Shown here piece after piece: positions 1-64,000 of a stretch of 64,000 bases of DNA. The notes beneath the pieces were generated by a model. It did no database searches, was not told the origin of the DNA, and saw only the letters and a program-made list of their open reading frames with translations. Position 1 is the stretch's first letter, and each line of letters begins with the position of its first letter. Position numbers and translations under genes: made by a program. Origin of the DNA: Pseudomonadota bacterium (lineage in GTDB: Bacteria; Pseudomonadota; Gammaproteobacteria; Steroidobacterales; Steroidobacteraceae); contig JAJYUL010000012.1 of NCBI GenBank assembly GCA_021792555.1, positions 1 through 64,000 on the forward strand. The letters run 5' to 3'.

Positions 1-508
1 TCGGCTCGCCGTCTTCGCTGCCGGTGATGGCGGTGAGCTCCCGGCCGATCAACCGGTCGATGTCGAGCAGCACCACCATGCGCTCGGCGATCGAGACCAG
101 ACCGAGCAGGTAGTCCGTCGAGCCCCGGGCGCCGAGCTCGGGGGCCGGCTTGACCTCCGCGGAGTTGACATCGACCACATCTGACACCCCGTCGACTACG
201 ACGCCGAAGTCGCGGCGGCCGGCGGATGTCACCACGGACATCACGATGATGACCGTGATTGCGGTGTATTCGGCCCGTTCGAGCGCGAAGCGCATGCGCA
301 GATCGACGATCGGCACGATGGAGCCGCGCAGGTTGAGCACCCCGAGTACGTGTGGCGGGGCGTGCGGAATCTTGGTGACGGCCGACCAGCCGCGGATCTC
401 CTGCACCCGCAGGATATCGACCCCGTAGGTCTCGTTGCCGAGCACGAAAGTCAGCACCTGGCGCGACTCCCCGCCGTGCTGCTGCTCACCGGTTGCATTT
501 GCCGACAT
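1..508 (-). CDS. cheW: Chemotaxis coupling protein CheW (3' end outside window)
   Basis: CheW is the cytoplasmic adaptor that joins methyl-accepting receptors to the kinase CheA. The 169 visible codons hold nearly the whole SH3-like CheW fold: the early LTFVLGNETYGVDI strand, VLGVLNLRG and IVPIVDLR, and a C-terminal stretch ending near GLVSIAERMVVLLDIDRLI. The start ATG lies 27 bases downstream of the cheA stop, so it belongs to the cheA transcription unit. The reading frame runs off the left edge of the window, so only the last residues are missing. Identity rests on clear family motifs. Confidence 0.93.
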   Translation of the reverse strand, partial: MSANATGEQQHGGESRQVLTFVLGNETYGVDILRVQEIRGWSAVTKIPHAPPHVLGVLNLRGSIVPIVDLRMRFALERAEYTAITVIIVMSVVTSAGRRDFGVVVDGVSDVVDVNSAEVKPAPELGARGSTDYLLGLVSIAERMVVLLDIDRLIGRELTAITGSEDGEP

Positions 509-535
509 TGCTATGACTCCTCGCCCGTACGGGCC

Positions 536-2647
536 TCATGCCGCGATGCGCATCGAAGCGACGCGAATCAGGCCCGGCACATCGAGAATCAGCGCCACCG
601 AGCCGTCGCCCAGAATGGTCGCGCCGGAGATGCCTTCGATATGCCCGTAATTGGTTTCGAGTGACTTGATGACGACCTGCTGCTGGCCGAGCAGATCGTC
701 GACGAACAGGCCCACGCGGCGGCCATCGCCTTCGGCCACCACCACCAGACCCTCGTGCAGCGCGCGCGTGTGCGGCTCGACGCCGAACACATCGTGCAGG
801 CGGATGATCGGCAGGTAGTCGCCGCGGAACGAGAACACCTCGCCTTGGCCGCTCAGGCGGCTGACGTTGCCGTTCTTCAGCTGCATAGACTCGACGATGG
901 AAATGAGCGGCACGATATACGTCTCGCTGCCGACTGCGACCGACTGGCCATCGACGATGGCGAGGGTCAGCGGCAGGGTGATGGTGAAGCGCGAGCCGCG
1001 TCCCGCTTCGCTGCTCACCTCGATCTTGCCGCCGAGTGATTTGACGTTGCGGCGCACGACGTCCATGCCGACCCCGCGTCCGGACAGGTCCGTGGTCTTC
1101 TCCGCGGTGGAAAAGCCCGGGAGGAAGATGAGTTCGTAGATTTCCGCGTCGGAGAGGGTGTCGTTTGCGCCGATCAGGCCGCGGGCCCGGGCCTTGGCGA
1201 GAATGCGCTCCTTGTCGAGGCCGCCGCCGTCATCGCTCACCTCGACCGCGATGTTCCCGCCGCGGTGCGTCGCGTCCAGGTGCACGGTACCGGCGGCAGG
1301 CTTGCCGGCGGCCACCCGCTTCTCGGGAGGCTCGATGCCGTGATCGATGCAGTTGCGCACCAGGTGCACGAGCGGATCGCCGATCTTCTCCAGCACCGTC
1401 TTGTCGAGCTCGGTCTGCTCGCCGGTGAGCTTCAGTTCGATCTGCTTGCCCAGGCGGTGCGCCAGATCGCGCACCATGCGCGGGAACCGGCTGAACACGA
1501 AGCTGATCGGCAGCATGCGCACGCGCATGACGCTTTCCTGCAGCTCGCGCATGTTGCGCTCGAGCTGCGCGAGCCCCGCGCGCAACTGCTCGGCCTGCGG
1601 GCCGTCGAACTGGCCGCCGAGCTGGCTGAGCATTGCCTGCGTGATGACCAGTTCGCCGACGGTGTTCATCAGCTCGTCGATCTTGTCCACGCTGACGCGG
1701 ATCGAGCCGGAGTCCCCGTGCGCGCTCACTGCCGTTTCGGGCTTGCCTGCCGTCTCGGCCCGCGGCGCCGATGCGGCCGCGCTTGTGGCGCCGGGAGCTT
1801 CGGGCGGCGTTTCGGGTTGCGGGTCCACCTGCGCCGCGACGGGCTCGGACGGGGTCGGTCCGGCTGCGGCCGGGGTTGCGGGCGCCGGCAGCTGCTCGGC
1901 CTGCGGCTCGGCGAGCGCTTCGGCAGCGCGGCCGATCGCAAGGTCGCAGTCGCCCTCGGCCCAGTCGAACACCTGGCGGATCGCCTCCTCGGGGATCTCG
2001 CCCGACAACTCGATCGTCCAGGCGAGGTGGCAGTCCTGCGGCTGCAGGTCGGTGAGCGCCGGCAGGCTCTGCGCATCGATCTGCACGTGCATCTCGCCGA
2101 GCTCCCCGAGCTCGCGCAACATGCGCAGCGGATCGTTGCCGCGCGCGAGCAGCTCGCGGTATGGGCGAAAGCGGACCTGCCAGCGCGGAGCGATGCGCGG
2201 GGCGGCCGTCTGGGGCGCTGCCGCCTGCGGCGCAGCCGGGGGCGGCGGCGCCGCGGGCTTGCGCGCAATGATGACCTCCAGATCGAACTGCAGGTCCGAA
2301 ACGTGCTGCGCGTCGATCGGCTGCTTGGCCTGCACGGCACGCAGCATGGCGCGCATCACATCCACCGACTTCAGCAGCACGTCCGAGACCTGATCGCTCA
2401 CCGGCATGGCGCCGCTGCGCAGCTCATCGAGCAGCGTCTCGAGGCTGTGGGTGAAGGAGGCGATATCCGTGAAGCCGAACGTCGCGCTGCCTCCCTTGAT
2501 GGAGTGCGCGACGCGGAAGATCGTGTTGATGAGCTCGGGGTCCGGCGCGCCGATATCGAGTTTCAGCAGCGCGGCCTCCATGGCATCGAGGGCCTCGAAG
2601 CTCTCCTCGAAGAACGCGTCGTGGAATTGGGTCAGATCAACGGTCAT
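536..2647 (-). CDS. cheA: Chemotaxis histidine kinase CheA
   Basis: Predicted protein of 703 aa. It autophosphorylates and passes phosphate to CheY under receptor and CheW control. An N-terminal HPt domain carries the phosphoacceptor His48 in VAHSIKGGSATFG. A second conserved block follows (about 160-250, with GNDPLRMLREL and VFDWAEGDCDL), then an Ala/Pro/Glu-rich linker. Next come the dimerisation helices (from about 316), the HATPase domain (LVRNCIDHG at about 430, GRGVGMDVV at about 525) and a C-terminal CheW-like P5 domain. The ATG overlaps the stop of the upstream STAS gene by one base (TAATG), implying translational coupling. An in-frame upstream extension is rejected because it overlaps the STAS gene and looks non-coding. 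Confidence 0.96.
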   Translation of the reverse strand: MTVDLTQFHDAFFEESFEALDAMEAALLKLDIGAPDPELINTIFRVAHSIKGGSATFGFTDIASFTHSLETLLDELRSGAMPVSDQVSDVLLKSVDVMRAMLRAVQAKQPIDAQHVSDLQFDLEVIIARKPAAPPPPAAPQAAAPQTAAPRIAPRWQVRFRPYRELLARGNDPLRMLRELGELGEMHVQIDAQSLPALTDLQPQDCHLAWTIELSGEIPEEAIRQVFDWAEGDCDLAIGRAAEALAEPQAEQLPAPATPAAAGPTPSEPVAAQVDPQPETPPEAPGATSAAASAPRAETAGKPETAVSAHGDSGSIRVSVDKIDELMNTVGELVITQAMLSQLGGQFDGPQAEQLRAGLAQLERNMRELQESVMRVRMLPISFVFSRFPRMVRDLAHRLGKQIELKLTGEQTELDKTVLEKIGDPLVHLVRNCIDHGIEPPEKRVAAGKPAAGTVHLDATHRGGNIAVEVSDDGGGLDKERILAKARARGLIGANDTLSDAEIYELIFLPGFSTAEKTTDLSGRGVGMDVVRRNVKSLGGKIEVSSEAGRGSRFTITLPLTLAIVDGQSVAVGSETYIVPLISIVESMQLKNGNVSRLSGQGEVFSFRGDYLPIIRLHDVFGVEPHTRALHEGLVVVAEGDGRRVGLFVDDLLGQQQVVIKSLETNYGHIEGISGATILGDGSVALILDVPGLIRVASMRIAA

Positions 2648-3018
2648 TACGCCGCCTCGCTGAGCGAAAGCATCGAGCCCATGCCGAGCAGCTGCGCCGC
2701 GCTGTGCATTGCGCGCGAGACGGCGCGCCACTCGACCGCCAGGCCGGCGAGGCGGCGGTCGCGAACGAAGGCCGCAAGGAGCTGCAGCGCGGCGGTGTCG
2801 ATGCGCTCGACCGAGGCGGCATCGAGGGTCACGGTGGCCTCGTGCGCCAGCAGAGCGCACAGGGCGCTTTTGAGCTCGGCGGCGTCTGCCAGGGTGCACT
2901 CGGGCTGCAGAACCAATGGATTGCCCCGCGCAGCCTTGCCGCGGGGAGCGGGGGCAACGCGGGTCTGACGGCCACGCTTCGGCTTGCGGACCGTTTTCGA
3001 GCGAGGACGGAGTTTCAT
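2647..3018 (-). CDS. Small STAS-domain protein with a basic N-terminal tail, coupled to cheA
   Basis: Predicted protein of 123 aa. Residues 1-33 are unusually rich in Arg and Lys (MKLRPRSKTVRKPKRGRQ...). The rest matches a STAS domain: LVLQPECTLADAAELKSAL, then VTLDAASVERIDTAALQLLAAFV. In SpoIIAA-type STAS proteins the residue after the conserved Asp is a phosphorylatable Ser or Thr; here it is Thr (IDTAAL). It overlaps cheA by one base and follows the DUF2802 gene, so it is made with the chemotaxis kinase. The domain call is good; its role (anti-anti-sigma-like switch, scaffold or lipid binding) is not known from sequence. Start chosen at the first Met before the basic tail. Confidence 0.8.
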   Translation of the reverse strand: MKLRPRSKTVRKPKRGRQTRVAPAPRGKAARGNPLVLQPECTLADAAELKSALCALLAHEATVTLDAASVERIDTAALQLLAAFVRDRRLAGLAVEWRAVSRAMHSAAQLLGMGSMLSLSEAA

Positions 3019-3065
3019 ATTCAGTGTCGCTATCGGCGGACGGGTGGGTCGCTTGAGCGGGGGTG

Positions 3066-3488
3066 CTAGGAAACTTGACGCAGTTCCGGTAGCGGCGGCC
3101 CGTGCAGGCGCCGAACCAGCTCCGCTTCGGCGCGCGTTAGACCGCATCCAGAGACGAGCTCTTCGGCGCTCGCGCCGCTGCGCGCCAGGCGGATGGCGAT
3201 CTGGTAGCCCTGGGGTCCTGCCGGTGCGCTCGTGCCCCGCGCGGCCGGTTGCTCGAGGCGCTCGGCGAGCTGCGCAACTCGTTGATCCATCGAGTCCAGA
3301 CGGGTGACGAGGTCGGTGAGGCGCTCGAGCAGCGCGACGTTCTGGGCCATCATTTGTTCGGATTGCTGGCGCGTGGCGCGCCGCCATCCGGTGAACGTGA
3401 CGGCGGCGAGCGCGAAGGAGAACACCAGAAATACCGCGCGCCCGAGAATCAGGAAAAATTCTATGTTCGGCAGATTCATGACAGCCAT
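3066..3488 (-). CDS. DUF2802-type membrane-anchored protein of the flagellar/chemotaxis operon
   Basis: Predicted protein of 140 aa. A hydrophobic segment at about residues 9-29 (IEFFLILGRAVFLVFSFALAAV) is followed by a short coiled-coil region (QNVALLERLTDLVTRLD...). The C-terminal part resembles a small helix-turn-helix-like DUF2802 domain (YQIAIRLARSGASAEELVSGCGLTRAEAELV). Such proteins occur in che/mot operons of gammaproteobacteria; I know no assigned function. The ATG at 3488 sits 8 bases after AGGAG and is preferred over the second ATG at 3479. It lies between motD and the STAS-cheA pair. Confidence 0.75.
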   Translation of the reverse strand: MAVMNLPNIEFFLILGRAVFLVFSFALAAVTFTGWRRATRQQSEQMMAQNVALLERLTDLVTRLDSMDQRVAQLAERLEQPAARGTSAPAGPQGYQIAIRLARSGASAEELVSGCGLTRAEAELVRRLHGPPLPELRQVS

Positions 3489-3610
3489 GGCCGCTGCTCC
3501 TGTGAAGTCGGTCACAAAACGCCTCTGCGCAGGCGGGCAAGCGACGGAATTCCGCCGGCCCGGCGCGCAGGCGTACCTGACAGGTGCAGCTTCCGTGCCA
3601 GTGAGGCGGG

Positions 3611-4429
3611 CTAGGCGCCGGTCCCGGGCAGCCAGGCCGGGTCGGCGTGCCGGCGCAGCTCGCTGGAGAGAATCACCACAACCACGCGCCGATTGGCCTC
3701 GCGGCCTGCGGCCGTGGCGTTGCTGGCGATGGGCCGCTGATCGCCGAAGCCGATCACCGCGAGGCGACTGGGGGCGACGCCGTGTGCGGACAACACGTGC
3801 ACCACGCTGCCGGCGCGGGCCGCGGACAGCTCCCAATTCGAGGCGAACTGCACCGTTCGGATCGGCACGTTGTCGGTGAAGCCTTCCACCCGAATCGGGT
3901 TGGGGTAGTGCATCAGTACGGCCGCCAGGCGTTTGATGGCGGCGACCGCACTCGGGGAGAGCTGCGCACTGCCGCTCGGGAACAGCAGATCGGTGCGGAA
4001 CTGCACCTCGATCATCCCCGGCTTGCGGTGCATCATGACGACGTGCTGGCGCATCAGCGCCGCCATGGCCCGATCGACGTGGTCGGCCACCCGCGCGAGG
4101 GTCGGATCGTTCACGGCCGCCGCGGTCGGCGGCGTGTCCACGTAGGCGCGTGGCTGATGCTTCAGGATGTGCGTCTGCACGACGCCCGTGCCGCGCACGT
4201 TGCCCGGTCCGTAGCGCTTAGGGCCGACCTGCACGGGATCAAGCGTGCGCGGCTGGCCGCGGAAGGCCGCGTACAGCGAGTTGGAGAGCACCCGGTATTT
4301 GCCGGCATTGACCGAAGAGATCGAATACATCACGACGAAGAAGGCGAGCAGCAGGGTGAGCAGATCGCCGTAGGGGATCGCCCAGCGCTCGTGGTTGGTA
4401 TGCTCTTCGTGGCGACGTATCCTGCGCAT
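3611..4429 (-). CDS. motD: Flagellar stator protein MotD (MotB family)
   Basis: Predicted protein of 272 aa. It is the peptidoglycan-anchored half of the stator, forming a proton channel with the upstream MotC. A single membrane helix (about 20-38) carries the proton-carrying Asp22 in YGDLLTLLLAFFVVM. The periplasmic C-terminal half is an OmpA-like domain with FPSGSAQLSPSAVAAI, GFTDNVPI and NWELSAARA. The gap to motC is only 8 bases. The location beside cheY/cheZ, paired with a MotC-type partner, favours MotCD nomenclature over MotAB. Confidence 0.93.
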   Translation of the reverse strand: MRRIRRHEEHTNHERWAIPYGDLLTLLLAFFVVMYSISSVNAGKYRVLSNSLYAAFRGQPRTLDPVQVGPKRYGPGNVRGTGVVQTHILKHQPRAYVDTPPTAAAVNDPTLARVADHVDRAMAALMRQHVVMMHRKPGMIEVQFRTDLLFPSGSAQLSPSAVAAIKRLAAVLMHYPNPIRVEGFTDNVPIRTVQFASNWELSAARAGSVVHVLSAHGVAPSRLAVIGFGDQRPIASNATAAGREANRRVVVVILSSELRRHADPAWLPGTGA

Positions 4430-4437
4430 CCGCGCCC

Positions 4438-5178
4438 CTAGTGCAGGTAGCCCTGCAGTTTCGTCTCGATGGCGCGCGGATTCTCGCCCTGCGCGATGCC
4501 GAGCATGCCGTCGATGATCATTTCGCGGAACTGCGTCTGGCGGTGGATGATGCCTTTGAGCTTGGCGGCCACCGGCAGAAAGAACAGATTGGCGAAGCTG
4601 ATGCCGTACACCGTCGCGGTAAAGGCCGCGGCGATGCCGTGGCCGAGGCGGGCGGGATCGGTGAGATTCTGCAGCACGGCCATCAGGCCGAGCACCGCGC
4701 CGATGATCCCGAGCGTCGGCGAATAGGTGCCCGCGCTTTCGAACACCTTGGCCGCGGTGATGTCGGCGTGCTCACGCATGTTGACGTCGACGTAGAGCGC
4801 ATTGCTGATGTTCTCCGGCTCGCTGCCATCGACCACCATCTGCAGCGCCTTGCGTGTGAACTCGTCAGGCTCCTCCTCGATGATCGGCTCGAGCCCGAGC
4901 AGTCCCTGCTTGCGCGCGGTCTGGCTCCATTCGACGATCTTGTCGATCAGGTGCCGTCCGTCGCGCGGCGGCGGGCGCATCACCCACGGGAAGATCCTGA
5001 GCGCCCGGCGCATGACCGGCAGAGGCGTCTGCACGCAGATCGCGGCTATCGTCCCGCCGCCGACGACCACCAGCGCCTCGAGCGAGACGAGCGCCATCAC
5101 GCCGGCGCCCCGCAGGACTGCTCCGACCAGTACGGCGTTGACGGCGAGCACCAGTCCGATGATGCTCAGGATGTCCAT
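4438..5178 (-). CDS. motC: Flagellar stator protein MotC (MotA family)
   Basis: Predicted protein of 246 aa, the usual length for MotC. Four membrane helices are visible: residues about 3-22 and 27-47, and a pair near 145-165 and 180-200. The cytoplasmic loop between helices 2 and 3 interacts with FliG. Family signatures include AKVFESAGTYSPTLGIIGAVLGLM and GHGIAAAFTATVYGISFANLFFLP. It forms the ion-conducting stator with MotD immediately downstream. The gap to cheZ is 9 bases. Confidence 0.94.
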   Translation of the reverse strand: MDILSIIGLVLAVNAVLVGAVLRGAGVMALVSLEALVVVGGGTIAAICVQTPLPVMRRALRIFPWVMRPPPRDGRHLIDKIVEWSQTARKQGLLGLEPIIEEEPDEFTRKALQMVVDGSEPENISNALYVDVNMREHADITAAKVFESAGTYSPTLGIIGAVLGLMAVLQNLTDPARLGHGIAAAFTATVYGISFANLFFLPVAAKLKGIIHRQTQFREMIIDGMLGIAQGENPRAIETKLQGYLH

Positions 5179-5187
5179 CGCCGCACC

Positions 5188-5952
5188 TTACATGCCAAGA
5201 CCTGACAGCAGGGCATCCACGTCGGTCTGCGCGGATGCGACCTCTCCCTTGGTGACTCCCGGTATCACCGGTCCGAAGCCGGCGCTCGAATTCTCGCCGA
5301 GCGTGGTGTGCTCGACCGTGCCTCCGGACAGGGCGGTCAGGTCACCGAGCGTACGCTCGAGCTCCTCGACCAGTTTGATGACGCTGCGGATGATCTGTCC
5401 GGTCAGATCCTGGTAGCCCTGTGCAAGCAGCACGTCGGCGAGATTGCGCCGGATCTGCTCGCAGTCGGTGCGGGCCGCGGGCAGGAAGGCCTCGATGGCG
5501 CGCACCACGGGCAGGAAGGCCTCGACCGAGCGCGTGACGCCCTCGAAGCCGGCCGCGGGGGCGGGCCGGTCGCGGAAGGCGTTCAGTGAATCGAGCAGCG
5601 CATTCGCTTCGCGCGCGGTGCGCTCGGCGAGCGGTCCTGAGCGTTCGACCAGATCGAGGGTGCGGTGCGCAGCCTCGTCGGTCATGTTGATCACGTGCGT
5701 CAGGCGCACGCGCGCGCCGGGGATCTCGTGCTCGGCGATGTCCGCGAGGCGCGACTCGATGCTGAAGCGCTCGAGCGCCTTCTGCAGATCGCCGGTGAGC
5801 TTGCGGATCTCGCTGAGCATCTTCGGCTCGCGCATGTGCACGATGTGATCCACGGCGGTGAAGAACGCGGATTCGTCGCCGCGCTGGAACGCCTCGTTCA
5901 TGGCGTCGAGGCAGGCACCGTATTCGCGCTTCAGCACGGAGAAGTTCGACAT
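5188..5952 (-). CDS. cheZ: CheY-phosphate phosphatase CheZ
   Basis: Predicted protein of 254 aa, long and helical, which dephosphorylates CheY-P to end the tumble signal. The catalytic region is seen as LAQGYQDLTGQIIRSVIKLVEELE, containing the QDLTGQ motif with the catalytic Gln. The extreme C-terminus (TDVDALLSGLGM) is the amphipathic CheY-docking helix typical of CheZ. It lies 7 bases downstream of cheY. Having CheZ rather than CheC/FliY is consistent with a proteobacterial chemotaxis system. Confidence 0.94.
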   Translation of the reverse strand: MSNFSVLKREYGACLDAMNEAFQRGDESAFFTAVDHIVHMREPKMLSEIRKLTGDLQKALERFSIESRLADIAEHEIPGARVRLTHVINMTDEAAHRTLDLVERSGPLAERTAREANALLDSLNAFRDRPAPAAGFEGVTRSVEAFLPVVRAIEAFLPAARTDCEQIRRNLADVLLAQGYQDLTGQIIRSVIKLVEELERTLGDLTALSGGTVEHTTLGENSSAGFGPVIPGVTKGEVASAQTDVDALLSGLGM

Positions 5953-5959
5953 GGCAGTC

Positions 5960-6346
5960 TCACTTTCCGGCTGCGCCCAGGATCTTGTCGAGTTTTTCCT
6001 TCAGCGTTTCGGCGGTGAAGGGCTTGATGACATAGCCGTTCACCCCCGCCTGCGCGGCCTCGATGATCTGGTCGCGCTTGGCTTCGGCGGTGAGCATGAG
6101 CACCGGCATCTTGGCGAGGCGCGCGTCGGCCCGCACCGCCTTGATCAGATCGAGTCCAGGCATGCCCGGCATGTTCCAGTCGGTGATCAGAAAGTCGAAA
6201 TCGCCCGCCTGCAGCATCGGCAGCGCGGTCTTGCCGTCGTCGGCTTCCGTTACGTTCGAGTAACCAAGATCGTGGAGGAGATTCTTGATGATGCGCCGCA
6301 TGGTCGAGAAGTCGTCGACCACCAGAAATTTCAGATCTTTGCTCAC
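5960..6346 (-). CDS. cheY: Chemotaxis response regulator CheY
   Basis: Predicted protein of 128 aa from a GTG start, the same size as classic CheY. Acidic pocket residues Asp11/Asp12, phosphoacceptor Asp56 ([12 protein letters not shown]), the Thr in MLTAEA and the Lys in YVIKPFT are all present. The GTG at 6346 follows GAGG with a 6-base spacer and overlaps the fliA stop as GTGA. An upstream ATG in frame would add a non-conserved tail inside fliA and is rejected. Phospho-CheY binds FliM and FliN, both encoded upstream in the same array. Confidence 0.95.
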
Positions 6347-7098
6347 TGCCTGCCTCGTCTCGCTGTTTCGGCCCTTTGCGGGTCGTCGCGCCATTCGCTC
6401 AAACGCGCCTTCAATCGAACCAGTGCCTGCCCATGCAGCTGGCAGGCGCGCGATTCGGTCACTCTCAATACCGCGCCGATTTCCTTCAGATTCAGCCCCT
6501 CGCTGTAATACAGCGACATCACCAGCCGTTCCCGCTCCGGCAGTCCGTCGATCGCCCCGGCGAGGGCCTGGCGAAACTCCTCATCGACGGTCTCGAGAAA
6601 CGGGTCCGCCTCGCCCTCGATCGTCACCGCCGCGTCGTCGAGCGCCGCCAGGCGGCAGCTCGCGGCGTCCTGCACGATGGCGTGGTATTCCTCGAGCGTC
6701 ACGCCCAACCGCTCGGCGATCTCCGCATCGCGCGCGTCGCGGCCGGTGTGCCGTTCGATCTCCTGGACCGCCGCGGCCACCGCGCGCGCCTTGCGGTGCA
6801 CCGATCGCGGCGCCCAGTCGAGCTTGCGCAGCGCATCGATCATCGCGCCGCGGATGCGGATGCCGGCGTAGGTCTCGAAGCTCGCGCCCCGGTTGGCGGC
6901 GTAGTTCGAAGCCGCTTCCAGCAATCCCAGCATCCCGGCCTGCATCAAATCATCAATCTCCACCGAGGGCGGCAGGCGCCCCGCCAGGTGATAGGCGATG
7001 CGCTTGACCAGCTCGGCGTGCCGAGTCACCAAATCGGCCGCGTCGGGCGTCGCGCCCAGCTGGCGCGGTCCCCCGCCGTAAGCGCTGGCCGCGTTCAT
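6343..7098 (-). CDS. fliA: Flagellar sigma factor FliA (sigma28)
   Basis: Predicted protein of 251 aa that directs RNA polymerase to late flagellar promoters. Region 2 appears as [17 protein letters not shown] and [22 protein letters not shown]. Region 3 follows with SVHRKAR. Region 4 helix-turn-helix reads [26 protein letters not shown]. The start ATG overlaps the flhG stop (ATGA), and the stop overlaps the cheY start (GTGA). The anti-sigma FlgM is not in this window. Confidence 0.96.
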
Positions 7099-7973
7099 GG
7101 CACCACCGCCAGCTTCGCCGGTCCGCGCTGCACCAGCCGCTCGACGAAGAACTCGATGTTTCCGCGCGGACCGGGAGGTACTGGCCATTTATCGGCCGCA
7201 TCGGCGAGTTTCTTGAATGCCCGGGCGGCGCCACTAGCGGGATATGCGTCACAGACTGGACGCTGTTCGCGCACCGAGCGGTGCAGGTAGTCGTCCTCGG
7301 GGATCTCCCCGGCGAACTCGAGCACCACGTCGAGGAAGCGCGTGGTGACCCGCTCGAACCGCTCGAACAGCTCGCGGCCGGCGCCCGGGCTGCGCACCCG
7401 ATTGGCGAGCACCCGGAAACGGCCCACGCCGTGGTTGCGGCTGAGCACCTTGATGAGCGCGTAGCCGTCGGTGAGGGAGGCCGGCTCATCGCAGATCACC
7501 ACCAGCACCTGCTGGGCGGCCTGCGCGAATTGCAGCACGCCCTGGGCGATGCCGGCGGCGGTGTCGACAATCAGTACCTCGACCTGTGCGGCGAGCGAAC
7601 TGAAGGCGCGCACCAGTCCCAAGTGCTCGGCGGCGCCCATGCAGGCGAGGTCGGCTGCGCCGGAGGCCGCCGGCACGACCTGAAAGCCCTGCGGCGCCTC
7701 GATCAGCACCTCATCGAGCGTGCGCTCGCCACTGAGGACGTGCGCGAGCGTGTAGCGCGGCGAGAGTCCGAGAAACACATCCGCGTTGGCGAGCCCGAGG
7801 TCCCCGTCGAGCAGCACGACCCGCTTGCGCGCGGCCATGGCCGTGGCGAGATTGACCGAGACGCTGGTCTTGCCGACACCGCCCTTGCCCCCGGTCACGG
7901 CAATGACCTGTACGGGCTGCGCGAGCGCCTTGAGTTTCGCGTTGTTGATCAGGCTGAGCTCAGGTGTTGGCAT
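7095..7973 (-). CDS. flhG: Flagellar number regulator FlhG (FleN), MinD/ParA-type ATPase
   Basis: Predicted protein of 292 aa. The deviant Walker A motif GGKGGVGKT is at residues 28-36, followed by VVLLDGDLGLANADV and the DTAAGI Walker B region. FlhG/FleN restricts flagellar number at the pole and antagonises FleQ in related species. The start ATG lies inside the end of flhF (14-base overlap). Pairing with FlhF implies polar flagellation. The C-terminus continues past the ParA core (WPVPPGPRGNIEFFVERLVQRG) and looks normal for the family. Confidence 0.94.
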   Translation of the reverse strand: MPTPELSLINNAKLKALAQPVQVIAVTGGKGGVGKTSVSVNLATAMAARKRVVLLDGDLGLANADVFLGLSPRYTLAHVLSGERTLDEVLIEAPQGFQVVPAASGAADLACMGAAEHLGLVRAFSSLAAQVEVLIVDTAAGIAQGVLQFAQAAQQVLVVICDEPASLTDGYALIKVLSRNHGVGRFRVLANRVRSPGAGRELFERFERVTTRFLDVVLEFAGEIPEDDYLHRSVREQRPVCDAYPASGAARAFKKLADAADKWPVPPGPRGNIEFFVERLVQRGPAKLAVVP

Positions 7974-9132
7974 GGGCAAGCTTTCCGAATCGTCGTCGCA
8001 GGAGATCTTCGTCCGCAGCGGCACCGCTCGTCTTGGCGAGCCGCACCGCCTGAGTGATGAGCTCGAGGGCTCGCGCCGGACGCAGATCCTCGGGCACGCG
8101 CTGTCCGTCGCTCACGTAAGAGACCGCCAGCCGCGCGCGGATCAGCGCCGAGAGCGCTCCGCCGAGGCTCGCGGCCTCGTCCACCTTGGTGAGCAGGCAG
8201 GAGGCGGGCTTCAGCGCAGCGCAGCGCTGAATCGTCTCCTCCAGAGCGCCCGCCTGGGTGCTCGCAGCCAGCACGAGCGCCGGCTCGATCAGAGGGGCGC
8301 AGGCGCCGAGCACCGCGAGCCGCGCATCGAACTGCGCGTCGCGCACGCTGGCCCCGGGAGTGTCGATCAGCACCAGCCGGTGCTGGTTCAGGCCCGAGAG
8401 CAGCTTCGGCAGGGCCTCGAACCGTTCCGGCACGTGCACCGGCACGCCGAGCAGCTGTCCGAGGGCGTGCATCTGGTCCTGAGCGCCGATGCGCACCGTG
8501 TCGGAGGCGACCAGCGCCAGATCCTTCGGCCCGTGGCGCAGGATCCAGCGCACCGCCAGTTTCGCCAGCACGGTGGTCTTGCCGACGCCGGTGGCGCCGA
8601 TGAACGCCACGCGTCCGCCGCTGTCGAGCCAGCGGTCGCCCGTGACCAGCAGATACTGCGAGAGCCCAGCGACGGTAAACCGACGCCCCTGCGTCAAATC
8701 CACGCCTGCCGGCAATTGTCCGACGAGGTGATCGGCCAGATCCTGGGCAATGCCGAGCTCGGACAGCTCACGCAGCAGCTCGATGTGCACCGGATTGCGC
8801 CGCGAGCGCTCGTTCCAGGCGAGCTGCGCGAGCTGCGTCTCGAGCATCCGCCGCAGCGTCTTCAGCTCATTGCCCATCGCCTCGGCGGAGCCCTCGGCGG
8901 AGGCAGCGGCGAAGGCCGGCGCGGCGCTGAAGGACGGCGCCGCGGCGACGTGCATGTCGCTCCTCTGCGCGGCGCTGTCGAGCCGTGCGGCATCGAAGTC
9001 CACCGCCGCGGTGACTTCCACGCCGTGCGGGCCGCGCCGCGAGGAGAGAATGACCGCGTCCTCGCCGAGCTGCTCGCGGATCGCGCGTAGCGCCTGGCGC
9101 ATATCGGGAGCGGTGTGGCGTACGATCTTCAT
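7960..9132 (-). CDS. flhF: Flagellar biosynthesis SRP-like GTPase FlhF
   Basis: Predicted protein of 390 aa. It places the flagellum at the pole and recruits early export and rotor components. A short basic/variable N-terminal region (1-100) precedes the helical N domain and the GTPase G domain with P-loop GATGVGKTT (about 175), the VRIGAQDQ switch region, LIDTPGAS and TKVDEA. The gene starts 3 bases after flhA and overlaps flhG. Polar localisation is known for the family and inferred here. Confidence 0.95.
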   Translation of the reverse strand: MKIVRHTAPDMRQALRAIREQLGEDAVILSSRRGPHGVEVTAAVDFDAARLDSAAQRSDMHVAAAPSFSAAPAFAAASAEGSAEAMGNELKTLRRMLETQLAQLAWNERSRRNPVHIELLRELSELGIAQDLADHLVGQLPAGVDLTQGRRFTVAGLSQYLLVTGDRWLDSGGRVAFIGATGVGKTTVLAKLAVRWILRHGPKDLALVASDTVRIGAQDQMHALGQLLGVPVHVPERFEALPKLLSGLNQHRLVLIDTPGASVRDAQFDARLAVLGACAPLIEPALVLAASTQAGALEETIQRCAALKPASCLLTKVDEAASLGGALSALIRARLAVSYVSDGQRVPEDLRPARALELITQAVRLAKTSGAAADEDLLRRRFGKLAHANT

Positions 9133-9135
9133 GGA

Positions 9136-11235
9136 TTACCTGCCGACCGCGGTGACCACGCGGACCTTGCGGTTGTCGGGTATTTCGTTCCAGGCCAGCA
9201 CGTGCAGGCTGGGCAGCGCCGCGCGCAGGAATTTCGCCATCGGCGAGCGCAGCTGCGGCGGCACAAGCAGCACCGGGGCGCTGCCGGTCGCCTCCTGTTG
9301 CTGGGCGGCCTCGTTCACGCGCTGCTGCAGACGCTCGGCGAGCCCCGGCTCGAGTCCGGCGCTCGTGGCGCTCGCGGTGAGCGAGCCCTGCAGCAGCCGT
9401 TCGAGGTCGGGCTCGAAGGTGATCACCGGCAGCTCGCCGGAGACGCCGGCGATGTCCTGCACGATCTGCCGGCCGAGGGCGACGCGCACCAGCGGCAGCA
9501 GCACCGCCGGGTCCTGGGAGCGGGGTGCGTGTTCGGCGAGTGTTTCCATAATCGTGCGCATGTTGCGAATCGGTATGCGTTCTGCCAGAAGTCCCTGCAA
9601 GACGCGTACCAGCACGGCCAGCGGCAGGACACGTGGCACCAGATCCTCGACGAGCTTCGGAGCGCTCTTGGCGAGGGCGTTCAGCAGCTGCTGCACTTCC
9701 TCGTGACCGAGAATCTCCTGCGCGTGCGATTGCAGGATGAAGGACAGGTGGGTGGCGATCACGGTGCTCGGGTCGACCACCGTGTAGCCGAGCGCCTGGG
9801 CGTGATCGCGGTTCGCCGGTTCGATCCATACGGCCTCCATCCCGAAGGCCGGATCCTGCGTGGCGATGCCCTGCAGCGGTCCGAAGACCCGGCCGGCATT
9901 GATCGCCAGTTCCCGATCCGGATGCACGGTGCTCTCCCCGACCGGCACCCCGTGCAGATTGATGCGATAGACGTTCGGGCCGAGATCGAGATTGTCGCGA
10001 ATGTGCACCGCCGGCAGCAGAAAGCCCAGTTCCTGCGAGAGCTTGCGGCGCACGCCGCGCACCCGGCCGAGCAGGTCCGCACCCTGGCCCTTGCTGTCGA
10101 CCAGCGAGACCAGCCGGTAGCCGACTTCAAGTCCCACCGGATCGACCGGCCGGACGTCGTCCCAGGTCAGATCGCGCGACTCCGGCGGCGGGGCGGCGGG
10201 CTTCGGTGCCGGTGGGGCCGCCTCAGCACGCACGCGGCGCCGGCGAACCAGATAGGCGCCCCCGGCGCACACACCCGCCATCAACAGGAAGGGGACGTTG
10301 GGCATGCCGGGAATCAGGCCGAGCGCGCCGAGCAGGCCGCCGGCCACGCCGAGCGTGCGCGGATTGCCGAACAGCTGGTTCCTGAGTTCCCCGCCCATGT
10401 CCTGCGGCCGGGACATGCGGGTGACGAGAATCGCCACTGCCGTGGAGAGCAGCAGCGAGGGGATTTGCGCCACCAGGCCATCGCCGATGGTCAGCAGTGT
10501 ATAGGTGTGCAGCGCGGCGCTGAGCGGCATGCCGTGCCCCAGCGTGCCGATCGCCAATCCGCCGACGATGTTGATCAGCAGGATCAGAATGCCGGCAATC
10601 GCATCGCCGCGCACGAACTTGCTTGCGCCGTCCATCGCGCCGTAGAAGTCCGCCTCGGCGCGCACTTCGGCACGGCGCGTGCGCGCCTCGTCCTGGGTGA
10701 TGAGTCCGGCGCCGAGATCGGCGTCGATCGCCATCTGCTTGCCCGGCATGGCATCGAGGGTAAAGCGGGCGCTCACTTCCGAGACGCGGCCGGCGCCCTT
10801 GGTGATCACCATGAAGTTGATGATGGTGAGAATGATGAACACCACCACGCCGACGGCGAAGTTGCCGCCCACCACGAACTCACCGAACGACTCGATCACG
10901 TGGCCGGCAGCGCCCGGGCCGGCGTATCCGTGCAGCAGGACCACGCGGGCCGAGGCCACGTTCAGCGCCAGCCGAAGCAGGGTGGCGAGCAGCAGCGCGG
11001 TCGGAAAGACCCCGAACTCGATCGGCCGAGAGACGTAGAACACCCCCATCACCACCACGATCGACAGCGCGATGTTGAAGGTGAAGAGAATGTCGAGCGC
11101 GATCGGCGGCAGCGGCACGATGACCATCGCGAGCACGCCGAGCACGCCCACCGGCACGCCGACGCCGATGCGCAGCAGGTCACGCAGAGAGGGAAGTGCG
11201 GGGGACGCGGGTGAGGTGGCGGTCGCGGTGCTCAT
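9136..11235 (-). CDS. flhA: Flagellar export gate protein FlhA
   Basis: Predicted protein of 699 aa, the expected size. The N-terminal half carries about eight membrane helices. The conserved FHIPEP-family stretch reads MPGKQMAIDADLGAGLIT, then AEVRAEADFYGAMDGASKFVRG. The C-terminal cytosolic domain (from about 345, WDDVRPVDPVGLEVGYRLV) docks FliI/FliJ and substrate-chaperone complexes. It starts only 3 bases after flhB. It forms the proton-driven export gate with FliPQR and FlhB. Confidence 0.96.
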   Translation of the reverse strand: MSTATATSPASPALPSLRDLLRIGVGVPVGVLGVLAMVIVPLPPIALDILFTFNIALSIVVVMGVFYVSRPIEFGVFPTALLLATLLRLALNVASARVVLLHGYAGPGAAGHVIESFGEFVVGGNFAVGVVVFIILTIINFMVITKGAGRVSEVSARFTLDAMPGKQMAIDADLGAGLITQDEARTRRAEVRAEADFYGAMDGASKFVRGDAIAGILILLINIVGGLAIGTLGHGMPLSAALHTYTLLTIGDGLVAQIPSLLLSTAVAILVTRMSRPQDMGGELRNQLFGNPRTLGVAGGLLGALGLIPGMPNVPFLLMAGVCAGGAYLVRRRRVRAEAAPPAPKPAAPPPESRDLTWDDVRPVDPVGLEVGYRLVSLVDSKGQGADLLGRVRGVRRKLSQELGFLLPAVHIRDNLDLGPNVYRINLHGVPVGESTVHPDRELAINAGRVFGPLQGIATQDPAFGMEAVWIEPANRDHAQALGYTVVDPSTVIATHLSFILQSHAQEILGHEEVQQLLNALAKSAPKLVEDLVPRVLPLAVLVRVLQGLLAERIPIRNMRTIMETLAEHAPRSQDPAVLLPLVRVALGRQIVQDIAGVSGELPVITFEPDLERLLQGSLTASATSAGLEPGLAERLQQRVNEAAQQQEATGSAPVLLVPPQLRSPMAKFLRAALPSLHVLAWNEIPDNRKVRVVTAVGR

Positions 11236-11238
11236 GGA

Positions 11239-12363
11239 TCAGTGCCGGATGCTTTCGATCGAGGGGTCGATGACGGGCAGTTCGGGCGGCAGCTGGCCTG
11301 CCGCGCGCGCCGCTTTCAGTCGATAGATGTACGTCAGTACCTGTGCTACGGCGACGTACAGCGTCGAGGGGATCTCGCCGCCGATTTCGACGTTGTGGAA
11401 CAGAGCGCGCGCCAGCGGCGGCGCCTCGAAAACCGGTACCTTGTGCTCGGTGGCGATCTCGCGGATCCGCGCTGCGATGAGATCGGCGCCCTTGGCGACG
11501 ACGCGCGGGGCACGCATGCGGCCTTCGTCGTAGCGCAGCGCCACCGCGAAGTGCGTCGGGTTCGTAACCACGACGTCGGCCTTCGGAACCTCGTGCATCA
11601 TGCGCCGGCGCAGCAGGTCGCGCTGCGCGCGGCGCACGCGCGATTTGTTTTCCGGCGAGCCGTCGGTGTCCTTGCTTTCCTCGCGGATCTCATCGCGCGT
11701 CATGCGCAGCTGCTTGTGGTGCTGCCAGAGCTGCCAGGGCACGTCCACCGCGGCGATGAGTCCGAGCGTCCCGGACATGATGAGCAGCGCGCTCGAGACC
11801 AGTCGCGCCGCATCGCCGAGCGCGGTGGCGAGCGGCTCGTTGCCGAGCGCGAGCATGTGCGCCGCCTGGCTGTGCAGCACGAGGAAAGCGGTGCCCGCAA
11901 CCAGCAGGAACTTGGCGAACGCCTTGGCAAGCTCCACCAGGCTGCGCAGCGTGAACAGCTTGCCGAACCCGGCGATCGGGTCGAGTCGTGCGAAGTTCAG
12001 CGACAGCGTCTGAAGGCTCAAGTTCCAGCCGCCAAGGGCGAGCGGCGCGGCGAGCGCCGCCACGATGGTCAGGCCGAACAACGGTGCGCACGCGATGAGC
12101 GCGTGCATGATCTCGGCGCCGGCGGTCGCGAGCGCCAGCTTGGGGTCGAAGTCCTGCGCGCCGGACAGCTCAAGACCGGAATGCATCTGCTCGGCAAGCG
12201 TCGCGCCCATGCTCGCGCCGAACATGCGCAGGCCCGCCCCCGCGATCAATAGCACTGCGGCGGTGCTCAGATCGGGTGAGCGCGGGACGCGGCCCTCCTT
12301 GCGCGCGTCCTCGAGGCGTTTACCAGTAGGTTGTTCTGTTTTTTCCTGATCGGTCTCGGCCAT
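11239..12363 (-). CDS. flhB: Flagellar export switch protein FlhB
   Basis: Predicted protein of 374 aa with an N-terminal four-helix membrane domain and a cytosolic domain. The self-cleavage motif NPTH is present in VVTNPTHFAVALRYDE (about residue 267). Cleavage there switches export from rod/hook to filament substrates, working with the FliK encoded at 24640-25881. The amino end EKTEQPTGKRLEDARKEGRVPRS is the usual FlhB signature. It lies 3 bases after fliR. Confidence 0.96.
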   Translation of the reverse strand: MAETDQEKTEQPTGKRLEDARKEGRVPRSPDLSTAAVLLIAGAGLRMFGASMGATLAEQMHSGLELSGAQDFDPKLALATAGAEIMHALIACAPLFGLTIVAALAAPLALGGWNLSLQTLSLNFARLDPIAGFGKLFTLRSLVELAKAFAKFLLVAGTAFLVLHSQAAHMLALGNEPLATALGDAARLVSSALLIMSGTLGLIAAVDVPWQLWQHHKQLRMTRDEIREESKDTDGSPENKSRVRRAQRDLLRRRMMHEVPKADVVVTNPTHFAVALRYDEGRMRAPRVVAKGADLIAARIREIATEHKVPVFEAPPLARALFHNVEIGGEIPSTLYVAVAQVLTYIYRLKAARAAGQLPPELPVIDPSIESIRH

Positions 12364-12366
12364 CGC

Positions 12367-13143
12367 TTACGCTCCGCTCAGGTGGCGCAGCAACAGGAAA
12401 GCCTCGCCGAGCACCCGCACGAATCCGGAACCGACCACCGGGAGGCTCACGATGATCACCAGCAGGCCGAACACCAGGGAAATCGGCAGGCCGGTGGCGA
12501 ACAGGTTGAGAGTCGGGGCGGCGCGGCTGACGATGCCGAAGGCGAGGTTGGCGACCAGCATCGCCGTGATGCCCGGCAGCGCCACGGCGAGCGCGCCCGA
12601 AAACAGAACCGACCCCCATGTGGCCACCGTCCAGAGTCCCTTCGGACCCAGGCCGTCGACGCCCACCGGCAGGGTCCGAAAGCCGTCGACGAGAACGCGG
12701 ATCAGCGTGGTATGGCCGTCGAGCAGGAGAAACAGCAGCGTGACGAGCACCGTGTAGAGCTGCCCGAGCGCCGGGGTGCTCTGGCCGTTCAGCGGATCGA
12801 GGTTGTACGACAGCTGCAGCCCCATGCTGTTGGCGATCATCTGGCCACCGAGGGACAGCGCCTGGAACACCACCTGCAGGCAGAAGCCGAGCGCCACGCC
12901 GATGATCACCTGCTGCACGGTGATCAGCACGCCGCTGCCGGAGAGCAGCTGAACGCCCGCCGGCAGGGGCACGAGCGGCGCGATGAGCAGGGCGATCGCC
13001 CCGGCGAGCACGATGCGCAGCTGCGCCGGCACCGCCGTCGCGCCGAATACCGGTGCGACCATGAAGCACGAGCCGATGCGCACGAACGGCCAGAAGACCG
13101 ACGCGATGCCGTGCTCGAGCTCAGCGGTGGTGACGGTGATCAT
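12367..13143 (-). CDS. fliR: Flagellar export gate protein FliR
   Basis: Predicted protein of 258 aa starting MITVTTAELEHGIASVFWPF, with about six membrane helices. Family features include RIGSCFMVAPVFGATAVPAQLRI and GLQLSYNLDP. It assembles with FliP and FliQ into the export gate. The ATG at 13143 is chosen over an upstream in-frame start that would overlap fliQ and add a Pro/His-rich tail. The gap to fliQ is 14 bases. Confidence 0.95.
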   Translation of the reverse strand: MITVTTAELEHGIASVFWPFVRIGSCFMVAPVFGATAVPAQLRIVLAGAIALLIAPLVPLPAGVQLLSGSGVLITVQQVIIGVALGFCLQVVFQALSLGGQMIANSMGLQLSYNLDPLNGQSTPALGQLYTVLVTLLFLLLDGHTTLIRVLVDGFRTLPVGVDGLGPKGLWTVATWGSVLFSGALAVALPGITAMLVANLAFGIVSRAAPTLNLFATGLPISLVFGLLVIIVSLPVVGSGFVRVLGEAFLLLRHLSGA

Positions 13144-13157
13144 GCGTTCACGCGCCG

Positions 13158-13427
13158 TCAGTTGACCAGCTGCGGGATGCTCAGGATGAGTTCGCGGGTG
13201 TAATCGACCATGGTGCGCAGCATCCACGGGCCGGTAAGCGCCACCACCAGCGCCAGCACCAGCAGCTTGGGGATGAACGACAGCGTCATCTCGTTGATCT
13301 GGGTGGCGGCCTGGAACGCGCCGACCACCACGCCGGTGATGAGTGCCGCGAGCAGCAAGGGCGCGGAGAGCGTCAGGGCGAGCTCCAGGGCGCCGGTGCC
13401 GAGGTTCATTACGGTAGTGGGGGTCAC
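13158..13427 (-). CDS. fliQ: Flagellar export gate protein FliQ
   Basis: Predicted protein of 89 aa, matching the usual length, with two membrane helices and the invariant loop QAATQINEMTLSFIPK. The GTG start at 13427 gives the standard N-terminus (xTPTTVMNLG) and is preceded by GGAG at 9 bases. FliQ packs with FliP and FliR in the gate helix. It lies between fliP and fliR in the canonical order. Confidence 0.95.
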   Translation of the reverse strand: MTPTTVMNLGTGALELALTLSAPLLLAALITGVVVGAFQAATQINEMTLSFIPKLLVLALVVALTGPWMLRTMVDYTRELILSIPQLVN

Positions 13428-13441
13428 GCAGTCGTGCTCCG

Positions 13442-14185
13442 TCAGTGATAGAAGCTCGCCGCCAGCGAGCCCATGACCAGGGTCCAGCCGTTCACCAGCA
13501 CGAACAGCATCAGTTTGAGAGGCAAGGAGATCATCACCGGCGAGACCATCATCATGCCCATGGACATCAGGACGCTCGCCACCACCAGATCGATGATCAC
13601 GAACGGGATGTACAGCAGGAAGCCGATCAGGAATGCCGTCTTCAGCTCGCTGGTCACGAACGCCGGCACGAGCACCGACAGCGGCACATCGAGCGGCGCG
13701 GCGTAGCCCTTGCCGCCGGCGATGTGCGTGAACACCGCGATGTCGCTCTCTCGGGTCTGGTGCAGCATGAACTCCTTCAGCGGCACCTCGGCGCGCTTCA
13801 GCGCAGTGCTCATGTTGATCGTACCCGCCGCATACGGCTGGTAGGCGGCGTGATTGATCTGGCGGATCACCGGCGACATGACGAAAAACGTCAGAAAGAG
13901 CGCGAGACCAAGCAGCACCTGGTTCGGCGGCGTCTGTCCGGCGCCGAGCGCCTGGCGCAGGATGCCAAGCACGATCACGATGCGCGTGAAGGCGGTCATC
14001 ATCAGCAGGATCGCCGGCAGCAGCGACAGCGCCGTCATCAGCACCAGCACCTGCAGCGTCAGTGTGTAGGTCTGTGTGCCGGCGTGCGTCTGGACACTGA
14101 AGGCCGGGATGCCCGGCGCGGCGCACGCGAGGACCGGCGCCAGCGCGAGCAGCAATAAAGGCCAGCTCTTGCGCAGTCGGCTCAT
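13442..14185 (-). CDS. fliP: Flagellar export gate protein FliP
   Basis: Predicted protein of 247 aa. A cleavable-type signal peptide (SWPLLLLALAPVLACAAP) precedes membrane helices. FliP signatures include MTAFTRIVIVLGILRQALG, QTPPNQVLLGLALFLTFFVM and YIPFVIIDLVVASVLMSMGMMM. It forms the pentameric core of the FliPQR gate. The start overlaps the fliO stop as ATGA. Confidence 0.96.
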   Translation of the reverse strand: MSRLRKSWPLLLLALAPVLACAAPGIPAFSVQTHAGTQTYTLTLQVLVLMTALSLLPAILLMMTAFTRIVIVLGILRQALGAGQTPPNQVLLGLALFLTFFVMSPVIRQINHAAYQPYAAGTINMSTALKRAEVPLKEFMLHQTRESDIAVFTHIAGGKGYAAPLDVPLSVLVPAFVTSELKTAFLIGFLLYIPFVIIDLVVASVLMSMGMMMVSPVMISLPLKLMLFVLVNGWTLVMGSLAASFYH

Positions 14186-14559
14186 TTACCGAGACTCCGC
14201 TTCAGCAGCGCGCTGAACGAAGGGCGTGCTGCCGCCTCGCCGGCGGGCTTGCCGAGCTCGAGCGGTTGCGCGAGCACGTGCAGCGTATTGACCTGGCCGG
14301 GCGCCACGCCGAGGAGAATCTGCGCGTCGCCGACTTTCACCAGCACCGCGCGCTCCTTGGCACCGAGCGGCATGCTGGCGAGGATCTCGAGCGCGCCGGC
14401 AGCCCGGTTGCCGAGGACGCGCAAGCGCCGCGCGAGCCACGCGAGCAGGAAGATCGCCGCGAGGATGGCGAGCAGCGCGAAGGTGACCGAGGCGAGGCCG
14501 CTGGCGCTGACCGCGGGCGCGGCGCTGCCGGCGGTGGGAGCGGCGAACAAGTGACTCAT
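14182..14559 (-). CDS. fliO: Flagellar assembly protein FliO
   Basis: Predicted protein of 125 aa with one membrane helix (about 25-43, FALLAILAAIFLLAWLARRL) and a small cytoplasmic domain (LGAKERAVLVKVGDAQILLGVAPGQV). FliO assists FliP assembly. It overlaps both neighbours: ATGA with fliN upstream and ATGA with fliP downstream. It is divergent in sequence like most FliO proteins; position in the operon supports the call. Confidence 0.9.
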   Translation of the reverse strand: MSHLFAAPTAGSAAPAVSASGLASVTFALLAILAAIFLLAWLARRLRVLGNRAAGALEILASMPLGAKERAVLVKVGDAQILLGVAPGQVNTLHVLAQPLELGKPAGEAAARPSFSALLKRSLGK

Positions 14560-14891
14560 TTGAGCTTGCGCAGACGCTCTGCGGGGCTGATGACGTCGGT
14601 CAGCCGGATGCCGAACCGTTCGTTGACGACGACGACCTCACCGTGCGCTACCAGCGTGCCATTGACGTAGACATCGAGCGGCTCGCCGGCAGTGCGGTCG
14701 AGTTCGACCACCGATCCCTGATTCAGCTGCAGGAAGTTGCGGATCGGGATGCGGGTGCGACCGACTTCCATCGACAGCGTCACAGGGACGTCGAGGATGA
14801 CTTCGAGATTGACCTCGCGGGGAGGCTTGTCGCCGGCCTCGTCGGTCAGGTCTTGGAATTCGGCAGGCTCGGCCTGGACATTGGCATTCAT
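14556..14891 (-). CDS. fliN: Flagellar C-ring switch protein FliN
   Basis: Predicted protein of 111 aa with a single SpoA-type domain (LEVILDVPVTLSMEVGR, then LQLNQGSVVELDR and VNERFGIRLTDVIS). An acidic N-terminal tail precedes it. FliN forms the lower C-ring and binds FliH and CheY-P. The ATG at 14891 is preferred over an upstream in-frame start inside fliM. It lies 8 bases after fliM and overlaps fliO. Confidence 0.95.
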   Translation of the reverse strand: MNANVQAEPAEFQDLTDEAGDKPPREVNLEVILDVPVTLSMEVGRTRIPIRNFLQLNQGSVVELDRTAGEPLDVYVNGTLVAHGEVVVVNERFGIRLTDVISPAERLRKLK

Positions 14892-14899
14892 GAGAGGGC

Positions 14900-15904
14900 T
14901 CACTTCGTGTTGGCGGAAATCGGCTCGGCGCCGGCTTTGCTGCGGCGGATGTGCTCTTCGAGCTTCACCGCCTGGTGGCCGCGCGAGGTGCCGAGCGTGC
15001 CGCGAAACACCGGCACGTCCTCGGCGATCAGCGTGACCTTGCCGGTGAAGTCGCACGGCAGGATGTCGCCGGCCTTGAGGTTCAGCAGCTCGCCGAGCGA
15101 CAACGAGGTGTGCCCGACCAGGGTGGTGATTGCGAGCTGCGCGTCCTCCATCTCCTCGCGCAGCGACTGCATCCAGCGTTCGTCCTTTTCCATACGGTCG
15201 CTGGCGACCCCCGCGTCGAGCACTTCGCGCAGCGGCTCGATCATCGCGTAAGGCATGGTGATGTAGAGGTTGCCGCCGGTGCCGTCGAGCTCGATGTGAA
15301 ACGAGGTGACTACGACGATTTCCGACGGCGAGACGATGTTGGCGAAATGCGGGTTGATCTCCGACTGCAGATACTCCAGCTGGATATCCGCCACGTGCGA
15401 CCAGGCCTCGTGCAGGTCGGCGAACACGCTGCGCAGCACCAGGTGGATGATGCGCTGCTCGGTGGCCGTGAACTCGCGCCCCTCGATCTTGGCGTGGCGC
15501 CCGCTGCCGCCGAAGAAATTGTCGACCACGGCGAACACGAGCTTCGGATCGAGCACCACGAGCGCGGTGCCGCGCAGCGGATTGAAGCGCACCAGGTTCA
15601 GGCTCGTCGGCACGTGCAGGGTGTGCACGAATTCGCTGAACTTCTTGATCTGCACGGGGCCGACGGCCACCTCCGGCGCGCGGCGCAGCAGGTTGTAGAG
15701 GCTGACCCGATTCAGCCGGGCGAAGCGCTCGTTGATCATCTCGAGCGTGGGCATGCGCCCGCGCACGATGCGCACCTGATTCGCAAAGTCGTAGCCGCGC
15801 GCTTCTCCGGGCGCCGGGGCCGGCTCGGTGCTCACCGCGCCGGTGTCAACGCCATGCAGCAGGGCGTCGATTTCAGCCTGATCGAGTATCTTCTCGTTGC
15901 TCAT
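14900..15904 (-). CDS. fliM: Flagellar C-ring switch protein FliM
   Basis: Predicted protein of 334 aa. The N-terminal CheY-P docking motif is visible as ILDQAEIDALLHG. The middle domain carries RIVRGRMPTLEMINERFARL and the C-terminus is a SpoA domain (GDILPCDFTGKVTLIAEDVPVFRG). FliM converts CheY-P binding into rotational switching and links FliG to FliN. It lies 21 bases after fliL. Confidence 0.96.
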   Translation of the reverse strand: MSNEKILDQAEIDALLHGVDTGAVSTEPAPAPGEARGYDFANQVRIVRGRMPTLEMINERFARLNRVSLYNLLRRAPEVAVGPVQIKKFSEFVHTLHVPTSLNLVRFNPLRGTALVVLDPKLVFAVVDNFFGGSGRHAKIEGREFTATEQRIIHLVLRSVFADLHEAWSHVADIQLEYLQSEINPHFANIVSPSEIVVVTSFHIELDGTGGNLYITMPYAMIEPLREVLDAGVASDRMEKDERWMQSLREEMEDAQLAITTLVGHTSLSLGELLNLKAGDILPCDFTGKVTLIAEDVPVFRGTLGTSRGHQAVKLEEHIRRSKAGAEPISANTK

Positions 15905-15925
15905 GGGATTGCGGTCGGCGGTCGG

Positions 15926-16435
15926 CTACTGCATCACGAAGCTGGTGAAATAGATGGCGGCGACGCGTTTGGGATGGCCACCGGCGTTGGCGACCACTTT
16001 GCGGATGGCGGCGAGCACTGCGGCGCGCAGCTGCTGCTTGCCGGTCTCGGTGGCGAGCGTGCTCGCCTGCTGGTTGCCGAGCAGCAGCAGCAGGTTGTTG
16101 CGCACGATCGGGTCGTTCTGCTGAATCAGCTTCAGCGTCTTCGGGTCGTGCGACATCACCTGCAGGGCCACCTGCAGGTAGCGCACCTGCTGGCCGGCCT
16201 GGAAATTCACCACGAAGGGCTTCAGGGCGAGGAAATGCGGCGGCCCCGACGGGCGTTTGATTACCTTGCCGTGCGCGCCGGGGGCGCTCTTGCCGTGCAT
16301 CAGCAGAAAGCCGCCGCCCGCGGCGGCGCCGATCAGCACCACGGCGAGGGTGATCGTCAGCCACAGGGGCATGGCGCGTTTCTTCTTCTCAGGGGCGGCG
16401 GCCTCTGCGGCAGCGGCTTCGGATGCGGTGGCCAT
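15926..16435 (-). CDS. fliL: Flagellar basal body-associated protein FliL
   Basis: Predicted protein of 169 aa: an Ala-rich cytoplasmic tail, one membrane helix (about 24-46, LTITLAVVLIGAAAGGGFLL) and a periplasmic FliL domain (FVVNFQAGQQVRYLQVALQVM). It encircles stator units in known systems. It is the first gene of the minus-strand array. The ATG at 16435 is preceded by GGAG with a 10-base spacer, and a sigma54 promoter match lies 46-60 bases upstream. An upstream in-frame extension is rejected because it would cross that promoter. Confidence 0.93.
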   Translation of the reverse strand: MATASEAAAAEAAAPEKKKRAMPLWLTITLAVVLIGAAAGGGFLLMHGKSAPGAHGKVIKRPSGPPHFLALKPFVVNFQAGQQVRYLQVALQVMSHDPKTLKLIQQNDPIVRNNLLLLLGNQQASTLATETGKQQLRAAVLAAIRKVVANAGGHPKRVAAIYFTSFVMQ

Positions 16436-16480
16436 CGGGTATGCAACTCCGGTGCGTGAGATCTCGTGCGAGCAAGGAGT

Positions 16481-16495
16481 GCAATGCCTGTGCCA
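16481..16495 (-). promoter_or_regulatory. Sigma54 (RpoN) promoter for the fliL operon
   Basis: On the minus strand the sequence reads TGGCACAGGCATTGC, a full match to TGGCAC-N5-TTGC with GG and GC at the required 12-base period. Transcription would begin near 16469, about 34 bases before the fliL ATG. Sigma54 control of fliL-type operons by FleQ is established in related flagellar systems. Confidence 0.8.
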
Positions 16496-16532
16496 CCCGT
16501 CCGTGTGCGCGCGCAACCAATTGACGGGAAAA

Positions 16533-16549
16533 GAAATTTCATTCGAAAT
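16533..16549. promoter_or_regulatory. A/T-rich palindromic patch, candidate regulator site
   Basis: Within GC-rich surroundings, GAAATTTC (16533-16540) is a perfect 8-base palindrome. It overlaps ATTTC-attc-GAAAT (16536-16549). It lies about 40 bases upstream of the fliL sigma54 promoter and upstream of fleQ, a plausible place for an activator or FleQ-type site. It does not clearly match a FleQ box I know. Confidence 0.3.
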
Positions 16550-16781
16550 CGGACTGTGAGGTGCATCACACGCGGGCGGATGCGTCGAACTTCCGGCGCC
16601 TGCGTCCCTTGCGCCGTGCGGATCGGACGACGCGACCGGACGTGTCGCCAAATGTGAACAATCTGGAGACCGGTCACAGAAACTGGGCAGTCCGATACGA
16701 GACAGTACGCACCCGACGGGGAACGCGGACACGGCTTGATGCGGCGTCCACTGCCCGAAGAACAAAGTCAGCAAGCAAGAA

Positions 16782-17972
16782 ATGGGTACCCCGATGGTTG
16801 CCAGCGAATGTGTTGCCGATCTTGCCTACGGCCCCGATGTGCGCACTGAGGGCGTCGTCGGCCCGGGACAGGCGGACGGCGGCGAGTCGGCGCGGCTGCC
16901 GAGCGGCAGTTCACCGGCGATCCGTGCGGTGATCGGGCTGATCCGCCAGGTCGCGGTGTTCGATTCGACCGTACTGGTCCTCGGCGAGTCCGGCACCGGT
17001 AAGGAAGTCGCCGCGCGCGCCATTCACGACCTGAGCCCGCGCCGCAACCGTCCGTTCGTCGCGGTCAACTGCGGGGCAATCCCGGCGGATCTGCTGGAGT
17101 CGGAGCTGTTCGGCCACGAGAAGGGTGCCTTCACCGGCGCGATCGCCGCGCGCAAGGGCCGCTTCGAGATCGCCGAAGGCGGCACGCTCTTTCTCGATGA
17201 GATCGGGGACATGAGCCCCTCGATGCAGGTGAAGCTGCTGCGGGTGCTGCAGGAGCGGGTATTCGAGCGGGTGGGCAATCACACGCCCATTCGCTGCAAC
17301 GTGCGCATCATCGCCGCGACCCACCGCAATCTGGAGGCGGCGATTGCGCAGGGCACGTTCCGCGAGGATCTGTTCCACCGGCTGAACGTCTTCCCGATCG
17401 AAATGCCGGCGCTGCGTGAGCGGCGCGAGGACCTGCCGGCGCTGGTGAGCGAATTCAGCGCGCGCAACGCGGCCGAAGGCCGCGGCAGCGTGCGCTTCTC
17501 TGCCCGCGCGCTCGCGGCGCTCGCGGCCCATCCCTGGAGCGGCAACGTGCGCGAGCTGTCCAATCTGGTCGAACGGATGTCGATCGTCCGGGCCGGGCAG
17601 ACCGTCGACATCGCCGATCTGCCGCCGAAGTATCAGCCGCCGCAGGACTGGACGTACGAGACGTCCTCGTGCGAGGCGGCGGGCGAACCGGCCGCCGCGA
17701 GCATGGACGAGCCGCTCAGCGACGCCGATGCCCTCGCACTGCTCGAGTCCGCGCCCGCACCGGCCGGCGCGCCGGACGCGTGCGCGCTGCCCGAGCAGGG
17801 CATCGACCTGCGTGAGCATCTGCTGTCGATCGAGCGCGCGCTCGTGCAGCAGGCGCTCGATCGCGCCAACGGCACTGTCGCGCAGGCCGCTCGTCTGCTC
17901 AATCTGCGCCGCACGACTCTCGTCGAGCGTCTGCGCAAGCTCGGATTCACCGAGCCCGCGACGGAAGTTTGA
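16782..17972 (+). CDS. fleQ: FleQ-like sigma54 activator lacking the N-terminal FleQ domain
   Basis: Predicted protein of 396 aa. A short unconserved N-terminus (about 45 aa) leads directly into the AAA+ domain: Walker A GESGTGKE, sigma54-contact loop GAFTGA, Walker [13 protein letters not shown] and the R-finger region [13 protein letters not shown]. The C-terminal Fis-type helix-turn-helix ([23 protein letters not shown]) closely resembles FleQ. The REC-like regulatory domain of typical FleQ is absent; an in-frame stop 43 bases upstream of the start excludes it. The first ATG has no good Shine-Dalgarno, and a second ATG lies at 16794. It probably activates the two sigma54 promoters in this window. 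Confidence 0.82.
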
Positions 17973-18000
17973 CGCCCCCGACGCGGCGGATTGCCGCGCA

Positions 18001-18016
18001 CGTGATCCGCGTCACG
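18001..18016. promoter_or_regulatory. Inverted repeat upstream of the fleR sigma54 promoter
   Basis: CGTGA-tccgcg-TCACG is a perfect five-base inverted repeat. It sits 22 bases upstream of the -24 element, between the fleQ-like stop and the fleR-like gene. An activator-binding (enhancer) role is inferred from position only. It may equally be chance in GC-rich DNA. Confidence 0.35.
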
Positions 18017-18037
18017 CTTTAGGAGTCGATCGGCGCC

Positions 18038-18053
18038 AGGCACGGCATTTGCA
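18038..18053 (+). promoter_or_regulatory. Sigma54 (RpoN) promoter for fleR-fliEFGHIJK
   Basis: The sequence AGGCACGGCATTTGCA matches TGGCACG-N4-TTGCA except for the first base, with GG (18039-18040) and GC (18051-18052) 12 bases apart. Transcription would start near 18064, about 27 bases before the ATG at 18091. This places the second activator and the fliE-fliK genes behind a sigma54 promoter, presumably driven by the FleQ-like protein. Confidence 0.8.
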
Positions 18054-18090
18054 TTCCCCTGACTCAGCATCCCTGCGTTTGGGGGAATCG

Positions 18091-19110
<1,020 letters not shown>

Positions 19111-19121
19111 GGAGAGCCCCT

Positions 19122-19475
19122 ATGAGCCAGATGGCCATCGATCAGGTGCTTGCCCAGATTCGCGCCATGTCGGCGCAGGTGCGTCTCGATGCGCCGCGGC
19201 CGATGCCGCTCACGGGCCCTGCCCAGGGCAGCGCGGCGCCGGCGAGCGGGGCGAGCGAATTCGCTTCGATCCTGAAGAAGGGGATCGACGCGGTGAATAC
19301 GAGCGAGCAGCGCGCCAGTGCGCTCGCCGACGCGTTTTCGCGCGGCGCGCCCGGGGTGTCGCTGCCGCAGGTGGTGCTGCAGATGGAAAAGGCGAGTATC
19401 TCCTTTCGCGCGCTGACCGAAGTGCGCAACCGTCTGATCAGCGCCTATCAAGACATCATGAACATGCAGATGTAG
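19122..19475 (+). CDS. fliE: Flagellar hook-basal body protein FliE
   Basis: Predicted protein of 117 aa, the usual size. The C-terminal conserved helix is evident (VSLPQVVLQMEKASISFRALTEVRNRLISAYQDIMNMQM). FliE joins the MS ring to the proximal rod and is an early export substrate. It follows the fleR-like gene by 11 bases with GAGGAGA as ribosome binding site and precedes fliF by 9 bases. Confidence 0.95.
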   Translation: MSQMAIDQVLAQIRAMSAQVRLDAPRPMPLTGPAQGSAAPASGASEFASILKKGIDAVNTSEQRASALADAFSRGAPGVSLPQVVLQMEKASISFRALTEVRNRLISAYQDIMNMQM

Positions 19476-19484
19476 TGAGTCGAC

Positions 19485-21182
19485 ATGGCTGCCGAATCCA
19501 CTGCCTTGCCCACATTGCCGGCCCTCCCGGCCGGTTTGCGTCCCCTGCTGCTGCTGATCGGCATCGCGGCTGCCGTCGCCGCCGGTGTCTGGATCGTGCT
19601 GTGGTCACGGGGCCCCACCTACAGTCTTCTCTACGCCAACCTCTCGCCGCAGCAGGAGGAGCAGATCGTACAGGCGCTGCAGGCGGCACAGATTCCCTAT
19701 CACCTCGATCCCGCCACCAACGGGGTTGAAGTGCCGGCCGAGCAGCTCGATGCGGCGCGCCTGAAACTCGCCGGTCAGGGCGTCACCCAGGGCGACAGCT
19801 TTGCCGCGCTCGACAAGGGCTCGGGTTTCGGCGTCAGCCAGTTCATCGAGAACGTACGCTATCAGCACGCGCTCGAGTCCGAGCTCGCCCACACCATTGC
19901 CAGCATGCAGCAGGTCGCTGCCGCGCGCGTCAATCTGGCGGTGCCGCGGCAGTCGGTCTTCGTCAGTGATCAGACCGCCGCCAGCGCCTCGGTCTTCGTC
20001 CAGCTGCGCGCCGGCAGCGTGCTCGGCCCGGAGCAGGTGCAGGCGATCGTGAACCTGGTCGCCTCGAGCGTGCCGGATCTGTCGCCCTCGCACGTGACCG
20101 TGGTCGACCAGAACGGTCAGCTGCTGTCCGGCCCGCAGGGTGACAGCCCCTACGCCATGGACGAGCAGAACTTCGACATGGTGCATCGCATCGAGGCGGA
20201 CGATGCGCGGCGCATCGTCGCATTGCTGACCCCGCTCGTCGGGCCGGGCCTGGTGCACGCCGATGTGGTCGCCGATCTGAATCTCGGCACGCGCGAGCAG
20301 GCCCAGGAGCTGTACAAGCCCAACAGCCAGATCGTGCGCAGCGAGCAGATCTCCGAGCAGGAGAGCGGCGCCGGCGGTCCGGGCGGAGTGCCCGGCTCGC
20401 TGTCGAACGAACCGCCGGCCGCGGGCGTGCTCGCGCCGCCCGCGCAGGCGAAGTCGGCCGCCGCCGCGGCCAAGGGCGGCAAGGCAGCCAAGGCCTCCTC
20501 CGCCGCCGCCAAGACGAGCGCGACGGCGGTCAAGCCCGCCGTCGAGCCGGTTGGCGGCGCCGGCGGCAGCGGCAACGTGCTCTCGAGCAACGTCACGCGC
20601 AACTACGAAATCGACCGTACGCTCGATTACTCGCGTCATCCGCCCGGGCAGATCCGTCGCCTCACCGTGGCGGTGCTGGTCGGCTATCGCGCTGTCAAGG
20701 GTGCGAACGGCAAGGTGACGCAGGTGCCGCTGTCGGCGCAGGAACTCGCGCGGGTGACCCAGCTGGTCAAGAACGCGGTCGGCTACAACGCCGCGCGCGG
20801 CGACAGCGTGAGCGTGGTCAACGAGCCGCTCGATCTGCCGCACACGCCGAGCGGGCAATTCGAAGCTCCCCCGATCTGGCAGCGGCCGCTCTTCTGGAGC
20901 CTGCTGAAGCTCGCCGCGGGCCTCATCGGCGTGCTGGCACTGGTGCTCGCTGTGCTGCGGCCTCTGGTGCGCTCGCTGCTCACGCCGGCGGCGAGGCCCG
21001 CCCTTGCCGCCGCGCAGATCGGCGTGGACGCCCCGGGTGAAGGGCCGCCCCAGGCGCAGAAGGACGCGGTGGTCAAGGCGCTCTCGCACGAGCAGCAGCT
21101 CGCCAACGCGCGCGCCATGGTGACCCAGGATCCGAAGCGCGTCGCACAGCTCGTGCGCGGCTGGGTGGGCAACGATGAGTGA
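19485..21182 (+). CDS. fliF: Flagellar MS-ring protein FliF
   Basis: Predicted protein of 565 aa. An N-terminal membrane helix (about 19-43), ring-building motifs (PTYSLLYANLSPQQEEQIVQAL, GVSQFIENVRYQHALE) and a C-terminal membrane helix (about 470-493) are followed by a cytosolic FliG-binding tail (QRVAQLVRGWVGNDE-like). The periplasmic loop before the ring-closing part (about 320-365) contains a low-complexity Ala/Lys/Ser stretch. It overlaps fliG by 8 bases. Confidence 0.96.
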   Translation: MAAESTALPTLPALPAGLRPLLLLIGIAAAVAAGVWIVLWSRGPTYSLLYANLSPQQEEQIVQALQAAQIPYHLDPATNGVEVPAEQLDAARLKLAGQGVTQGDSFAALDKGSGFGVSQFIENVRYQHALESELAHTIASMQQVAAARVNLAVPRQSVFVSDQTAASASVFVQLRAGSVLGPEQVQAIVNLVASSVPDLSPSHVTVVDQNGQLLSGPQGDSPYAMDEQNFDMVHRIEADDARRIVALLTPLVGPGLVHADVVADLNLGTREQAQELYKPNSQIVRSEQISEQESGAGGPGGVPGSLSNEPPAAGVLAPPAQAKSAAAAAKGGKAAKASSAAAKTSATAVKPAVEPVGGAGGSGNVLSSNVTRNYEIDRTLDYSRHPPGQIRRLTVAVLVGYRAVKGANGKVTQVPLSAQELARVTQLVKNAVGYNAARGDSVSVVNEPLDLPHTPSGQFEAPPIWQRPLFWSLLKLAAGLIGVLALVLAVLRPLVRSLLTPAARPALAAAQIGVDAPGEGPPQAQKDAVVKALSHEQQLANARAMVTQDPKRVAQLVRGWVGNDE

Positions 21183-22191
21183 GCGTAACGGCAAGGATTC
21201 ATCGCGCAGCGGCACCGAGCGGGCGGCAATCCTGCTGCTCACCCTCGGGGAGGGCGAGGCGGCGCAGGTACTGAAGCACATGGGCGCGAGGGAGGTGCAG
21301 CGCATCGGTGCGGCCATGGCGCGCCTCAGCAACGTTTCGGTCGACGAGGTGCGCGGCGTCATCTCCGAATTTACCGCCAGCGTGGAGAGCCAGACGTCCG
21401 TCGGCGTCGGCGCGGACGAATTCCTGCGCAAGGTGCTGGTGGATGCGCTCGGCGCGGACAAGGCCGAGAGCATCATCGATCGGATCAGCATCGGCCGCAG
21501 CACCAAGGGTCTGGAGGCGCTGAAGTGGATGGATCCGCGCGCCGTGGCGGAGCTGATCCGGCTCGAGCATCCGCAGACCGTCGCCATCGTGCTGGCCTAT
21601 CTCGACGCCGATCAGGCCGCGGAAGTGCTGATGCTGCTGCCGGCGAACATGCGCTCGGAGGTCGTCGCGCGCGTCGCGCTGCTCGATGGCGTGCAGCCGA
21701 ACGCGCTGAGCGAGCTCGACGACATCATCGAGAAGCAGTTTGCCGGCAAGTCGAGCGGCAAGACCTCCGTACTCGGCGGCGCGAAGGCGGCCGCCAACAT
21801 CATCAACTTCCTCGAGCCGAGCCAGGAAAGCGCGCTGATGGAGCAGGTCGCAAAGACCGACGAGGCGCTCGCGGCGCGCATCGAGGAGCTGGTGTTCGTG
21901 TTCGACAATCTGATCGATCTCGACGACCGCGGCATGCAGGAGCTGCTGCGCCAGGTGCCGAGCGATCAGCTGCTGCTCGCGCTCAAGGGCGCCGACGAGG
22001 CATTGAAGGAGAAGATGTTCAAGAACATGTCGCAGCGCGCCGCCGAGATGCTCAAGGACGATATGGAGGCCAAGGGACCGGTGCGCCTCTCGGAAGTCGA
22101 GAACGCGCAGAAGGAGATTCTGAAGCTTGCCCGCAGACTCGCCGAGGCCGGCACGATCGTGCTCGGCGGCAAAGGAGAGCAGTTTGTCTGA
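21175..22191 (+). CDS. fliG: Flagellar motor switch protein FliG
   Basis: Predicted protein of 338 aa. N-terminal FliF-binding, middle (EHPQTVAIVLAYLD region) and C-terminal domains are all present. The torque helix carries the charged row DDRGMQELLRQVPSDQLLLALKGAD. FliG contacts MotC and drives rotation. The ATG overlaps the end of fliF. The last codons overlap the TTG start of fliH. Confidence 0.96.
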   Translation: MSERNGKDSSRSGTERAAILLLTLGEGEAAQVLKHMGAREVQRIGAAMARLSNVSVDEVRGVISEFTASVESQTSVGVGADEFLRKVLVDALGADKAESIIDRISIGRSTKGLEALKWMDPRAVAELIRLEHPQTVAIVLAYLDADQAAEVLMLLPANMRSEVVARVALLDGVQPNALSELDDIIEKQFAGKSSGKTSVLGGAKAAANIINFLEPSQESALMEQVAKTDEALAARIEELVFVFDNLIDLDDRGMQELLRQVPSDQLLLALKGADEALKEKMFKNMSQRAAEMLKDDMEAKGPVRLSEVENAQKEILKLARRLAEAGTIVLGGKGEQFV

Positions 22192-22840
22192 GCCACGAGC
22201 CCGATTCACGGGCGCCGCCACGGTCGAGCGCTGGCAGCTGCCGGAGGTGAGCGGACCGGTCATCGGCCTTGCCGAGAGCCGGCGCCGCCAGGACAACGAG
22301 CTGCAGCAGGCGCTGCAGCAGGCCGAGGCACGCGGCTATCAGGCGGGCCTCGAGCGCGCGCAGGGCGAGGTCCGTGCGCGTCTCGCGGCACTCGAGGAGC
22401 GCGCCCAGCGGCTCGATGCGGTATTGCGCGTGCTGGCCCGCCCCCTCGATCAGCTCGATGCCGAGGTCGAGGCGCAACTGGTCCAGCTCGCGCTCGCGAT
22501 CGGCAAGCAATTGGCGCGGCGCGAGCTGCGCATCGAGCCGGCGCAGATCATTGCCATCGTGCGCGATTCGATCGCGCAACTGCCGCTGGCGGCGCGCGAA
22601 GTGCGCGTACACCTGCACCCGCTCGACGCCGCGGCGGTGCGCGAGCACCTGTCCGCCGGGGCGGGCGAGCGCGTCTGGACACTGGTCGAGGATCCAACTT
22701 TGGCGCGGGGCGGCTGCCTCGTGCAGAGCGAATCGTCCCGCATCGATGCGCGCCTCGAGAGCCGCATCGCCGCCGTCGCTGCGAGTGCGCTCGGCGATGA
22801 GCGCGCCACAGAGCGTGGCGGCGCGGGGCAGACCCCTTGA
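22184..22840 (+). CDS. fliH: Flagellar export ATPase regulator FliH
   Basis: Predicted protein of 218 aa from a TTG start at 22184, chosen because AAAGGAG precedes it by 6-7 bases and it overlaps the fliG stop. The protein is charged and helical ([23 protein letters not shown]), followed by a conserved C-terminal domain ([51 protein letters not shown]). It forms a 2:1 complex with FliI and tethers it to FliN. It overlaps the fliI start. Confidence 0.93.
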
Positions 22841-24198
22841 ACGCTCCACTGCAGCTGCAGCGCGCCGCGAACTGGTCGGCCGGACTGCGCCGGAGTCTGC
22901 GTGCGGTCGAGCAGACCGAGCCGCCGCCGGTGGAGGGCTCCCTCACGCGCATGGTCGGTTTGACGCTGGAGGCGGCCGGCTGTCAGGCGGCCGTCGGCGA
23001 CCACTGCGACGTGATCACCGGGGACGGCGCGTGCATCGCCTCGGAGGTCGTCGGGTTCGCCGGCGACCGGCTCTATCTCATGCCGGCGGGCGATGCCCAC
23101 GGTCTCGGACCCAACGCGCGGGTCATTCCGCGCCGCGGTGCGGGCACGGTTCAGGTCGGCGAACAGCTGCTCGGCCGGATCGTCGATGGCAGCGCGCAGC
23201 CGCTTGACGGCCTGGGACCGCTCGGCTGTACCGACACGGTGCGTCTGACCGGCCGGCCGATCAATCCGCTCTCGCGCCAGCCGATCAGCGAGCCGCTCGA
23301 TGTCGGCATCCGGGCGATCAACTCGCTGCTGACCATCGGGCGCGGGCAGCGCGTCGGACTGTTCGCCGGCAGCGGCGTCGGCAAGAGCGTGCTGCTCGGC
23401 ATGATGGCCCGCTATACGAGCGCGCAGGTGATCGTGGTCGGCCTGATCGGCGAGCGCGGCCGCGAAGTCAAGGAGTTCGTCGAGCGCATCCTCGGCCCCG
23501 AGGACCGCACGCGCGCGGTGGTGGTCGCCGCGCCGGCAGATGCGCCGCCGCTGATGCGCCTTCACGGCGCGTGGCTCGCGACCGCGGTCGCCGAGTATTT
23601 CCGCGACCAGGGTGCGAACGTCCTGCTGCTGATGGACTCCCTGACGCGCTTTGCCCAGGCGCAGCGCGAGATCGCGCTCGCGATTGGCGAGGCGCCGGCG
23701 ACCAAAGGTTATCCGCCGTCGGTGTTCGCGCGGCTGCCGCAGCTCGTCGAGCGCGCCGGCAACGGCCCCGAGGGCTGCGGATCGATCACCGCCTTCTACA
23801 CTGTGCTCACCGAGGGCGACGACCAGAACGATCCAATCGCCGATTCCGCGCGCGCCATTCTCGACGGCCACATCGTCCTCTCCCGGCGCATCGCCGAGAG
23901 CGGCCACTATCCGGCCATCGACGTCGAGGCCTCCGTGAGCCGCGCCATGCACGAGATTGTCGACTCCGGTCACTTCACGAGCGCCCGGCACTTCCGTCAG
24001 GTGCTCTCGACCTATCAGCAGCATCGCGATCTGGTGGCGATCGGCGCGTACCAGCGAGGCAGCGATCCGCGCGTCGACCAGGCCATCGCCCTGTGGCCGC
24101 ACATGCAGCAGTTTCTCCAACAGGACGTGCGCGAGCGCGTCGATCTCGCGGCGAGCCTCGCCGCGCTCGAGGGCGTAGTCGCCGAAGGCACGACATGA
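22837..24198 (+). CDS. fliI: Flagellum-specific export ATPase FliI
   Basis: Predicted protein of 453 aa, standard for FliI, from a TTG start overlapping the fliH stop (TTGA). F1-type ATPase motifs are Walker [13 protein letters not shown] (about 178), [21 protein letters not shown] and [14 protein letters not shown]. It energises substrate release at the export gate. A later ATG (residue 39) would truncate the conserved N-terminus, so TTG is preferred. Confidence 0.95.
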
Positions 24199-24650
24199 AA
24201 AAGACCCAACGCATCGACATGGTTCAGCGCGTGGTCGATGACCACGAGCGGCGCAAGGCGCAGGCCCTTGCGCTCTGCGAGCAGCGCGTGCGCGAGGCGC
24301 AGTCGCGCCTGGAGGAGCTCGAGGGCTATCGCAGCGCCTATGTGCGCGACTTCAGCAAACGTGCGCAGGCCGGCCTAGACGGGGCGGGTGTGCGCGAATA
24401 TCAGGTGTTCCTCAGCCGCCTCGACGAGGCGCTGCATCATCAGAGTCAGATCGTGACCCAGGCCGAGCTCGCGCGCACTGCGGAGCTTGAGAACTGGCGC
24501 AGTGCCGCGCGCCGCGCCGCCGCGGTGGACACCCTCGCCAAGCACTGGCGCGCCGAAGAGCAGCGGGTGCAGGACCGGCGCGACCAGCACGAGACCGATG
24601 AGCGCTCGCAACAGTCGTGGAGCCGCGGGAGTCATCTGCGTGTCACCTGA
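24195..24650 (+). CDS. fliJ: Flagellar export protein FliJ
   Basis: Predicted protein of 151 aa, almost entirely coiled coil ([34 protein letters not shown]). FliJ sits like a stalk in the FliI hexamer and binds FlhA. It overlaps fliI by ATGA. The C-terminus overlaps the GTG start of fliK by 11 bases. Sequence is weakly conserved across species, so position supports the call. Confidence 0.92.
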
Positions 24651-25881
24651 AACCCTCCTCAGCGTCGGGCCCGCCCCGGCGCCATCCGCCTCACCCTCAG
24701 TGCCGCCCGCGGCCCCGTTCGGCTCGGGCAGTTCCGGTGGCGCCGCTGCAGGCGGAAGCGGCGCCGGATCCGGCGGCGCAAGCGACACCGGCGTCTCGAA
24801 TACATCGCTCGGCGGGCAGCACGGCACCCAATCGGCGCACAGCGCCGGTGCTCGTGCCGCAAACGGCAGCCCGCCTCAGCAGGGCAAGACCGGCGGTGCG
24901 CGCACACGCGCCGCGCAGCCGGACAAGCCGGGCAAGGCGGCCAAGCCAGCCGTCGCTCAGGCGCCCACCGGTCAGGATTTCTCGCAGACGCTCGCCCAAT
25001 CGCTGGCGGCGCCGGCGCAGGCCGGCACATCAGCGGCGGCGAGCACCGGCAAGCTCGCCAAGAGCGCAGCGCCGCAGGGCCCGGACAAGGCCCGCAAAGG
25101 CGACCCCGTGAGTGCGGCCATGGCGATGATGAGCCGGGCGGTACCGATGGTGCCGCCGCCGCCGCCGGCGCAGGCCGATGCGGCCAAGGGCGCCGGTGCG
25201 CCCAAGGGCGCGGATGCGGCGCAGCCGGCGCAGGCGACGGGCATCGAATCCTCGAGCGCGGCAAGCAGCGAAGAGCGCAAGCTGCTGCAGACAGGGATGC
25301 TCGCGCAGTCGGCCGCCGCGGACGGCCGCACCCCTCAGGACCCAGCCGGCCAGGGGCCGAGCCCGGCAGCAGGGGGTGCCGGCACGCTCAACAGCGCGGC
25401 CGCGCTGACTGCCGGACAGTTCGCCGCCGGCGCCCATGCGGCCACTCAGGCGCCACCGGCCGCAATGAGCGCAGCGCTGAGCGCGCCGGTCGGCTCGAGC
25501 GGCTGGACGGGCCAGCTCGGCGCACAGCTGACTTGGATGGCTCGCCAGGGGGTGCAATCGGCCTCACTGCAGGTTTCCCCGCAGCATCTCGGGCCGGTGC
25601 AGGTGAGCATTTCGGTGCACCACGGGCAGGCGAGCGTGTGGTTCGGTGCCGCACAGGCCGAGACCCGCCAGGCTCTTACGCAGGCGTTGCCGGAGTTGCG
25701 GGCGATGTTTGCCAATCAGGGACTCACCTTGACCGACTCGGGCGTCTCGCGGGACGCGCCGCGTGACCCGCGCCGGCCGGCCCGGGCGGTCGCGGCGATT
25801 GGTGAGACGGGCGGACCGCAAAGCGGTGTGGGCGCTCCAGCCGTGCTGACGGGCACCGGTCTGCTCGACACCTACGCCTGA
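24640..25881 (+). CDS. fliK: Flagellar hook-length control protein FliK
   Basis: Predicted protein of 413 aa. The first 280 residues are low complexity (Ala, Gly, Pro, Ser), as expected of the secreted molecular ruler. The C-terminal Flg_hook domain is clear: LTWMARQGVQSASLQVSPQHLGPVQVSI, then VWFGAAQAETRQALTQALPELRAMFANQGL. Binding FlhB by this domain triggers the substrate switch. The GTG start at 24640 follows GGGAG by 8 bases and overlaps fliJ. It ends the plus-strand flagellar operon. Confidence 0.9.
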   Translation: MSPETLLSVGPAPAPSASPSVPPAAPFGSGSSGGAAAGGSGAGSGGASDTGVSNTSLGGQHGTQSAHSAGARAANGSPPQQGKTGGARTRAAQPDKPGKAAKPAVAQAPTGQDFSQTLAQSLAAPAQAGTSAAASTGKLAKSAAPQGPDKARKGDPVSAAMAMMSRAVPMVPPPPPAQADAAKGAGAPKGADAAQPAQATGIESSSAASSEERKLLQTGMLAQSAAADGRTPQDPAGQGPSPAAGGAGTLNSAAALTAGQFAAGAHAATQAPPAAMSAALSAPVGSSGWTGQLGAQLTWMARQGVQSASLQVSPQHLGPVQVSISVHHGQASVWFGAAQAETRQALTQALPELRAMFANQGLTLTDSGVSRDAPRDPRRPARAVAAIGETGGPQSGVGAPAVLTGTGLLDTYA

Positions 25882-25909
25882 GCGCTGTCCGGGCGTTGCG
25901 CGACCGGAG

Positions 25910-26497
25910 TCAGGATTTGCGTTTCGGGCCGTGGCGGCCGGCGATCTGACGGCGGTGGCGGCGGAAGGCGATCTTGGCGATCACGGCCGAGAGCGCGTCA
26001 TCGAGCGGCGCGAACCGCACCTTGACTTCGCGGTTCGGCGTCACGGCCGTCACCTCACCGGCCAGGCGCAGCGGCTGCGCCACGCAGTCGTGTAGATAGA
26101 TCTCGAGCAACCCCTGCGCGCCGGGCGGCGGCGGCGCTTCCGCGGCGCGCCAGATCGCCCCCCGGGCATTGAAGCGCAGCGGCACCGGGGCCGGCCGCGG
26201 CCGGTTCAGCGCCAGCAATTGTCCCACCAGGCCGAGCAGCAGGGTCATCTTGCGGTCCAGGCGCTGGATATCCGCCGCGAGCGGTGCGTTCTCGTCCGGC
26301 TTCTCGACGAGGCCGTGATCCTCCAGCGCATCCCAGGCCTGCAGCACCTGCAGATTGCGCTCGGCGAGCGCCGCGGCCGTCGCCGGCTCGAGCGGCTGAT
26401 TCTGCCAGCGCAACGGCAGCACGTCCTGGAACGCCAGCTCCTCGTACAGAACGATGGTATCGGCGGTGTCGAACATCATGCTGTTAGCGACCCGCAC
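25910..26497 (-). CDS. Atypical PilZ (tPilZ-like) protein, putative cyclic-di-GMP or motility effector
   Basis: Predicted protein of 195 aa. The N-terminal segment (IVLYEELAFQDVLPLRWQ) and a long heptad-type helix (about 75-100, DIQRLDRKMTLLLGLVGQLLAL) lead into a beta-rich domain (PVPLRFNARGAIWRA, LLEIYLHDCVAQPLRLAGEV, REVKVRFAPLDDALSAVIAKIAFRRHR). This layout matches tetrameric PilZ proteins of the Xanthomonas type. The classic RxxxR/D-x-SxxG c-di-GMP motif is not obvious, so ligand binding is uncertain. The start may be GTG at 26497 or ATG at 26479. It converges on fliK, with 28 bases between stops. Confidence 0.65.
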   Translation of the reverse strand: MRVANSMMFDTADTIVLYEELAFQDVLPLRWQNQPLEPATAAALAERNLQVLQAWDALEDHGLVEKPDENAPLAADIQRLDRKMTLLLGLVGQLLALNRPRPAPVPLRFNARGAIWRAAEAPPPPGAQGLLEIYLHDCVAQPLRLAGEVTAVTPNREVKVRFAPLDDALSAVIAKIAFRRHRRQIAGRHGPKRKS

Positions 26498-26524
26498 CGG
26501 TCAGCGCTTGAGCGCGCGGCTGGC

Positions 26525-27235
26525 TCAGCCGGCATTCGGCAGCGTGCTGACCCGGGGCGGATTGCGCGCCTCTTCATAAAAGAACCGGCGCACCCGCATG
26601 GCCTGCTCGAGCCGGCCCTTGCGCACGTAAGTCTGGTAGAGCAAGTCCTTCATCACCTCGAGCAGCACGCCCGCCTCGTGGCTCTGCAGCAGCGGAATAC
26701 CGGGCCGCGGGTCGGAGGCGATGCCGAACAGGACGCTCCTGATCTTGGCGAAGGTTTCCGGGGCGAGTGCGGCGAGTTCGCGCACCTCGTTCAGCGAATC
26801 GAACAGTTTGAGTTTGCCGGCCTCGCCGAGATCGCTGAACAGCGCCTGCGCGGTGCGCCGGCACATCGAGGCGAATGCATTGTAGGCGCCGCCGGAGAAG
26901 CAGGTGAGCGCCTCCTTGAAGAGCATCTCGACCTCTTCGGGCAGATACGTCGCATCGAAGCGCTCGCGCGCCCGCTCCACCTCGGTGAACTGCGGCGCCA
27001 GCTCCACGCGTGTCGGCGCATAGGCTCGGGCCGTGAAGCGCAGGAAGATCGGCGCCAGGCACGCATCGCAGCGGAACACGATGCCGATTTGCGCCGGCCG
27101 GTAGGACTGCAGCTCCTGGAAGCGCGGCACGGCGGTGGCGCTGATGTGCGCGAGCGCCTGACAATGCGGACAGACCAGCACCAGGCGCTTGCCCTGCTCG
27201 AGAATCAGGCGGCTTTCCGGATCGATGTGGGGCAT
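26525..27235 (-). CDS. Zinc-ribbon / DUF4145-like protein of unknown function
   Basis: Predicted protein of 236 aa. Two CxxC pairs (LVCPHCQAL at about 30 and FRCDACLAP at about 62) suggest a zinc ribbon. The central helical part (YLPEEVEMLFKEALTCFSGGAYNAFASMCRRTAQALF) resembles the DUF4145 domain, often fused to restriction or nucleic-acid proteins but of no known activity. It sits 27 bases upstream of the PilZ-like gene and probably shares its transcript. The ATG at 27235 is about 40 bases after a predicted TSS from a perfect TATAAT. The function is unknown. Confidence 0.68.
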   Translation of the reverse strand: MPHIDPESRLILEQGKRLVLVCPHCQALAHISATAVPRFQELQSYRPAQIGIVFRCDACLAPIFLRFTARAYAPTRVELAPQFTEVERARERFDATYLPEEVEMLFKEALTCFSGGAYNAFASMCRRTAQALFSDLGEAGKLKLFDSLNEVRELAALAPETFAKIRSVLFGIASDPRPGIPLLQSHEAGVLLEVMKDLLYQTYVRKGRLEQAMRVRRFFYEEARNPPRVSTLPNAG

Positions 27236-27281
27236 GGCGGCGTTGCGCTGCTCTTGGTCTGATAGCCACTGCCGGGGCTCA

Positions 27282-27287
27282 ATTATA
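27282..27287 (-). promoter_or_regulatory. -10 element (TATAAT) for the DUF4145/PilZ pair
   Basis: The minus strand reads GGGTTATAATTGAG, an exact TATAAT in a very GC-rich region, about 47 bases before the ATG at 27235. No good -35 hexamer is found 16-18 bases upstream, so activation by a regulator is possible. Confidence 0.5.
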
Positions 27288-27306
27288 ACCCAGAGCGGCG
27301 CGAATT

Positions 27307-27350
27307 GCCGCTGCACGCCCCTTGGGGGGCAGCGCCGGCCGCTGCACGCC
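27307..27350. repeat. 13-base direct repeat pair downstream of mprF
   Basis: GCCGCTGCACGCC occurs at 27307-27319 and again at 27338-27350, flanking a CCCCTTGGGG-containing hairpin-like stretch. It lies just downstream of the mprF stop (minus strand) and upstream of the -10 element for the next gene. It may contribute to mprF termination or bind a regulator; no T-tract is present. Confidence 0.4.
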
Positions 27351-27353
27351 GGG

Positions 27354-29924
27354 TCAGCGCGGCACGCCGCCGCCGATGAGCCGCGCCAGATCAAGCAGCA
27401 CGCGCGGCAGGGCGATATCGCTGCGGGCGAGCAGATAGCGTGTTTCCCAGTGCGGCTCGAAGCGCTCGAAGTAGGGGCGCATCTGCTCGAGATGCTCGAA
27501 ATGCTCCCCGTGCGTAAACAGCAGGTGCCCGGCCCGCCGCCAAGCGGGCGCCAGCGGGCCGCGTTCGAGCCCCTCCAGGGGCACCAGGCCGAGATTGGCC
27601 CAGCGGTAGCCGTGCCCCCGCGCCCACAGCAGCGTCTCGAGCAGCAGGTAGCTCATCGTGCCGATGGGCACGTCGGGGTGCATACGGATCAGGTCGAGCG
27701 CGAGTTCTGCGCGCTCGCCGGCTTGCCACAGGTCGGCGAACGCGACTGCATTGTCGCCGCGGCGGATCACCGCGAGGGGGAAGTGGCGCAGGTAGCGCGG
27801 GGAGAAATGACCGACCGAGAAGCGCCGCTCGCCGGTGGCATGGCGAGCGAGCCACGCGTCTGACACGGTGCGCAGCTCGGCGAACAGCGGCCCGGGCGGC
27901 GGCGGCGGGTATACCTCGAAGGACAGACCGGCGCGGTGCGCGTGCTGCACGAGATGGCGCAGTCCGGCGCGCTGCGCGCCGTGCAGCGAGAACTGCGCGA
28001 GCGGGACGCGGGCCTCGGCGCCGAGCGGCAGCGGCGCGAGCCCGAGATCCTCGTAAGCGCTCAACCACTCGGGGCCGGTCTGATAAAACACCGGCTGACC
28101 GCCGTGCCGATCGGCGATCTGACAGAAGCGCCACGGCAGCTCCTCGGCTTCGGCGCGCGTGCCGACCGGATCGCCGAGCGCCACCCAGCTGCGCCCGGCG
28201 ACTTGATACGTGAGGAATGCCTCACCGGAATCGGCGAACAGCAGACGCTTGTCGCCGCTCAGTACGGCGTTGGCGAGGCTCGTCTCGCCGCGGGCGATCA
28301 GGCGGCGGGCGCGAGACAGATCCACGCCGCTCGCGGCGGCCGGCTCCGGCGGGGTCGCCCGCAGCAGGTTGACCGCGAGGTAACCGGCGACGAGCAGCGC
28401 CGGCAGCAGCGCTGTGCGCAGCATCGGGCCGCCGCCTCCGGGCGCGCCGATCACCCACCAGTGGGATGTGCCGTGTTCGGTGAGCAGGCCCGTCCAGACG
28501 GCGAGCAGAATCACCCCGCCGATGGCCGTGATCCACACCGGGGTGAAGCGCTCATCGAGGATGGCGGTGGGCCGGTAGAACGCATCGCGCCCCAGCCACA
28601 ACACCAGCAGCACCAGAGCCAGCAGGGGGGTCTCCTCCACGAACAGTCCCTGCGCAAGCGAGATCAGCACGGCGAATGACAGCAGCCGGAACACGAGGTG
28701 GTAGGCCGAGCGAACCCGGCGGAACAGTGCGCGCGAGAGCAGCAGCAGGCCGACGCCGAGCACGCTTGCGAGGAGTCCGGCGGCGATCGGCACTGCCGGC
28801 GGCAGTGCGCTGCGCAGCCACGGCAGGGATACCCTGACCGGCGGCCACATCGCTGCGACCACGAGCAGCGCGCCGGCAAGGAACACCAGCGACCCTGCGA
28901 TCTGCGGGGCAACCGGAGTCACCTGGGTCGCGGCCTGGTCGCGGGCGCGCGCCAGATCGTGCCGCCGCGCGGTGAGCTCCTGGTAGGCGAACAGCGCCGC
29001 ACCGACCAGCAGGGGCGCGAGGTAATACACGGCGCGGAAGGCGAGCAGGGCGCCGAGCACCGAATCGGCCGGGGCATTGTGCAGCGCAAGCAGCATCACT
29101 GTTTCGAACACGCCGATCCCGCCCGGCACGTGGCTGATAATGCCGGCGGAAAGGGCAATCACGTAACTGCCCATGAACGGCACCAGTCCGATGTGCGCCG
29201 CGGGCGGCAGCAGCCACCACAGCACCGAGCCCTCGACGCAAAGATCGAGCACGCTGAGCAGCGTCTGGGCACCGCCGAGCGCGAAGCCCGGGGCGCGCAG
29301 CGCCCAGCCGCGGATTTCGATCGCGCGGCGCGAGAGACCCGCCCACAGCACGTAGGCAGCCACCGCGCCGAGCAGCACCGCGCCGGCGAGTCGGGTCCAC
29401 TCGGTGCGCAGATGCAGCGCTGCGGCGGCCGCGCCCGGCGCAAACACGAGCGAGAGGCCCGCGATGCAGGTCAGGCCGAGCGCGATCGACAGGCTGTAGA
29501 AGACCGTGATGGTGGCCACTTCCACCGCGGTGATGCCCGCGACGGTGTACAGGCGCAGCCGGATCGCCCCGCCGGTGACGGCCGCGAAGCCGAGGTTGTG
29601 GCCGAACACTGCGGCGATGAACGAGGTGAACAGCACGCGCCCGTAATGCAGGCGCTTGCGCACGTAGCGCAGCGCCAGCACGTCGTAGCCGCTGATCAGG
29701 CAGTAGCTGCCGGCCGTGAGCGCAAGCGCCGCCAGCACGTGAGCGCGGGGGATGCTGCGCAGGTGCACCAGGATGTCGGGGAGGCGCAGCCGCGCGAACT
29801 CATCGTGCAGCACGTAGCCGGCCGCGCCGAGCACGATCAGCGCGGCGAGCGGGCCGAGCCAGCGCAGCAGCTCAAGGACGCCGATGGCGCGCGCGTCCGA
29901 GCCTGCGGCCGCCGGCTTCGGCAC
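27354..29924 (-). CDS. mprF: MprF-type aminoacyl-phosphatidylglycerol synthase/flippase
   Basis: Predicted protein of 856 aa. The N-terminal half is a multi-helix flippase domain (RRAIEIRGWALRAPG, ISHVPGGIGVFETVMLLAL). The C-terminal third is the cytosolic aminoacyl-tRNA-dependent transferase domain (DSGEAFLTYQVAGRSWVALGDPVG, FYQTGPEWLSAYEDLGL, MSYLLLETLLWARGHGYRWANLGLVP). It transfers Lys or Ala from tRNA to phosphatidylglycerol and flips the lipid outward, lowering susceptibility to cationic peptides. Substrate (Lys or Ala) cannot be read from sequence. GTG start with GGGAGG 5 bases upstream. It follows ettA by 88 bases. Confidence 0.9.
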   Translation of the reverse strand: MPKPAAAGSDARAIGVLELLRWLGPLAALIVLGAAGYVLHDEFARLRLPDILVHLRSIPRAHVLAALALTAGSYCLISGYDVLALRYVRKRLHYGRVLFTSFIAAVFGHNLGFAAVTGGAIRLRLYTVAGITAVEVATITVFYSLSIALGLTCIAGLSLVFAPGAAAAALHLRTEWTRLAGAVLLGAVAAYVLWAGLSRRAIEIRGWALRAPGFALGGAQTLLSVLDLCVEGSVLWWLLPPAAHIGLVPFMGSYVIALSAGIISHVPGGIGVFETVMLLALHNAPADSVLGALLAFRAVYYLAPLLVGAALFAYQELTARRHDLARARDQAATQVTPVAPQIAGSLVFLAGALLVVAAMWPPVRVSLPWLRSALPPAVPIAAGLLASVLGVGLLLLSRALFRRVRSAYHLVFRLLSFAVLISLAQGLFVEETPLLALVLLVLWLGRDAFYRPTAILDERFTPVWITAIGGVILLAVWTGLLTEHGTSHWWVIGAPGGGGPMLRTALLPALLVAGYLAVNLLRATPPEPAAASGVDLSRARRLIARGETSLANAVLSGDKRLLFADSGEAFLTYQVAGRSWVALGDPVGTRAEAEELPWRFCQIADRHGGQPVFYQTGPEWLSAYEDLGLAPLPLGAEARVPLAQFSLHGAQRAGLRHLVQHAHRAGLSFEVYPPPPPGPLFAELRTVSDAWLARHATGERRFSVGHFSPRYLRHFPLAVIRRGDNAVAFADLWQAGERAELALDLIRMHPDVPIGTMSYLLLETLLWARGHGYRWANLGLVPLEGLERGPLAPAWRRAGHLLFTHGEHFEHLEQMRPYFERFEPHWETRYLLARSDIALPRVLLDLARLIGGGVPR

Positions 29925-30012
29925 TAGCGCCTCCCGGCTCGGGGCGCAGCGACCGGCCGGCGCCGTGCGGCGGTTTGCTGATCGGGCTTAGGCACGGACC
30001 GACATCGAACTC

Positions 30013-31686
30013 TCAGCGCGTGAGCGGCTTGTAGCGGATCCGATGCGGCTGGGCGGCAGCCTCGCCCTTGCGCCGCTTGAAGTCCTCGACGTACTCCTGA
30101 TAGTTGCCCTCGAACCACACCACTTGCGAGTCGCCCTCGAAGGCCAGGATGTGCGTGGCGATGCGATCGAGAAACCAGCGGTCATGGGAGATGACCACCG
30201 CGCACCCGGGGAAGTTCACGAGCGCCTCCTCCAGAGCGCGCAGCGTCTCGACATCGAGATCGTTGGTCGGCTCATCGAGCAGCAGCACGTTGCCGCCGGA
30301 GCTGAGGACCTTGGCCAGGTGCACCCGGTTGCGTTCGCCTCCGGAGAGCTCGCCGATCGTCTGCTGCTGTTGCGTGCCCTTGAAGTTGAACCGTCCGACG
30401 TAGCTGCGCGAGGGCGTTTCGTAATTGCCCACCTTGATCATGTCGAGTCCGCCGGAGATCTCCTCCCAGACCGTTTTGCGGTCATCGAGCGACTGGCGCG
30501 ATTGATCGACGTACGCGAGCTTCACGGTCGGCCCGATGCGGACCTGTCCGGCATCGGGCTTCTCGGCGCCCGTCAGCATGCGGAACAGCGTCGTCTTGCC
30601 CGCGCCGTTCGGTCCGATGATGCCGACGATGCCGCCGCGAGGCAGACTGAACGACAGATTGTCGATCAGCAGCCGCTCGCCGAAGCCCTTGCGCAGCCCC
30701 TCGGCTTCGATCACCTGATCGCCGAGGCGCTCGCCCGGCGGGATGTAGATCTCGTTGGTTTCGTTGCGCTGCTGGAATTCCCGCGAGGCGAGCTCCTCGT
30801 AGCGCTGCAGGCGCGCCTTGCTCTTGGCCTGGCGCGCCTTGGGGTTCTGGCGGACCCATTCGAGCTCGTGCTCGAGCGTCTTGCGCAGCGCCTCGCGCTC
30901 GCGCTCCTCGACGCGCAGCCGCTGCTCCTTCTGCTCGAGCCAGGAGGAGTAGTTGCCGTGCCAGGGAATGCCGTGTCCGCGATCGAGCTCGAGGATCCAC
31001 TCGGCCACGTTGTCGAGGAAGTAGCGGTCATGCGTGACGGCGATGACGGTGCTCGGGTACTGCTCGAGATAGCGCTCGAGCCAGGCAATCGACTCGGCGT
31101 CGAGGTGATTGGTCGGCTCATCGAGCAGCAGCATGTCCGGGGCCGACAGCAGCAGACGGCACAGCGCCACGCGGCGCTTCTCGCCACCGGAGAGGGTGGC
31201 GATCCTGGCGTCCCACGGCGGCAGGCGGAGCGCGTCGGCCGCGATATCGAGCTTGCGCTCGAGCTCCCAGCCGCCCGCCGCGTCGATCGCGTCCTGCAGT
31301 CTGGCCTGCTCGGCGAGCAGCGCATTCATCTGCTCCTCGCCCATCGGCTCGGCGAAGCGGTCGCTCAGGCGGTTGAATGCCTCGACCAGGCCCAGCGTAT
31401 CGCCCACGCCCTCCATGACGGTGGTGCGCACGTCGCTGTGCGGATCGAGCTGCGGCTCCTGCGGCAGGTAGCCGATGCGGATGCCGGCCTGGGGCCGGGC
31501 CTCGCCGTCGATTTCGGTGTCGATCCCCGCCATGATCTTCAGCAAGGTCGACTTGCCCGAGCCGTTCAGGCCGAGCACGCCGATCTTGGCGCCGGGGAAG
31601 AAGGACAGGCTGATGTCGCGGAGGATGACGCGCTTCGGCGGCACCACCTTCGACACACGATTCATCGTATAAATGTACTGGGCCAT
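30013..31686 (-). CDS. ettA: Energy-dependent translational throttle protein EttA (ABC-F ATPase)
   Basis: Predicted protein of 557 aa, near-identical in length to EttA. Two ABC domains carry Walker A GLNGSGKST and GPNGAGKTT, signature LSGGE in both, and DEPTNHLD / DEPTNDLD. The N-terminus MAQYIYTMNRVSKVVPPKR and the tRNA-interacting arm with QAKSKARLQRYEEL are EttA-specific. It binds the ribosomal E site and gates initiation by ATP/ADP ratio. The ATG at 31686 is preferred over a longer upstream frame. Confidence 0.95.
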   Translation of the reverse strand: MAQYIYTMNRVSKVVPPKRVILRDISLSFFPGAKIGVLGLNGSGKSTLLKIMAGIDTEIDGEARPQAGIRIGYLPQEPQLDPHSDVRTTVMEGVGDTLGLVEAFNRLSDRFAEPMGEEQMNALLAEQARLQDAIDAAGGWELERKLDIAADALRLPPWDARIATLSGGEKRRVALCRLLLSAPDMLLLDEPTNHLDAESIAWLERYLEQYPSTVIAVTHDRYFLDNVAEWILELDRGHGIPWHGNYSSWLEQKEQRLRVEEREREALRKTLEHELEWVRQNPKARQAKSKARLQRYEELASREFQQRNETNEIYIPPGERLGDQVIEAEGLRKGFGERLLIDNLSFSLPRGGIVGIIGPNGAGKTTLFRMLTGAEKPDAGQVRIGPTVKLAYVDQSRQSLDDRKTVWEEISGGLDMIKVGNYETPSRSYVGRFNFKGTQQQQTIGELSGGERNRVHLAKVLSSGGNVLLLDEPTNDLDVETLRALEEALVNFPGCAVVISHDRWFLDRIATHILAFEGDSQVVWFEGNYQEYVEDFKRRKGEAAAQPHRIRYKPLTR

Positions 31687-31874
31687 GCAATCTCTGCAGC
31701 GGATGGGTGAGGCGATCCGGGCGCCTGGTGCGCCCAGGGCGGCATTATCGCCCGAGCGCGCCGGACTTGGGCAGAGAGTGCGCCGGGCAGCGGCCGGGCC
31801 GCCCTCGGGCGCAGGCCTGCTGCGGGCCCATCGCTCCGGTACAATTCGCATTCCTGCCGCGCCTGGTAGGGCCC

Positions 31875-31893
31875 GCGCGAGCGCGGCTCGCGC
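31875..31893 (+). other. Stem-loop in the glyA 5' leader
   Basis: GCGCGAGC-gcg-GCTCGCGC is a perfect 8-bp stem with a 3-base loop. It ends 19 bases before the glyA ATG. A possible -10 (TACAAT, 31840-31845) lies upstream, so the stem would be in the mRNA leader. No glycine riboswitch is recognisable. Confidence 0.45.
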
Positions 31894-31912
31894 CCATCAG
31901 TAGAGGCTTCGC

Positions 31913-33172
31913 ATGTTCGCAAAATCCCAGGATATTCGCAGTTTTGACCCCGAGCTGGCCCGGGCCATCGATGGCGAGCGGCGCCGGCAGGAGGAGCACA
32001 TCGAGCTCATCGCCTCGGAGAACTACGCCAGTCCGCGCGTGCTCGAGGCTCAAGGCTCGGTGCTCACCAACAAGTACGCGGAAGGCTATCCGGGCAAGCG
32101 CTACTACGGGGGGTGCGAGTACGTGGACATCGCCGAGCGGCTGGCGATCGAGCGCGCCAAGAAGCTCTTCGGGGCCGCCTACGCCAATGTGCAGCCGCAT
32201 TCGGGCTCGCAGGCCAACGCCGCCGCCTACTTCGCGCTGCTGCAGCCCGGGGATCCCATTCTCGGCATGAGCCTGGACCACGGTGGGCACCTGACCCATG
32301 GGGCGCGCGTCAATTTCTCGGGCAAATTCTTCCGCGCCGCCCAGTACGGCATTCGTCCCGATACCGGGGAGATCGACTACGAGCAGGTCGGAAGGCTCGC
32401 CGCCGAGCATCGCCCGAAGATGATCATCGCCGGGTTCTCGGCCTATTCGCGCGTGGTCGACTGGGCCCGGTTCGCCGAGATCGCCAAGGGCGTCGGGGCA
32501 TATCTGGTGGTGGACATGGCGCACGTCGCCGGCCTGGTCGCCGCAGGTGTCTATCCCAGTCCGGTGCCGCACGCGGACGTCGTCACGACCACGACGCACA
32601 AGACGCTGCGCGGGCCGCGCGGTGGACTGATTCTCGCGCGGTCCAACGAGGAGATCGAAAAGAAGCTCAACTCGCTGGTCTTCCCCGGCACCCAGGGCGG
32701 CCCGCTGATGCACGTCATCGCGGCCAAGGCGGTCGCGCTGCTCGAGGCGCTGCAGCCGCAATTCGTGGACTATCAGCGTCAGGTGGTCGCCAACGCCCGC
32801 GCCATGGCGGCACGCCTGAAAACGAGGGGGTACGACATCGTCTCCGGCGGCACCGACAATCACCTGTTTCTGCTCAGCCTCATCGGGCGCGAGATCACCG
32901 GCAAGGATGCCGATGCCGCGCTCGGGAAGGCCAATATCACGGTCAACAAGAACGCCGTGCCGAACGATCCGCGCCCGCCGTCGGTGAGCAGCGGCCTGCG
33001 CATTGGCACTCCCGCCTCGACCACGCGCGGGTTCAAGGAGGCCGAGGTCGAGCGTGTGGCCGACCTGGTTGCCGACGTGCTTGATGCGAGCGGGGAGGCG
33101 GCGGTCATCGAGCGCGTGCGCGGTGAAGTGCTCGAGCTTTGCGGCCGCTTCCCGGTCTACGAGACGGCGTGA
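31913..33172 (+). CDS. glyA: Serine hydroxymethyltransferase GlyA
   Basis: Predicted protein of 419 aa, the usual length. It interconverts serine and glycine with transfer of a one-carbon unit to tetrahydrofolate. The PLP lysine is in [16 protein letters not shown]; other landmarks are [33 protein letters not shown] and [10 protein letters not shown]. It heads the glyA-nrdR-rib operon and is divergent from ettA. Confidence 0.97.
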
Positions 33173-33204
33173 GCGGGCCGGGACCGCAGACGGGACGCTG
33201 AAAC

Positions 33205-33777
33205 ATGCATTGTCCGTTCTGCGGTCACGTCGAGACCAAGGTGACCGACTCGCGCCTGGCGAGCGATGGCGGCCAGATCCGCCGGCGGCGCGAATGCCTG
33301 GCCTGCGGCGAGCGGTTCACGACGTTCGAGACCCCCGAGCTGGTGATGCCGATGGTCATCAAGGGCGATCGGCGCCGTGAAGCGTTCGATGAGGCCAAGC
33401 TGCGCGCGGGCATGGTGAAGGCGCTGGAGAAGCGTCCCGTGGCGCGCGCGGCGATCGATGCGGCGGTCAGCCACATCACCCACCGGGTGCGCACGCTCGG
33501 GGAGCGGGAAATCGCCTCCGGCGCAATCGGCGAGCTGGTCATGGAGGAGCTGCGCCAGCTCGATGAAGTGGCTTATGTGCGCTTTGCCTCGGTGTATCGT
33601 CACTTCGAGGACGTCGAGGCATTTCACGAGGAGATCCGCAAGCTGCGCGATGCGCGTGCGCCGCAGCCTTCCCGCCCGCGCAAACGCACGCCCGCCCCCG
33701 GAGCGGCTCGCGAGCAGCTCTCGCTGCTGCCGCCGGAGCCGCCGCCGGACCGCGAGGGCGGCGGCGAGGCGAAGTGA
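33205..33777 (+). CDS. nrdR: Ribonucleotide reductase repressor NrdR, with C-terminal extension
   Basis: Predicted protein of 190 aa. The zinc ribbon (MHCPFC...[12 protein letters not shown]) and ATP-cone domain ([23 protein letters not shown]) are complete, giving the ATP/dATP-sensing repressor of ribonucleotide reductase genes. Usual NrdR is about 150 aa; here a roughly 40-residue Pro/Arg-rich tail ([10 protein letters not shown]...[11 protein letters not shown]) follows. It lies between glyA and ribD as in many gammaproteobacteria. The stop overlaps the GTG start of ribD. Confidence 0.95.
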
Positions 33778-34913
33778 GCGGGGGCATGTTCTCGGAATTT
33801 GACTGCAGCGCGATGGCTCGCGCGCTCGAGCTCGCCGCGCGCGGCCTCGAGACGGCGCACCCGAACCCCAGGGTCGGGTGCGTCATCGCGCAAGGCGAGC
33901 GTATCGTCGGGGAGGGCTGGCACGTGCGGGCCGGAGAGCCGCATGCGGAAGTGCATGCTCTGCGGGCGGCGGGGGCGGCCGCTGCCGGAGCAACCGCCTA
34001 CGTCACGCTCGAGCCCTGCAGCCATCATGGCCGTACCCCGCCGTGCGTGCAGGCATTGCTTGCGGCGCACGTCGCACGGGTCGTGTTCGCGGTCGCCGAC
34101 CCCAACCCCCGCGTCAACGGTGAAGGTGCGCGCCTGCTCGGCGAGCAGGGGGTGCGGGTCGAGCAGGGGCTCCTTGAGGCCGAGGCAGCGGAACTCAACG
34201 CGGGATTCCTGAAGCGGATGCGCACGGGGCGTCCGTGGGTGCGCGTGAAGCTCGCCATGAGTCTCGATGGACGCACCGCGCTCGGCAACGGCGAGAGCCA
34301 CTGGATTACCGGCGCCTCCGCGCGGGAGGACGTGCAGCGTTGGCGGGCGCGCAGCGGCGCGGTCATGACCGGCATCGGCACGGTCCTCGCGGATGATCCG
34401 CGCCTCGATGTGCGCTTGCCCGAACCGCCCGGCGGCCTGCGCCCGCCGCTGCTGCGCGTGGTGATGGATTCGCATCTGCGCACGCCGCCGGCGGCGCGCC
34501 TGTTTGCGATCCCAGGGGAAGTGCTGCTGGTCAGTACCCCACCGCGGGCGGCGGAGGCCGGCGGATACGCCGCTCGCCGCGCCGCCCTCGCCTCACGCGC
34601 CACGCTCGAAGCCATCGAAGCCGATGCGGACGGGCGCGTGCCGCCCGCGGTGCTCCTCGAGCATCTCGGTCGCCGTGAAATCAATGAGTTATGGGTGGAG
34701 GCCGGCCCTCGCCTGGCCGGCGCGCTGCTCGCTGCGCAACTCGTGGACGAACTGGTTCTGTACATCGCTCCGCGGCTGCTTGGGCCGCAGGGCCGGCCGC
34801 TGGCCGAGCTGCCTGCCCTCGGCAGGCTGCAGGATTCCCCGTGGTTTGTCATGATGGACGTCCGGCAAGTCGGGACGGACCTGCGGCTGCGCCTGCGGCC
34901 GCAGCAGCGCTGA
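33774..34913 (+). CDS. ribD: Riboflavin biosynthesis deaminase/reductase RibD
   Basis: Predicted protein of 379 aa. The N-terminal cytidine-deaminase-like domain has HAEVHALR and [11 protein letters not shown] zinc motifs. The C-terminal reductase domain has [18 protein letters not shown] and DDPRLDVRL. It carries out the second and third steps from GTP toward lumazine. GTG at 33774 overlaps the nrdR stop (GTGA); ATG at 33786 is an alternative. It is followed by ribE. Confidence 0.95.
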
Positions 34914-34931
34914 GCAACGAGGGGCAGAGCA

Positions 34932-35543
34932 GTGTTTACCGGTATCGTGCAGGACGTGGGGCGCTTGGTCTCGCGCGAGAATCGCCGCGGGGATCAGCGC
35001 ATGGGATTTGCCTTCGAGCATCTCGAGTCCGCAGGACTGCGGATCGGGGACAGCATCTGCGTGCAGGGCTGCTGTCTGACGGTCGTGGAGCTGCAAAGCG
35101 GCGGCTTTCTCGCCGATGTGTCGCGCGAGACGCTCAGGCTTACCACTCTGCGCAAGCTGCAGCTCGGCGCGCGCGTCAATCTGGAGCCGGCGCTGAAGGC
35201 GGGCGATCCGCTCGGCGGGCATCTGGTGACCGGACACGTCGATGGCCTGGCCCAGGTGGTCGAGATCTACGATGAGGCGCGCTCGAGCGTCGTGGATCTG
35301 GCGCTGGCCGACGAGGACCTCGTGCGCTACGTCGCGCGCAAGGGATCGATCGCCGTCGACGGCGTGAGCCTCACCGTCAACATGGTGCACAGCACGATCT
35401 TTCGGGTGAATCTCATTCCCCACACGCGCGAGGTCACCACCCTGGGCGAGCTCGAGCGCGATGATTTCGTCAACATCGAAGTGGATCTGATGGCCCGCTA
35501 CGCCGAGCGGCTGCTCGAGAGCCGGCAGACCGAGGACGCCTGA
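34932..35543 (+). CDS. ribE: Riboflavin synthase alpha subunit RibE
   Basis: Predicted protein of 203 aa with two lumazine-binding repeats (xFTGIVQDVGRL at the start; GGHLVTGHVDGLAQVV marks the second). It dismutates 6,7-dimethyl-8-ribityllumazine to riboflavin. GTG start with GAGGGG upstream. Its TGA overlaps the start of the TlpA-like gene. The gene symbol follows E. coli ribE (also called ribC). Confidence 0.95.
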   Translation: MFTGIVQDVGRLVSRENRRGDQRMGFAFEHLESAGLRIGDSICVQGCCLTVVELQSGGFLADVSRETLRLTTLRKLQLGARVNLEPALKAGDPLGGHLVTGHVDGLAQVVEIYDEARSSVVDLALADEDLVRYVARKGSIAVDGVSLTVNMVHSTIFRVNLIPHTREVTTLGELERDDFVNIEVDLMARYAERLLESRQTEDA

Positions 35544-36070
35544 TGCGCGCCGCAGCGCGGCTCCTGGCGGCTCTCGCGTTGGGGTTGGCGCTGCCGGCGG
35601 CCGCCGCAACCGCCGTGATCGGCGCGCCGCGCATCGGCCAGAGGGCGCCGGCGCTGATCGTGCGCGAGTTCGGCGGTCGGCAGTTCAATCTGGCCGACGA
35701 GCGCGGCCACGTGGTGTTGGTGAGCTTGTGGGCCACCTGGTGCTCCCCCTGCCATGCGGAAATGCCGGTGTTGCAGGCGTTTTACCGGCGCTTCCATCCG
35801 CGCGGCCTCGAGCTCATCGCCCTCAGCATCGATCAGTCGGCGAGTCGCGCGCGGGTCCGTCAGGCGCTGCGCGGCTTTACGTATCCGGCCGCGCTCGCCC
35901 GCACGGCGCGTGTGGACGGGTTCGGCGAGCCGCTCGCCGTGCCGATGACCTACGTCATCGACGCACAAGGGGTGGTGCGTGCCAGGCTCCTCGGCGGACT
36001 TTCTGGGGTGACCCGGCGGCAGCTCGATCAGGTCGTGGCGCCTCTGCTGGCCGCGGCGCGGCGCGGCTAG
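35543..36070 (+). CDS. TlpA-like periplasmic thiol:disulfide oxidoreductase
   Basis: Predicted protein of 175 aa. A signal peptide (about 1-22, ending AAAATA) is followed by a thioredoxin fold with active site WCSPC in LWATWCSPCHAEMPVLQ, and the cis-Pro region VPMTYVIDAQG. It is most like TlpA/ResA-type reductases that keep cysteines reduced for cytochrome maturation or protein folding. Its insertion between ribE and ribBA gives no direct clue to partner. The start overlaps the ribE stop. Confidence 0.85.
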   Translation: MRAAARLLAALALGLALPAAAATAVIGAPRIGQRAPALIVREFGGRQFNLADERGHVVLVSLWATWCSPCHAEMPVLQAFYRRFHPRGLELIALSIDQSASRARVRQALRGFTYPAALARTARVDGFGEPLAVPMTYVIDAQGVVRARLLGGLSGVTRRQLDQVVAPLLAAARRG

Positions 36071-36074
36071 GGGT

Positions 36075-36092
36075 GGCGCCCCAGGGGGCGCC
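36075..36092 (+). other. Stem-loop between the TlpA-like gene and ribBA
   Basis: GGCGCCC-cagg-GGGCGCC forms a 7-bp or longer perfect stem 5 bases after the TlpA-like stop. No U-run follows. It could slow or end transcription or protect the 3' end. A TATACT (36124-36129) lies downstream as a candidate -10 for ribBA, without a clear -35. Confidence 0.4.
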
Positions 36093-36157
36093 GGATGCGC
36101 CTCGGGGAAAACCGTCCGCACGGTATACTAGTGGGCCCCACGCACCAGGTGCGCCCA

Positions 36158-37324
36158 ATGTCCAAAGTCCTTCCCCTCTCCGGTAATGCCGCGGCTTCTG
36201 CCGGCAAGCTCAACAGCGTCGAGGAGATTCTCGCGGACCTCAGGGCCGGTCGCATGGTCATCATCATGGACGACGAGGACCGTGAGAACGAGGGCGACCT
36301 GATCATGGCGGCCGAGTGCGCGACCCCCGAGGCCGTGGCGTTCATGATCCGCCACACCAGCGGCATCCTCTGTGTCCCCATGGAGGAGGCCTGGCTCGAG
36401 CGGCTGGAACTGCCGCAAATGGTCAGCAACAACAGCGAGGCGCATCGCACGGCGTTCACCGTTTCGGTCGATGCGCTCGCGGGCACGACCACCGGGGTGT
36501 CCTCGGGCGACCGTGCCGCGACCATCCGCGCCCTCGCGCGCGCCGATGCGCGCGCCGCCGATTTCGCCCGGCCCGGACACATCTTCCCGCTGCGTGCCCG
36601 CCGGGGCGGCGTGCTGGTGCGGACCGGGCACACCGAGGCGGCGGTGGATCTGTGCCGGCTCGCCGGCATGCAGCCGGTCGGGGTGATCTCCGAGCTGATG
36701 AACGAGGACGGCTCGATGGCGCGCCGGGCAGATCTGCACGCCTTCGCCACCCGTCACGGCCTGAAGATCGGCAGCATCGCCGATCTGATCCGCTACCGCC
36801 TGCGCAACGAGCGCTCCGTGGTGCGGCTCTCGGAGCAGCCCGTGGAGACCGAATTCGGCGGGTTCCGCCTGTTCGCGTACGAGGATCGCGTCGGGGAGGA
36901 GGTGCACCTCGCGCTGGTCAAGGGCACCCTGGAGGGGCCCGAGCCGCCGCTCGTGCGCGTGCATCTGGCCGATCCGCTGCGCGATCTGCTCGGCATCCGC
37001 GCCGACCGGCTCGCCTGGACGCTGCGCGCCGCGATGCAGCGCATCGCGCAGGCCGGCAGCGGCGTGATCGTGATTCTGCGCGAACGGGAGGCGCCGAACG
37101 ATCTGCTCGATGCGGTCCGTTCGCTCTGCGCGCCCGCCGGCAGCGAGGCAGCCGCGCGTGCGGCCCGCCGCGACGGCGCGGTACTGAAGACCTTCGGCAT
37201 CGGCGCGCAGATCCTCAAAGACCTCGGCGTCAAGCGCATGCGCGTGCTGTCGGCGCCGAAGCAGATGCACGGCATCTCCGCCTTCGGATTGGAGATCGAC
37301 GGGTATGTCGGAGAAGACGCTTGA
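36158..37324 (+). CDS. ribB: 3,4-Dihydroxy-2-butanone-4-phosphate synthase with degenerate GTP cyclohydrolase II domain
   Basis: Predicted protein of 388 aa. Residues 1-215 form a complete RibB: acidic DDEDRENEGD, HTSGI, NNSEAHRTAFT and RTGHTEAAVDL. The C-terminal part has RibA-like framework (KTFGIGAQILKDLGVKRMRVLS) but lacks the zinc-binding cysteines and the GSxRCDC region of active GTP cyclohydrolase II. So it should make the four-carbon unit only; a separate RibA is expected elsewhere. This degenerate RibBA form is known in several proteobacteria. Start chosen at MSKVLPLSG. The stop overlaps the TTG of ribH. Confidence 0.88.
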   Translation: MSKVLPLSGNAAASAGKLNSVEEILADLRAGRMVIIMDDEDRENEGDLIMAAECATPEAVAFMIRHTSGILCVPMEEAWLERLELPQMVSNNSEAHRTAFTVSVDALAGTTTGVSSGDRAATIRALARADARAADFARPGHIFPLRARRGGVLVRTGHTEAAVDLCRLAGMQPVGVISELMNEDGSMARRADLHAFATRHGLKIGSIADLIRYRLRNERSVVRLSEQPVETEFGGFRLFAYEDRVGEEVHLALVKGTLEGPEPPLVRVHLADPLRDLLGIRADRLAWTLRAAMQRIAQAGSGVIVILREREAPNDLLDAVRSLCAPAGSEAAARAARRDGAVLKTFGIGAQILKDLGVKRMRVLSAPKQMHGISAFGLEIDGYVGEDA

Positions 37325-37797
37325 GCGCGGCACGGCTGCTTGAAGGTGAAGCCGAGGCGCGCGGCCGCAAGGTGGCCGTGGTCGCGGCGCGATTCAACGA
37401 CTTCATCGTCGCGAGTCTGCTGAAGGGCGCGCAGGCGGCCTGGGTGCGCCACGGCGGGCTGCTCGAGGATCTGTTGGTGGTGCGGGTGCCGGGGGCGTTC
37501 GAGTTGCCGGTCGCTGCGCGCAAGCTCGCCGCGAGCGGCCGCTACGATGCGATCGTGGCGCTCGGCTGCGTCATCCGCGGCGGCACGCCGCATTTCGAAT
37601 ACGTTGCCGGCGAGTGCGCCGGCGGCCTGCAGCGCGCGGCGCTCGAGACGCTGGTCCCGATCGTCTTTGGCGTGCTTACGGTCGAGACGGTCGAGCAGGC
37701 CATCGAGCGGGCCGCGACCGGTGAGGGCGACAAGGGCGGGGAGGCGATGGAGGCGGCGTTGGAGATGGCGAGCGTGTTCGCCCAGTTGGGATCCTGA
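37321..37797 (+). CDS. ribH: 6,7-Dimethyl-8-ribityllumazine synthase RibH
   Basis: Predicted protein of 158 aa from a TTG start that overlaps the preceding stop (TTGA) and follows GGAG by 7 bases. Family motifs: ARFNDFIVASLLKGA, VPGAFELPVAARKLA, GCVIRGGTPHFEYV and FGVLTVETVEQAIERA. It condenses RibB and RibD products to lumazine. Ends in TGATG overlap with nusB. Confidence 0.94.
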   Translation: MSAARLLEGEAEARGRKVAVVAARFNDFIVASLLKGAQAAWVRHGGLLEDLLVVRVPGAFELPVAARKLAASGRYDAIVALGCVIRGGTPHFEYVAGECAGGLQRAALETLVPIVFGVLTVETVEQAIERAATGEGDKGGEAMEAALEMASVFAQLGS

Positions 37798-38240
37798 TGA
37801 ACGTGCAATCCTCGCTGCGCGCGTTTTCCCGGCAGCGATCGGTGGCGCGCAAGCTCGCGCTGCAGGCGCTGTACCGCTGGCAGATCAACGAGTGCCCCTG
37901 GCAGGACCTGGTGCAGGAGTTCGCCGCCGCCGAAGACATGCCGCGCGCCGACGCAGAGTATTTCCGCGAGCTGCTCGAGGCGATCTGCGCCTCGCACGCC
38001 GAGCTCGATGAGCGGCTTGCGCCCCTGATCGACCGCAGCCCGGGGCTGCTCGACCCGGTGGAGCACGCCGTGCTGCTCATCGGCTTGTATGAGCTTGCGC
38101 ATCGGCCGGATGTCCCCTATCGGGTGGCGATCAACGAGGCGGTGACGCTCGCGAAGCGTTTCGGCGCGACGGACGGCCACAAGTACGTCAATGCGGTGCT
38201 CGATCGGGCGGCGCGCGAGCTGCGCCCCGACGAGCACTGA
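37797..38240 (+). CDS. nusB: Transcription antitermination factor NusB
   Basis: Predicted protein of 147 aa, typical of NusB. Helical RNA-binding features include RQRSVARKLALQALYRWQ near the N-terminus and YRVAINEAVTLAKRFGATDGHKYVNAVLD near the C-terminus. NusB with NusE binds boxA of rRNA leaders. The ribH-nusB-thiL order is a common gammaproteobacterial arrangement. Confidence 0.95.
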   Translation: MNVQSSLRAFSRQRSVARKLALQALYRWQINECPWQDLVQEFAAAEDMPRADAEYFRELLEAICASHAELDERLAPLIDRSPGLLDPVEHAVLLIGLYELAHRPDVPYRVAINEAVTLAKRFGATDGHKYVNAVLDRAARELRPDEH

Positions 38241-38241
38241 G

Positions 38242-38259
38242 GCGCGCCCGGGGGCGCGC
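38242..38259 (+). other. GC stem-loop over the thiL ribosome binding site
   Basis: GCGCGCCCGGGGGCGCGC folds to a 7-8 bp stem with a tiny loop, ending 2 bases before the thiL ATG at 38262. The only purine-rich candidate Shine-Dalgarno lies inside it. Translation may depend on ribosomes arriving from nusB, whose stop is just upstream. Confidence 0.4.
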
Positions 38260-38261
38260 GC

Positions 38262-39227
38262 ATGCCACAGTCGGAATTCGAGCTGATCGACCGTTACTTC
38301 CGCCGCTGCGGCGCGCAGCGCGCGGACGTGCGCGTCGGCGTGGGCGACGATGCCGCGCTGCTCGAGTGCCCGCCCGGCATGGTGCTCGCAGCGGCAGTCG
38401 ATACGCTGGTCGAGGGTGTGCACTTCCCGCGCGGTTGCCGTGCGGACTCGATCGGCCACAGGGCGCTCGCCGTCAACCTGAGCGACCTGGCGGCGATGGG
38501 GGCGCGCCCCGCGTGGGCGCTGCTCGCGCTCACCCTGCCGGCGGCCGAGGAGCGCTGGCTGAGTGAATTCACCGCGGGATTCGCCGCACTCGCGCGTGTC
38601 CATGAGGTCGCGCTGGTCGGCGGCGACACCACGCAGGGCCCGCTCACGGTGACGGTGACTCTCATGGGACCGGTGCCGGCCGGCGCGGCGCTGCTGCGCA
38701 GCGGCGCGAGCGTCGGCGATGCGCTGTTTGTCTCCGGCACGCCGGGCGATGCGGCCGTGGGACTCGCGCTCGAGCAGGGGCGGCTCGAGGGCCTCGGGCA
38801 GGCCGAGTACCTGCGCGAGCGGTTTCTGTTCCCGACGCCGCGGGTGGCGCTCGGGCAGCAGCTTCGCCCCTACGCGAGCGGCTGTATCGATGTGTCGGAC
38901 GGTCTGCTCGCCGACGCGCTGAAGCTGGCTCGCGCCAGCGGCTGCGGGCTTGAGATCGACGCGACCCGCCTGCCGCTCTCGGCGCCGCTGCGCGCGCTCG
39001 GGACCGAGCGCGCGCGCGCATTCGCCCTCACCGGCGGCGACGATTACGAGTTGTGCTTCACCGTGCCGCCACAGCAGCTCGCGCGGCTGCACGCGCAGCT
39101 GCCGCCGCAGCAGTGGGGGTACACTCGCATCGGCTCGATGCGCGCCGAGCCCGGCGCACGGGTGATGGGCGAGGCGGGCGAATTGCCGCTGCCCACCGGC
39201 GGCTACGATCACTTTGCGCAAGCCTGA
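38262..39227 (+). CDS. thiL: Thiamine-monophosphate kinase ThiL
   Basis: Predicted protein of 321 aa. It phosphorylates thiamine monophosphate to thiamine diphosphate, the active cofactor (also needed by Dxs at 43724-45625). Motifs: VGVGDDAALL, HFPRGCRADSIGHRALAVNLSD in split form, GGDTTQGPLTVTVT, DVSDGLLADALKLA and LTGGDDYELCFT. It closes the riboflavin/nusB operon. Confidence 0.95.
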   Translation: MPQSEFELIDRYFRRCGAQRADVRVGVGDDAALLECPPGMVLAAAVDTLVEGVHFPRGCRADSIGHRALAVNLSDLAAMGARPAWALLALTLPAAEERWLSEFTAGFAALARVHEVALVGGDTTQGPLTVTVTLMGPVPAGAALLRSGASVGDALFVSGTPGDAAVGLALEQGRLEGLGQAEYLRERFLFPTPRVALGQQLRPYASGCIDVSDGLLADALKLARASGCGLEIDATRLPLSAPLRALGTERARAFALTGGDDYELCFTVPPQQLARLHAQLPPQQWGYTRIGSMRAEPGARVMGEAGELPLPTGGYDHFAQA

Positions 39228-39348
39228 CGGCGGTTTGATTATGTAAAATCCGCGCCGCGCGCCGGTCGGCCAATTCATGGGGCGCATCACAGCGCCTGCG
39301 GGCCGCGCAATCCTATTCTGCGCCTTGCTCCATCAGCCGACGCGAATT

Positions 39349-40659
39349 ATGCCCGTCCACGCCTCCAGACCCGCCGCCCCGCCCCACACCGGTGACCGGA
39401 GCATGCCCGAGCGCATCGGCAAGTACGAAGTCATCAAGGAAGTCGGCCGCGGCAGCACCGGCGTGGTCTACCTGTCGCACGACGCCTACTACGGGCGCGA
39501 CGTGGCCATCAAGGTCTACAACGTCGACACCGGGGCGGACGATCAGCGGGCGCGGGCGGCGCGCAAGATGTTTCTGTCAGAGGCGCATCTGGTCGGGATG
39601 CTGCAGCATCCGTACGTGCTGCCGATCTTCGATGCGGGCGAGGAGAACGGGCGCTGCTACGTCGTCACCGAGTACGTGCACCATGCCCGCACGCTCACGA
39701 CCTACTGCCGTCCGGACAACCTGCTTCCGCTGAACGACGTCATCGAGATCATCTTCAAGTGCGCCAAGGCGCTGCACTACGCGCACACCCGCGGGGTGAT
39801 CCACCGCGACATCAAGCCCTCGAACATCCTGCTCACCCAGGAGGGCGAGGTGCGCATCATCGACTTCGGCATCGCGCTGGTGTCCGATGCGGAGATCTCG
39901 CGCATCGAGGGCATCGCCGGCAGTCCCTCGTACATGTCGCCGGAGCAGGTGCAGAGCCTGGAGCTCACCGCGAGCTCGGACATCTATTCCCTCGGGGCCG
40001 TGATGTACGAGCTGCTCACCGGCACCCGCCCGTTCCGCGCCGGCAACCTGCAGAAGCTCCTGCACCAGATCGTTTATGCCACGCCGCCGCCGATTCACAA
40101 GGTGCGCCAGGACGTGTCCGAGGAGCTCGAGAACGTCGTGGTCACGGCACTGCAGAAGGACCCCGTGAAGCGGCAGCGCACCGGGCTCGAGCTCGCCGCC
40201 GAGCTCGCCCGCGTCCATCACCGGCTGCGCCAGAGCAACGTGCGGCTCGACCTGCAGGAGCAGTTCGGGGTCCTCAGGCGGCTGAAGTTCTTCCACGAGT
40301 TCTCCCACACCGAGGTGAGCGAGGTGCTGCGCGCCAGCGCCTGGCAGCACTACGCGGCCGGCGAGGAGATCGTGCGCGAGGGGGAGCTCGACGACCGCTT
40401 CTACATCCTGGTCTCCGGACGCTGCGCGGTCGAGCGCCGCGGCGAGCACATCGCCATGCTCGAGACCGGAGACTGTTTCGGCGAGGCGAGCTACGTGCCC
40501 GGGGCGAAGCGCACCGCCACGGTGCGGGCGATGAGCGCGGTGACCGTGCTGAAGGTGAGCGCCACGCAGCTCGAGCAGGTGTCGGTGTCCTGCCAGCTGC
40601 GCTTCAACCGGGTGTTCCTGCGCAGCCTGATCGGCCGCCTGCAGGGCGAGTCCCGCTAG
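39349..40659 (+). CDS. Ser/Thr protein kinase fused to a cyclic-nucleotide-binding domain
   Basis: Predicted protein of 436 aa from this start. The Hanks-type kinase has GRGSTGVVY (glycine loop), VAIK, HRDIKPSN (catalytic loop), DFGIAL and SPEQ in the activation segment, so it looks active. No membrane helix or PASTA domain is seen, so it is cytoplasmic. The C-terminal part (about 305-430) is a cNMP-binding domain: YAAGEEIVREGELDDRFYIL, then GDCFGEASYVPGAKRTATVRA, with the FGE and Arg-Thr-Ala elements of a phosphate-binding cassette. Start is uncertain: ATGs at 39277, 39349 and 39403 are all in frame without a strong Shine-Dalgarno. It precedes an OmpR-type pair by 45 bases. Confidence 0.83.
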   Translation: MPVHASRPAAPPHTGDRSMPERIGKYEVIKEVGRGSTGVVYLSHDAYYGRDVAIKVYNVDTGADDQRARAARKMFLSEAHLVGMLQHPYVLPIFDAGEENGRCYVVTEYVHHARTLTTYCRPDNLLPLNDVIEIIFKCAKALHYAHTRGVIHRDIKPSNILLTQEGEVRIIDFGIALVSDAEISRIEGIAGSPSYMSPEQVQSLELTASSDIYSLGAVMYELLTGTRPFRAGNLQKLLHQIVYATPPPIHKVRQDVSEELENVVVTALQKDPVKRQRTGLELAAELARVHHRLRQSNVRLDLQEQFGVLRRLKFFHEFSHTEVSEVLRASAWQHYAAGEEIVREGELDDRFYILVSGRCAVERRGEHIAMLETGDCFGEASYVPGAKRTATVRAMSAVTVLKVSATQLEQVSVSCQLRFNRVFLRSLIGRLQGESR

Positions 40660-40704
40660 CGCCCCCGCTGCGCGCGGGCCCGGGCTGCTGTAGGCTAGCC
40701 CGCC

Positions 40705-41382
40705 GTGCACATCCTGCTCATAGAGGACGACGTCGAGGCGGCGAAGTTTCTCGTCAAGGGACTGCGCGAGAGCGGCTATGCGCTCGACCATGTCACCGGG
40801 GGGCGGGAGGGGCTCGAGCGGGCGCTCGCCGGCAAGTTCGATCTCATCGTGACCGACCGGATGCTGCCGAAGATCGACGGGCTGGAGATTATCCGGCAGC
40901 TGCGCGCCGCGGGACTGACGACGCCCGTGCTGGTGCTGAGCGCGCTCGGCACCGTCGATGACCGCATCCGCGGGCTGAAGGCCGGCGGCGACGATTACCT
41001 CACCAAACCGTTCGCCTTCGATGAGCTGCTGGCGCGCATCGAGGCGCTGCTGCGTCGCCGCGCCCGGGGCAGCGAGGCGTCCCATCTGCAGGTGGCCGAT
41101 CTGGAGTTCGATCTGCTCACGCGGCGCGTCACTCGAGCCGGGCGCGAGATCGACCTGACCGCCCGCGAGCAGAAGCTGCTCGAGTTTCTGATGCGCCGGG
41201 CGGGCCAGGTGGTCACCCGCATGATGCTGCTCGAGGGGGTCTGGGATCTGCACTTCGATCCGCAGAGCAACGTGGTCGACGTGCACATCAGCCGGCTGCG
41301 CCAGGCGGTCGACCGCGGCTCGGACCGGCCGCTCATTCACACGGTGCGCGGCGCCGGCTACGTGCTGCGGGAGGAGCCGTGA
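40705..41382 (+). CDS. OmpR-family response regulator
   Basis: Predicted protein of 225 aa. Receiver domain with acidic EDD (residues 7-9), phosphoacceptor Asp51 in IVTDRMLPKIDG and Lys in YLTKPF. A winged-helix DNA-binding domain follows (LTAREQKLLEFLMRRAGQVV ... VDVHISRLRQAVD, TVRGAGYVL). The GTG start comes 45 bases after the kinase gene. The stop overlaps the GTG start of the histidine kinase. Resembles CusR/QseB-like regulators; no target is evident. Confidence 0.92.
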   Translation: MHILLIEDDVEAAKFLVKGLRESGYALDHVTGGREGLERALAGKFDLIVTDRMLPKIDGLEIIRQLRAAGLTTPVLVLSALGTVDDRIRGLKAGGDDYLTKPFAFDELLARIEALLRRRARGSEASHLQVADLEFDLLTRRVTRAGREIDLTAREQKLLEFLMRRAGQVVTRMMLLEGVWDLHFDPQSNVVDVHISRLRQAVDRGSDRPLIHTVRGAGYVLREEP

Positions 41383-42776
41383 GCCGGGTGGGGCCGCGCG
41401 GCCTGTTTCAGACCTCGGCGTTCCGCATGTCCATGGGCTACACGCTGCTCGTGACCCTTGCGGTCGGCGTGACGCTCGGCAGCACCTACCTGCTGACCCA
41501 GCGCATCCTGCGCGACAACATCGATCTGATCATCGACACCGAGCTCAACAGCCTGCAGGATCAGTACGTCCTGCGCGGCATCCGCGGGGTGACCACCGAG
41601 ATCAACGTGCGCATCGACAGCTGGGGGCGCATCGGCTCGGTGTACATGCTGGCGAGCCCGAGCTTCAAGCGCATCGCCGGCAACGTGACCAACTGGCCGT
41701 TCGATGGCGCGCCGGGGGAGCGCTGGCCGGAATTCCGCATCGAGTCGATCGAGCCGGGCCAGCGCTCGGTCCATCCGGTGCGTGCGGCGGTGCGCCAGCT
41801 GCCCAACGGCGACTGGCTGCTCGTCGGCACCGACATGTCGCAGGACGAGCGCTATGCGCAGGCGTTTCGGACCGCGACGCTCTGGGGCATGGGTCTGTCG
41901 ATCCTGGTGGCGGCCGTCGCCGGCTTCGCCTTCAGCTTCCGCCTGAGCCGTCGCGTCGGTGCCGTCACGGATACCTGCGTCCGCATCATGAGCGGCGAGC
42001 TGTCACGCCGGCTTCCGGTTGCCGGCAACCGCGACGAATTCGATGCGCTCGCCGTCTCGGTCAACCGCGTACTCGATCGCCTCGATGAACAGACGCGCAC
42101 TCTGCGCGCCACGTTCGACAGCGTTGCGCACGACTTGCGTGCGCCCTTACAGAGGCTGCGGGCGCGCATGGACGCGGTGCTGCGCCGTGCGGATCTGCAG
42201 CAGGGGATGCGCGAGCCGGTCGAATCTGCGCTGCGCGAAGTCGATCACCTGCAGCGCACGCTCGCGACGCTCCTGCAGATCGCACTGGCGGAGTCCGGCG
42301 CGCCGCTCGCCTCGGTGACGCCCGTGAACCTCTCCGATCTGGTCGGAGAACTGGCCGAACTGTTCGAGCCGGTGGCGCGCGAGCGCGGCCTGAGGCTCAC
42401 CGCGGGGACGGGCGGTAGCGTGCTGGTCGAGGGCAACCGCCAGCTGCTGGCGCAGCTGATCAGCAATCTGGTCGAGAACGCCCTGAAGTTCGTGCCCGCC
42501 GGCGGGCGCATCGAGCTGAGCGTCGAGCGGCGCGGCGCGGTGGCGCGCCTCGTGGTGAGCGACAATGGTCCGGGGATGTCGGCCGAGCAGCGGCGGCAGG
42601 CCGGCCAGCCGTTCGCGCGCGTCGCGCCGCGCGCGGGCGAGGCGGGCGGCGGACTCGGCCTGTTGCTGGCGGGGGCGATTGCGCGGCTGCACCACGCGCT
42701 GTTCGTGCTCGAGGATAACGAGCCGGGGCTGCGGGCGATCGTGGAGTTGCCGCTGCTCGAGGCGGGGGGCGGCTAG
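41379..42776 (+). CDS. Membrane sensor histidine kinase, partner of the adjacent OmpR-type regulator
   Basis: Predicted protein of 465 aa. Membrane helix 1 (about 20-40), a periplasmic sensor region (about 43-163) without recognised ligand motif, membrane helix 2 (about 167-188) and a HAMP segment precede the DHp helix with phosphorylatable His251 (SVAHDLRAPLQRL). The ATP-binding domain has NLVENALKF, SDNGPGMS and GGGLGLLLA. GTG start overlaps the regulator stop (GTGA). It converges on folE2. Confidence 0.91.
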   Translation: MSRVGPRGLFQTSAFRMSMGYTLLVTLAVGVTLGSTYLLTQRILRDNIDLIIDTELNSLQDQYVLRGIRGVTTEINVRIDSWGRIGSVYMLASPSFKRIAGNVTNWPFDGAPGERWPEFRIESIEPGQRSVHPVRAAVRQLPNGDWLLVGTDMSQDERYAQAFRTATLWGMGLSILVAAVAGFAFSFRLSRRVGAVTDTCVRIMSGELSRRLPVAGNRDEFDALAVSVNRVLDRLDEQTRTLRATFDSVAHDLRAPLQRLRARMDAVLRRADLQQGMREPVESALREVDHLQRTLATLLQIALAESGAPLASVTPVNLSDLVGELAELFEPVARERGLRLTAGTGGSVLVEGNRQLLAQLISNLVENALKFVPAGGRIELSVERRGAVARLVVSDNGPGMSAEQRRQAGQPFARVAPRAGEAGGGLGLLLAGAIARLHHALFVLEDNEPGLRAIVELPLLEAGGG

Positions 42777-42786
42777 GCCCCGGGCC

Positions 42787-43617
42787 TCACTTCGCCTTGC
42801 GCTTGTCGCGCTCGATCAGCGCGTAGGCGGAGTGATTGTGGATGGACTCGAAATTCTCCGATTCCACCACGTACGCGACGATCCGGTCGTCCGCGTTGAG
42901 CCGTGTGGCCACGTCCCGCACCATGTCCTCGACGAACTTCGGGTTGTCGTAGGCCCGCTCGGTCACGTACTTCTCGTCGGGCCGCTTGAGGATCCCGTAG
43001 AGCTCGCACGAGGCTTCCTGCTCGGCGATCTCGATGAGCTCCTCGATCCACATGTGGTGGCTCAACTGCGCCGTGATGGTCACGTGCGAGCGCTGATTGT
43101 GCGCGCCATAGTCCGAGATGCGCTTCGAGCACGGGCACAGGCTCGTGACCGGCACCACCACGCGCACCCACAGGTCGGTGATCCCGTCGTGCCGTTCGCC
43201 GATCAGGCTCGCCCGGTAGTCCATCAGGCTCTCGACGCCGCTCGCCGGCGCGCGCTTCATGATGAAGTAGGGGAAGGTCATCTCGATGTGTCCGGCGTCG
43301 GCCTCGAGCCGGCTCGTCATGCTCTCGAGCATGCCGCGGAAGGACTCGACGGAAATTTCCCGCTCGGCATGCAGGATCTCCACGAACCGCGACATGTGCG
43401 TGCCCTTGAAATTGTGCGGCAGGCTCACGTACATGTTGAACGTGGCGATGGTGTGCTGCTCTCCCGCGGAGCGGTCCTTGACGCGCACCGGATGGCTGAT
43501 GTCCTTGATGCCCACCCGGTTGATCGGCAGGCGGCGGGTATCGGCGCGCGACTGCACGTCCTCGACATCAGCGAGGACTTTGCGGGCAGTCTTGGCCGGC
43601 GTGGCAGGAGGGTTCAT
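42787..43617 (-). CDS. folE2: GTP cyclohydrolase FolE2 (type IB)
   Basis: Predicted protein of 276 aa that converts GTP to dihydroneopterin triphosphate for folate, independent of strict zinc. The catalytic Cys region [19 protein letters not shown] is intact. Other motifs: [25 protein letters not shown] and [12 protein letters not shown]. The ATG at 43617 has AGG at a 9-base spacing; the ATG at 43623 is an alternative. It is downstream of dxs on the same strand, about 100 bases from dxs stop to folE2 start being reversed in order (folE2 lies 3' to nothing else here), so it may be its own unit. Confidence 0.93.
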
Positions 43618-43723
43618 GCGCATAAGCCTACAGGATCGCGGCGGGTTTCACCTATACCGATCGGGATACGCGCGCACACGCGGGTAACCCCGGCCGGCGC
43701 GCCGCGCGGCGGCACGCGAGGGA

Positions 43724-45625
43724 TCAGGCGCGCCCGACGGAGCGGATGGTGGCGCGGTTCTGCAGCGACCACCAGCGCTCGATGCCCGCGCTCAGGCTCG
43801 CCTCGTCGAGCCCGGCGGCCGCCAGGCACGACTCGCGCGAGCCGTGCTCGATGAAGCGGTCGGGGATGCCGATCTGCATCAGCGGCAGGTTCACGCCCTC
43901 GGCGGCGAGCACCTCGGCGATGGCCGAGCCGGCGCCGCCCTGCACGGCGTTCTCCTCGAGCGTGACGATGGCGGAGTGCCGAGCGGCGATCTCGAGGATC
44001 AGCGCCTCGTCGAGCGGCTTGATGAAGCGCATGTTGACCACGGTGGCATCGAGCCGCTCGCCGATGGCGAGCGCGCTCTCGACCATGGGGCCGAAGGCGA
44101 GCAGCGCAAGCCCGCTGCGCCCCTCGCGCTTTACCTCGCCCTTGCCGATCGGCAGGGCGTGGAACTCCTTCTCGAGCGGCACACCGGGGCCGGTGCCGCG
44201 CGGATAGCGCACCGCCGCAGGCCCCTGCGCCGTCGTGGCGGTGTAGAGCATCTGCCGGCATTCGTTCTCGTCGGCCGGCGCCATGACCACCATGTTGGGT
44301 ATGCAGCGCATGAAGGACAGATCGTAGCTGCCCTGGTGCGTCGCGCCGTCGCTGCCGACGAGGCCCGCGCGGTCGATCGCGAACACCACCGGCAGGTTCT
44401 GCAGCGCGACGTCGTGGATCAGCTGGTCGTAGGCGCGCTGCAGGAAGCTCGAGTAGATGGCCACCACGGGCTTGAAGCCTTCGGTCGCCAGCCCCGCGGC
44501 GAAGGTGACCGCGTGCTGCTCGGCGATGGCCACATCGAAGTAGCGGTCGGGGAAGCGCTTGGAGAACTCGACCAGGCCCGAGCCCTCGCGCATCGCGGGG
44601 GTGATGCCGATGATGCGCGGATCGAGCTCGGCCATGTCGCACAGCCACTGGCCGAAGATCTGCGAGTACGAGGGGCCGCGGGCCGCCTCCTTGAAGATCG
44701 TGCCGCTCGCCGGATCGAACGGGCCCGGCCCGTGCCACTTGATCGGGTCGGCCTCGGCCGGCGCGTAGCCCTTGCCCTTGCGGGTGACGACATGCAGGAA
44801 CTGCGGGCCGTGCAGCTTGCGCACGTTGCGCAGCGTGCCGACCAGCGCGCGCACGTCGTGACCGTCGAGCGGGCCGATGTAATTGAAGCCGAGCTCCTCG
44901 AACAGCGTGCCCGGCAGCACCATGCCCTTCAAGTGCTCCTCCGAGCGGCGCGCCAGCTCCCACACGGTGGGCATCTGGCGCAGCACTTTCTTGCCGCCCT
45001 CGCGCAGCGTCGCGTACAGGCGCCCGGAGAGCGCGGCCGTGAAGTAGTTGGACAACGCGCCGACGTTTTCCGAAATCGACATGTCGTTGTCGTTGAGGAT
45101 CACCAGCAGGTCCGCCGGCAGCGAGCCGGCGTGGTTCAGCGCCTCAAAGGCCATGCCCGCGGTCATGGCGCCATCGCCGATGACGGCCACGACGCGCCGG
45201 TCCGAGCCGTCCCGGCCGGCCGCGACGGCCATGCCGAGCGCGGCGCTGATCGAGGTGCTCGAGTGCCCGACGCCGAAGGTGTCGTATTCGCTCTCGGCGC
45301 GGCTGGGGAAGGGGGCGAGCCCTCCGTGCTGCTTGATGGTGTGCAGCCGCTCGCGTCGCCCGGTGAGCACCTTGTGCGGGTAGGCCTGATGGCCGACGTC
45401 CCACACCAGCCGGTCGTGCGGAGTATCGAAGACGTAATGCAGCGCGATGGTCAGCTCCACGGTCCCAAGGCCGGCGGCGAAATGCCCGCCGCGCGTGCTG
45501 ACGGTGTGGATCAGGAACTGGCGCAGCTCCTCGGCCAGTTGCGGCAGCTGTGTTTCCGGTATCCGCCTGAGGTCGGCGGGCAGCTCGATCTGATCGAGCA
45601 AGGGGTAGCTTTGGGGCGCGCTCAT
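43724..45625 (-). CDS. dxs: 1-Deoxy-D-xylulose-5-phosphate synthase Dxs
   Basis: Predicted protein of 633 aa. It condenses pyruvate and glyceraldehyde-3-phosphate, first step of the MEP isoprenoid pathway. Thiamine-diphosphate site: [18 protein letters not shown] then LNDNDMSIS; transketolase features [29 protein letters not shown] and YPRGTG. It follows xseB by 73 bases. The usual ispA gene between xseB and dxs is absent. Confidence 0.96.
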
Positions 45626-45698
45626 CAGCGGCAGTGTACACTGGCCGAGGCGGCGAGGCCCCGTGTGTTGCGATTCGACAACATATCAGGCAGCGGCC

Positions 45699-45983
45699 TC
45701 ACTGGGCGGGGCCGGCGGCGCCTTCCGGGCTTTCCGCGACCGCAAAGGGCTCGATTTCAGGCTGTCCATTGCGCTTGATCAGGATCTCGACTCGCTGCTG
45801 CGCCGCTTTGAGTGCATTCTGGCAGTGGCGCGTCAGCTCGACGCCACGCTCGAATACGCGCAGCGCCTCCTCGAGCGGCAGGTCACCGCCTTCGAGCCGC
45901 TCGACCACGGATTCCAGTTCCGCCAGCGCCTGTTCAAAATCGGGGAGCTGCTGATCGGATGCCACGCCAAAATCTCCATACAT
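45699..45983 (-). CDS. xseB: Exodeoxyribonuclease VII small subunit XseB
   Basis: Predicted protein of 94 aa. Helical hairpin signature DFEQALAELESVVERLEGGDLPLEEALRVFERGVEL is diagnostic, followed by a short tail. It binds XseA to form exonuclease VII, which degrades single-stranded DNA. It lies upstream of dxs on the same strand, a common pairing. The start might be a few codons later (GTG within FGVASDQQ). Confidence 0.92.
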   Translation of the reverse strand: MYGDFGVASDQQLPDFEQALAELESVVERLEGGDLPLEEALRVFERGVELTRHCQNALKAAQQRVEILIKRNGQPEIEPFAVAESPEGAAGPAQ

Positions 45984-46059
45984 GGCCGCGGCGCAGGGTC
46001 GCGGGTCGGGGATGCACGGGCGCCACCTTATACACCGCTTTTCCGGGGGTCAATTCCGG

Positions 46060-46088
46060 TTGACGCCCCGCAGGCATGCGCTTAAAGT
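46060..46088 (+). promoter_or_regulatory. Sigma70-type promoter for the rubrerythrin operon
   Basis: TTGACG (46060-46065) and TAAAGT (46083-46088) are separated by 17 bases, a good spacing. Transcription would start near 46095, about 33 bases before the ATG at 46128. The palindrome at 46100-46114 then lies at the start of the transcript. Confidence 0.5.
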
Positions 46089-46099
46089 CTTTGCCCCAG

Positions 46100-46114
46100 T
46101 TAGAACCAGTCTAA
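46100..46114. promoter_or_regulatory. Palindromic operator candidate ahead of the rubrerythrin gene
   Basis: TTAGA-accag-TCTAA is a perfect inverted repeat just downstream of the predicted start site. Its A/T-rich arms stand out in GC-rich DNA. Position fits repression by a redox- or iron-sensing regulator, possibly Rrf2-like. The regulator is inferred, not identified. Confidence 0.5.
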
Positions 46115-46127
46115 ATCGGAGAGCGGC

Positions 46128-46541
46128 ATGAACCTCAAAGGCAGCAAAACCGAGCAGAACCTGAAGGACGCGTTTGCGGGTGAGTCCCAGGCGAATCGCC
46201 GGTACCTGTATTTCGCAGCCAAGGCGGACGTCGAAGGCTTCAATGACGTCTCGGCGGTGTTTCGTTCGACTGCCGAGGGCGAGACCGGACACGCGCACGG
46301 CCACCTGGAGTACCTGGAAGCGGTGGGCGATCCGGCCACGGGCCTGCCGATCGGCGAGACGAAGCTCAATCTGAAGGCCGCCATCGCCGGGGAGACCCAC
46401 GAGTACACGGACATGTACCCGGGCATGGCCAAGACGGCCCGCGACGAGGGATTCACCGAGATCGCCGATTGGTTCGAGACGCTCGCCAAGGCCGAGCGCT
46501 CGCACGCCAATCGCTTCCAGAAGGCTCTCGACAACCTGTAA
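46128..46541 (+). CDS. Rubrerythrin-family diiron protein (ferritin-like domain only)
   Basis: Predicted protein of 137 aa. Four-helix diiron motifs: [48 protein letters not shown] and AERSHANRF. The C-terminal rubredoxin-like iron site of classic rubrerythrin is missing, so electrons must come from another partner. Rubrerythrins reduce hydrogen peroxide. It is followed, after a long hairpin, by an Fe-S protein and a DUF3501 gene, suggesting a redox unit. GGAGAG lies 5-6 bases before the ATG. Confidence 0.9.
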
Positions 46542-46556
46542 CGCACGCGCGCCCGG

Positions 46557-46588
46557 GCGCAGGGTCCGCCGCGCGGCGGACCCTGCGC
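46557..46588 (+). terminator. Perfect 14-bp stem-loop between rubrerythrin and Fe-S protein genes
   Basis: A 14-bp perfect stem (46557-46570 with 46575-46588) surrounds a GCGC loop. It lies 15 bases after the rubrerythrin stop and 25 before the next ATG. No U-tract follows, so it may be a partial terminator or RNA-stability element giving more rubrerythrin than downstream products. Confidence 0.55.
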
Positions 46589-46613
46589 GCCGATCGCCCA
46601 TCGGTAGGTTCGC

Positions 46614-47993
46614 ATGAGCACGACTGAGAGCACTCCGGGCCGCGCGGCCGGCCGCGAGGGCAGCCTCGAGGCCCCCACCCGCCATCCGCTCGACTGGCGC
46701 AGCGCCGAGTTCTACGACGAGGCCGCGCTGCACAAGGAGCTGGAGCGCGTGTTCGAGATCTGCCACGGCTGCCGGCGCTGCTTCAGCCTGTGCAACGCGT
46801 TCCCGACGCTGTTCGATGCGATCGACGCGACCTCGAGCGGGGAGCTCGAGCAGGTCGAGCGCAAGGTGTTCTGGCAGGTGGTGGATCACTGCTACCTGTG
46901 CGACATGTGCTTCATGACCAAGTGCCCGTACGTGCCGCCGCACCCCTGGGCAGTCGACTTCCCGCACCTGATGCTGCGCGCCAAGGCGGTGCGCACCCGC
47001 AAGGAGGGCGTCAGTCTGCGCAACCGCGCGCTGGCGGCGACCGAGACGGTCGGGCGAATCGCGGGCATTCCGGTGGTCGCGCAGGTGGTCAACGCCGTGA
47101 ATCGCTCGAAGGCGGGCCGCGCGCTGCTCGAGAAGACCCTCGGCGTCGATGCGAGCGCGCCGGTGCCCCAGTACCACTCGCGCACCGCGCGCAAGCGCCT
47201 GGCGCGGCTCGGCACGGCGGGCGCCCCTTCCGGCGCCGCCGAGGCGCCGCGCGAGACCCCCGGGACGACCGGCAAAGTGGCCCTGTTCACCACCTGTTAC
47301 GGCAACCGCAACGAGCCCGAGCTCGATGAGGACCTCGCCGCCGTGTTCGAACACAACGGCATCTCGGTCAGCCTGCTCGCGGCCGAGCACTGCTGCGGGA
47401 TGCCGCGCCTCGAGCTCGGCGACCTCGAGGCCGTCGCGCGTCTGAAGGAGCAGAACATTCCGCAGCTGCTCGCGGCGATCGACGCCGGTTACGACATCGT
47501 GGCGCCGATTCCCTCGTGCGTGCTGATGTTCAAGCAGGAGCTGCCGCTGATGTTCCCCGGCGAGGCGGACGTGCAGCGCGTGGCCAAGCGCATCTTCGAT
47601 CCGTTCGAGTACCTGATGCTGCGTCACCGCGCCGGCGCGTTGCGCACGGATTTCAAGCAGCCGCTCGGCAAGGTGAGCTATCACGTGCCGTGTCATCTGC
47701 GCGTGCAGAACATCGGCCTGAAGACGCGCGACGTGCTGCAGCTGGTGCCCGGCACCACGGTCGAGCCCATCGAGCGCTGCTCCGGGCATGACGGCACCTA
47801 CGGGGTGAAGAAGGAATTTCGCGCCGCCTCGATGAAGATCGGCCGGCCCGTAATAAGCCGGGTCGAGGCGAGCGGCGCGGCGCACTACGCCAGCGATTGC
47901 CCCATGGCGGGCCACCAGATCGAAAGCGGCCTCGCCTCCGGCGCCGCGCCCGAGCATCCACTGCGGCTGCTGCGGCTCGCCTACGGCCTGTGA
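46614..47993 (+). CDS. Cysteine-rich Fe-S protein, heterodisulfide reductase/GlpC-like
   Basis: Predicted protein of 459 aa. Two 4Fe-4S motifs near the N-terminus ([11 protein letters not shown] at about 50, [13 protein letters not shown] at about 93) are followed by two CCG-type domains: [15 protein letters not shown] and [16 protein letters not shown] ... [10 protein letters not shown]. This is the layout of HdrD/GlpC/GlcF-like electron-transfer subunits, here without a flavin partner. Neighbours are a rubredoxin-less rubrerythrin and a DUF3501 protein, so a role in passing electrons to rubrerythrin is inferred. Cytoplasmic or peripheral; no signal peptide. Confidence 0.82.
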
Positions 47994-48013
47994 CTGCCGC
48001 ACGTGAGGGTACC

Positions 48014-48598
48014 GTGCAGAAACTGACTCCCGCCGACCTGATGAGCCTCGAGCGCTACGCGCGCGAGCGCGAGGCTTTCCGTGCGCGCGTGCTCGAGCAC
48101 AAGCGCCATCGCCGGCTCGCCGTGGGGCCGAACCTCACCTGGTGCTTCGAAGACCGCCTCACCATCCAGTACCAGATCCAGGAGATGCTGCGCGCGGAGC
48201 GGATTTTCGAGCCGGAGGGCATCGCCGAGGAGCTCGCCGCGTACAACCCGCTGATTCCCGACGGGGCGAACTGGAAGGTGACGCTGCTCATCGAGTTTCC
48301 CGATGTCGCCGAGCGGCAACGGCAGCTCGCGCAGCTGAAGGGCATCGAGAGGCGCTGCTGGGTGGAGGTGCGCGGGCACGCGGCCGTGTACGCCATCGCC
48401 GATGAGGACCTCGAGCGTGAGAACGAGGAGAAGACCTCGGCGGTGCATTTTCTGCGCTTCGACCTCGCGCCCGACATGACCGCCGCGCTGCGCGCCGGCG
48501 CGCCGCTCGCCGCCGGAGTGGATCACGAGCACTATCGCCACTGGGTGAACCCGCTGCCCGAGGCGGTGCGCGCGGCGCTGCTCGCGGATCTGGCCTGA
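48014..48598 (+). CDS. DUF3501 family protein of the rubrerythrin cluster
   Basis: Predicted protein of 194 aa. The strongly conserved family blocks are FEDRLTIQYQIQEMLRAERIFE, YNPLIPDGANWKVTLLIEF, AIADEDLEREN, KTSAVHFLRFDL and GVDHEHYRHW. I know no demonstrated function for the family. It is regularly found beside rubrerythrin and Fe-S genes, as here. GTG at 48014 follows GAGG; a GTG at 47990 overlapping the previous stop is an alternative. Many Glu, His and Asp residues might bind metal, but this is speculation. Confidence 0.8.
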   Translation: MQKLTPADLMSLERYAREREAFRARVLEHKRHRRLAVGPNLTWCFEDRLTIQYQIQEMLRAERIFEPEGIAEELAAYNPLIPDGANWKVTLLIEFPDVAERQRQLAQLKGIERRCWVEVRGHAAVYAIADEDLERENEEKTSAVHFLRFDLAPDMTAALRAGAPLAAGVDHEHYRHWVNPLPEAVRAALLADLA

Positions 48599-48636
48599 GG
48601 CGCCAAAATCGCGTCCCCGGGCGCGCGGTGCTGTAA

Positions 48637-50580
<1,944 letters not shown>

Positions 50581-50588
50581 GGTCGCGC

Positions 50589-52844
50589 ATGCAAGATCAG
50601 GAATTGAATTTCGAGGGCATCGAGCGCCAGCCGCTGCGCGCGTTCACGGAGAAGGCGTATCTCGATTACTCGATGTACGTGATCCTCGACCGCGCGCTGC
50701 CCTCGATCGGCGATGGCTTGAAGCCGGTGCAGCGCCGCATCATCTACGCGATGAGCGAGCTCGGTCTGTCGGCCGCCTCCAAGCACAAGAAGTCCGCGCG
50801 CACCGTGGGCGATGTCATCGGCAAGTTCCATCCGCACGGTGACAGCGCGTGCTACGAGGCGATGGTGCTGATGGCGCAGCCGTTCGCCTACCGCTATCCG
50901 ATCGTCGACGGGCAGGGCAACTGGGGCTCGCAGGACGACCCGAAGTCCTTCGCGGCGATGCGCTACACGGAGGCGAAGCTCACCGCCTATGCCGACGTGC
51001 TGCTCGGGGAGCTGGCACACGGCACCGCCGACTGGACGGCGAACTTCGACGGCACGCTCGAGGAGCCGGTGATGCTGCCGGCGCGCCTGCCGAACCTGCT
51101 GCTCAACGGCACCTCCGGCATCGCGGTCGGCATGGCGACCGACATCCCGCCGCACAACCTGCGCGAAGTGGCCGCCGCGTGTATCCAGCTGCTCGAGGAC
51201 CCGGAGGCGAGCACCGCAGCCTTGATGAAGCACATCAAGGGGCCGGATCTGCCGACCGGCGCGGAGATCATCTCCCCGCGCGCGGACTTGAGGGCCATTT
51301 ACGAGAGCGGCACCGGCTCGTTCAAGGCGCGCGCCACCTACCGCATCGAGGACGGCAACGTGGTCATCACCGCGTTTCCCTACCAGGTCTCTCCGGCGCG
51401 CGTGCAGGAGCAGATCGCCGAGCAGATGCGCAACAAGAAGTTGCCGATGGTGGAGGATCTGCGCGACGAGTCGGACCATGAACACCCGGTGCGGCTCGTG
51501 ATCGTGCCGCGCTCGAACCGCGTGGATCTCACCGAGGTCATGAACCACCTGTTCGCGACCACGGATCTGGAGCGCAACTACCGGGTCAATCTCAACATCA
51601 TCGGACTCGACGGCCGGCCGCGAGTGCTCGGTCTGAAGACCATTCTGTCGGAGTGGCTGACGTTCCGCGTCGCCACCGTGCGGCGCCGGCTCGAGCACCG
51701 TCTGGAGAAAGTCAGCCGGCGGCTGCACATCCTCGAGGGGCTGCTCGCGGTGTACCTCAATCTCGATGAGGTGATCCGCATCATCCGGCGCGAGGACGAG
51801 CCGAAGCCGGTGCTGATGAAGCGCCTGAAGCTCTCCGACGAGCAGGCCGAGGAGATCCTCAACACCCGGCTGCGGCATCTGGCCAAGCTCGAGGAGATGA
51901 AGATCCGCGACGAGCAGAAGACCCTCGCCGCCGAGCGCAGCGAGCTCGAGGCCCTGCTCGCGAGTGAGACGCGCCTGAAGCGCCAGGTGGCGGCGGAAAT
52001 CCGCGCCGATGCGGACAAGCACGGCGATGAGCGGCGCACCCGCATCATCGAGCGCGAGGCGGCGCAGGCGATCGACGAGACCACCCTGATCCCGAACGAG
52101 CCGGTGACGGTCGTGCTCTCGAGCGGCGGCTGGGTCCGCTCGGCCAAGGGCCACGACATCGACCCGCGCTCGCTGTCCTACAAGACCGGGGATGCCTTCC
52201 AGGCGGTGGCCCGAGGCCGCAGCCTGCAGCAGGCGGTGTTTCTCGACAGTACCGGGCGCACGTACTGCCTGCCGGCGCACTCGCTGCCCTCGGCGCGCGG
52301 CCAGGGCGAGCCGCTCTCGGGCCGCCTGAACCCGCCGGACGGCGCGAAGTTCTCCGGCGTGATGATGGGCGAGCCGGAGGACCTGTGGCTGCTCGCGAGC
52401 GACGCGGGCTACGGCTTTGCGGTGCGTCTGAAGGATCTGATCACCGACCGGCGTGCCGGCAAGACCGTGCTCAACGTGCCGCCGAACGCCCTCGCGCTGG
52501 CGCCCTCGGCGGTGCCCTCGGCCGACTCGCTCGTGGTGGCGGTGAGCTCGGAAGGCAAGATGCTCGCCTTCCCGGTGAGCGAGGTCCCGGAGATGCCCCG
52601 CGGCAAGGGCAACAAGCTGTACGACATTCCGGGCAAGAAGGCCGCGGCGCGCGAGGAGTTTCTCGCGGCTCTCGCGGTGGTCGCGCCCCACGGGACGCTC
52701 GAGGTCTGGTCGGGCGAGAAGAAGCGCACTCTCTCGTGGGCGGACCTGAAGGCGTACCGCGGCGAGCGCGCACATCGCGGCGTGGTGCTGCCGCGCGGCT
52801 GGCCGCGCAGCGTCGATCGCCTCGAGGCGCTCCCGCCCGCCTGA
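50589..52844 (+). CDS. parC: DNA topoisomerase IV subunit A (ParC)
   Basis: Predicted protein of 751 aa. Active-site Tyr126 in [10 protein letters not shown], preceded by [13 protein letters not shown], the quinolone-resistance region; Ser86 and Glu90 match the wild-type Ser80/Glu84 of E. coli, so no common target mutation is present. The C-terminal beta-pinwheel region is present ([32 protein letters not shown]). The order parE-parC as an adjacent pair is tight and supports ParEC rather than gyrase. Confidence 0.96.
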
Positions 52845-52846
52845 GG

Positions 52847-52874
52847 CGCGGCCGCACCGCTCAGCGCGGCCGCG
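52847..52874. terminator. Candidate bidirectional terminator between parC and the FimX-like gene
   Basis: CGCGGCCGC (52847-52855) pairs with GCGGCCGCG (52866-52874) around a 10-base loop, followed by GTTTCG. The genes converge here, 16 bases apart, and the minus-strand stop codon lies in the loop. Short T-tract only, so efficiency is uncertain. Confidence 0.4.
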
Positions 52875-54912
52875 TTTCGTTCGCCTGCAGCACCACGTCC
52901 TCGGGCGCGTTGACGAAGTAGCCCTGGATGTACTCCACGCCGAGCTGCCACAGCACCGCCATGGTGTTGGCATCCTCGACGCGCTCGGCGATGGTCTGGA
53001 TGCCGCGCTTGGCGGCCTCCTCGGTGAGCGCCCGCACGTGATGCTGCAGATCCTTGTTGCGCGCCAGGCTCTGCACCAGCGCGCCGTCGATCTTCACGTA
53101 ATCGAGCGGCATCGATTCGAGCAGGCCGAAGGCGTTGGTCGGCGAGCCGAAGCTCTCGATGGCGAAGCGGAAGCCCCACTGGCGCAGCCTCTCCGCCAGC
53201 GCGCGCGCCTGCGGGTTCGCCACCGCCACCGCTTCGGGAATCTGGAAGCACACGCTGCCGGGGTCGGCGCGCGCGGAACGGATGTGCCCGTCGAGCCAGG
53301 CGACGAATGACGCATCGCGCACGGTGTCTTTCGAGAGGCGCACGAACAGGCAGCCCGGGCGGCGCTGGGCCGCGAACGACAGCGAGGCGCCGACCACCCA
53401 GCGGTCGATGTTCTTCAGCAGGTCGTTGCGCTCGGCCGCCGGCAGAAATTCTCCCGGCAGCACCTCCTTGCCCCGGCTGTCCGTCATGCGCAGCAGCACA
53501 TCGAACATGCGCGCATCCCCGCCGCGCAGGCTCGCGACCGGCTGGGTCGCCAGGCGGAAGCGGTTCTCGAGCAACGCGCTCTTGATCTGCTTGACCCAGG
53601 CCGCGTCGTACGGCGTGGCGGCCGCGCCGGCCGCGCCAGCCGCGATCGCCTGATTGCCGCCGCGCCGCGCGCCCCGGGCGCAGGCCTCGGCCGCCGCCGC
53701 GATCACCGCATCGAGATCCTTCGCGCTGCTCGGCACGGGCGCGAGGCCCACCGTGCAGGTGAGCGAGACGGACTTCTTGCCCGAGGGTACGGGACGCTTG
53801 GCGGTCTCCTGCACCAGCTGTGCGGCCCACACCTGCAGGTCGCGCTCGTTGCCGCGCTCGAGCAACGCCAGGAAGCGCACGCCGCCGAAGCGGCCCGCCA
53901 CCTCGGTCGGATGCAGGGAGGCGCGCAGCTGCGCGGCGAACTCCCCGAGCACCTGCTCGCTCGCGCTCGCCCCGACCGAGCGCTCGATATCCGCGAAGCG
54001 GTCGATCTTGATCAGCGCGAGCGCACGCACCCCGCCGGGGCTCGGCGCGGCGAGGTGCTCGGCCATCGCAGGCAGCAGATCGCGCCGATGCAGCAGCCCG
54101 GTGGTCTGATCGCATTGCACGGCCTGCTGCAGCTCCTGCAGCAGCTTGTGCTCGTCACGCGGCTTGGCCGGCAGAATCAGGCGCACGCACGGCTGCCCCT
54201 CGTGCTCCCCCAGCGTCAGAGTGAGCTCGGCGCTGAGCACGCTGCCGTCCGGGCGCAGCGCGCCCGCCTTGAGACTGTGATCGCTCCAGCGGCCCTGCAG
54301 GCAGGCGGCGAGCGCGCCCTTCAGCGCCGGGCGCGACGTCTCCTCGAACAGATCCATCACCGGCTGGCCGATCACGGCACTGCCGGGACCGAACAGCTCG
54401 AGCCAGGCCGGGTTGGCATCGACCACGATGCCTTCCTGCACGTGGATGATCGCATCGGCCGGCCGGTGGGCGAGGGCGAGCTGCGGATCGTGCGCGCTCT
54501 GGGCGGATTCCACGGTGGAGTGCAGCGCCCGCTCCAGGCGCGCGACGTGCAATTCCCGCGCAATCACTGCTGCCAGCCGCTCCGGCGACTCGAATGAGAC
54601 CGCATCGCGCGCCCCGGCGCGCATCGCGGCGGCGATCGCAGCCTCGTCGACGTTCGGCGCGACGAGCACGATGGGTAGCCAGGGCGCGATCTGGTCGCGC
54701 AGCGCGACCACCGCCGCGGCGTCGTGGCCGGCCTCGGCGACGTCGATCACCAGCTCGGGCTTGACCCGGGTGAGCGCATCGTGCAGCGCTTCGAGAGCCG
54801 CGATCCAGGTGCACTGCACGGCCAGTCCTGCCCCGCTGAGGATGTCGTTGAGCCTATCAACCACATGCCGCGAAGCGGAGCGAACGATCAGTGCAGTGGT
54901 GTTCTCGGCCAA
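52861..54912 (-). CDS. FimX-like REC-PAS-GGDEF-EAL protein with degenerate catalytic motifs
   Basis: Predicted protein of 683 aa. An N-terminal receiver-like region (about 1-125), a PAS domain (about 145-260), a GGDEF domain (about 275-430) and an EAL domain (about 440-683). GGDEF is replaced by GGVRF, EAL by DVL (FDVLLRM), and the DDFG metal motif by ESFGSP, so neither cyclase nor phosphodiesterase activity is expected. This is the architecture of FimX/Filp, c-di-GMP receptors of type IV pilus assembly. TTG start with GGGAG 6 bases upstream. FimV at 62119 is another pilus-linked polar protein. The FimX name is an inference from layout. Confidence 0.75.
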   Translation of the reverse strand: MAENTTALIVRSASRHVVDRLNDILSGAGLAVQCTWIAALEALHDALTRVKPELVIDVAEAGHDAAAVVALRDQIAPWLPIVLVAPNVDEAAIAAAMRAGARDAVSFESPERLAAVIARELHVARLERALHSTVESAQSAHDPQLALAHRPADAIIHVQEGIVVDANPAWLELFGPGSAVIGQPVMDLFEETSRPALKGALAACLQGRWSDHSLKAGALRPDGSVLSAELTLTLGEHEGQPCVRLILPAKPRDEHKLLQELQQAVQCDQTTGLLHRRDLLPAMAEHLAAPSPGGVRALALIKIDRFADIERSVGASASEQVLGEFAAQLRASLHPTEVAGRFGGVRFLALLERGNERDLQVWAAQLVQETAKRPVPSGKKSVSLTCTVGLAPVPSSAKDLDAVIAAAAEACARGARRGGNQAIAAGAAGAAATPYDAAWVKQIKSALLENRFRLATQPVASLRGGDARMFDVLLRMTDSRGKEVLPGEFLPAAERNDLLKNIDRWVVGASLSFAAQRRPGCLFVRLSKDTVRDASFVAWLDGHIRSARADPGSVCFQIPEAVAVANPQARALAERLRQWGFRFAIESFGSPTNAFGLLESMPLDYVKIDGALVQSLARNKDLQHHVRALTEEAAKRGIQTIAERVEDANTMAVLWQLGVEYIQGYFVNAPEDVVLQANETRPR

Positions 54913-55047
54913 GCTCGACTCCCGACGGGGCTCCTGCGCGGTTTAATCGCAGGCATTGTAGCGGCGGCCGGCCCGCACCGAGCGGCAGCGGGTCTCATTA
55001 TGTGCGCTTGCGCACAGGCGGCGGAGGGCGAGCGCGAACGCCGCCGT

Positions 55048-56070
55048 TTACGGCGCGGCGCTCGCGGGAGTCAGAACGGTTTTCGACTCGGCGCCGGGCA
55101 ACTCGCGCACCAGGCGCGGCACGAGATAGCCGGGCAGGCGCGAGGCCAGCGCGCCGGCGAGCGCGCGTGCGCGCTCATCGGGCACGAGGAAATGCGCCGC
55201 GCCGCGCACGTGGTCGACCGCATGCAGGTAATACGGCAGCACGCCCGCTTCGAACAGCTGCTGGGAGAGCCGCGCCAGCACGGTCGCATCGTCGTTGACG
55301 CCGGCGAGCAGCACCGTCTGATTGAGCAGCGTGGCGCCCGCTGCGCGGATGTTCGCGCACGCCGCGCGCAGCGCGGCATCGATTTCGTTCGGATGATTGA
55401 CGTGCAGCACTACCACGACGGGCACGCTGAGCGAGCGCAGCCACTCGAGCAGACCCGCATCGACGCGCGAGGGCAGCACCACCGGCTGGCGCGTGTGTAC
55501 GCGGATGCGCCGCACGTGCGGGATCCTCGTGAGGGCGCTCGTCAGGGCGCTCAGGCGCGCATTGCTCAAGGACAGCGGGTCGCCGCCGCTCAAGATGATT
55601 TCCTCGAGCGAGGGGTCGGCGGCGATGACCTCGAGCGCCTCGCGCCAGCGGCCACCCTCGCTGCGCTGCGCCGCGTACGGGAACTCTCGCCGGAAGCAGT
55701 AGCGGCAGTGCACCGCGCAGCTCTCGGTGGCGATGAGCAGCGCCCGCCCGCGGTATTTCTGCAGCAGCGCCGGGGCGCGCTGCGCGGCGCGCTCCTGCAG
55801 AGGATCGGCGCCGTAGCCGGGTGGCTCGAGGAGCTCCTCGGCGAGCGGCAGCACCTGCCGCAGCAGCGGATCGCGGGGGTCCCCGGGGCGCATGCGCGCC
55901 ACGAAGCTGCGGGGCACCCGCAGCGGAAATGCCGTTTCGGCCACGGCCCCGAGCGCCTCGAGCGGCAGCCCGAGTGCCTCGGCCAGCTCCTGCGGCCGGG
56001 TGATGGCGTCGGCCAGTTCCTGCTGCCAGGTGGCGGGAATCTGGCGGGGTTGGACCGATGCCGTTATCAT
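55048..56070 (-). CDS. epmB: EF-P beta-lysylation 2,3-aminomutase EpmB
   Basis: Predicted protein of 340 aa (E. coli EpmB 342). The radical SAM motif CAVHCRYC (CxxxCxxC) is intact, with FRREFPY and LSGGDPLSLSNARL following. EpmB converts alpha-lysine to beta-lysine used by EpmA. It is divergent from efp, 57 bases apart. The ATG at 56070 is chosen over an upstream in-frame extension lying antisense to efp. Its C-terminal end lacks the long tail of clostridial lysine 2,3-aminomutases. Confidence 0.94.
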   Translation of the reverse strand: MITASVQPRQIPATWQQELADAITRPQELAEALGLPLEALGAVAETAFPLRVPRSFVARMRPGDPRDPLLRQVLPLAEELLEPPGYGADPLQERAAQRAPALLQKYRGRALLIATESCAVHCRYCFRREFPYAAQRSEGGRWREALEVIAADPSLEEIILSGGDPLSLSNARLSALTSALTRIPHVRRIRVHTRQPVVLPSRVDAGLLEWLRSLSVPVVVVLHVNHPNEIDAALRAACANIRAAGATLLNQTVLLAGVNDDATVLARLSQQLFEAGVLPYYLHAVDHVRGAAHFLVPDERARALAGALASRLPGYLVPRLVRELPGAESKTVLTPASAAP

Positions 56071-56127
56071 ACGCGGCCCTTTAATCGGAGAGGCCGCGCA
56101 TTGTGCCGCTCCGGCTGAGAGAAAGAA

Positions 56128-56697
56128 ATGGCCAGCTACACTACCGCCGAGATCCGCTCGGGTCTCAAAGTCCTGCTCGACGGCGACCCGTACGCCGTGG
56201 TTGAGAACGAGTTCGTCAAGCCCGGCAAGGGCCAGGCGTTCAACCGCATCAAGGTCCGCAACCTCAAGACCGGCCGGACCATCGAGAGGACCTTCAAGTC
56301 GGGCGACTCGCTCGAGGCGGCCGATGTGGTCGACTCCGATATGCAGTACCTCTACCAGGACGGGGACTTCTGGCACTTCATGGTGCCGGACAGCTTCGAG
56401 CAGTACACCGCGGGCAAGGCTGCCGTAGGCGAGAGCGCCCAGTGGCTGAAGGACGGCATCACCTGCATCGTGACGCTGTGGAACGGTGAGCCGCTCGTGG
56501 TCACGCCGCCGGCGCACGTGGAGCTGAAGATCGTGGAGACCGATCCCGGTCTGCGCGGGGACACCGCCACCGGTGGGCAGAAGCCGGCGAAGCTCGAGAC
56601 CGGCGCGGTGGTGCGCGTGCCGCTGTTCATCGACCAGGGCGAGGTCATCCGCATCGACACGCGTACCGGTCAGTACGTCTCGCGCGCCAAGCAGTAG
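56128..56697 (+). CDS. efp: Translation elongation factor P
   Basis: Predicted protein of 189 aa. KOW-type domain I contains the modification loop [17 protein letters not shown], with the lysine in PGKGQ as beta-lysylation target. OB domains follow ([25 protein letters not shown]). EF-P rescues ribosomes at polyproline, useful for the Pro-rich FliK, NrdR tail and FimV here. AGAGAAAG precedes the ATG. EpmA and EpmB are both in this window. Confidence 0.97.
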
Positions 56698-56706
56698 GCC
56701 GACTGC

Positions 56707-56725
56707 GGCGCGCCTAGGGCGCGCC
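56707..56725. terminator. Candidate bidirectional terminator between efp and msrC
   Basis: GGCGCGCC-tag-GGCGCGCC forms an 8-bp stem with a 3-base loop in the 16-base gap between two converging genes, extending over the msrC stop codon. No T-tract is seen on either side. Confidence 0.4.
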
Positions 56726-57220
56726 CGGTCCGAAGCGGCTGGCCGCGAGCAGCACGAGCGCCACGCGCTCCAGTCCGCGCGCATCGGCCGCCTCGAAGCG
56801 GCCCGGACGCGGGCTGTCGATATCGAGCACCCCGAGCAGCCGGCCGTCGGCGATCAGCGGCACGACCACCTCCGAGCGCGAGGCCGTGTCACAGGCGATG
56901 TGTCCGGGGAAGGCGTGCACGTCGGGCACCACCACCGTGGTGCGGCGCTCGGCCGCCGTGCCGCACACCCCCCTGCCGAGCGCGATGCGCACGCAGGCCG
57001 GCTTGCCCTGGAAGGGCCCGAGCACCAGCTCCCCGCCGCGCAGGAAGTAAAAGCCCGCCCAATTGATCTCGGGCAGCGCCTCGAACAGCAGCGCGGCGGT
57101 GTTGGCCGTATTGGCGATCGGATCGGCTTCGCCGGCAAGCAATGCCTCGAGCTCGCCGGCGAGCTGCGCATAGCCGGCGCCCTTGTCGTGGAAATCGTAC
57201 CGTTTGCTCTGGTGTTGCAT
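56714..57220 (-). CDS. msrC: Free methionine-(R)-sulfoxide reductase (GAF type)
   Basis: Predicted protein of 168 aa, very similar in length to E. coli YebR/MsrC. GAF-domain blocks match the family: NTAALLFEALPEINWAGFYFL, LGPFQGKPACVRIALGRGVCGTAAE and HIACDTASRSEVVVPL, with the three active-site region cysteines present. It reduces free Met-R-sulfoxide. The ATG at 57220 follows GGAG by 5 bases. It is the last gene of the SCO-psd-epmA-msrC unit. Confidence 0.93.
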   Translation of the reverse strand: MQHQSKRYDFHDKGAGYAQLAGELEALLAGEADPIANTANTAALLFEALPEINWAGFYFLRGGELVLGPFQGKPACVRIALGRGVCGTAAERRTTVVVPDVHAFPGHIACDTASRSEVVVPLIADGRLLGVLDIDSPRPGRFEAADARGLERVALVLLAASRFGPGAP

Positions 57221-57233
57221 GGGGACTCCGCAA

Positions 57234-58220
57234 TCAGGCGCGTTCGATGGGAAAAGGCACGACCTCGTCGATGCGCCCCGCGCCGGTGGCCAGCATGACA
57301 AGCCGATCGAAGCCGAGCGCCACGCCGCAGCACTCGGGCAGCCCCGCCGCGAGCGCCCCGAGCAGCCGCTCATCGAGCGGCGCGGCGGCGAGGCCGAGCC
57401 GGCGCCGCTCGGCGATGTCCTGCTCGAAGCGCGCGCGCTGCTCGTGCGCATCGGCGAGCTCGTGAAAGCCGTTGGCGAGCTCGATTCCCTCGCAATACAG
57501 CTCGAAACGCTGCGCGGCGCGCCGGTCCGCCGGATCGAGCCGGGCGAGGGCCGCTTGACTCGCCGGGTAGCCGTGCACGAAGGTGAGCGCGCCGCGGCCG
57601 AGTTGCGGCCCGATCCGCACGCTCATCAGCAGCTCGAGTAACTCATCGCGGTTGTGCGTGTTGCCCGTGAAGCCCGCCGTCCGCGCCGCCGCCGCGAGCT
57701 CCTGCAGTGAGGCGCTGAATGGATCGAGTCCCAGCTGCTCGAGGAACACCTCGCGGTAGCTCACTCGCTGGCTGCTGCGCCCTGCGGCGCGCGCGCCGAG
57801 CAGCGTGCGCACCAGCGCATCGACTTCCTCCATGAGCGCCTCCAGCGTCCAGCCGAGCCGGTACCACTCGATCAGGGTGAACTCGGCGTTGTGCAGCCGT
57901 CCGCGCTCGAGCCCGCGTACGACGTGGCAGATCTGATAGATGTCGCCCAGGCCGCCGGCCAGCAGCCGCTTCATGGCGTATTCGGGCGAGGTGTGCAGGA
58001 AAAAATGCCGCGCGGCCCCGCCGCGCTCATCGGTGAAGGTGACCCGCGCGGAATGGATGTGCACGTCGGTCACCGGGGCGTTGACCACCAGCGGCGTGTC
58101 CACCTCGAGCACCTCGCGCGCGGCGAAGAAGCGCCGGGCCGCATCGAGCAGCGCCGCCCGCTGGCGCAGCGTTGCGCTCGTCGCGGTCGCGCGCCAGTCC
58201 GCATCCTCGGTCCGGCTCAT
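57234..58220 (-). CDS. epmA: EF-P lysine lyase/ligase EpmA (PoxA/GenX)
   Basis: Predicted protein of 328 aa. It is a class II lysyl-tRNA synthetase-like catalytic core without the anticodon domain: FFLHTSPEYAMKRLLAGGLGDIYQICHVVRG, then HNAEFTLIEWYR and GFDRLVMLATGAGRIDEVVPFP. EpmA attaches beta-lysine to EF-P. It starts 4 bases after psd and ends 13 bases before msrC. Confidence 0.95.
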   Translation of the reverse strand: MSRTEDADWRATATSATLRQRAALLDAARRFFAAREVLEVDTPLVVNAPVTDVHIHSARVTFTDERGGAARHFFLHTSPEYAMKRLLAGGLGDIYQICHVVRGLERGRLHNAEFTLIEWYRLGWTLEALMEEVDALVRTLLGARAAGRSSQRVSYREVFLEQLGLDPFSASLQELAAAARTAGFTGNTHNRDELLELLMSVRIGPQLGRGALTFVHGYPASQAALARLDPADRRAAQRFELYCEGIELANGFHELADAHEQRARFEQDIAERRRLGLAAAPLDERLLGALAAGLPECCGVALGFDRLVMLATGAGRIDEVVPFPIERA

Positions 58221-58224
58221 CGCC

Positions 58225-59127
58225 TCATCCTGGCCGCGGCCGAGCGAGGAGACGGCCGAGCGTCTCGCCGACCCGGATGCTGTGGCCGGGGCCGATGTCC
58301 GCGGACCAGTCCACCGCGCGCGGCGGCAGCAGCAGGATCACCGTGGAGCCCATGTTGAAGCGGCCGAGTTCGGCGCCTCTGGCCAGGCGCAGCGGCGCAT
58401 GCCCGCTGCTCACGGGCAGCTCGGCGATCCGCCGAGCGGCGCGCGGAGCCACATCCCCGTGCCACACCGTGCTCATGCTGCCGACGAACAGCGCTCCGAC
58501 CATGACCAGCGCCCACTCCAGCGGCCCGCTCTCGAACAGCAGCACCACGCGCTCGTTGCGCGCAAAGAGGCCCGGCACCGCCGCGGCGGTCGCGGCGTTG
58601 ACGCTGAAGAGCCTGCCGGGGACGAACCAGGCGGCGCGCAGCTCACCCTCGAGCGGCATGTGGATGCGGTGGTAGTCGTAGGGGGCCAGATACAGCGTCG
58701 CGAACGACCCGCCGGCGAAGCGCCGCGCGCGCTCCGAAGGCCCGGCGAGCAGCGCCTCCACGCTGTAGTCATGCCCCTTGGCCTGCACGATGCGCGACCC
58801 GTCGAGCGCGCCGATCTGACTGACGGTGCCGTCGACCGGCGAGGCGAGTGCCAGCGGATCGGGCGCGCAGGGACGGGCGTGCGGCCGCAGTGCGCGTGTG
58901 AAGAACGCATTGAAGGTCGGGTAGCTGTGCGGGTCGCCCTCGAGCGCCTCGCGCATGTCGGGGCGGAAGTGCCGCACGAACGAGCCGATCAGCGCCCGCT
59001 TGAGCGGCCGTATGCGGCTGCGGGTCAGGCGCAGGACCAGCCGCGAGAGCAAATGCTGCGGCACGAGGTGCTGCAGCAGGACGAACAGGTGCGCGCGCAG
59101 CGTCGGGGATTCCGTCACGCGGGTCAT
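58225..59127 (-). CDS. psd: Phosphatidylserine decarboxylase proenzyme Psd
   Basis: Predicted protein of 300 aa. The self-processing site is visible as FNMGSTVILL near the C-terminus (GST, where the Ser becomes the pyruvoyl group). Other motifs: FFTRALRPHARP, SPVDGTVSQIG and YHRIHMPLEG. It makes phosphatidylethanolamine at the inner membrane. It follows the SCO gene by 15 bases. The residue before GST is Met rather than the more common Leu or Gly. Confidence 0.94.
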   Translation of the reverse strand: MTRVTESPTLRAHLFVLLQHLVPQHLLSRLVLRLTRSRIRPLKRALIGSFVRHFRPDMREALEGDPHSYPTFNAFFTRALRPHARPCAPDPLALASPVDGTVSQIGALDGSRIVQAKGHDYSVEALLAGPSERARRFAGGSFATLYLAPYDYHRIHMPLEGELRAAWFVPGRLFSVNAATAAAVPGLFARNERVVLLFESGPLEWALVMVGALFVGSMSTVWHGDVAPRAARRIAELPVSSGHAPLRLARGAELGRFNMGSTVILLLPPRAVDWSADIGPGHSIRVGETLGRLLARPRPG

Positions 59128-59142
59128 GCGGTGCTCCCGGGG

Positions 59143-59763
59143 TCAGCCGGTCGTCAGCAGCCGCTCGGTGCTGCTGTGCAGCGCCGCGGCGAGCCGCCGC
59201 CCGTTGAACGGCGGGGTGAACAGCGCAACTTCGCGGCCGCGCGCATCGAGCAGGAACAGCGCGATGGTATGTTCGAACGTCTCCCCGCCGCCGGGCAGCC
59301 TGATCTTGCCGCGTGCGACGCCGAGGCGGGCGGCGAGGCGGCGGATCTGGCCCATCGAGCCGGTGAGGCCGATGAAGCGCGGATCGAAGCGGCGCAGGTA
59401 GTTCGCGAGCACCGCCGGGGTGTCGTGCCGCGGGTCGATCGAAACGAACAGTACCTGCATCGGCACGAGCGGCACCCGGTGCAGCACGCGCGCCAGCAGG
59501 GCGAGCGTGTCGGGACACTCATCCGTGCAGCGTGTGTAGCCGAAGTACATCAGGGTCAGGTGTCCCTTCAGGTCGGCCTGGTCGAAGGTGCGCCCCCGGC
59601 TGTCGGTGAGCGTGAACGGCTCGAGCGCCCGCGGCCGCGGCAGCCAAGTTCCGTAGGCGGGCACGGGCGGGCGGCTGTACCGCACGCCGGCTAGCCGGTA
59701 CCCTGCGAAGCCGGCGCCGAGGCACACCAGCGCCACCAAGACCCAGAAGTAACGAGACGACAT
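59143..59763 (-). CDS. SCO1/SenC-family copper-binding thioredoxin-fold protein
   Basis: Predicted protein of 206 aa. One N-terminal membrane anchor (about 6-22) precedes a thioredoxin fold with CxxxC (YFGYTRCTDECPDTLALL) and the conserved distal His in FEHTIAL. SCO proteins deliver copper to the CuA site of cytochrome c oxidase. No oxidase genes are nearby, so the target is unknown. The ATG at 59763 shares a CATG with the divergent prmB ATG. Confidence 0.9.
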   Translation of the reverse strand: MSSRYFWVLVALVCLGAGFAGYRLAGVRYSRPPVPAYGTWLPRPRALEPFTLTDSRGRTFDQADLKGHLTLMYFGYTRCTDECPDTLALLARVLHRVPLVPMQVLFVSIDPRHDTPAVLANYLRRFDPRFIGLTGSMGQIRRLAARLGVARGKIRLPGGGETFEHTIALFLLDARGREVALFTPPFNGRRLAAALHSSTERLLTTG

Positions 59764-60676
59764 GAGGCAAGTATCCCACAGCCGGCGCCGCGCCGCGCCG
59801 CATGCCGGGCGCGTATCGGTGCGCCGGCTGATCGAGCAGGGCGCGAACCGCCTGCGCCGTGCCCGCGTGTTCTTCGGTCACGGCACCGACAACGCCTGGG
59901 ACGAGTCGGCCGCGCTCGTGCTGCACGCCTTGGGCCTCTCGCACGCAGATCCGTCCGCTTACGCTCGGCGCGTCGGGCTGCAGGCTCAGCAGCGCGTGCG
60001 CTCGTTGGTCACGCGTCGCATCGAGGAACGGATCCCGGCGGTGTATCTCACCGGCGAGACCTGGTTCGCAGGCCTGCCGTTTTACGTCGATCCGCGCGTG
60101 CTGATTCCGCGCTCGCCGATCGCCGAACTCATCGAGCGGCGTTTCTCACCGTGGCTCGATGCGCGGCGGATCGGCCGCGTGCTCGACGTCGGCACCGGGT
60201 CGGGCTGTATCGCCATCGCCTGCGCCAAGGCGCTGCCCTGGGCGAGCGTCGACGCGGTGGACATCTCCGCCGAAGCGCTCGAGGTTGCGGCGCGCAACGT
60301 GCGCCGTCATCGGCTGGGGCGGCGGGTGCATCTGGTGCGCTCCGATCACTTCGCCGCCCTCGGCGCCCGGCGCTACGATCTGATCGTCTCGAATCCGCCG
60401 TACGTCGGGGCGCGCGAGTTCGCCTCGCTGCCGCCGGAGTATCGTCACGAGCCGCCTCTCGCGCTCGAAGCGGGCCGGGCCGGCCTCGACGCGGTGCGCG
60501 TGCTGCTGGCGCAGTCCCGCCGGCATCTGCGTCCCGGGGGCGCGCTCATCGTCGAGGTGGGCAACACCGAGCGCGCCGTGCAGCGCGCTTTCCCGCAGCT
60601 GCCGTTCGTGTGGCTGCAGTTCGAACGCGGCGGCGGCGGCGTGTTCCTGCTCGGAGCCGAACAGCTGCCGCGCTGA
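59762..60676 (+). CDS. prmB: Ribosomal protein L3 glutamine methyltransferase PrmB
   Basis: Predicted protein of 304 aa. SAM-binding DVGTGSGCIAIACAKALP and the catalytic NPPY in IVSNPPYVGA are present. N-terminal GHGTDNAWDESAALVLHALGL and EYRHEPPLALEAGRAGLD are PrmB-specific and separate it from PrmC. It N5-methylates a Gln of L3. The true start may be the GTG at 59819, which matches E. coli PrmB better and would remove the overlap with the divergent SCO gene. Confidence 0.92.
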   Translation: MRQVSHSRRRAAPHAGRVSVRRLIEQGANRLRRARVFFGHGTDNAWDESAALVLHALGLSHADPSAYARRVGLQAQQRVRSLVTRRIEERIPAVYLTGETWFAGLPFYVDPRVLIPRSPIAELIERRFSPWLDARRIGRVLDVGTGSGCIAIACAKALPWASVDAVDISAEALEVAARNVRRHRLGRRVHLVRSDHFAALGARRYDLIVSNPPYVGAREFASLPPEYRHEPPLALEAGRAGLDAVRVLLAQSRRHLRPGGALIVEVGNTERAVQRAFPQLPFVWLQFERGGGGVFLLGAEQLPR

Positions 60677-60689
60677 GGTGTGGACCGCC

Positions 60690-60708
60690 GCGCCCGCGGC
60701 GCGGGCGC
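60690..60708 (+). terminator. Stem-loop after prmB
   Basis: GCGCCCGC-ggc-GCGGGCGC forms a perfect 8-bp stem 13 bases after the prmB stop. No U-run follows. It lies ahead of the aroC leader and a possible TACACT -10 (60713-60718), so it may separate the two genes. Confidence 0.4.
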
Positions 60709-60793
60709 ATAGTACACTCGGGGCAGCCGCGCCCGGCCCCTGAGGTGATCGACCCGTGCCGCGCTTGCGCGCGGTGCAATCAGGGGCCTGTGC

Positions 60794-61900
60794 ATGTCCG
60801 GCAACACCTTCGGCAAACTGTTCACGGTCACGAGCTTCGGGGAGAGCCACGGGCCGGCGCTCGGCTGCATCGTCGACGGCTGTCCGCCGGGGCTCGAGCT
60901 CACCGAGGCGGATCTGCAGGCCGACATCGACCGGCGCCGCACCGGCACGTCGCACTTCGTCAGCCAGCGCCGGGAGAGCGACCAGGTGCGCATCCTCTCG
61001 GGCGTGTTCGAGGGACGCACCACGGGCACGCCGATCGGGCTGCTCATCGAGAACACCGACGCGCGCTCGCGCGATTACGAGAAGATCAAGGACCGCTTCC
61101 GTCCCGGACACGCCGATTACACCTACCAGCACAAGTACGGCGTGCGCGACTACCGGGGCGGCGGGCGCTCCTCGGCGCGCGAGACCGTCATGCGCGTGGC
61201 GGCAGGGGCGATCGCGCGCAAATATCTGGCCACGCGCCTCGGGGTGCGCATCTACGGCTATCTCAGTCAGATCGGCGCTCTGGTGCTCGAGCCGCGCGAT
61301 GTTCAGTTCGCCTACCGCAACCCGTTCTTCTGCCCGGATCCGGCGCAGATCGAGGCGCTCGAGGCGCTGATCTGGCAGGTCCGCTCGGCGGGCGAGTCCA
61401 TCGGCGCGCGCGTCACGGTGGTGGCCACCGGGGTGCCGCCGGGGCTCGGCGAGCCGGTATTCGCGCGGCTCGACGCGGACATCGCCGCGGCGCTGATGGG
61501 CATCAACGCCGTGAAGGCCGTGGAGATCGGGGCCGGCACGCAGGCGGCGGCCCAGCGCGGCAGCGAACATCGCGATGAGCTCACCCCGGAGGGCTTCGCC
61601 AGCAACAATGCGGGGGGGATCCTCGGCGGGATCTCCTCAGGCCAGGACGTGGTGGCGCACGTGACGCTCAAGCCGACCTCGAGCATCCAGGTGCCGGGCC
61701 GCACGATCGATATCGAGGGCCGCCCGACCGAGATCGTCACCACCGGACGGCACGATCCGTGCGTCGGCCTGCGCGCCACGCCGATCGCGGAGGCCATGCT
61801 CGCGATCGTGCTGATGGACCACTATCTGCGCCACCGGGCGCAGAATGCCGATGTGCGCTCGCCGACCCCGGATATCGCCCGAGGGGGGCCTGTGCGCTGA
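60794..61900 (+). CDS. aroC: Chorismate synthase AroC
   Basis: Predicted protein of 368 aa. It makes chorismate from EPSP with reduced FMN as cofactor. Signatures: [21 protein letters not shown] in split form, [51 protein letters not shown] and [14 protein letters not shown]. Flavin supply links it to the rib genes earlier in the window. No shikimate neighbour is seen. Confidence 0.96.
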
Positions 61901-62019
61901 GGGCGTCAGGGGGCACGGATCGGTAAGTCTACGAAGCGCGACACAGTTTGCCGGGCCAGAATGAGTAAAGATCGGCCGGCAAGCGAGGCGGCAGCGGCTG
62001 CGGGGCGGCGCGAGCCGGC

Positions 62020-62049
62020 TTGGGGTTGCGAACCGATTTAAGTTATATT
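62020..62049 (+). promoter_or_regulatory. Candidate promoter for fimV
   Basis: TTGGGG (62020-62025) and TATATT (62044-62049) are 18 bases apart in the gap between aroC and fimV (61901-62118). The A/T-rich stretch ttataagg lies further downstream in the leader. The rest of the gap shows nothing recognisable. Confidence 0.45.
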
Positions 62050-62118
62050 GCTGCTCGCGCCGGATGAGTCTGCGAAAAGCGACCATCCGCTTGTTTTTAT
62101 AAGGGGTTTTGTTCACCG

Positions 62119-64000
62119 ATGCCGTTCGGGGTGTGGTCAATGATCGCCAAACGCTCAAGTCTGGTGATGGCGCTGCTGCTGGCGTTGCCGCAGGCGGCGC
62201 TGGCTCTGGGCCTCGGGAATATCCATCTTAAGTCGCATCTCGACCAGCCACTCGATGCGCGCATCGACCTGCTCGATGCCACTCCGGGCACGCTGCAGAG
62301 CCTGTCGGTGGGGCTCGCCTCGCGTGCGACGTTCGCCAAATACGGGCTGAGCTGGCCGGCGTACCTCGATGGGGCGCAGGTCCAGGTGACCCACGGCGCC
62401 GGCGGACGCGTGGTGCTGCATTTGACCTCGCAGCTGCCGGTCACCGATCCGATCCTGACCCTGCTGGTCAAGGCCAACTGGGATCGCGGCGTGCTGTTCC
62501 GCGAGTACACCATTTTGCTGAACCCGCCGCTCTACGTGCCGAGCGCGAGCCAGCCGCGCCATGTGGCGATTGCCGCGCCGGTGGTGGGCAACGCGCCGCG
62601 CACCGGGGAACTGCCGAGCGCGAGCGCCGCGGCGAGTCCGCCGCCGCCCGCGGCCGTGGCCCCGCCCGCCGTGCCGGTGAGCCACGGGCCGCGTTCGGTC
62701 CATGTGCATCCAGGCCAGACGCTCTCCGGCATCGCCAGCCGCTACAGCGGCGGCGGCATGGACTCGGCACGGACGCGCCAGTGGATGGTGGCGATCTATC
62801 AGCTCAATCCGCGGGCCTTCGCACACAATATGAACCTGCTGCGCGCCGGGGCGGTGTTGCGCATTCCCTCGGCGAGCGCAGCGGCCCAGGTCTCTTCCGC
62901 GGCGGCCTGGCGCGAGGTCAACCGGCAGGACAGCGCCTGGCAGAGCAGCCAGGGCGCGAGCGCCGGCCGGCTGCGCCTGGTGGCCCCGAGCGGTCCGGCC
63001 GCCGCCGGCACGGGCAACTCGGGCCAGGTCGGCGCCCTGCAGGCTCAGGTGAGCACGCTGCAGAGCCAGCTGGCGCAGGAGAAGCGCCTGGTGCAGCTCA
63101 AGAGCGCGGCGCTCGCTGCGCTGCAGGCCCAGGTGGCCGCCCGCAAGGCGCCGCCGGCGGCCGCCTCGGCCCCGAGTGCTTCTGCGGCCGCGGCACATAC
63201 GCCTGGCGCAGCGGCCCCGGTGCATCCGCCTGTGAAATTCCATGCGCCGCGCCCGGCGCCGGCTGTGGCGCACGCCAACGCCCCGGGCATGCTGGCCCAG
63301 ACGCTGCGCCGGTACTGGTGGGCGCTTCTGGCGCTGCTGGTTCTCGTGGCGGCCTATGTGCTCGGCAGAGTGCTGCGCACCCGGCGTGAGTCGGCCGCCG
63401 ACGAACTGCTGACCGAATCGGCCGACACGCGGTTCGAGCCGGACGCCGCTGCTGCGCCGGTCGAGCCGGTGAGCGTGGCCCCGCGCCGCGAGGCTGCGAT
63501 CGACGTGCGGGAAACGACGCACGAGCAGCCGCGCCTGGTGATGAATGAGGCCTCCTCGCCGATGGTCGCGACGCACGTCGCGGCCGATCAGACGATGAGC
63601 AGCGAGACCGCGCTGAATCTCGAGCAGGGCGACCCGCTGGCCGAGGCCGACTTCCACATGGCCTACGGTCTGTACGATCAGGCCGCCGACCTGATCCGCA
63701 TCGCCATCCAGCGCGAGCCGGAGCGGCGCGATCTGAAGCTCAAGCTGCTCGAGGTGTTCTTCGTCTGGGGGAACAAGGAGCAGTTCGTCGAGATGGCGCA
63801 CGAGCTGGCCGAATCGCGCGATCAGGCCGCGGCAGGCGAGTGGGACAAGGTCGTGATCATGGGCCGCCAGCTCGCCCCGGACGATCCGCTGTTCGCCGGC
63901 TCCGAGGTGAGCGGCGCGGCCTCCCAGGGTGTGGATCTGGATCTCGAGGGCGGCCAGGGACGCGTGGATTTCGATCTGATGGGCGGGGCCCTGCCGGGCG
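62119..64000 (+). CDS. fimV: FimV-like polar hub protein (3' end outside window)
   Basis: At least 627 codons are visible; the frame is open to the window edge. A signal peptide (about 8-33, LVMALLLALPQAALALG) precedes the conserved FimV N-terminal domain (GNIHLKSHLDQPLDARIDLL; NPPLYVP). A LysM-like domain (about 195-251, VHVHPGQTLSGIASRYS), a coiled coil (about 300-335), a Pro/Ala linker, one membrane helix (about 399-420) and a cytoplasmic acidic region with TPR-like repeats (about 506-565, AEADFHMAYGLYDQAADLI) follow. FimV organises type IV pili and polar cAMP/c-di-GMP signalling. A second ATG at 62140 is possible. A long opposite-strand frame here is a shadow. Confidence 0.88.
   Translation, partial: MPFGVWSMIAKRSSLVMALLLALPQAALALGLGNIHLKSHLDQPLDARIDLLDATPGTLQSLSVGLASRATFAKYGLSWPAYLDGAQVQVTHGAGGRVVLHLTSQLPVTDPILTLLVKANWDRGVLFREYTILLNPPLYVPSASQPRHVAIAAPVVGNAPRTGELPSASAAASPPPPAAVAPPAVPVSHGPRSVHVHPGQTLSGIASRYSGGGMDSARTRQWMVAIYQLNPRAFAHNMNLLRAGAVLRIPSASAAAQVSSAAAWREVNRQDSAWQSSQGASAGRLRLVAPSGPAAAGTGNSGQVGALQAQVSTLQSQLAQEKRLVQLKSAALAALQAQVAARKAPPAAASAPSASAAAAHTPGAAAPVHPPVKFHAPRPAPAVAHANAPGMLAQTLRRYWWALLALLVLVAAYVLGRVLRTRRESAADELLTESADTRFEPDAAAAPVEPVSVAPRREAAIDVRETTHEQPRLVMNEASSPMVATHVAADQTMSSETALNLEQGDPLAEADFHMAYGLYDQAADLIRIAIQREPERRDLKLKLLEVFFVWGNKEQFVEMAHELAESRDQAAAGEWDKVVIMGRQLAPDDPLFAGSEVSGAASQGVDLDLEGGQGRVDFDLMGGALPG

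Follow-up and report, generated by a model that had tools for sequence, protein, structure and literature searches.

A rubrerythrin gene without a rubredoxin domain, followed by genes for an Fe–S protein and a DUF3501 protein, raises the questions of how such an enzyme would receive its electrons and when the cell would make it. We studied these genes in a 64,000-nucleotide stretch of DNA (the window), where all three lie on the plus strand within 46128–48598 (Table 1). A reading made from the sequence alone had proposed them as an undescribed redox system in which the Fe–S protein could replace rubredoxin as electron donor. The trio is, however, the already described aerobic-type rubrerythrin system RBR–RFO–DUF3501 of Cardenas et al. 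(2016; PMC5114695), reported again in 2020 (PMC7050145), and a rubrerythrin of this kind was characterised in 2012 (PMC3317640). Cardenas et al. named the set, found all three in 185 of 4461 genomes and RBR with DUF3501 only in 25, and proposed that RFO compensates for the lost rubredoxin as electron donor; the idea of a replaced rubredoxin is thus plausible, but was already theirs. The rubredoxin-less RBR, the co-located DUF3501 and the adjacent COG0247-type RFO of that system are all found here. We found neither a regulator nor an operator in the main text of their paper, nor a cysteine signature of RFO, and it is here that our analysis differs: what our data support as new is the assignment of a regulator and, in RFO, an altered ligand set that is diagnostic and testable. 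Homologues of all three proteins with predicted mitochondrial targeting have been described in the protist Andalucia; other eukaryotes, too, have the trio (2020; PMC7050145), as do a hot-spring lineage and Acidihalobacter (PMC7852563 and PMC7760498). It is present in many aerobes and, as argued in PMC7050145, was present in the ancestral mitochondrion. Related papers (PMC7465337, PMC12851003 and PMC10374146) added nothing decisive in the parts consulted.

Table 1 Features of the RBR–RFO–DUF3501 operon, in window coordinates
Feature	Position	Strand	Basis or remark
Sigma-70-type promoter, TTGACG-17-TAAAGT	46060..46088	+	Sole promoter-like match in 45950–48760; shuffles, mean 0.1
Operator TTAGAACCAGTCTAA, Irr-box-like palindrome	46100..46114		11 bp 3′ of the −10, where transcription is expected to start
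RBR ribosome-binding site, GGAGAG	46118..46123	+	Read from the sequence
RBR, a 137-aa rubrerythrin of the aerobic type (ferriperoxin/sulerythrin kind) lacking Cys and a rubredoxin domain	46128..46541	+	PF02915, E 2.7e-29; ATG start, end includes stop
RFO, Fe–S protein, 459 aa	46614..47993	+	Two PF02754 (CCG) stretches, 1.2e-15
RFO ferredoxin-type motif 1: C50, C53, C56, C60	46761..46793	+	Kept in 74 or 75 of 75 RFOs
RFO ferredoxin-type motif 2: C93, C96, C99, C104	46890..46925	+	Kept in 75/75 RFOs
RFO CCG domain 1: C228, C260, C261, C302	47277..47534	+	Identical four Cys in GlpC
RFO CCG domain 2, altered: C360 H361, C389 S390 G391 H392, C429xxA432	47673..47924	+	GlpC has CC and CxxC here
DUF3501 protein, GTG start, 194 aa	48014..48598	+	PF12007, 240 bits (cut-off 25; E 2e-71)

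A family search returned only PF02915 and PF00210 (Ferritin) for RBR; the C-terminal rubredoxin domain of classical rubrerythrin is absent, and the score against the classical-rubrerythrin model NF045767 (139.6 bits) falls short of its cut-off of 200. Seven positions that we take, by rubrerythrin numbering, to be the diiron ligands are invariant in 80/80 RBR sequences. The best solved relative in the PDB matched at E 9.7e-76; the archaeal sulerythrin (PDB 1j30 and others) matched over nearly the whole length (E 9.4e-51) and is more distant than the top matches. By analogy with homologues in the literature, RBR is almost certainly a peroxidase: ferriperoxin (Fpx) of Hydrogenobacter thermophilus, likewise a single-domain, rubredoxin-less rubrerythrin, is a peroxidase that depends on NADPH/FNR and that the cell requires for aerobic growth, and its disruptant is sensitive to oxygen and peroxide (PMC3317640).

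Computation confirmed the sequence-only reading that the three genes form a single unit, served by a promoter and an operator of its own. The gaps within the trio are 72 bp (RBR/RFO) and 20 bp (RFO/DUF3501), and the palindrome ends 13 bp 5′ of the RBR start codon, a position suited to a repressor that covers the transcription start predicted from the −10. DUF3501 most likely begins at its GTG, which stands behind GAGGG; our DUF3501 analyses ran from 48017 on, and their residue numbers are one below those of the 194-aa protein. Upstream of the trio lie xseB/dxs on the other strand (43724–45983), and downstream lies parE (48688–50580, ATG at 48688). Between DUF3501 and parE we detected nothing resembling a terminator, and read-through into parE is possible. 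At 58 of 71 related loci the operon precedes parE, and at many it stands behind xseB/dxs; its place between them is old and fixed.

The three families do not occur independently, and the co-occurrence survey thus left the proposed unit standing. Among 185 genomes of the class Gammaproteobacteria (RFO threshold E 1e-40), DUF3501 was detected in 79, RFO in 78 and a strong RBR in 80; 77 genomes held all three, 4 held one or two and 104 none. Before counting, we discarded the weak RBR matches of 12 genomes (other rubrerythrins), and the 77 include G164, in which all three genes are fragmentary. The exceptions, which count against our main explanation, were RBR with DUF3501 but without RFO in two genomes (G064 and G079), RBR alone in one (G032) and RFO alone in one (G116). 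DUF3501 is a slightly closer companion of RBR than RFO is. The order RBR–RFO–DUF3501 on one strand was kept at 73/80 RBR places (G164 left out; some of the other 7 lie at contig ends) and, plainly, at 74 of 81 loci from 80 close relatives and one cut stretch of the genome itself, the other 7 having split open reading frames or a gene missing where the stretch or contig ends. Across 398 genomes of the phylum, the RFO query gave 36 matches at 1e-30, of which 25 were RFO (at least 331 bits) and 11 GlpC-like (110–141 bits); all 15 of the RFOs outside the class had RBR and DUF3501 beside them.

Some loci were unusual. The orphan RFO of G116 (C144, 3153–4475) lies between cheD-like and thiL-like genes, named by eye, and neither RBR nor DUF3501 was found in the 8 kb fetched around it. 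G088 has two RBR copies, one adjoining DUF3501 and the other RFO. In G164 (C70, 51659–52698) the three genes lie side by side as fragments, those of DUF3501 with stops, and the trio seems to decay together.

The two 4Fe–4S-type motifs and two CCG domains ascribed to RFO from its sequence are borne out: the Cys motifs are plain, although scores against Fer4 models stay below their cut-offs. RFO shares this architecture, a pair of ferredoxin-type motifs and a pair of CCG domains, with GlpC (anaerobic glycerol-3-phosphate dehydrogenase subunit C), which is its best NCBIfam match but below the cut-offs of the GlpC models (237.9 bits against 278, and 147.5 against 279.9). It also has the tandem CCG fold of HdrB and resembles LutA, EtfD and HdrB, which by their names we take to be redox proteins. 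The second CCG domain (CCG2) sets it apart: CC has become CS, CxxC has become CxxA and an Ile has become His, so that S390 and A432 stand where GlpC has Cys, and the five-Cys site is not present. This change, two Cys gone and a His gained, was found in 90/90 RFOs and is diagnostic against GlpC. It distinguishes RFO from GlpC in annotation, where the two have been mixed up (for example, glpC in PMC2739297), and pinpoints residues for mutation. With three Cys and an invariant nearby His, CCG2 may hold a His-ligated cluster.

The palindrome points to the regulator. TTAGA-N5-TCTAA occurs exactly once in the 3.51-Mb genome, at the operator, and TTAGAACCAGTCTAA once in the window and 0 times in 100 shuffles. 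Because the genome also has one copy of a reversed control pattern, the evidence for the operator is its place and conservation, not its rarity. The box resembles the gel-shift-confirmed Irr site TTAGAAATATTCTAGA of Rhodobacter (PMC6956336, in which two other predicted Irr boxes were not bound); Irr boxes also lie at Rhodobacter mbfA (rubrerythrin-like) and ccpA (cytochrome peroxidase; PMC3413700). The genome has three Fur-family genes: Fur, a Zur-like gene and a third on contig C51 (492–926). The C51 product is best matched by the NCBIfam models IrrA (139.3 bits, cut-off 150) and Irr (129.5 bits, cut-off 170), and lies below both cut-offs. An alignment of 14 Irr-like rows (13 proteins and a duplicate of the C51 regulator) with 21 Fur rows had Asp in 14/14 of the former and Glu in 21/21 of the latter at both positions that we take to correspond to D85 and D104 of PerR. 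The structural Zn CxxC of PerR was found in 0/14 Irr-like rows and in 16/21 Fur rows; H98 and H100 of the HxH haem motif are in all Irr-like rows and do not discriminate, being shared by the 21 Fur rows. By sequence the C51 regulator is Irr/PerR-like and is filed in neither family.

Relatives of this regulator occur in 75 of the 185 class genomes (E 1e-12; the weakest, in G006, at 51 bits), whereas a review describes Irr as alphaproteobacterial with few exceptions (PMC7762939). RBR and regulator were both present in 59 genomes, the regulator only in 16, RBR only in 21 and neither in 89 (p 3.7e-16, a value inflated by shared descent). An exact box lay within 250 bp of RBR in 50/59 regulator-positive genomes, with one mismatch in 3 more, and at 4/21 RBR places of 20 regulator-negative genomes (per-sequence shuffles, 0.05%); in the near-relative set it was exact in 64/78 loci with RBR and had one mismatch in 3. 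Box and regulator are thus associated. A relaxed re-search of the 21 RBR-positive regulator-negatives gave Fur-family matches, all Fur or Zur, in 20; G178, which is 72% complete and among the four box-bearing exceptions, gave zero. In G006, G093 and G142, and at 5/15 loci outside the class, the regulator gene is a direct neighbour of the operon. Upstream of the C51 regulator gene itself there is no exact box in this genome; in G043 and G184, of one genus, a box lies ~75 bp 5′ of the matched part of the regulator gene.

Several findings count against the repressor assignment: the four regulator-negative places with an exact box, the 9/59 regulator-positive genomes without one at RBR, the 16 genomes with the regulator but no RBR (7 of which have zero TTAGAMNNNKTCTAA sites), the position of the C51 regulator below both Irr cut-offs, the lack of an exact box 5′ of its gene, and the poor conservation of the box outside the class, where it is exact in 2/15 loci and has one mismatch in 4 (at the five loci with an adjacent regulator, 4, 1, 2, 1 and 1 mismatches). 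We nevertheless consider repressor control of the operon very probable, with the direction of regulation read from the place of the box.

Elsewhere, the box lies 5′ of katG (45 bp), peroxiredoxin C (34 bp), bacterioferritin (53 bp), a SUF regulator (20 bp), three genes for MauG-like dihaem proteins (two by family models below cut-off and one by eye), HtpX, Fnr (just below cut-off) and an arsenic_eff-family transporter. We picked these sites rather than drawing them at random; the neighbours of several others were uninformative, and the pattern has a background. In content, this gene set matches a regulon for peroxide and iron. Given the box at katG, peroxiredoxin and bacterioferritin and its association with the regulator, the operon probably belongs to such a regulon, which places the trio with these genes and gives a lead as to when the cell uses the system.

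On balance we favour the view that the operon is a repressor-controlled, aerobic-type rubrerythrin unit for peroxide defence; the redox or peroxide role expected from the sequence is likely. At rest, the C51 Irr/PerR-like Fur-family repressor would be bound to the palindrome, blocking the transcription start there, and peroxide, or the accompanying iron or haem state, would inactivate it. RBR would then reduce H2O2, and probably organic hydroperoxides too, at its diiron site, with electrons passed on by the GlpC-like carrier RFO in the stead of the missing rubredoxin, perhaps through a His-ligated cluster in the remodelled CCG2. That RFO is the donor we regard as probable. DUF3501, whose core appears to be an Ig-like beta-sandwich (weak matches only), would most likely be a docking or assembly partner of RBR, and the adaptor role we assign to it is tentative, its chances falling somewhat short of even. 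In Sulfolobus, transcripts of rubrerythrin and its glpC-like neighbour were induced by H2O2, but two of the three rubrerythrin protein spots fell, which counts against peroxide induction (PMC2739297).

RFO is not strictly needed, since Fpx worked in vitro with NADPH and FNR without it (PMC3317640); in Hydrogenobacter the RFO gene lies apart from the other two (PMC5114695). This reduction by NADPH and FNR alone speaks for an alternative in which FNR or ferredoxin reduces RBR, while RFO and DUF3501 form a maturation module that repairs, metallates or protects the diiron site. DUF3501 has no conserved Cys, and RBR–DUF3501 occurs without RFO in 2/185 genomes, as noted above, both of which also suit such a module. 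All eight ferredoxin-type Cys, however, are kept in 74–75 of 75 RFOs, as for an electron carrier, and the proteins that RFO resembles are, to judge by their names, redox proteins; we consider a maturation module unlikely, if far from negligible.

An iron-storage or detoxification device of an Irr-type regulon, pairing a ferritin-like protein with a ferric reductase and with peroxide secondary, would account for the PF00210 match of RBR and for the box at bacterioferritin in one genome. Yet the inspected sites comprise katG (1), peroxiredoxin (1) and MauG-like genes (3) against a single bacterioferritin, and the fpx disruptant is sensitive to oxygen and peroxide (PMC3317640), so that we judge this improbable. 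A disulfide- or quinone-linked oxidoreductase of the HdrB/GlpC kind, co-located with the other genes only through a shared stress regulon, is a highly improbable description of RFO: the two Cys completing the GlpC five-Cys CCG2 are missing in 90/90 RFOs, and just 1/78 RFO genomes lacks RBR. That the operator belongs to another regulator such as Fur itself, as the likeness of Fur-family boxes and the exact box at four regulator-negative places might suggest, has very little chance of being right, since 20/21 regulator-negatives have Fur or Zur, yet 17/21 RBR places (20 genomes) lack the exact box.

Returning to the peroxide-defence unit, a bolder form of it can be put forward, doubtful when taken as a whole. 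CCG2 would be a new kind of cluster site (C360, C389 and C429 with H392), which arose from the GlpC-type five-Cys site when two Cys were lost and one His was gained, and its raised potential would make it the last donor in the chain, from which electrons reach the diiron peroxidase; DUF3501 would be the docking subunit, and an Irr/PerR-like repressor that is common in Gammaproteobacteria would switch the complex.

The box was also seen 5′ of the phosphoglycerate mutase gene iPGM (gpmI), 21–71 bp away and with a divergent ArsR-type gene, in G033 (iPGM named by family model) and in G132, G045 and G178 (by eye); in G178, 72% complete, no regulator was detected. This glycolysis enzyme is possibly under the control of the peroxide/iron regulator.
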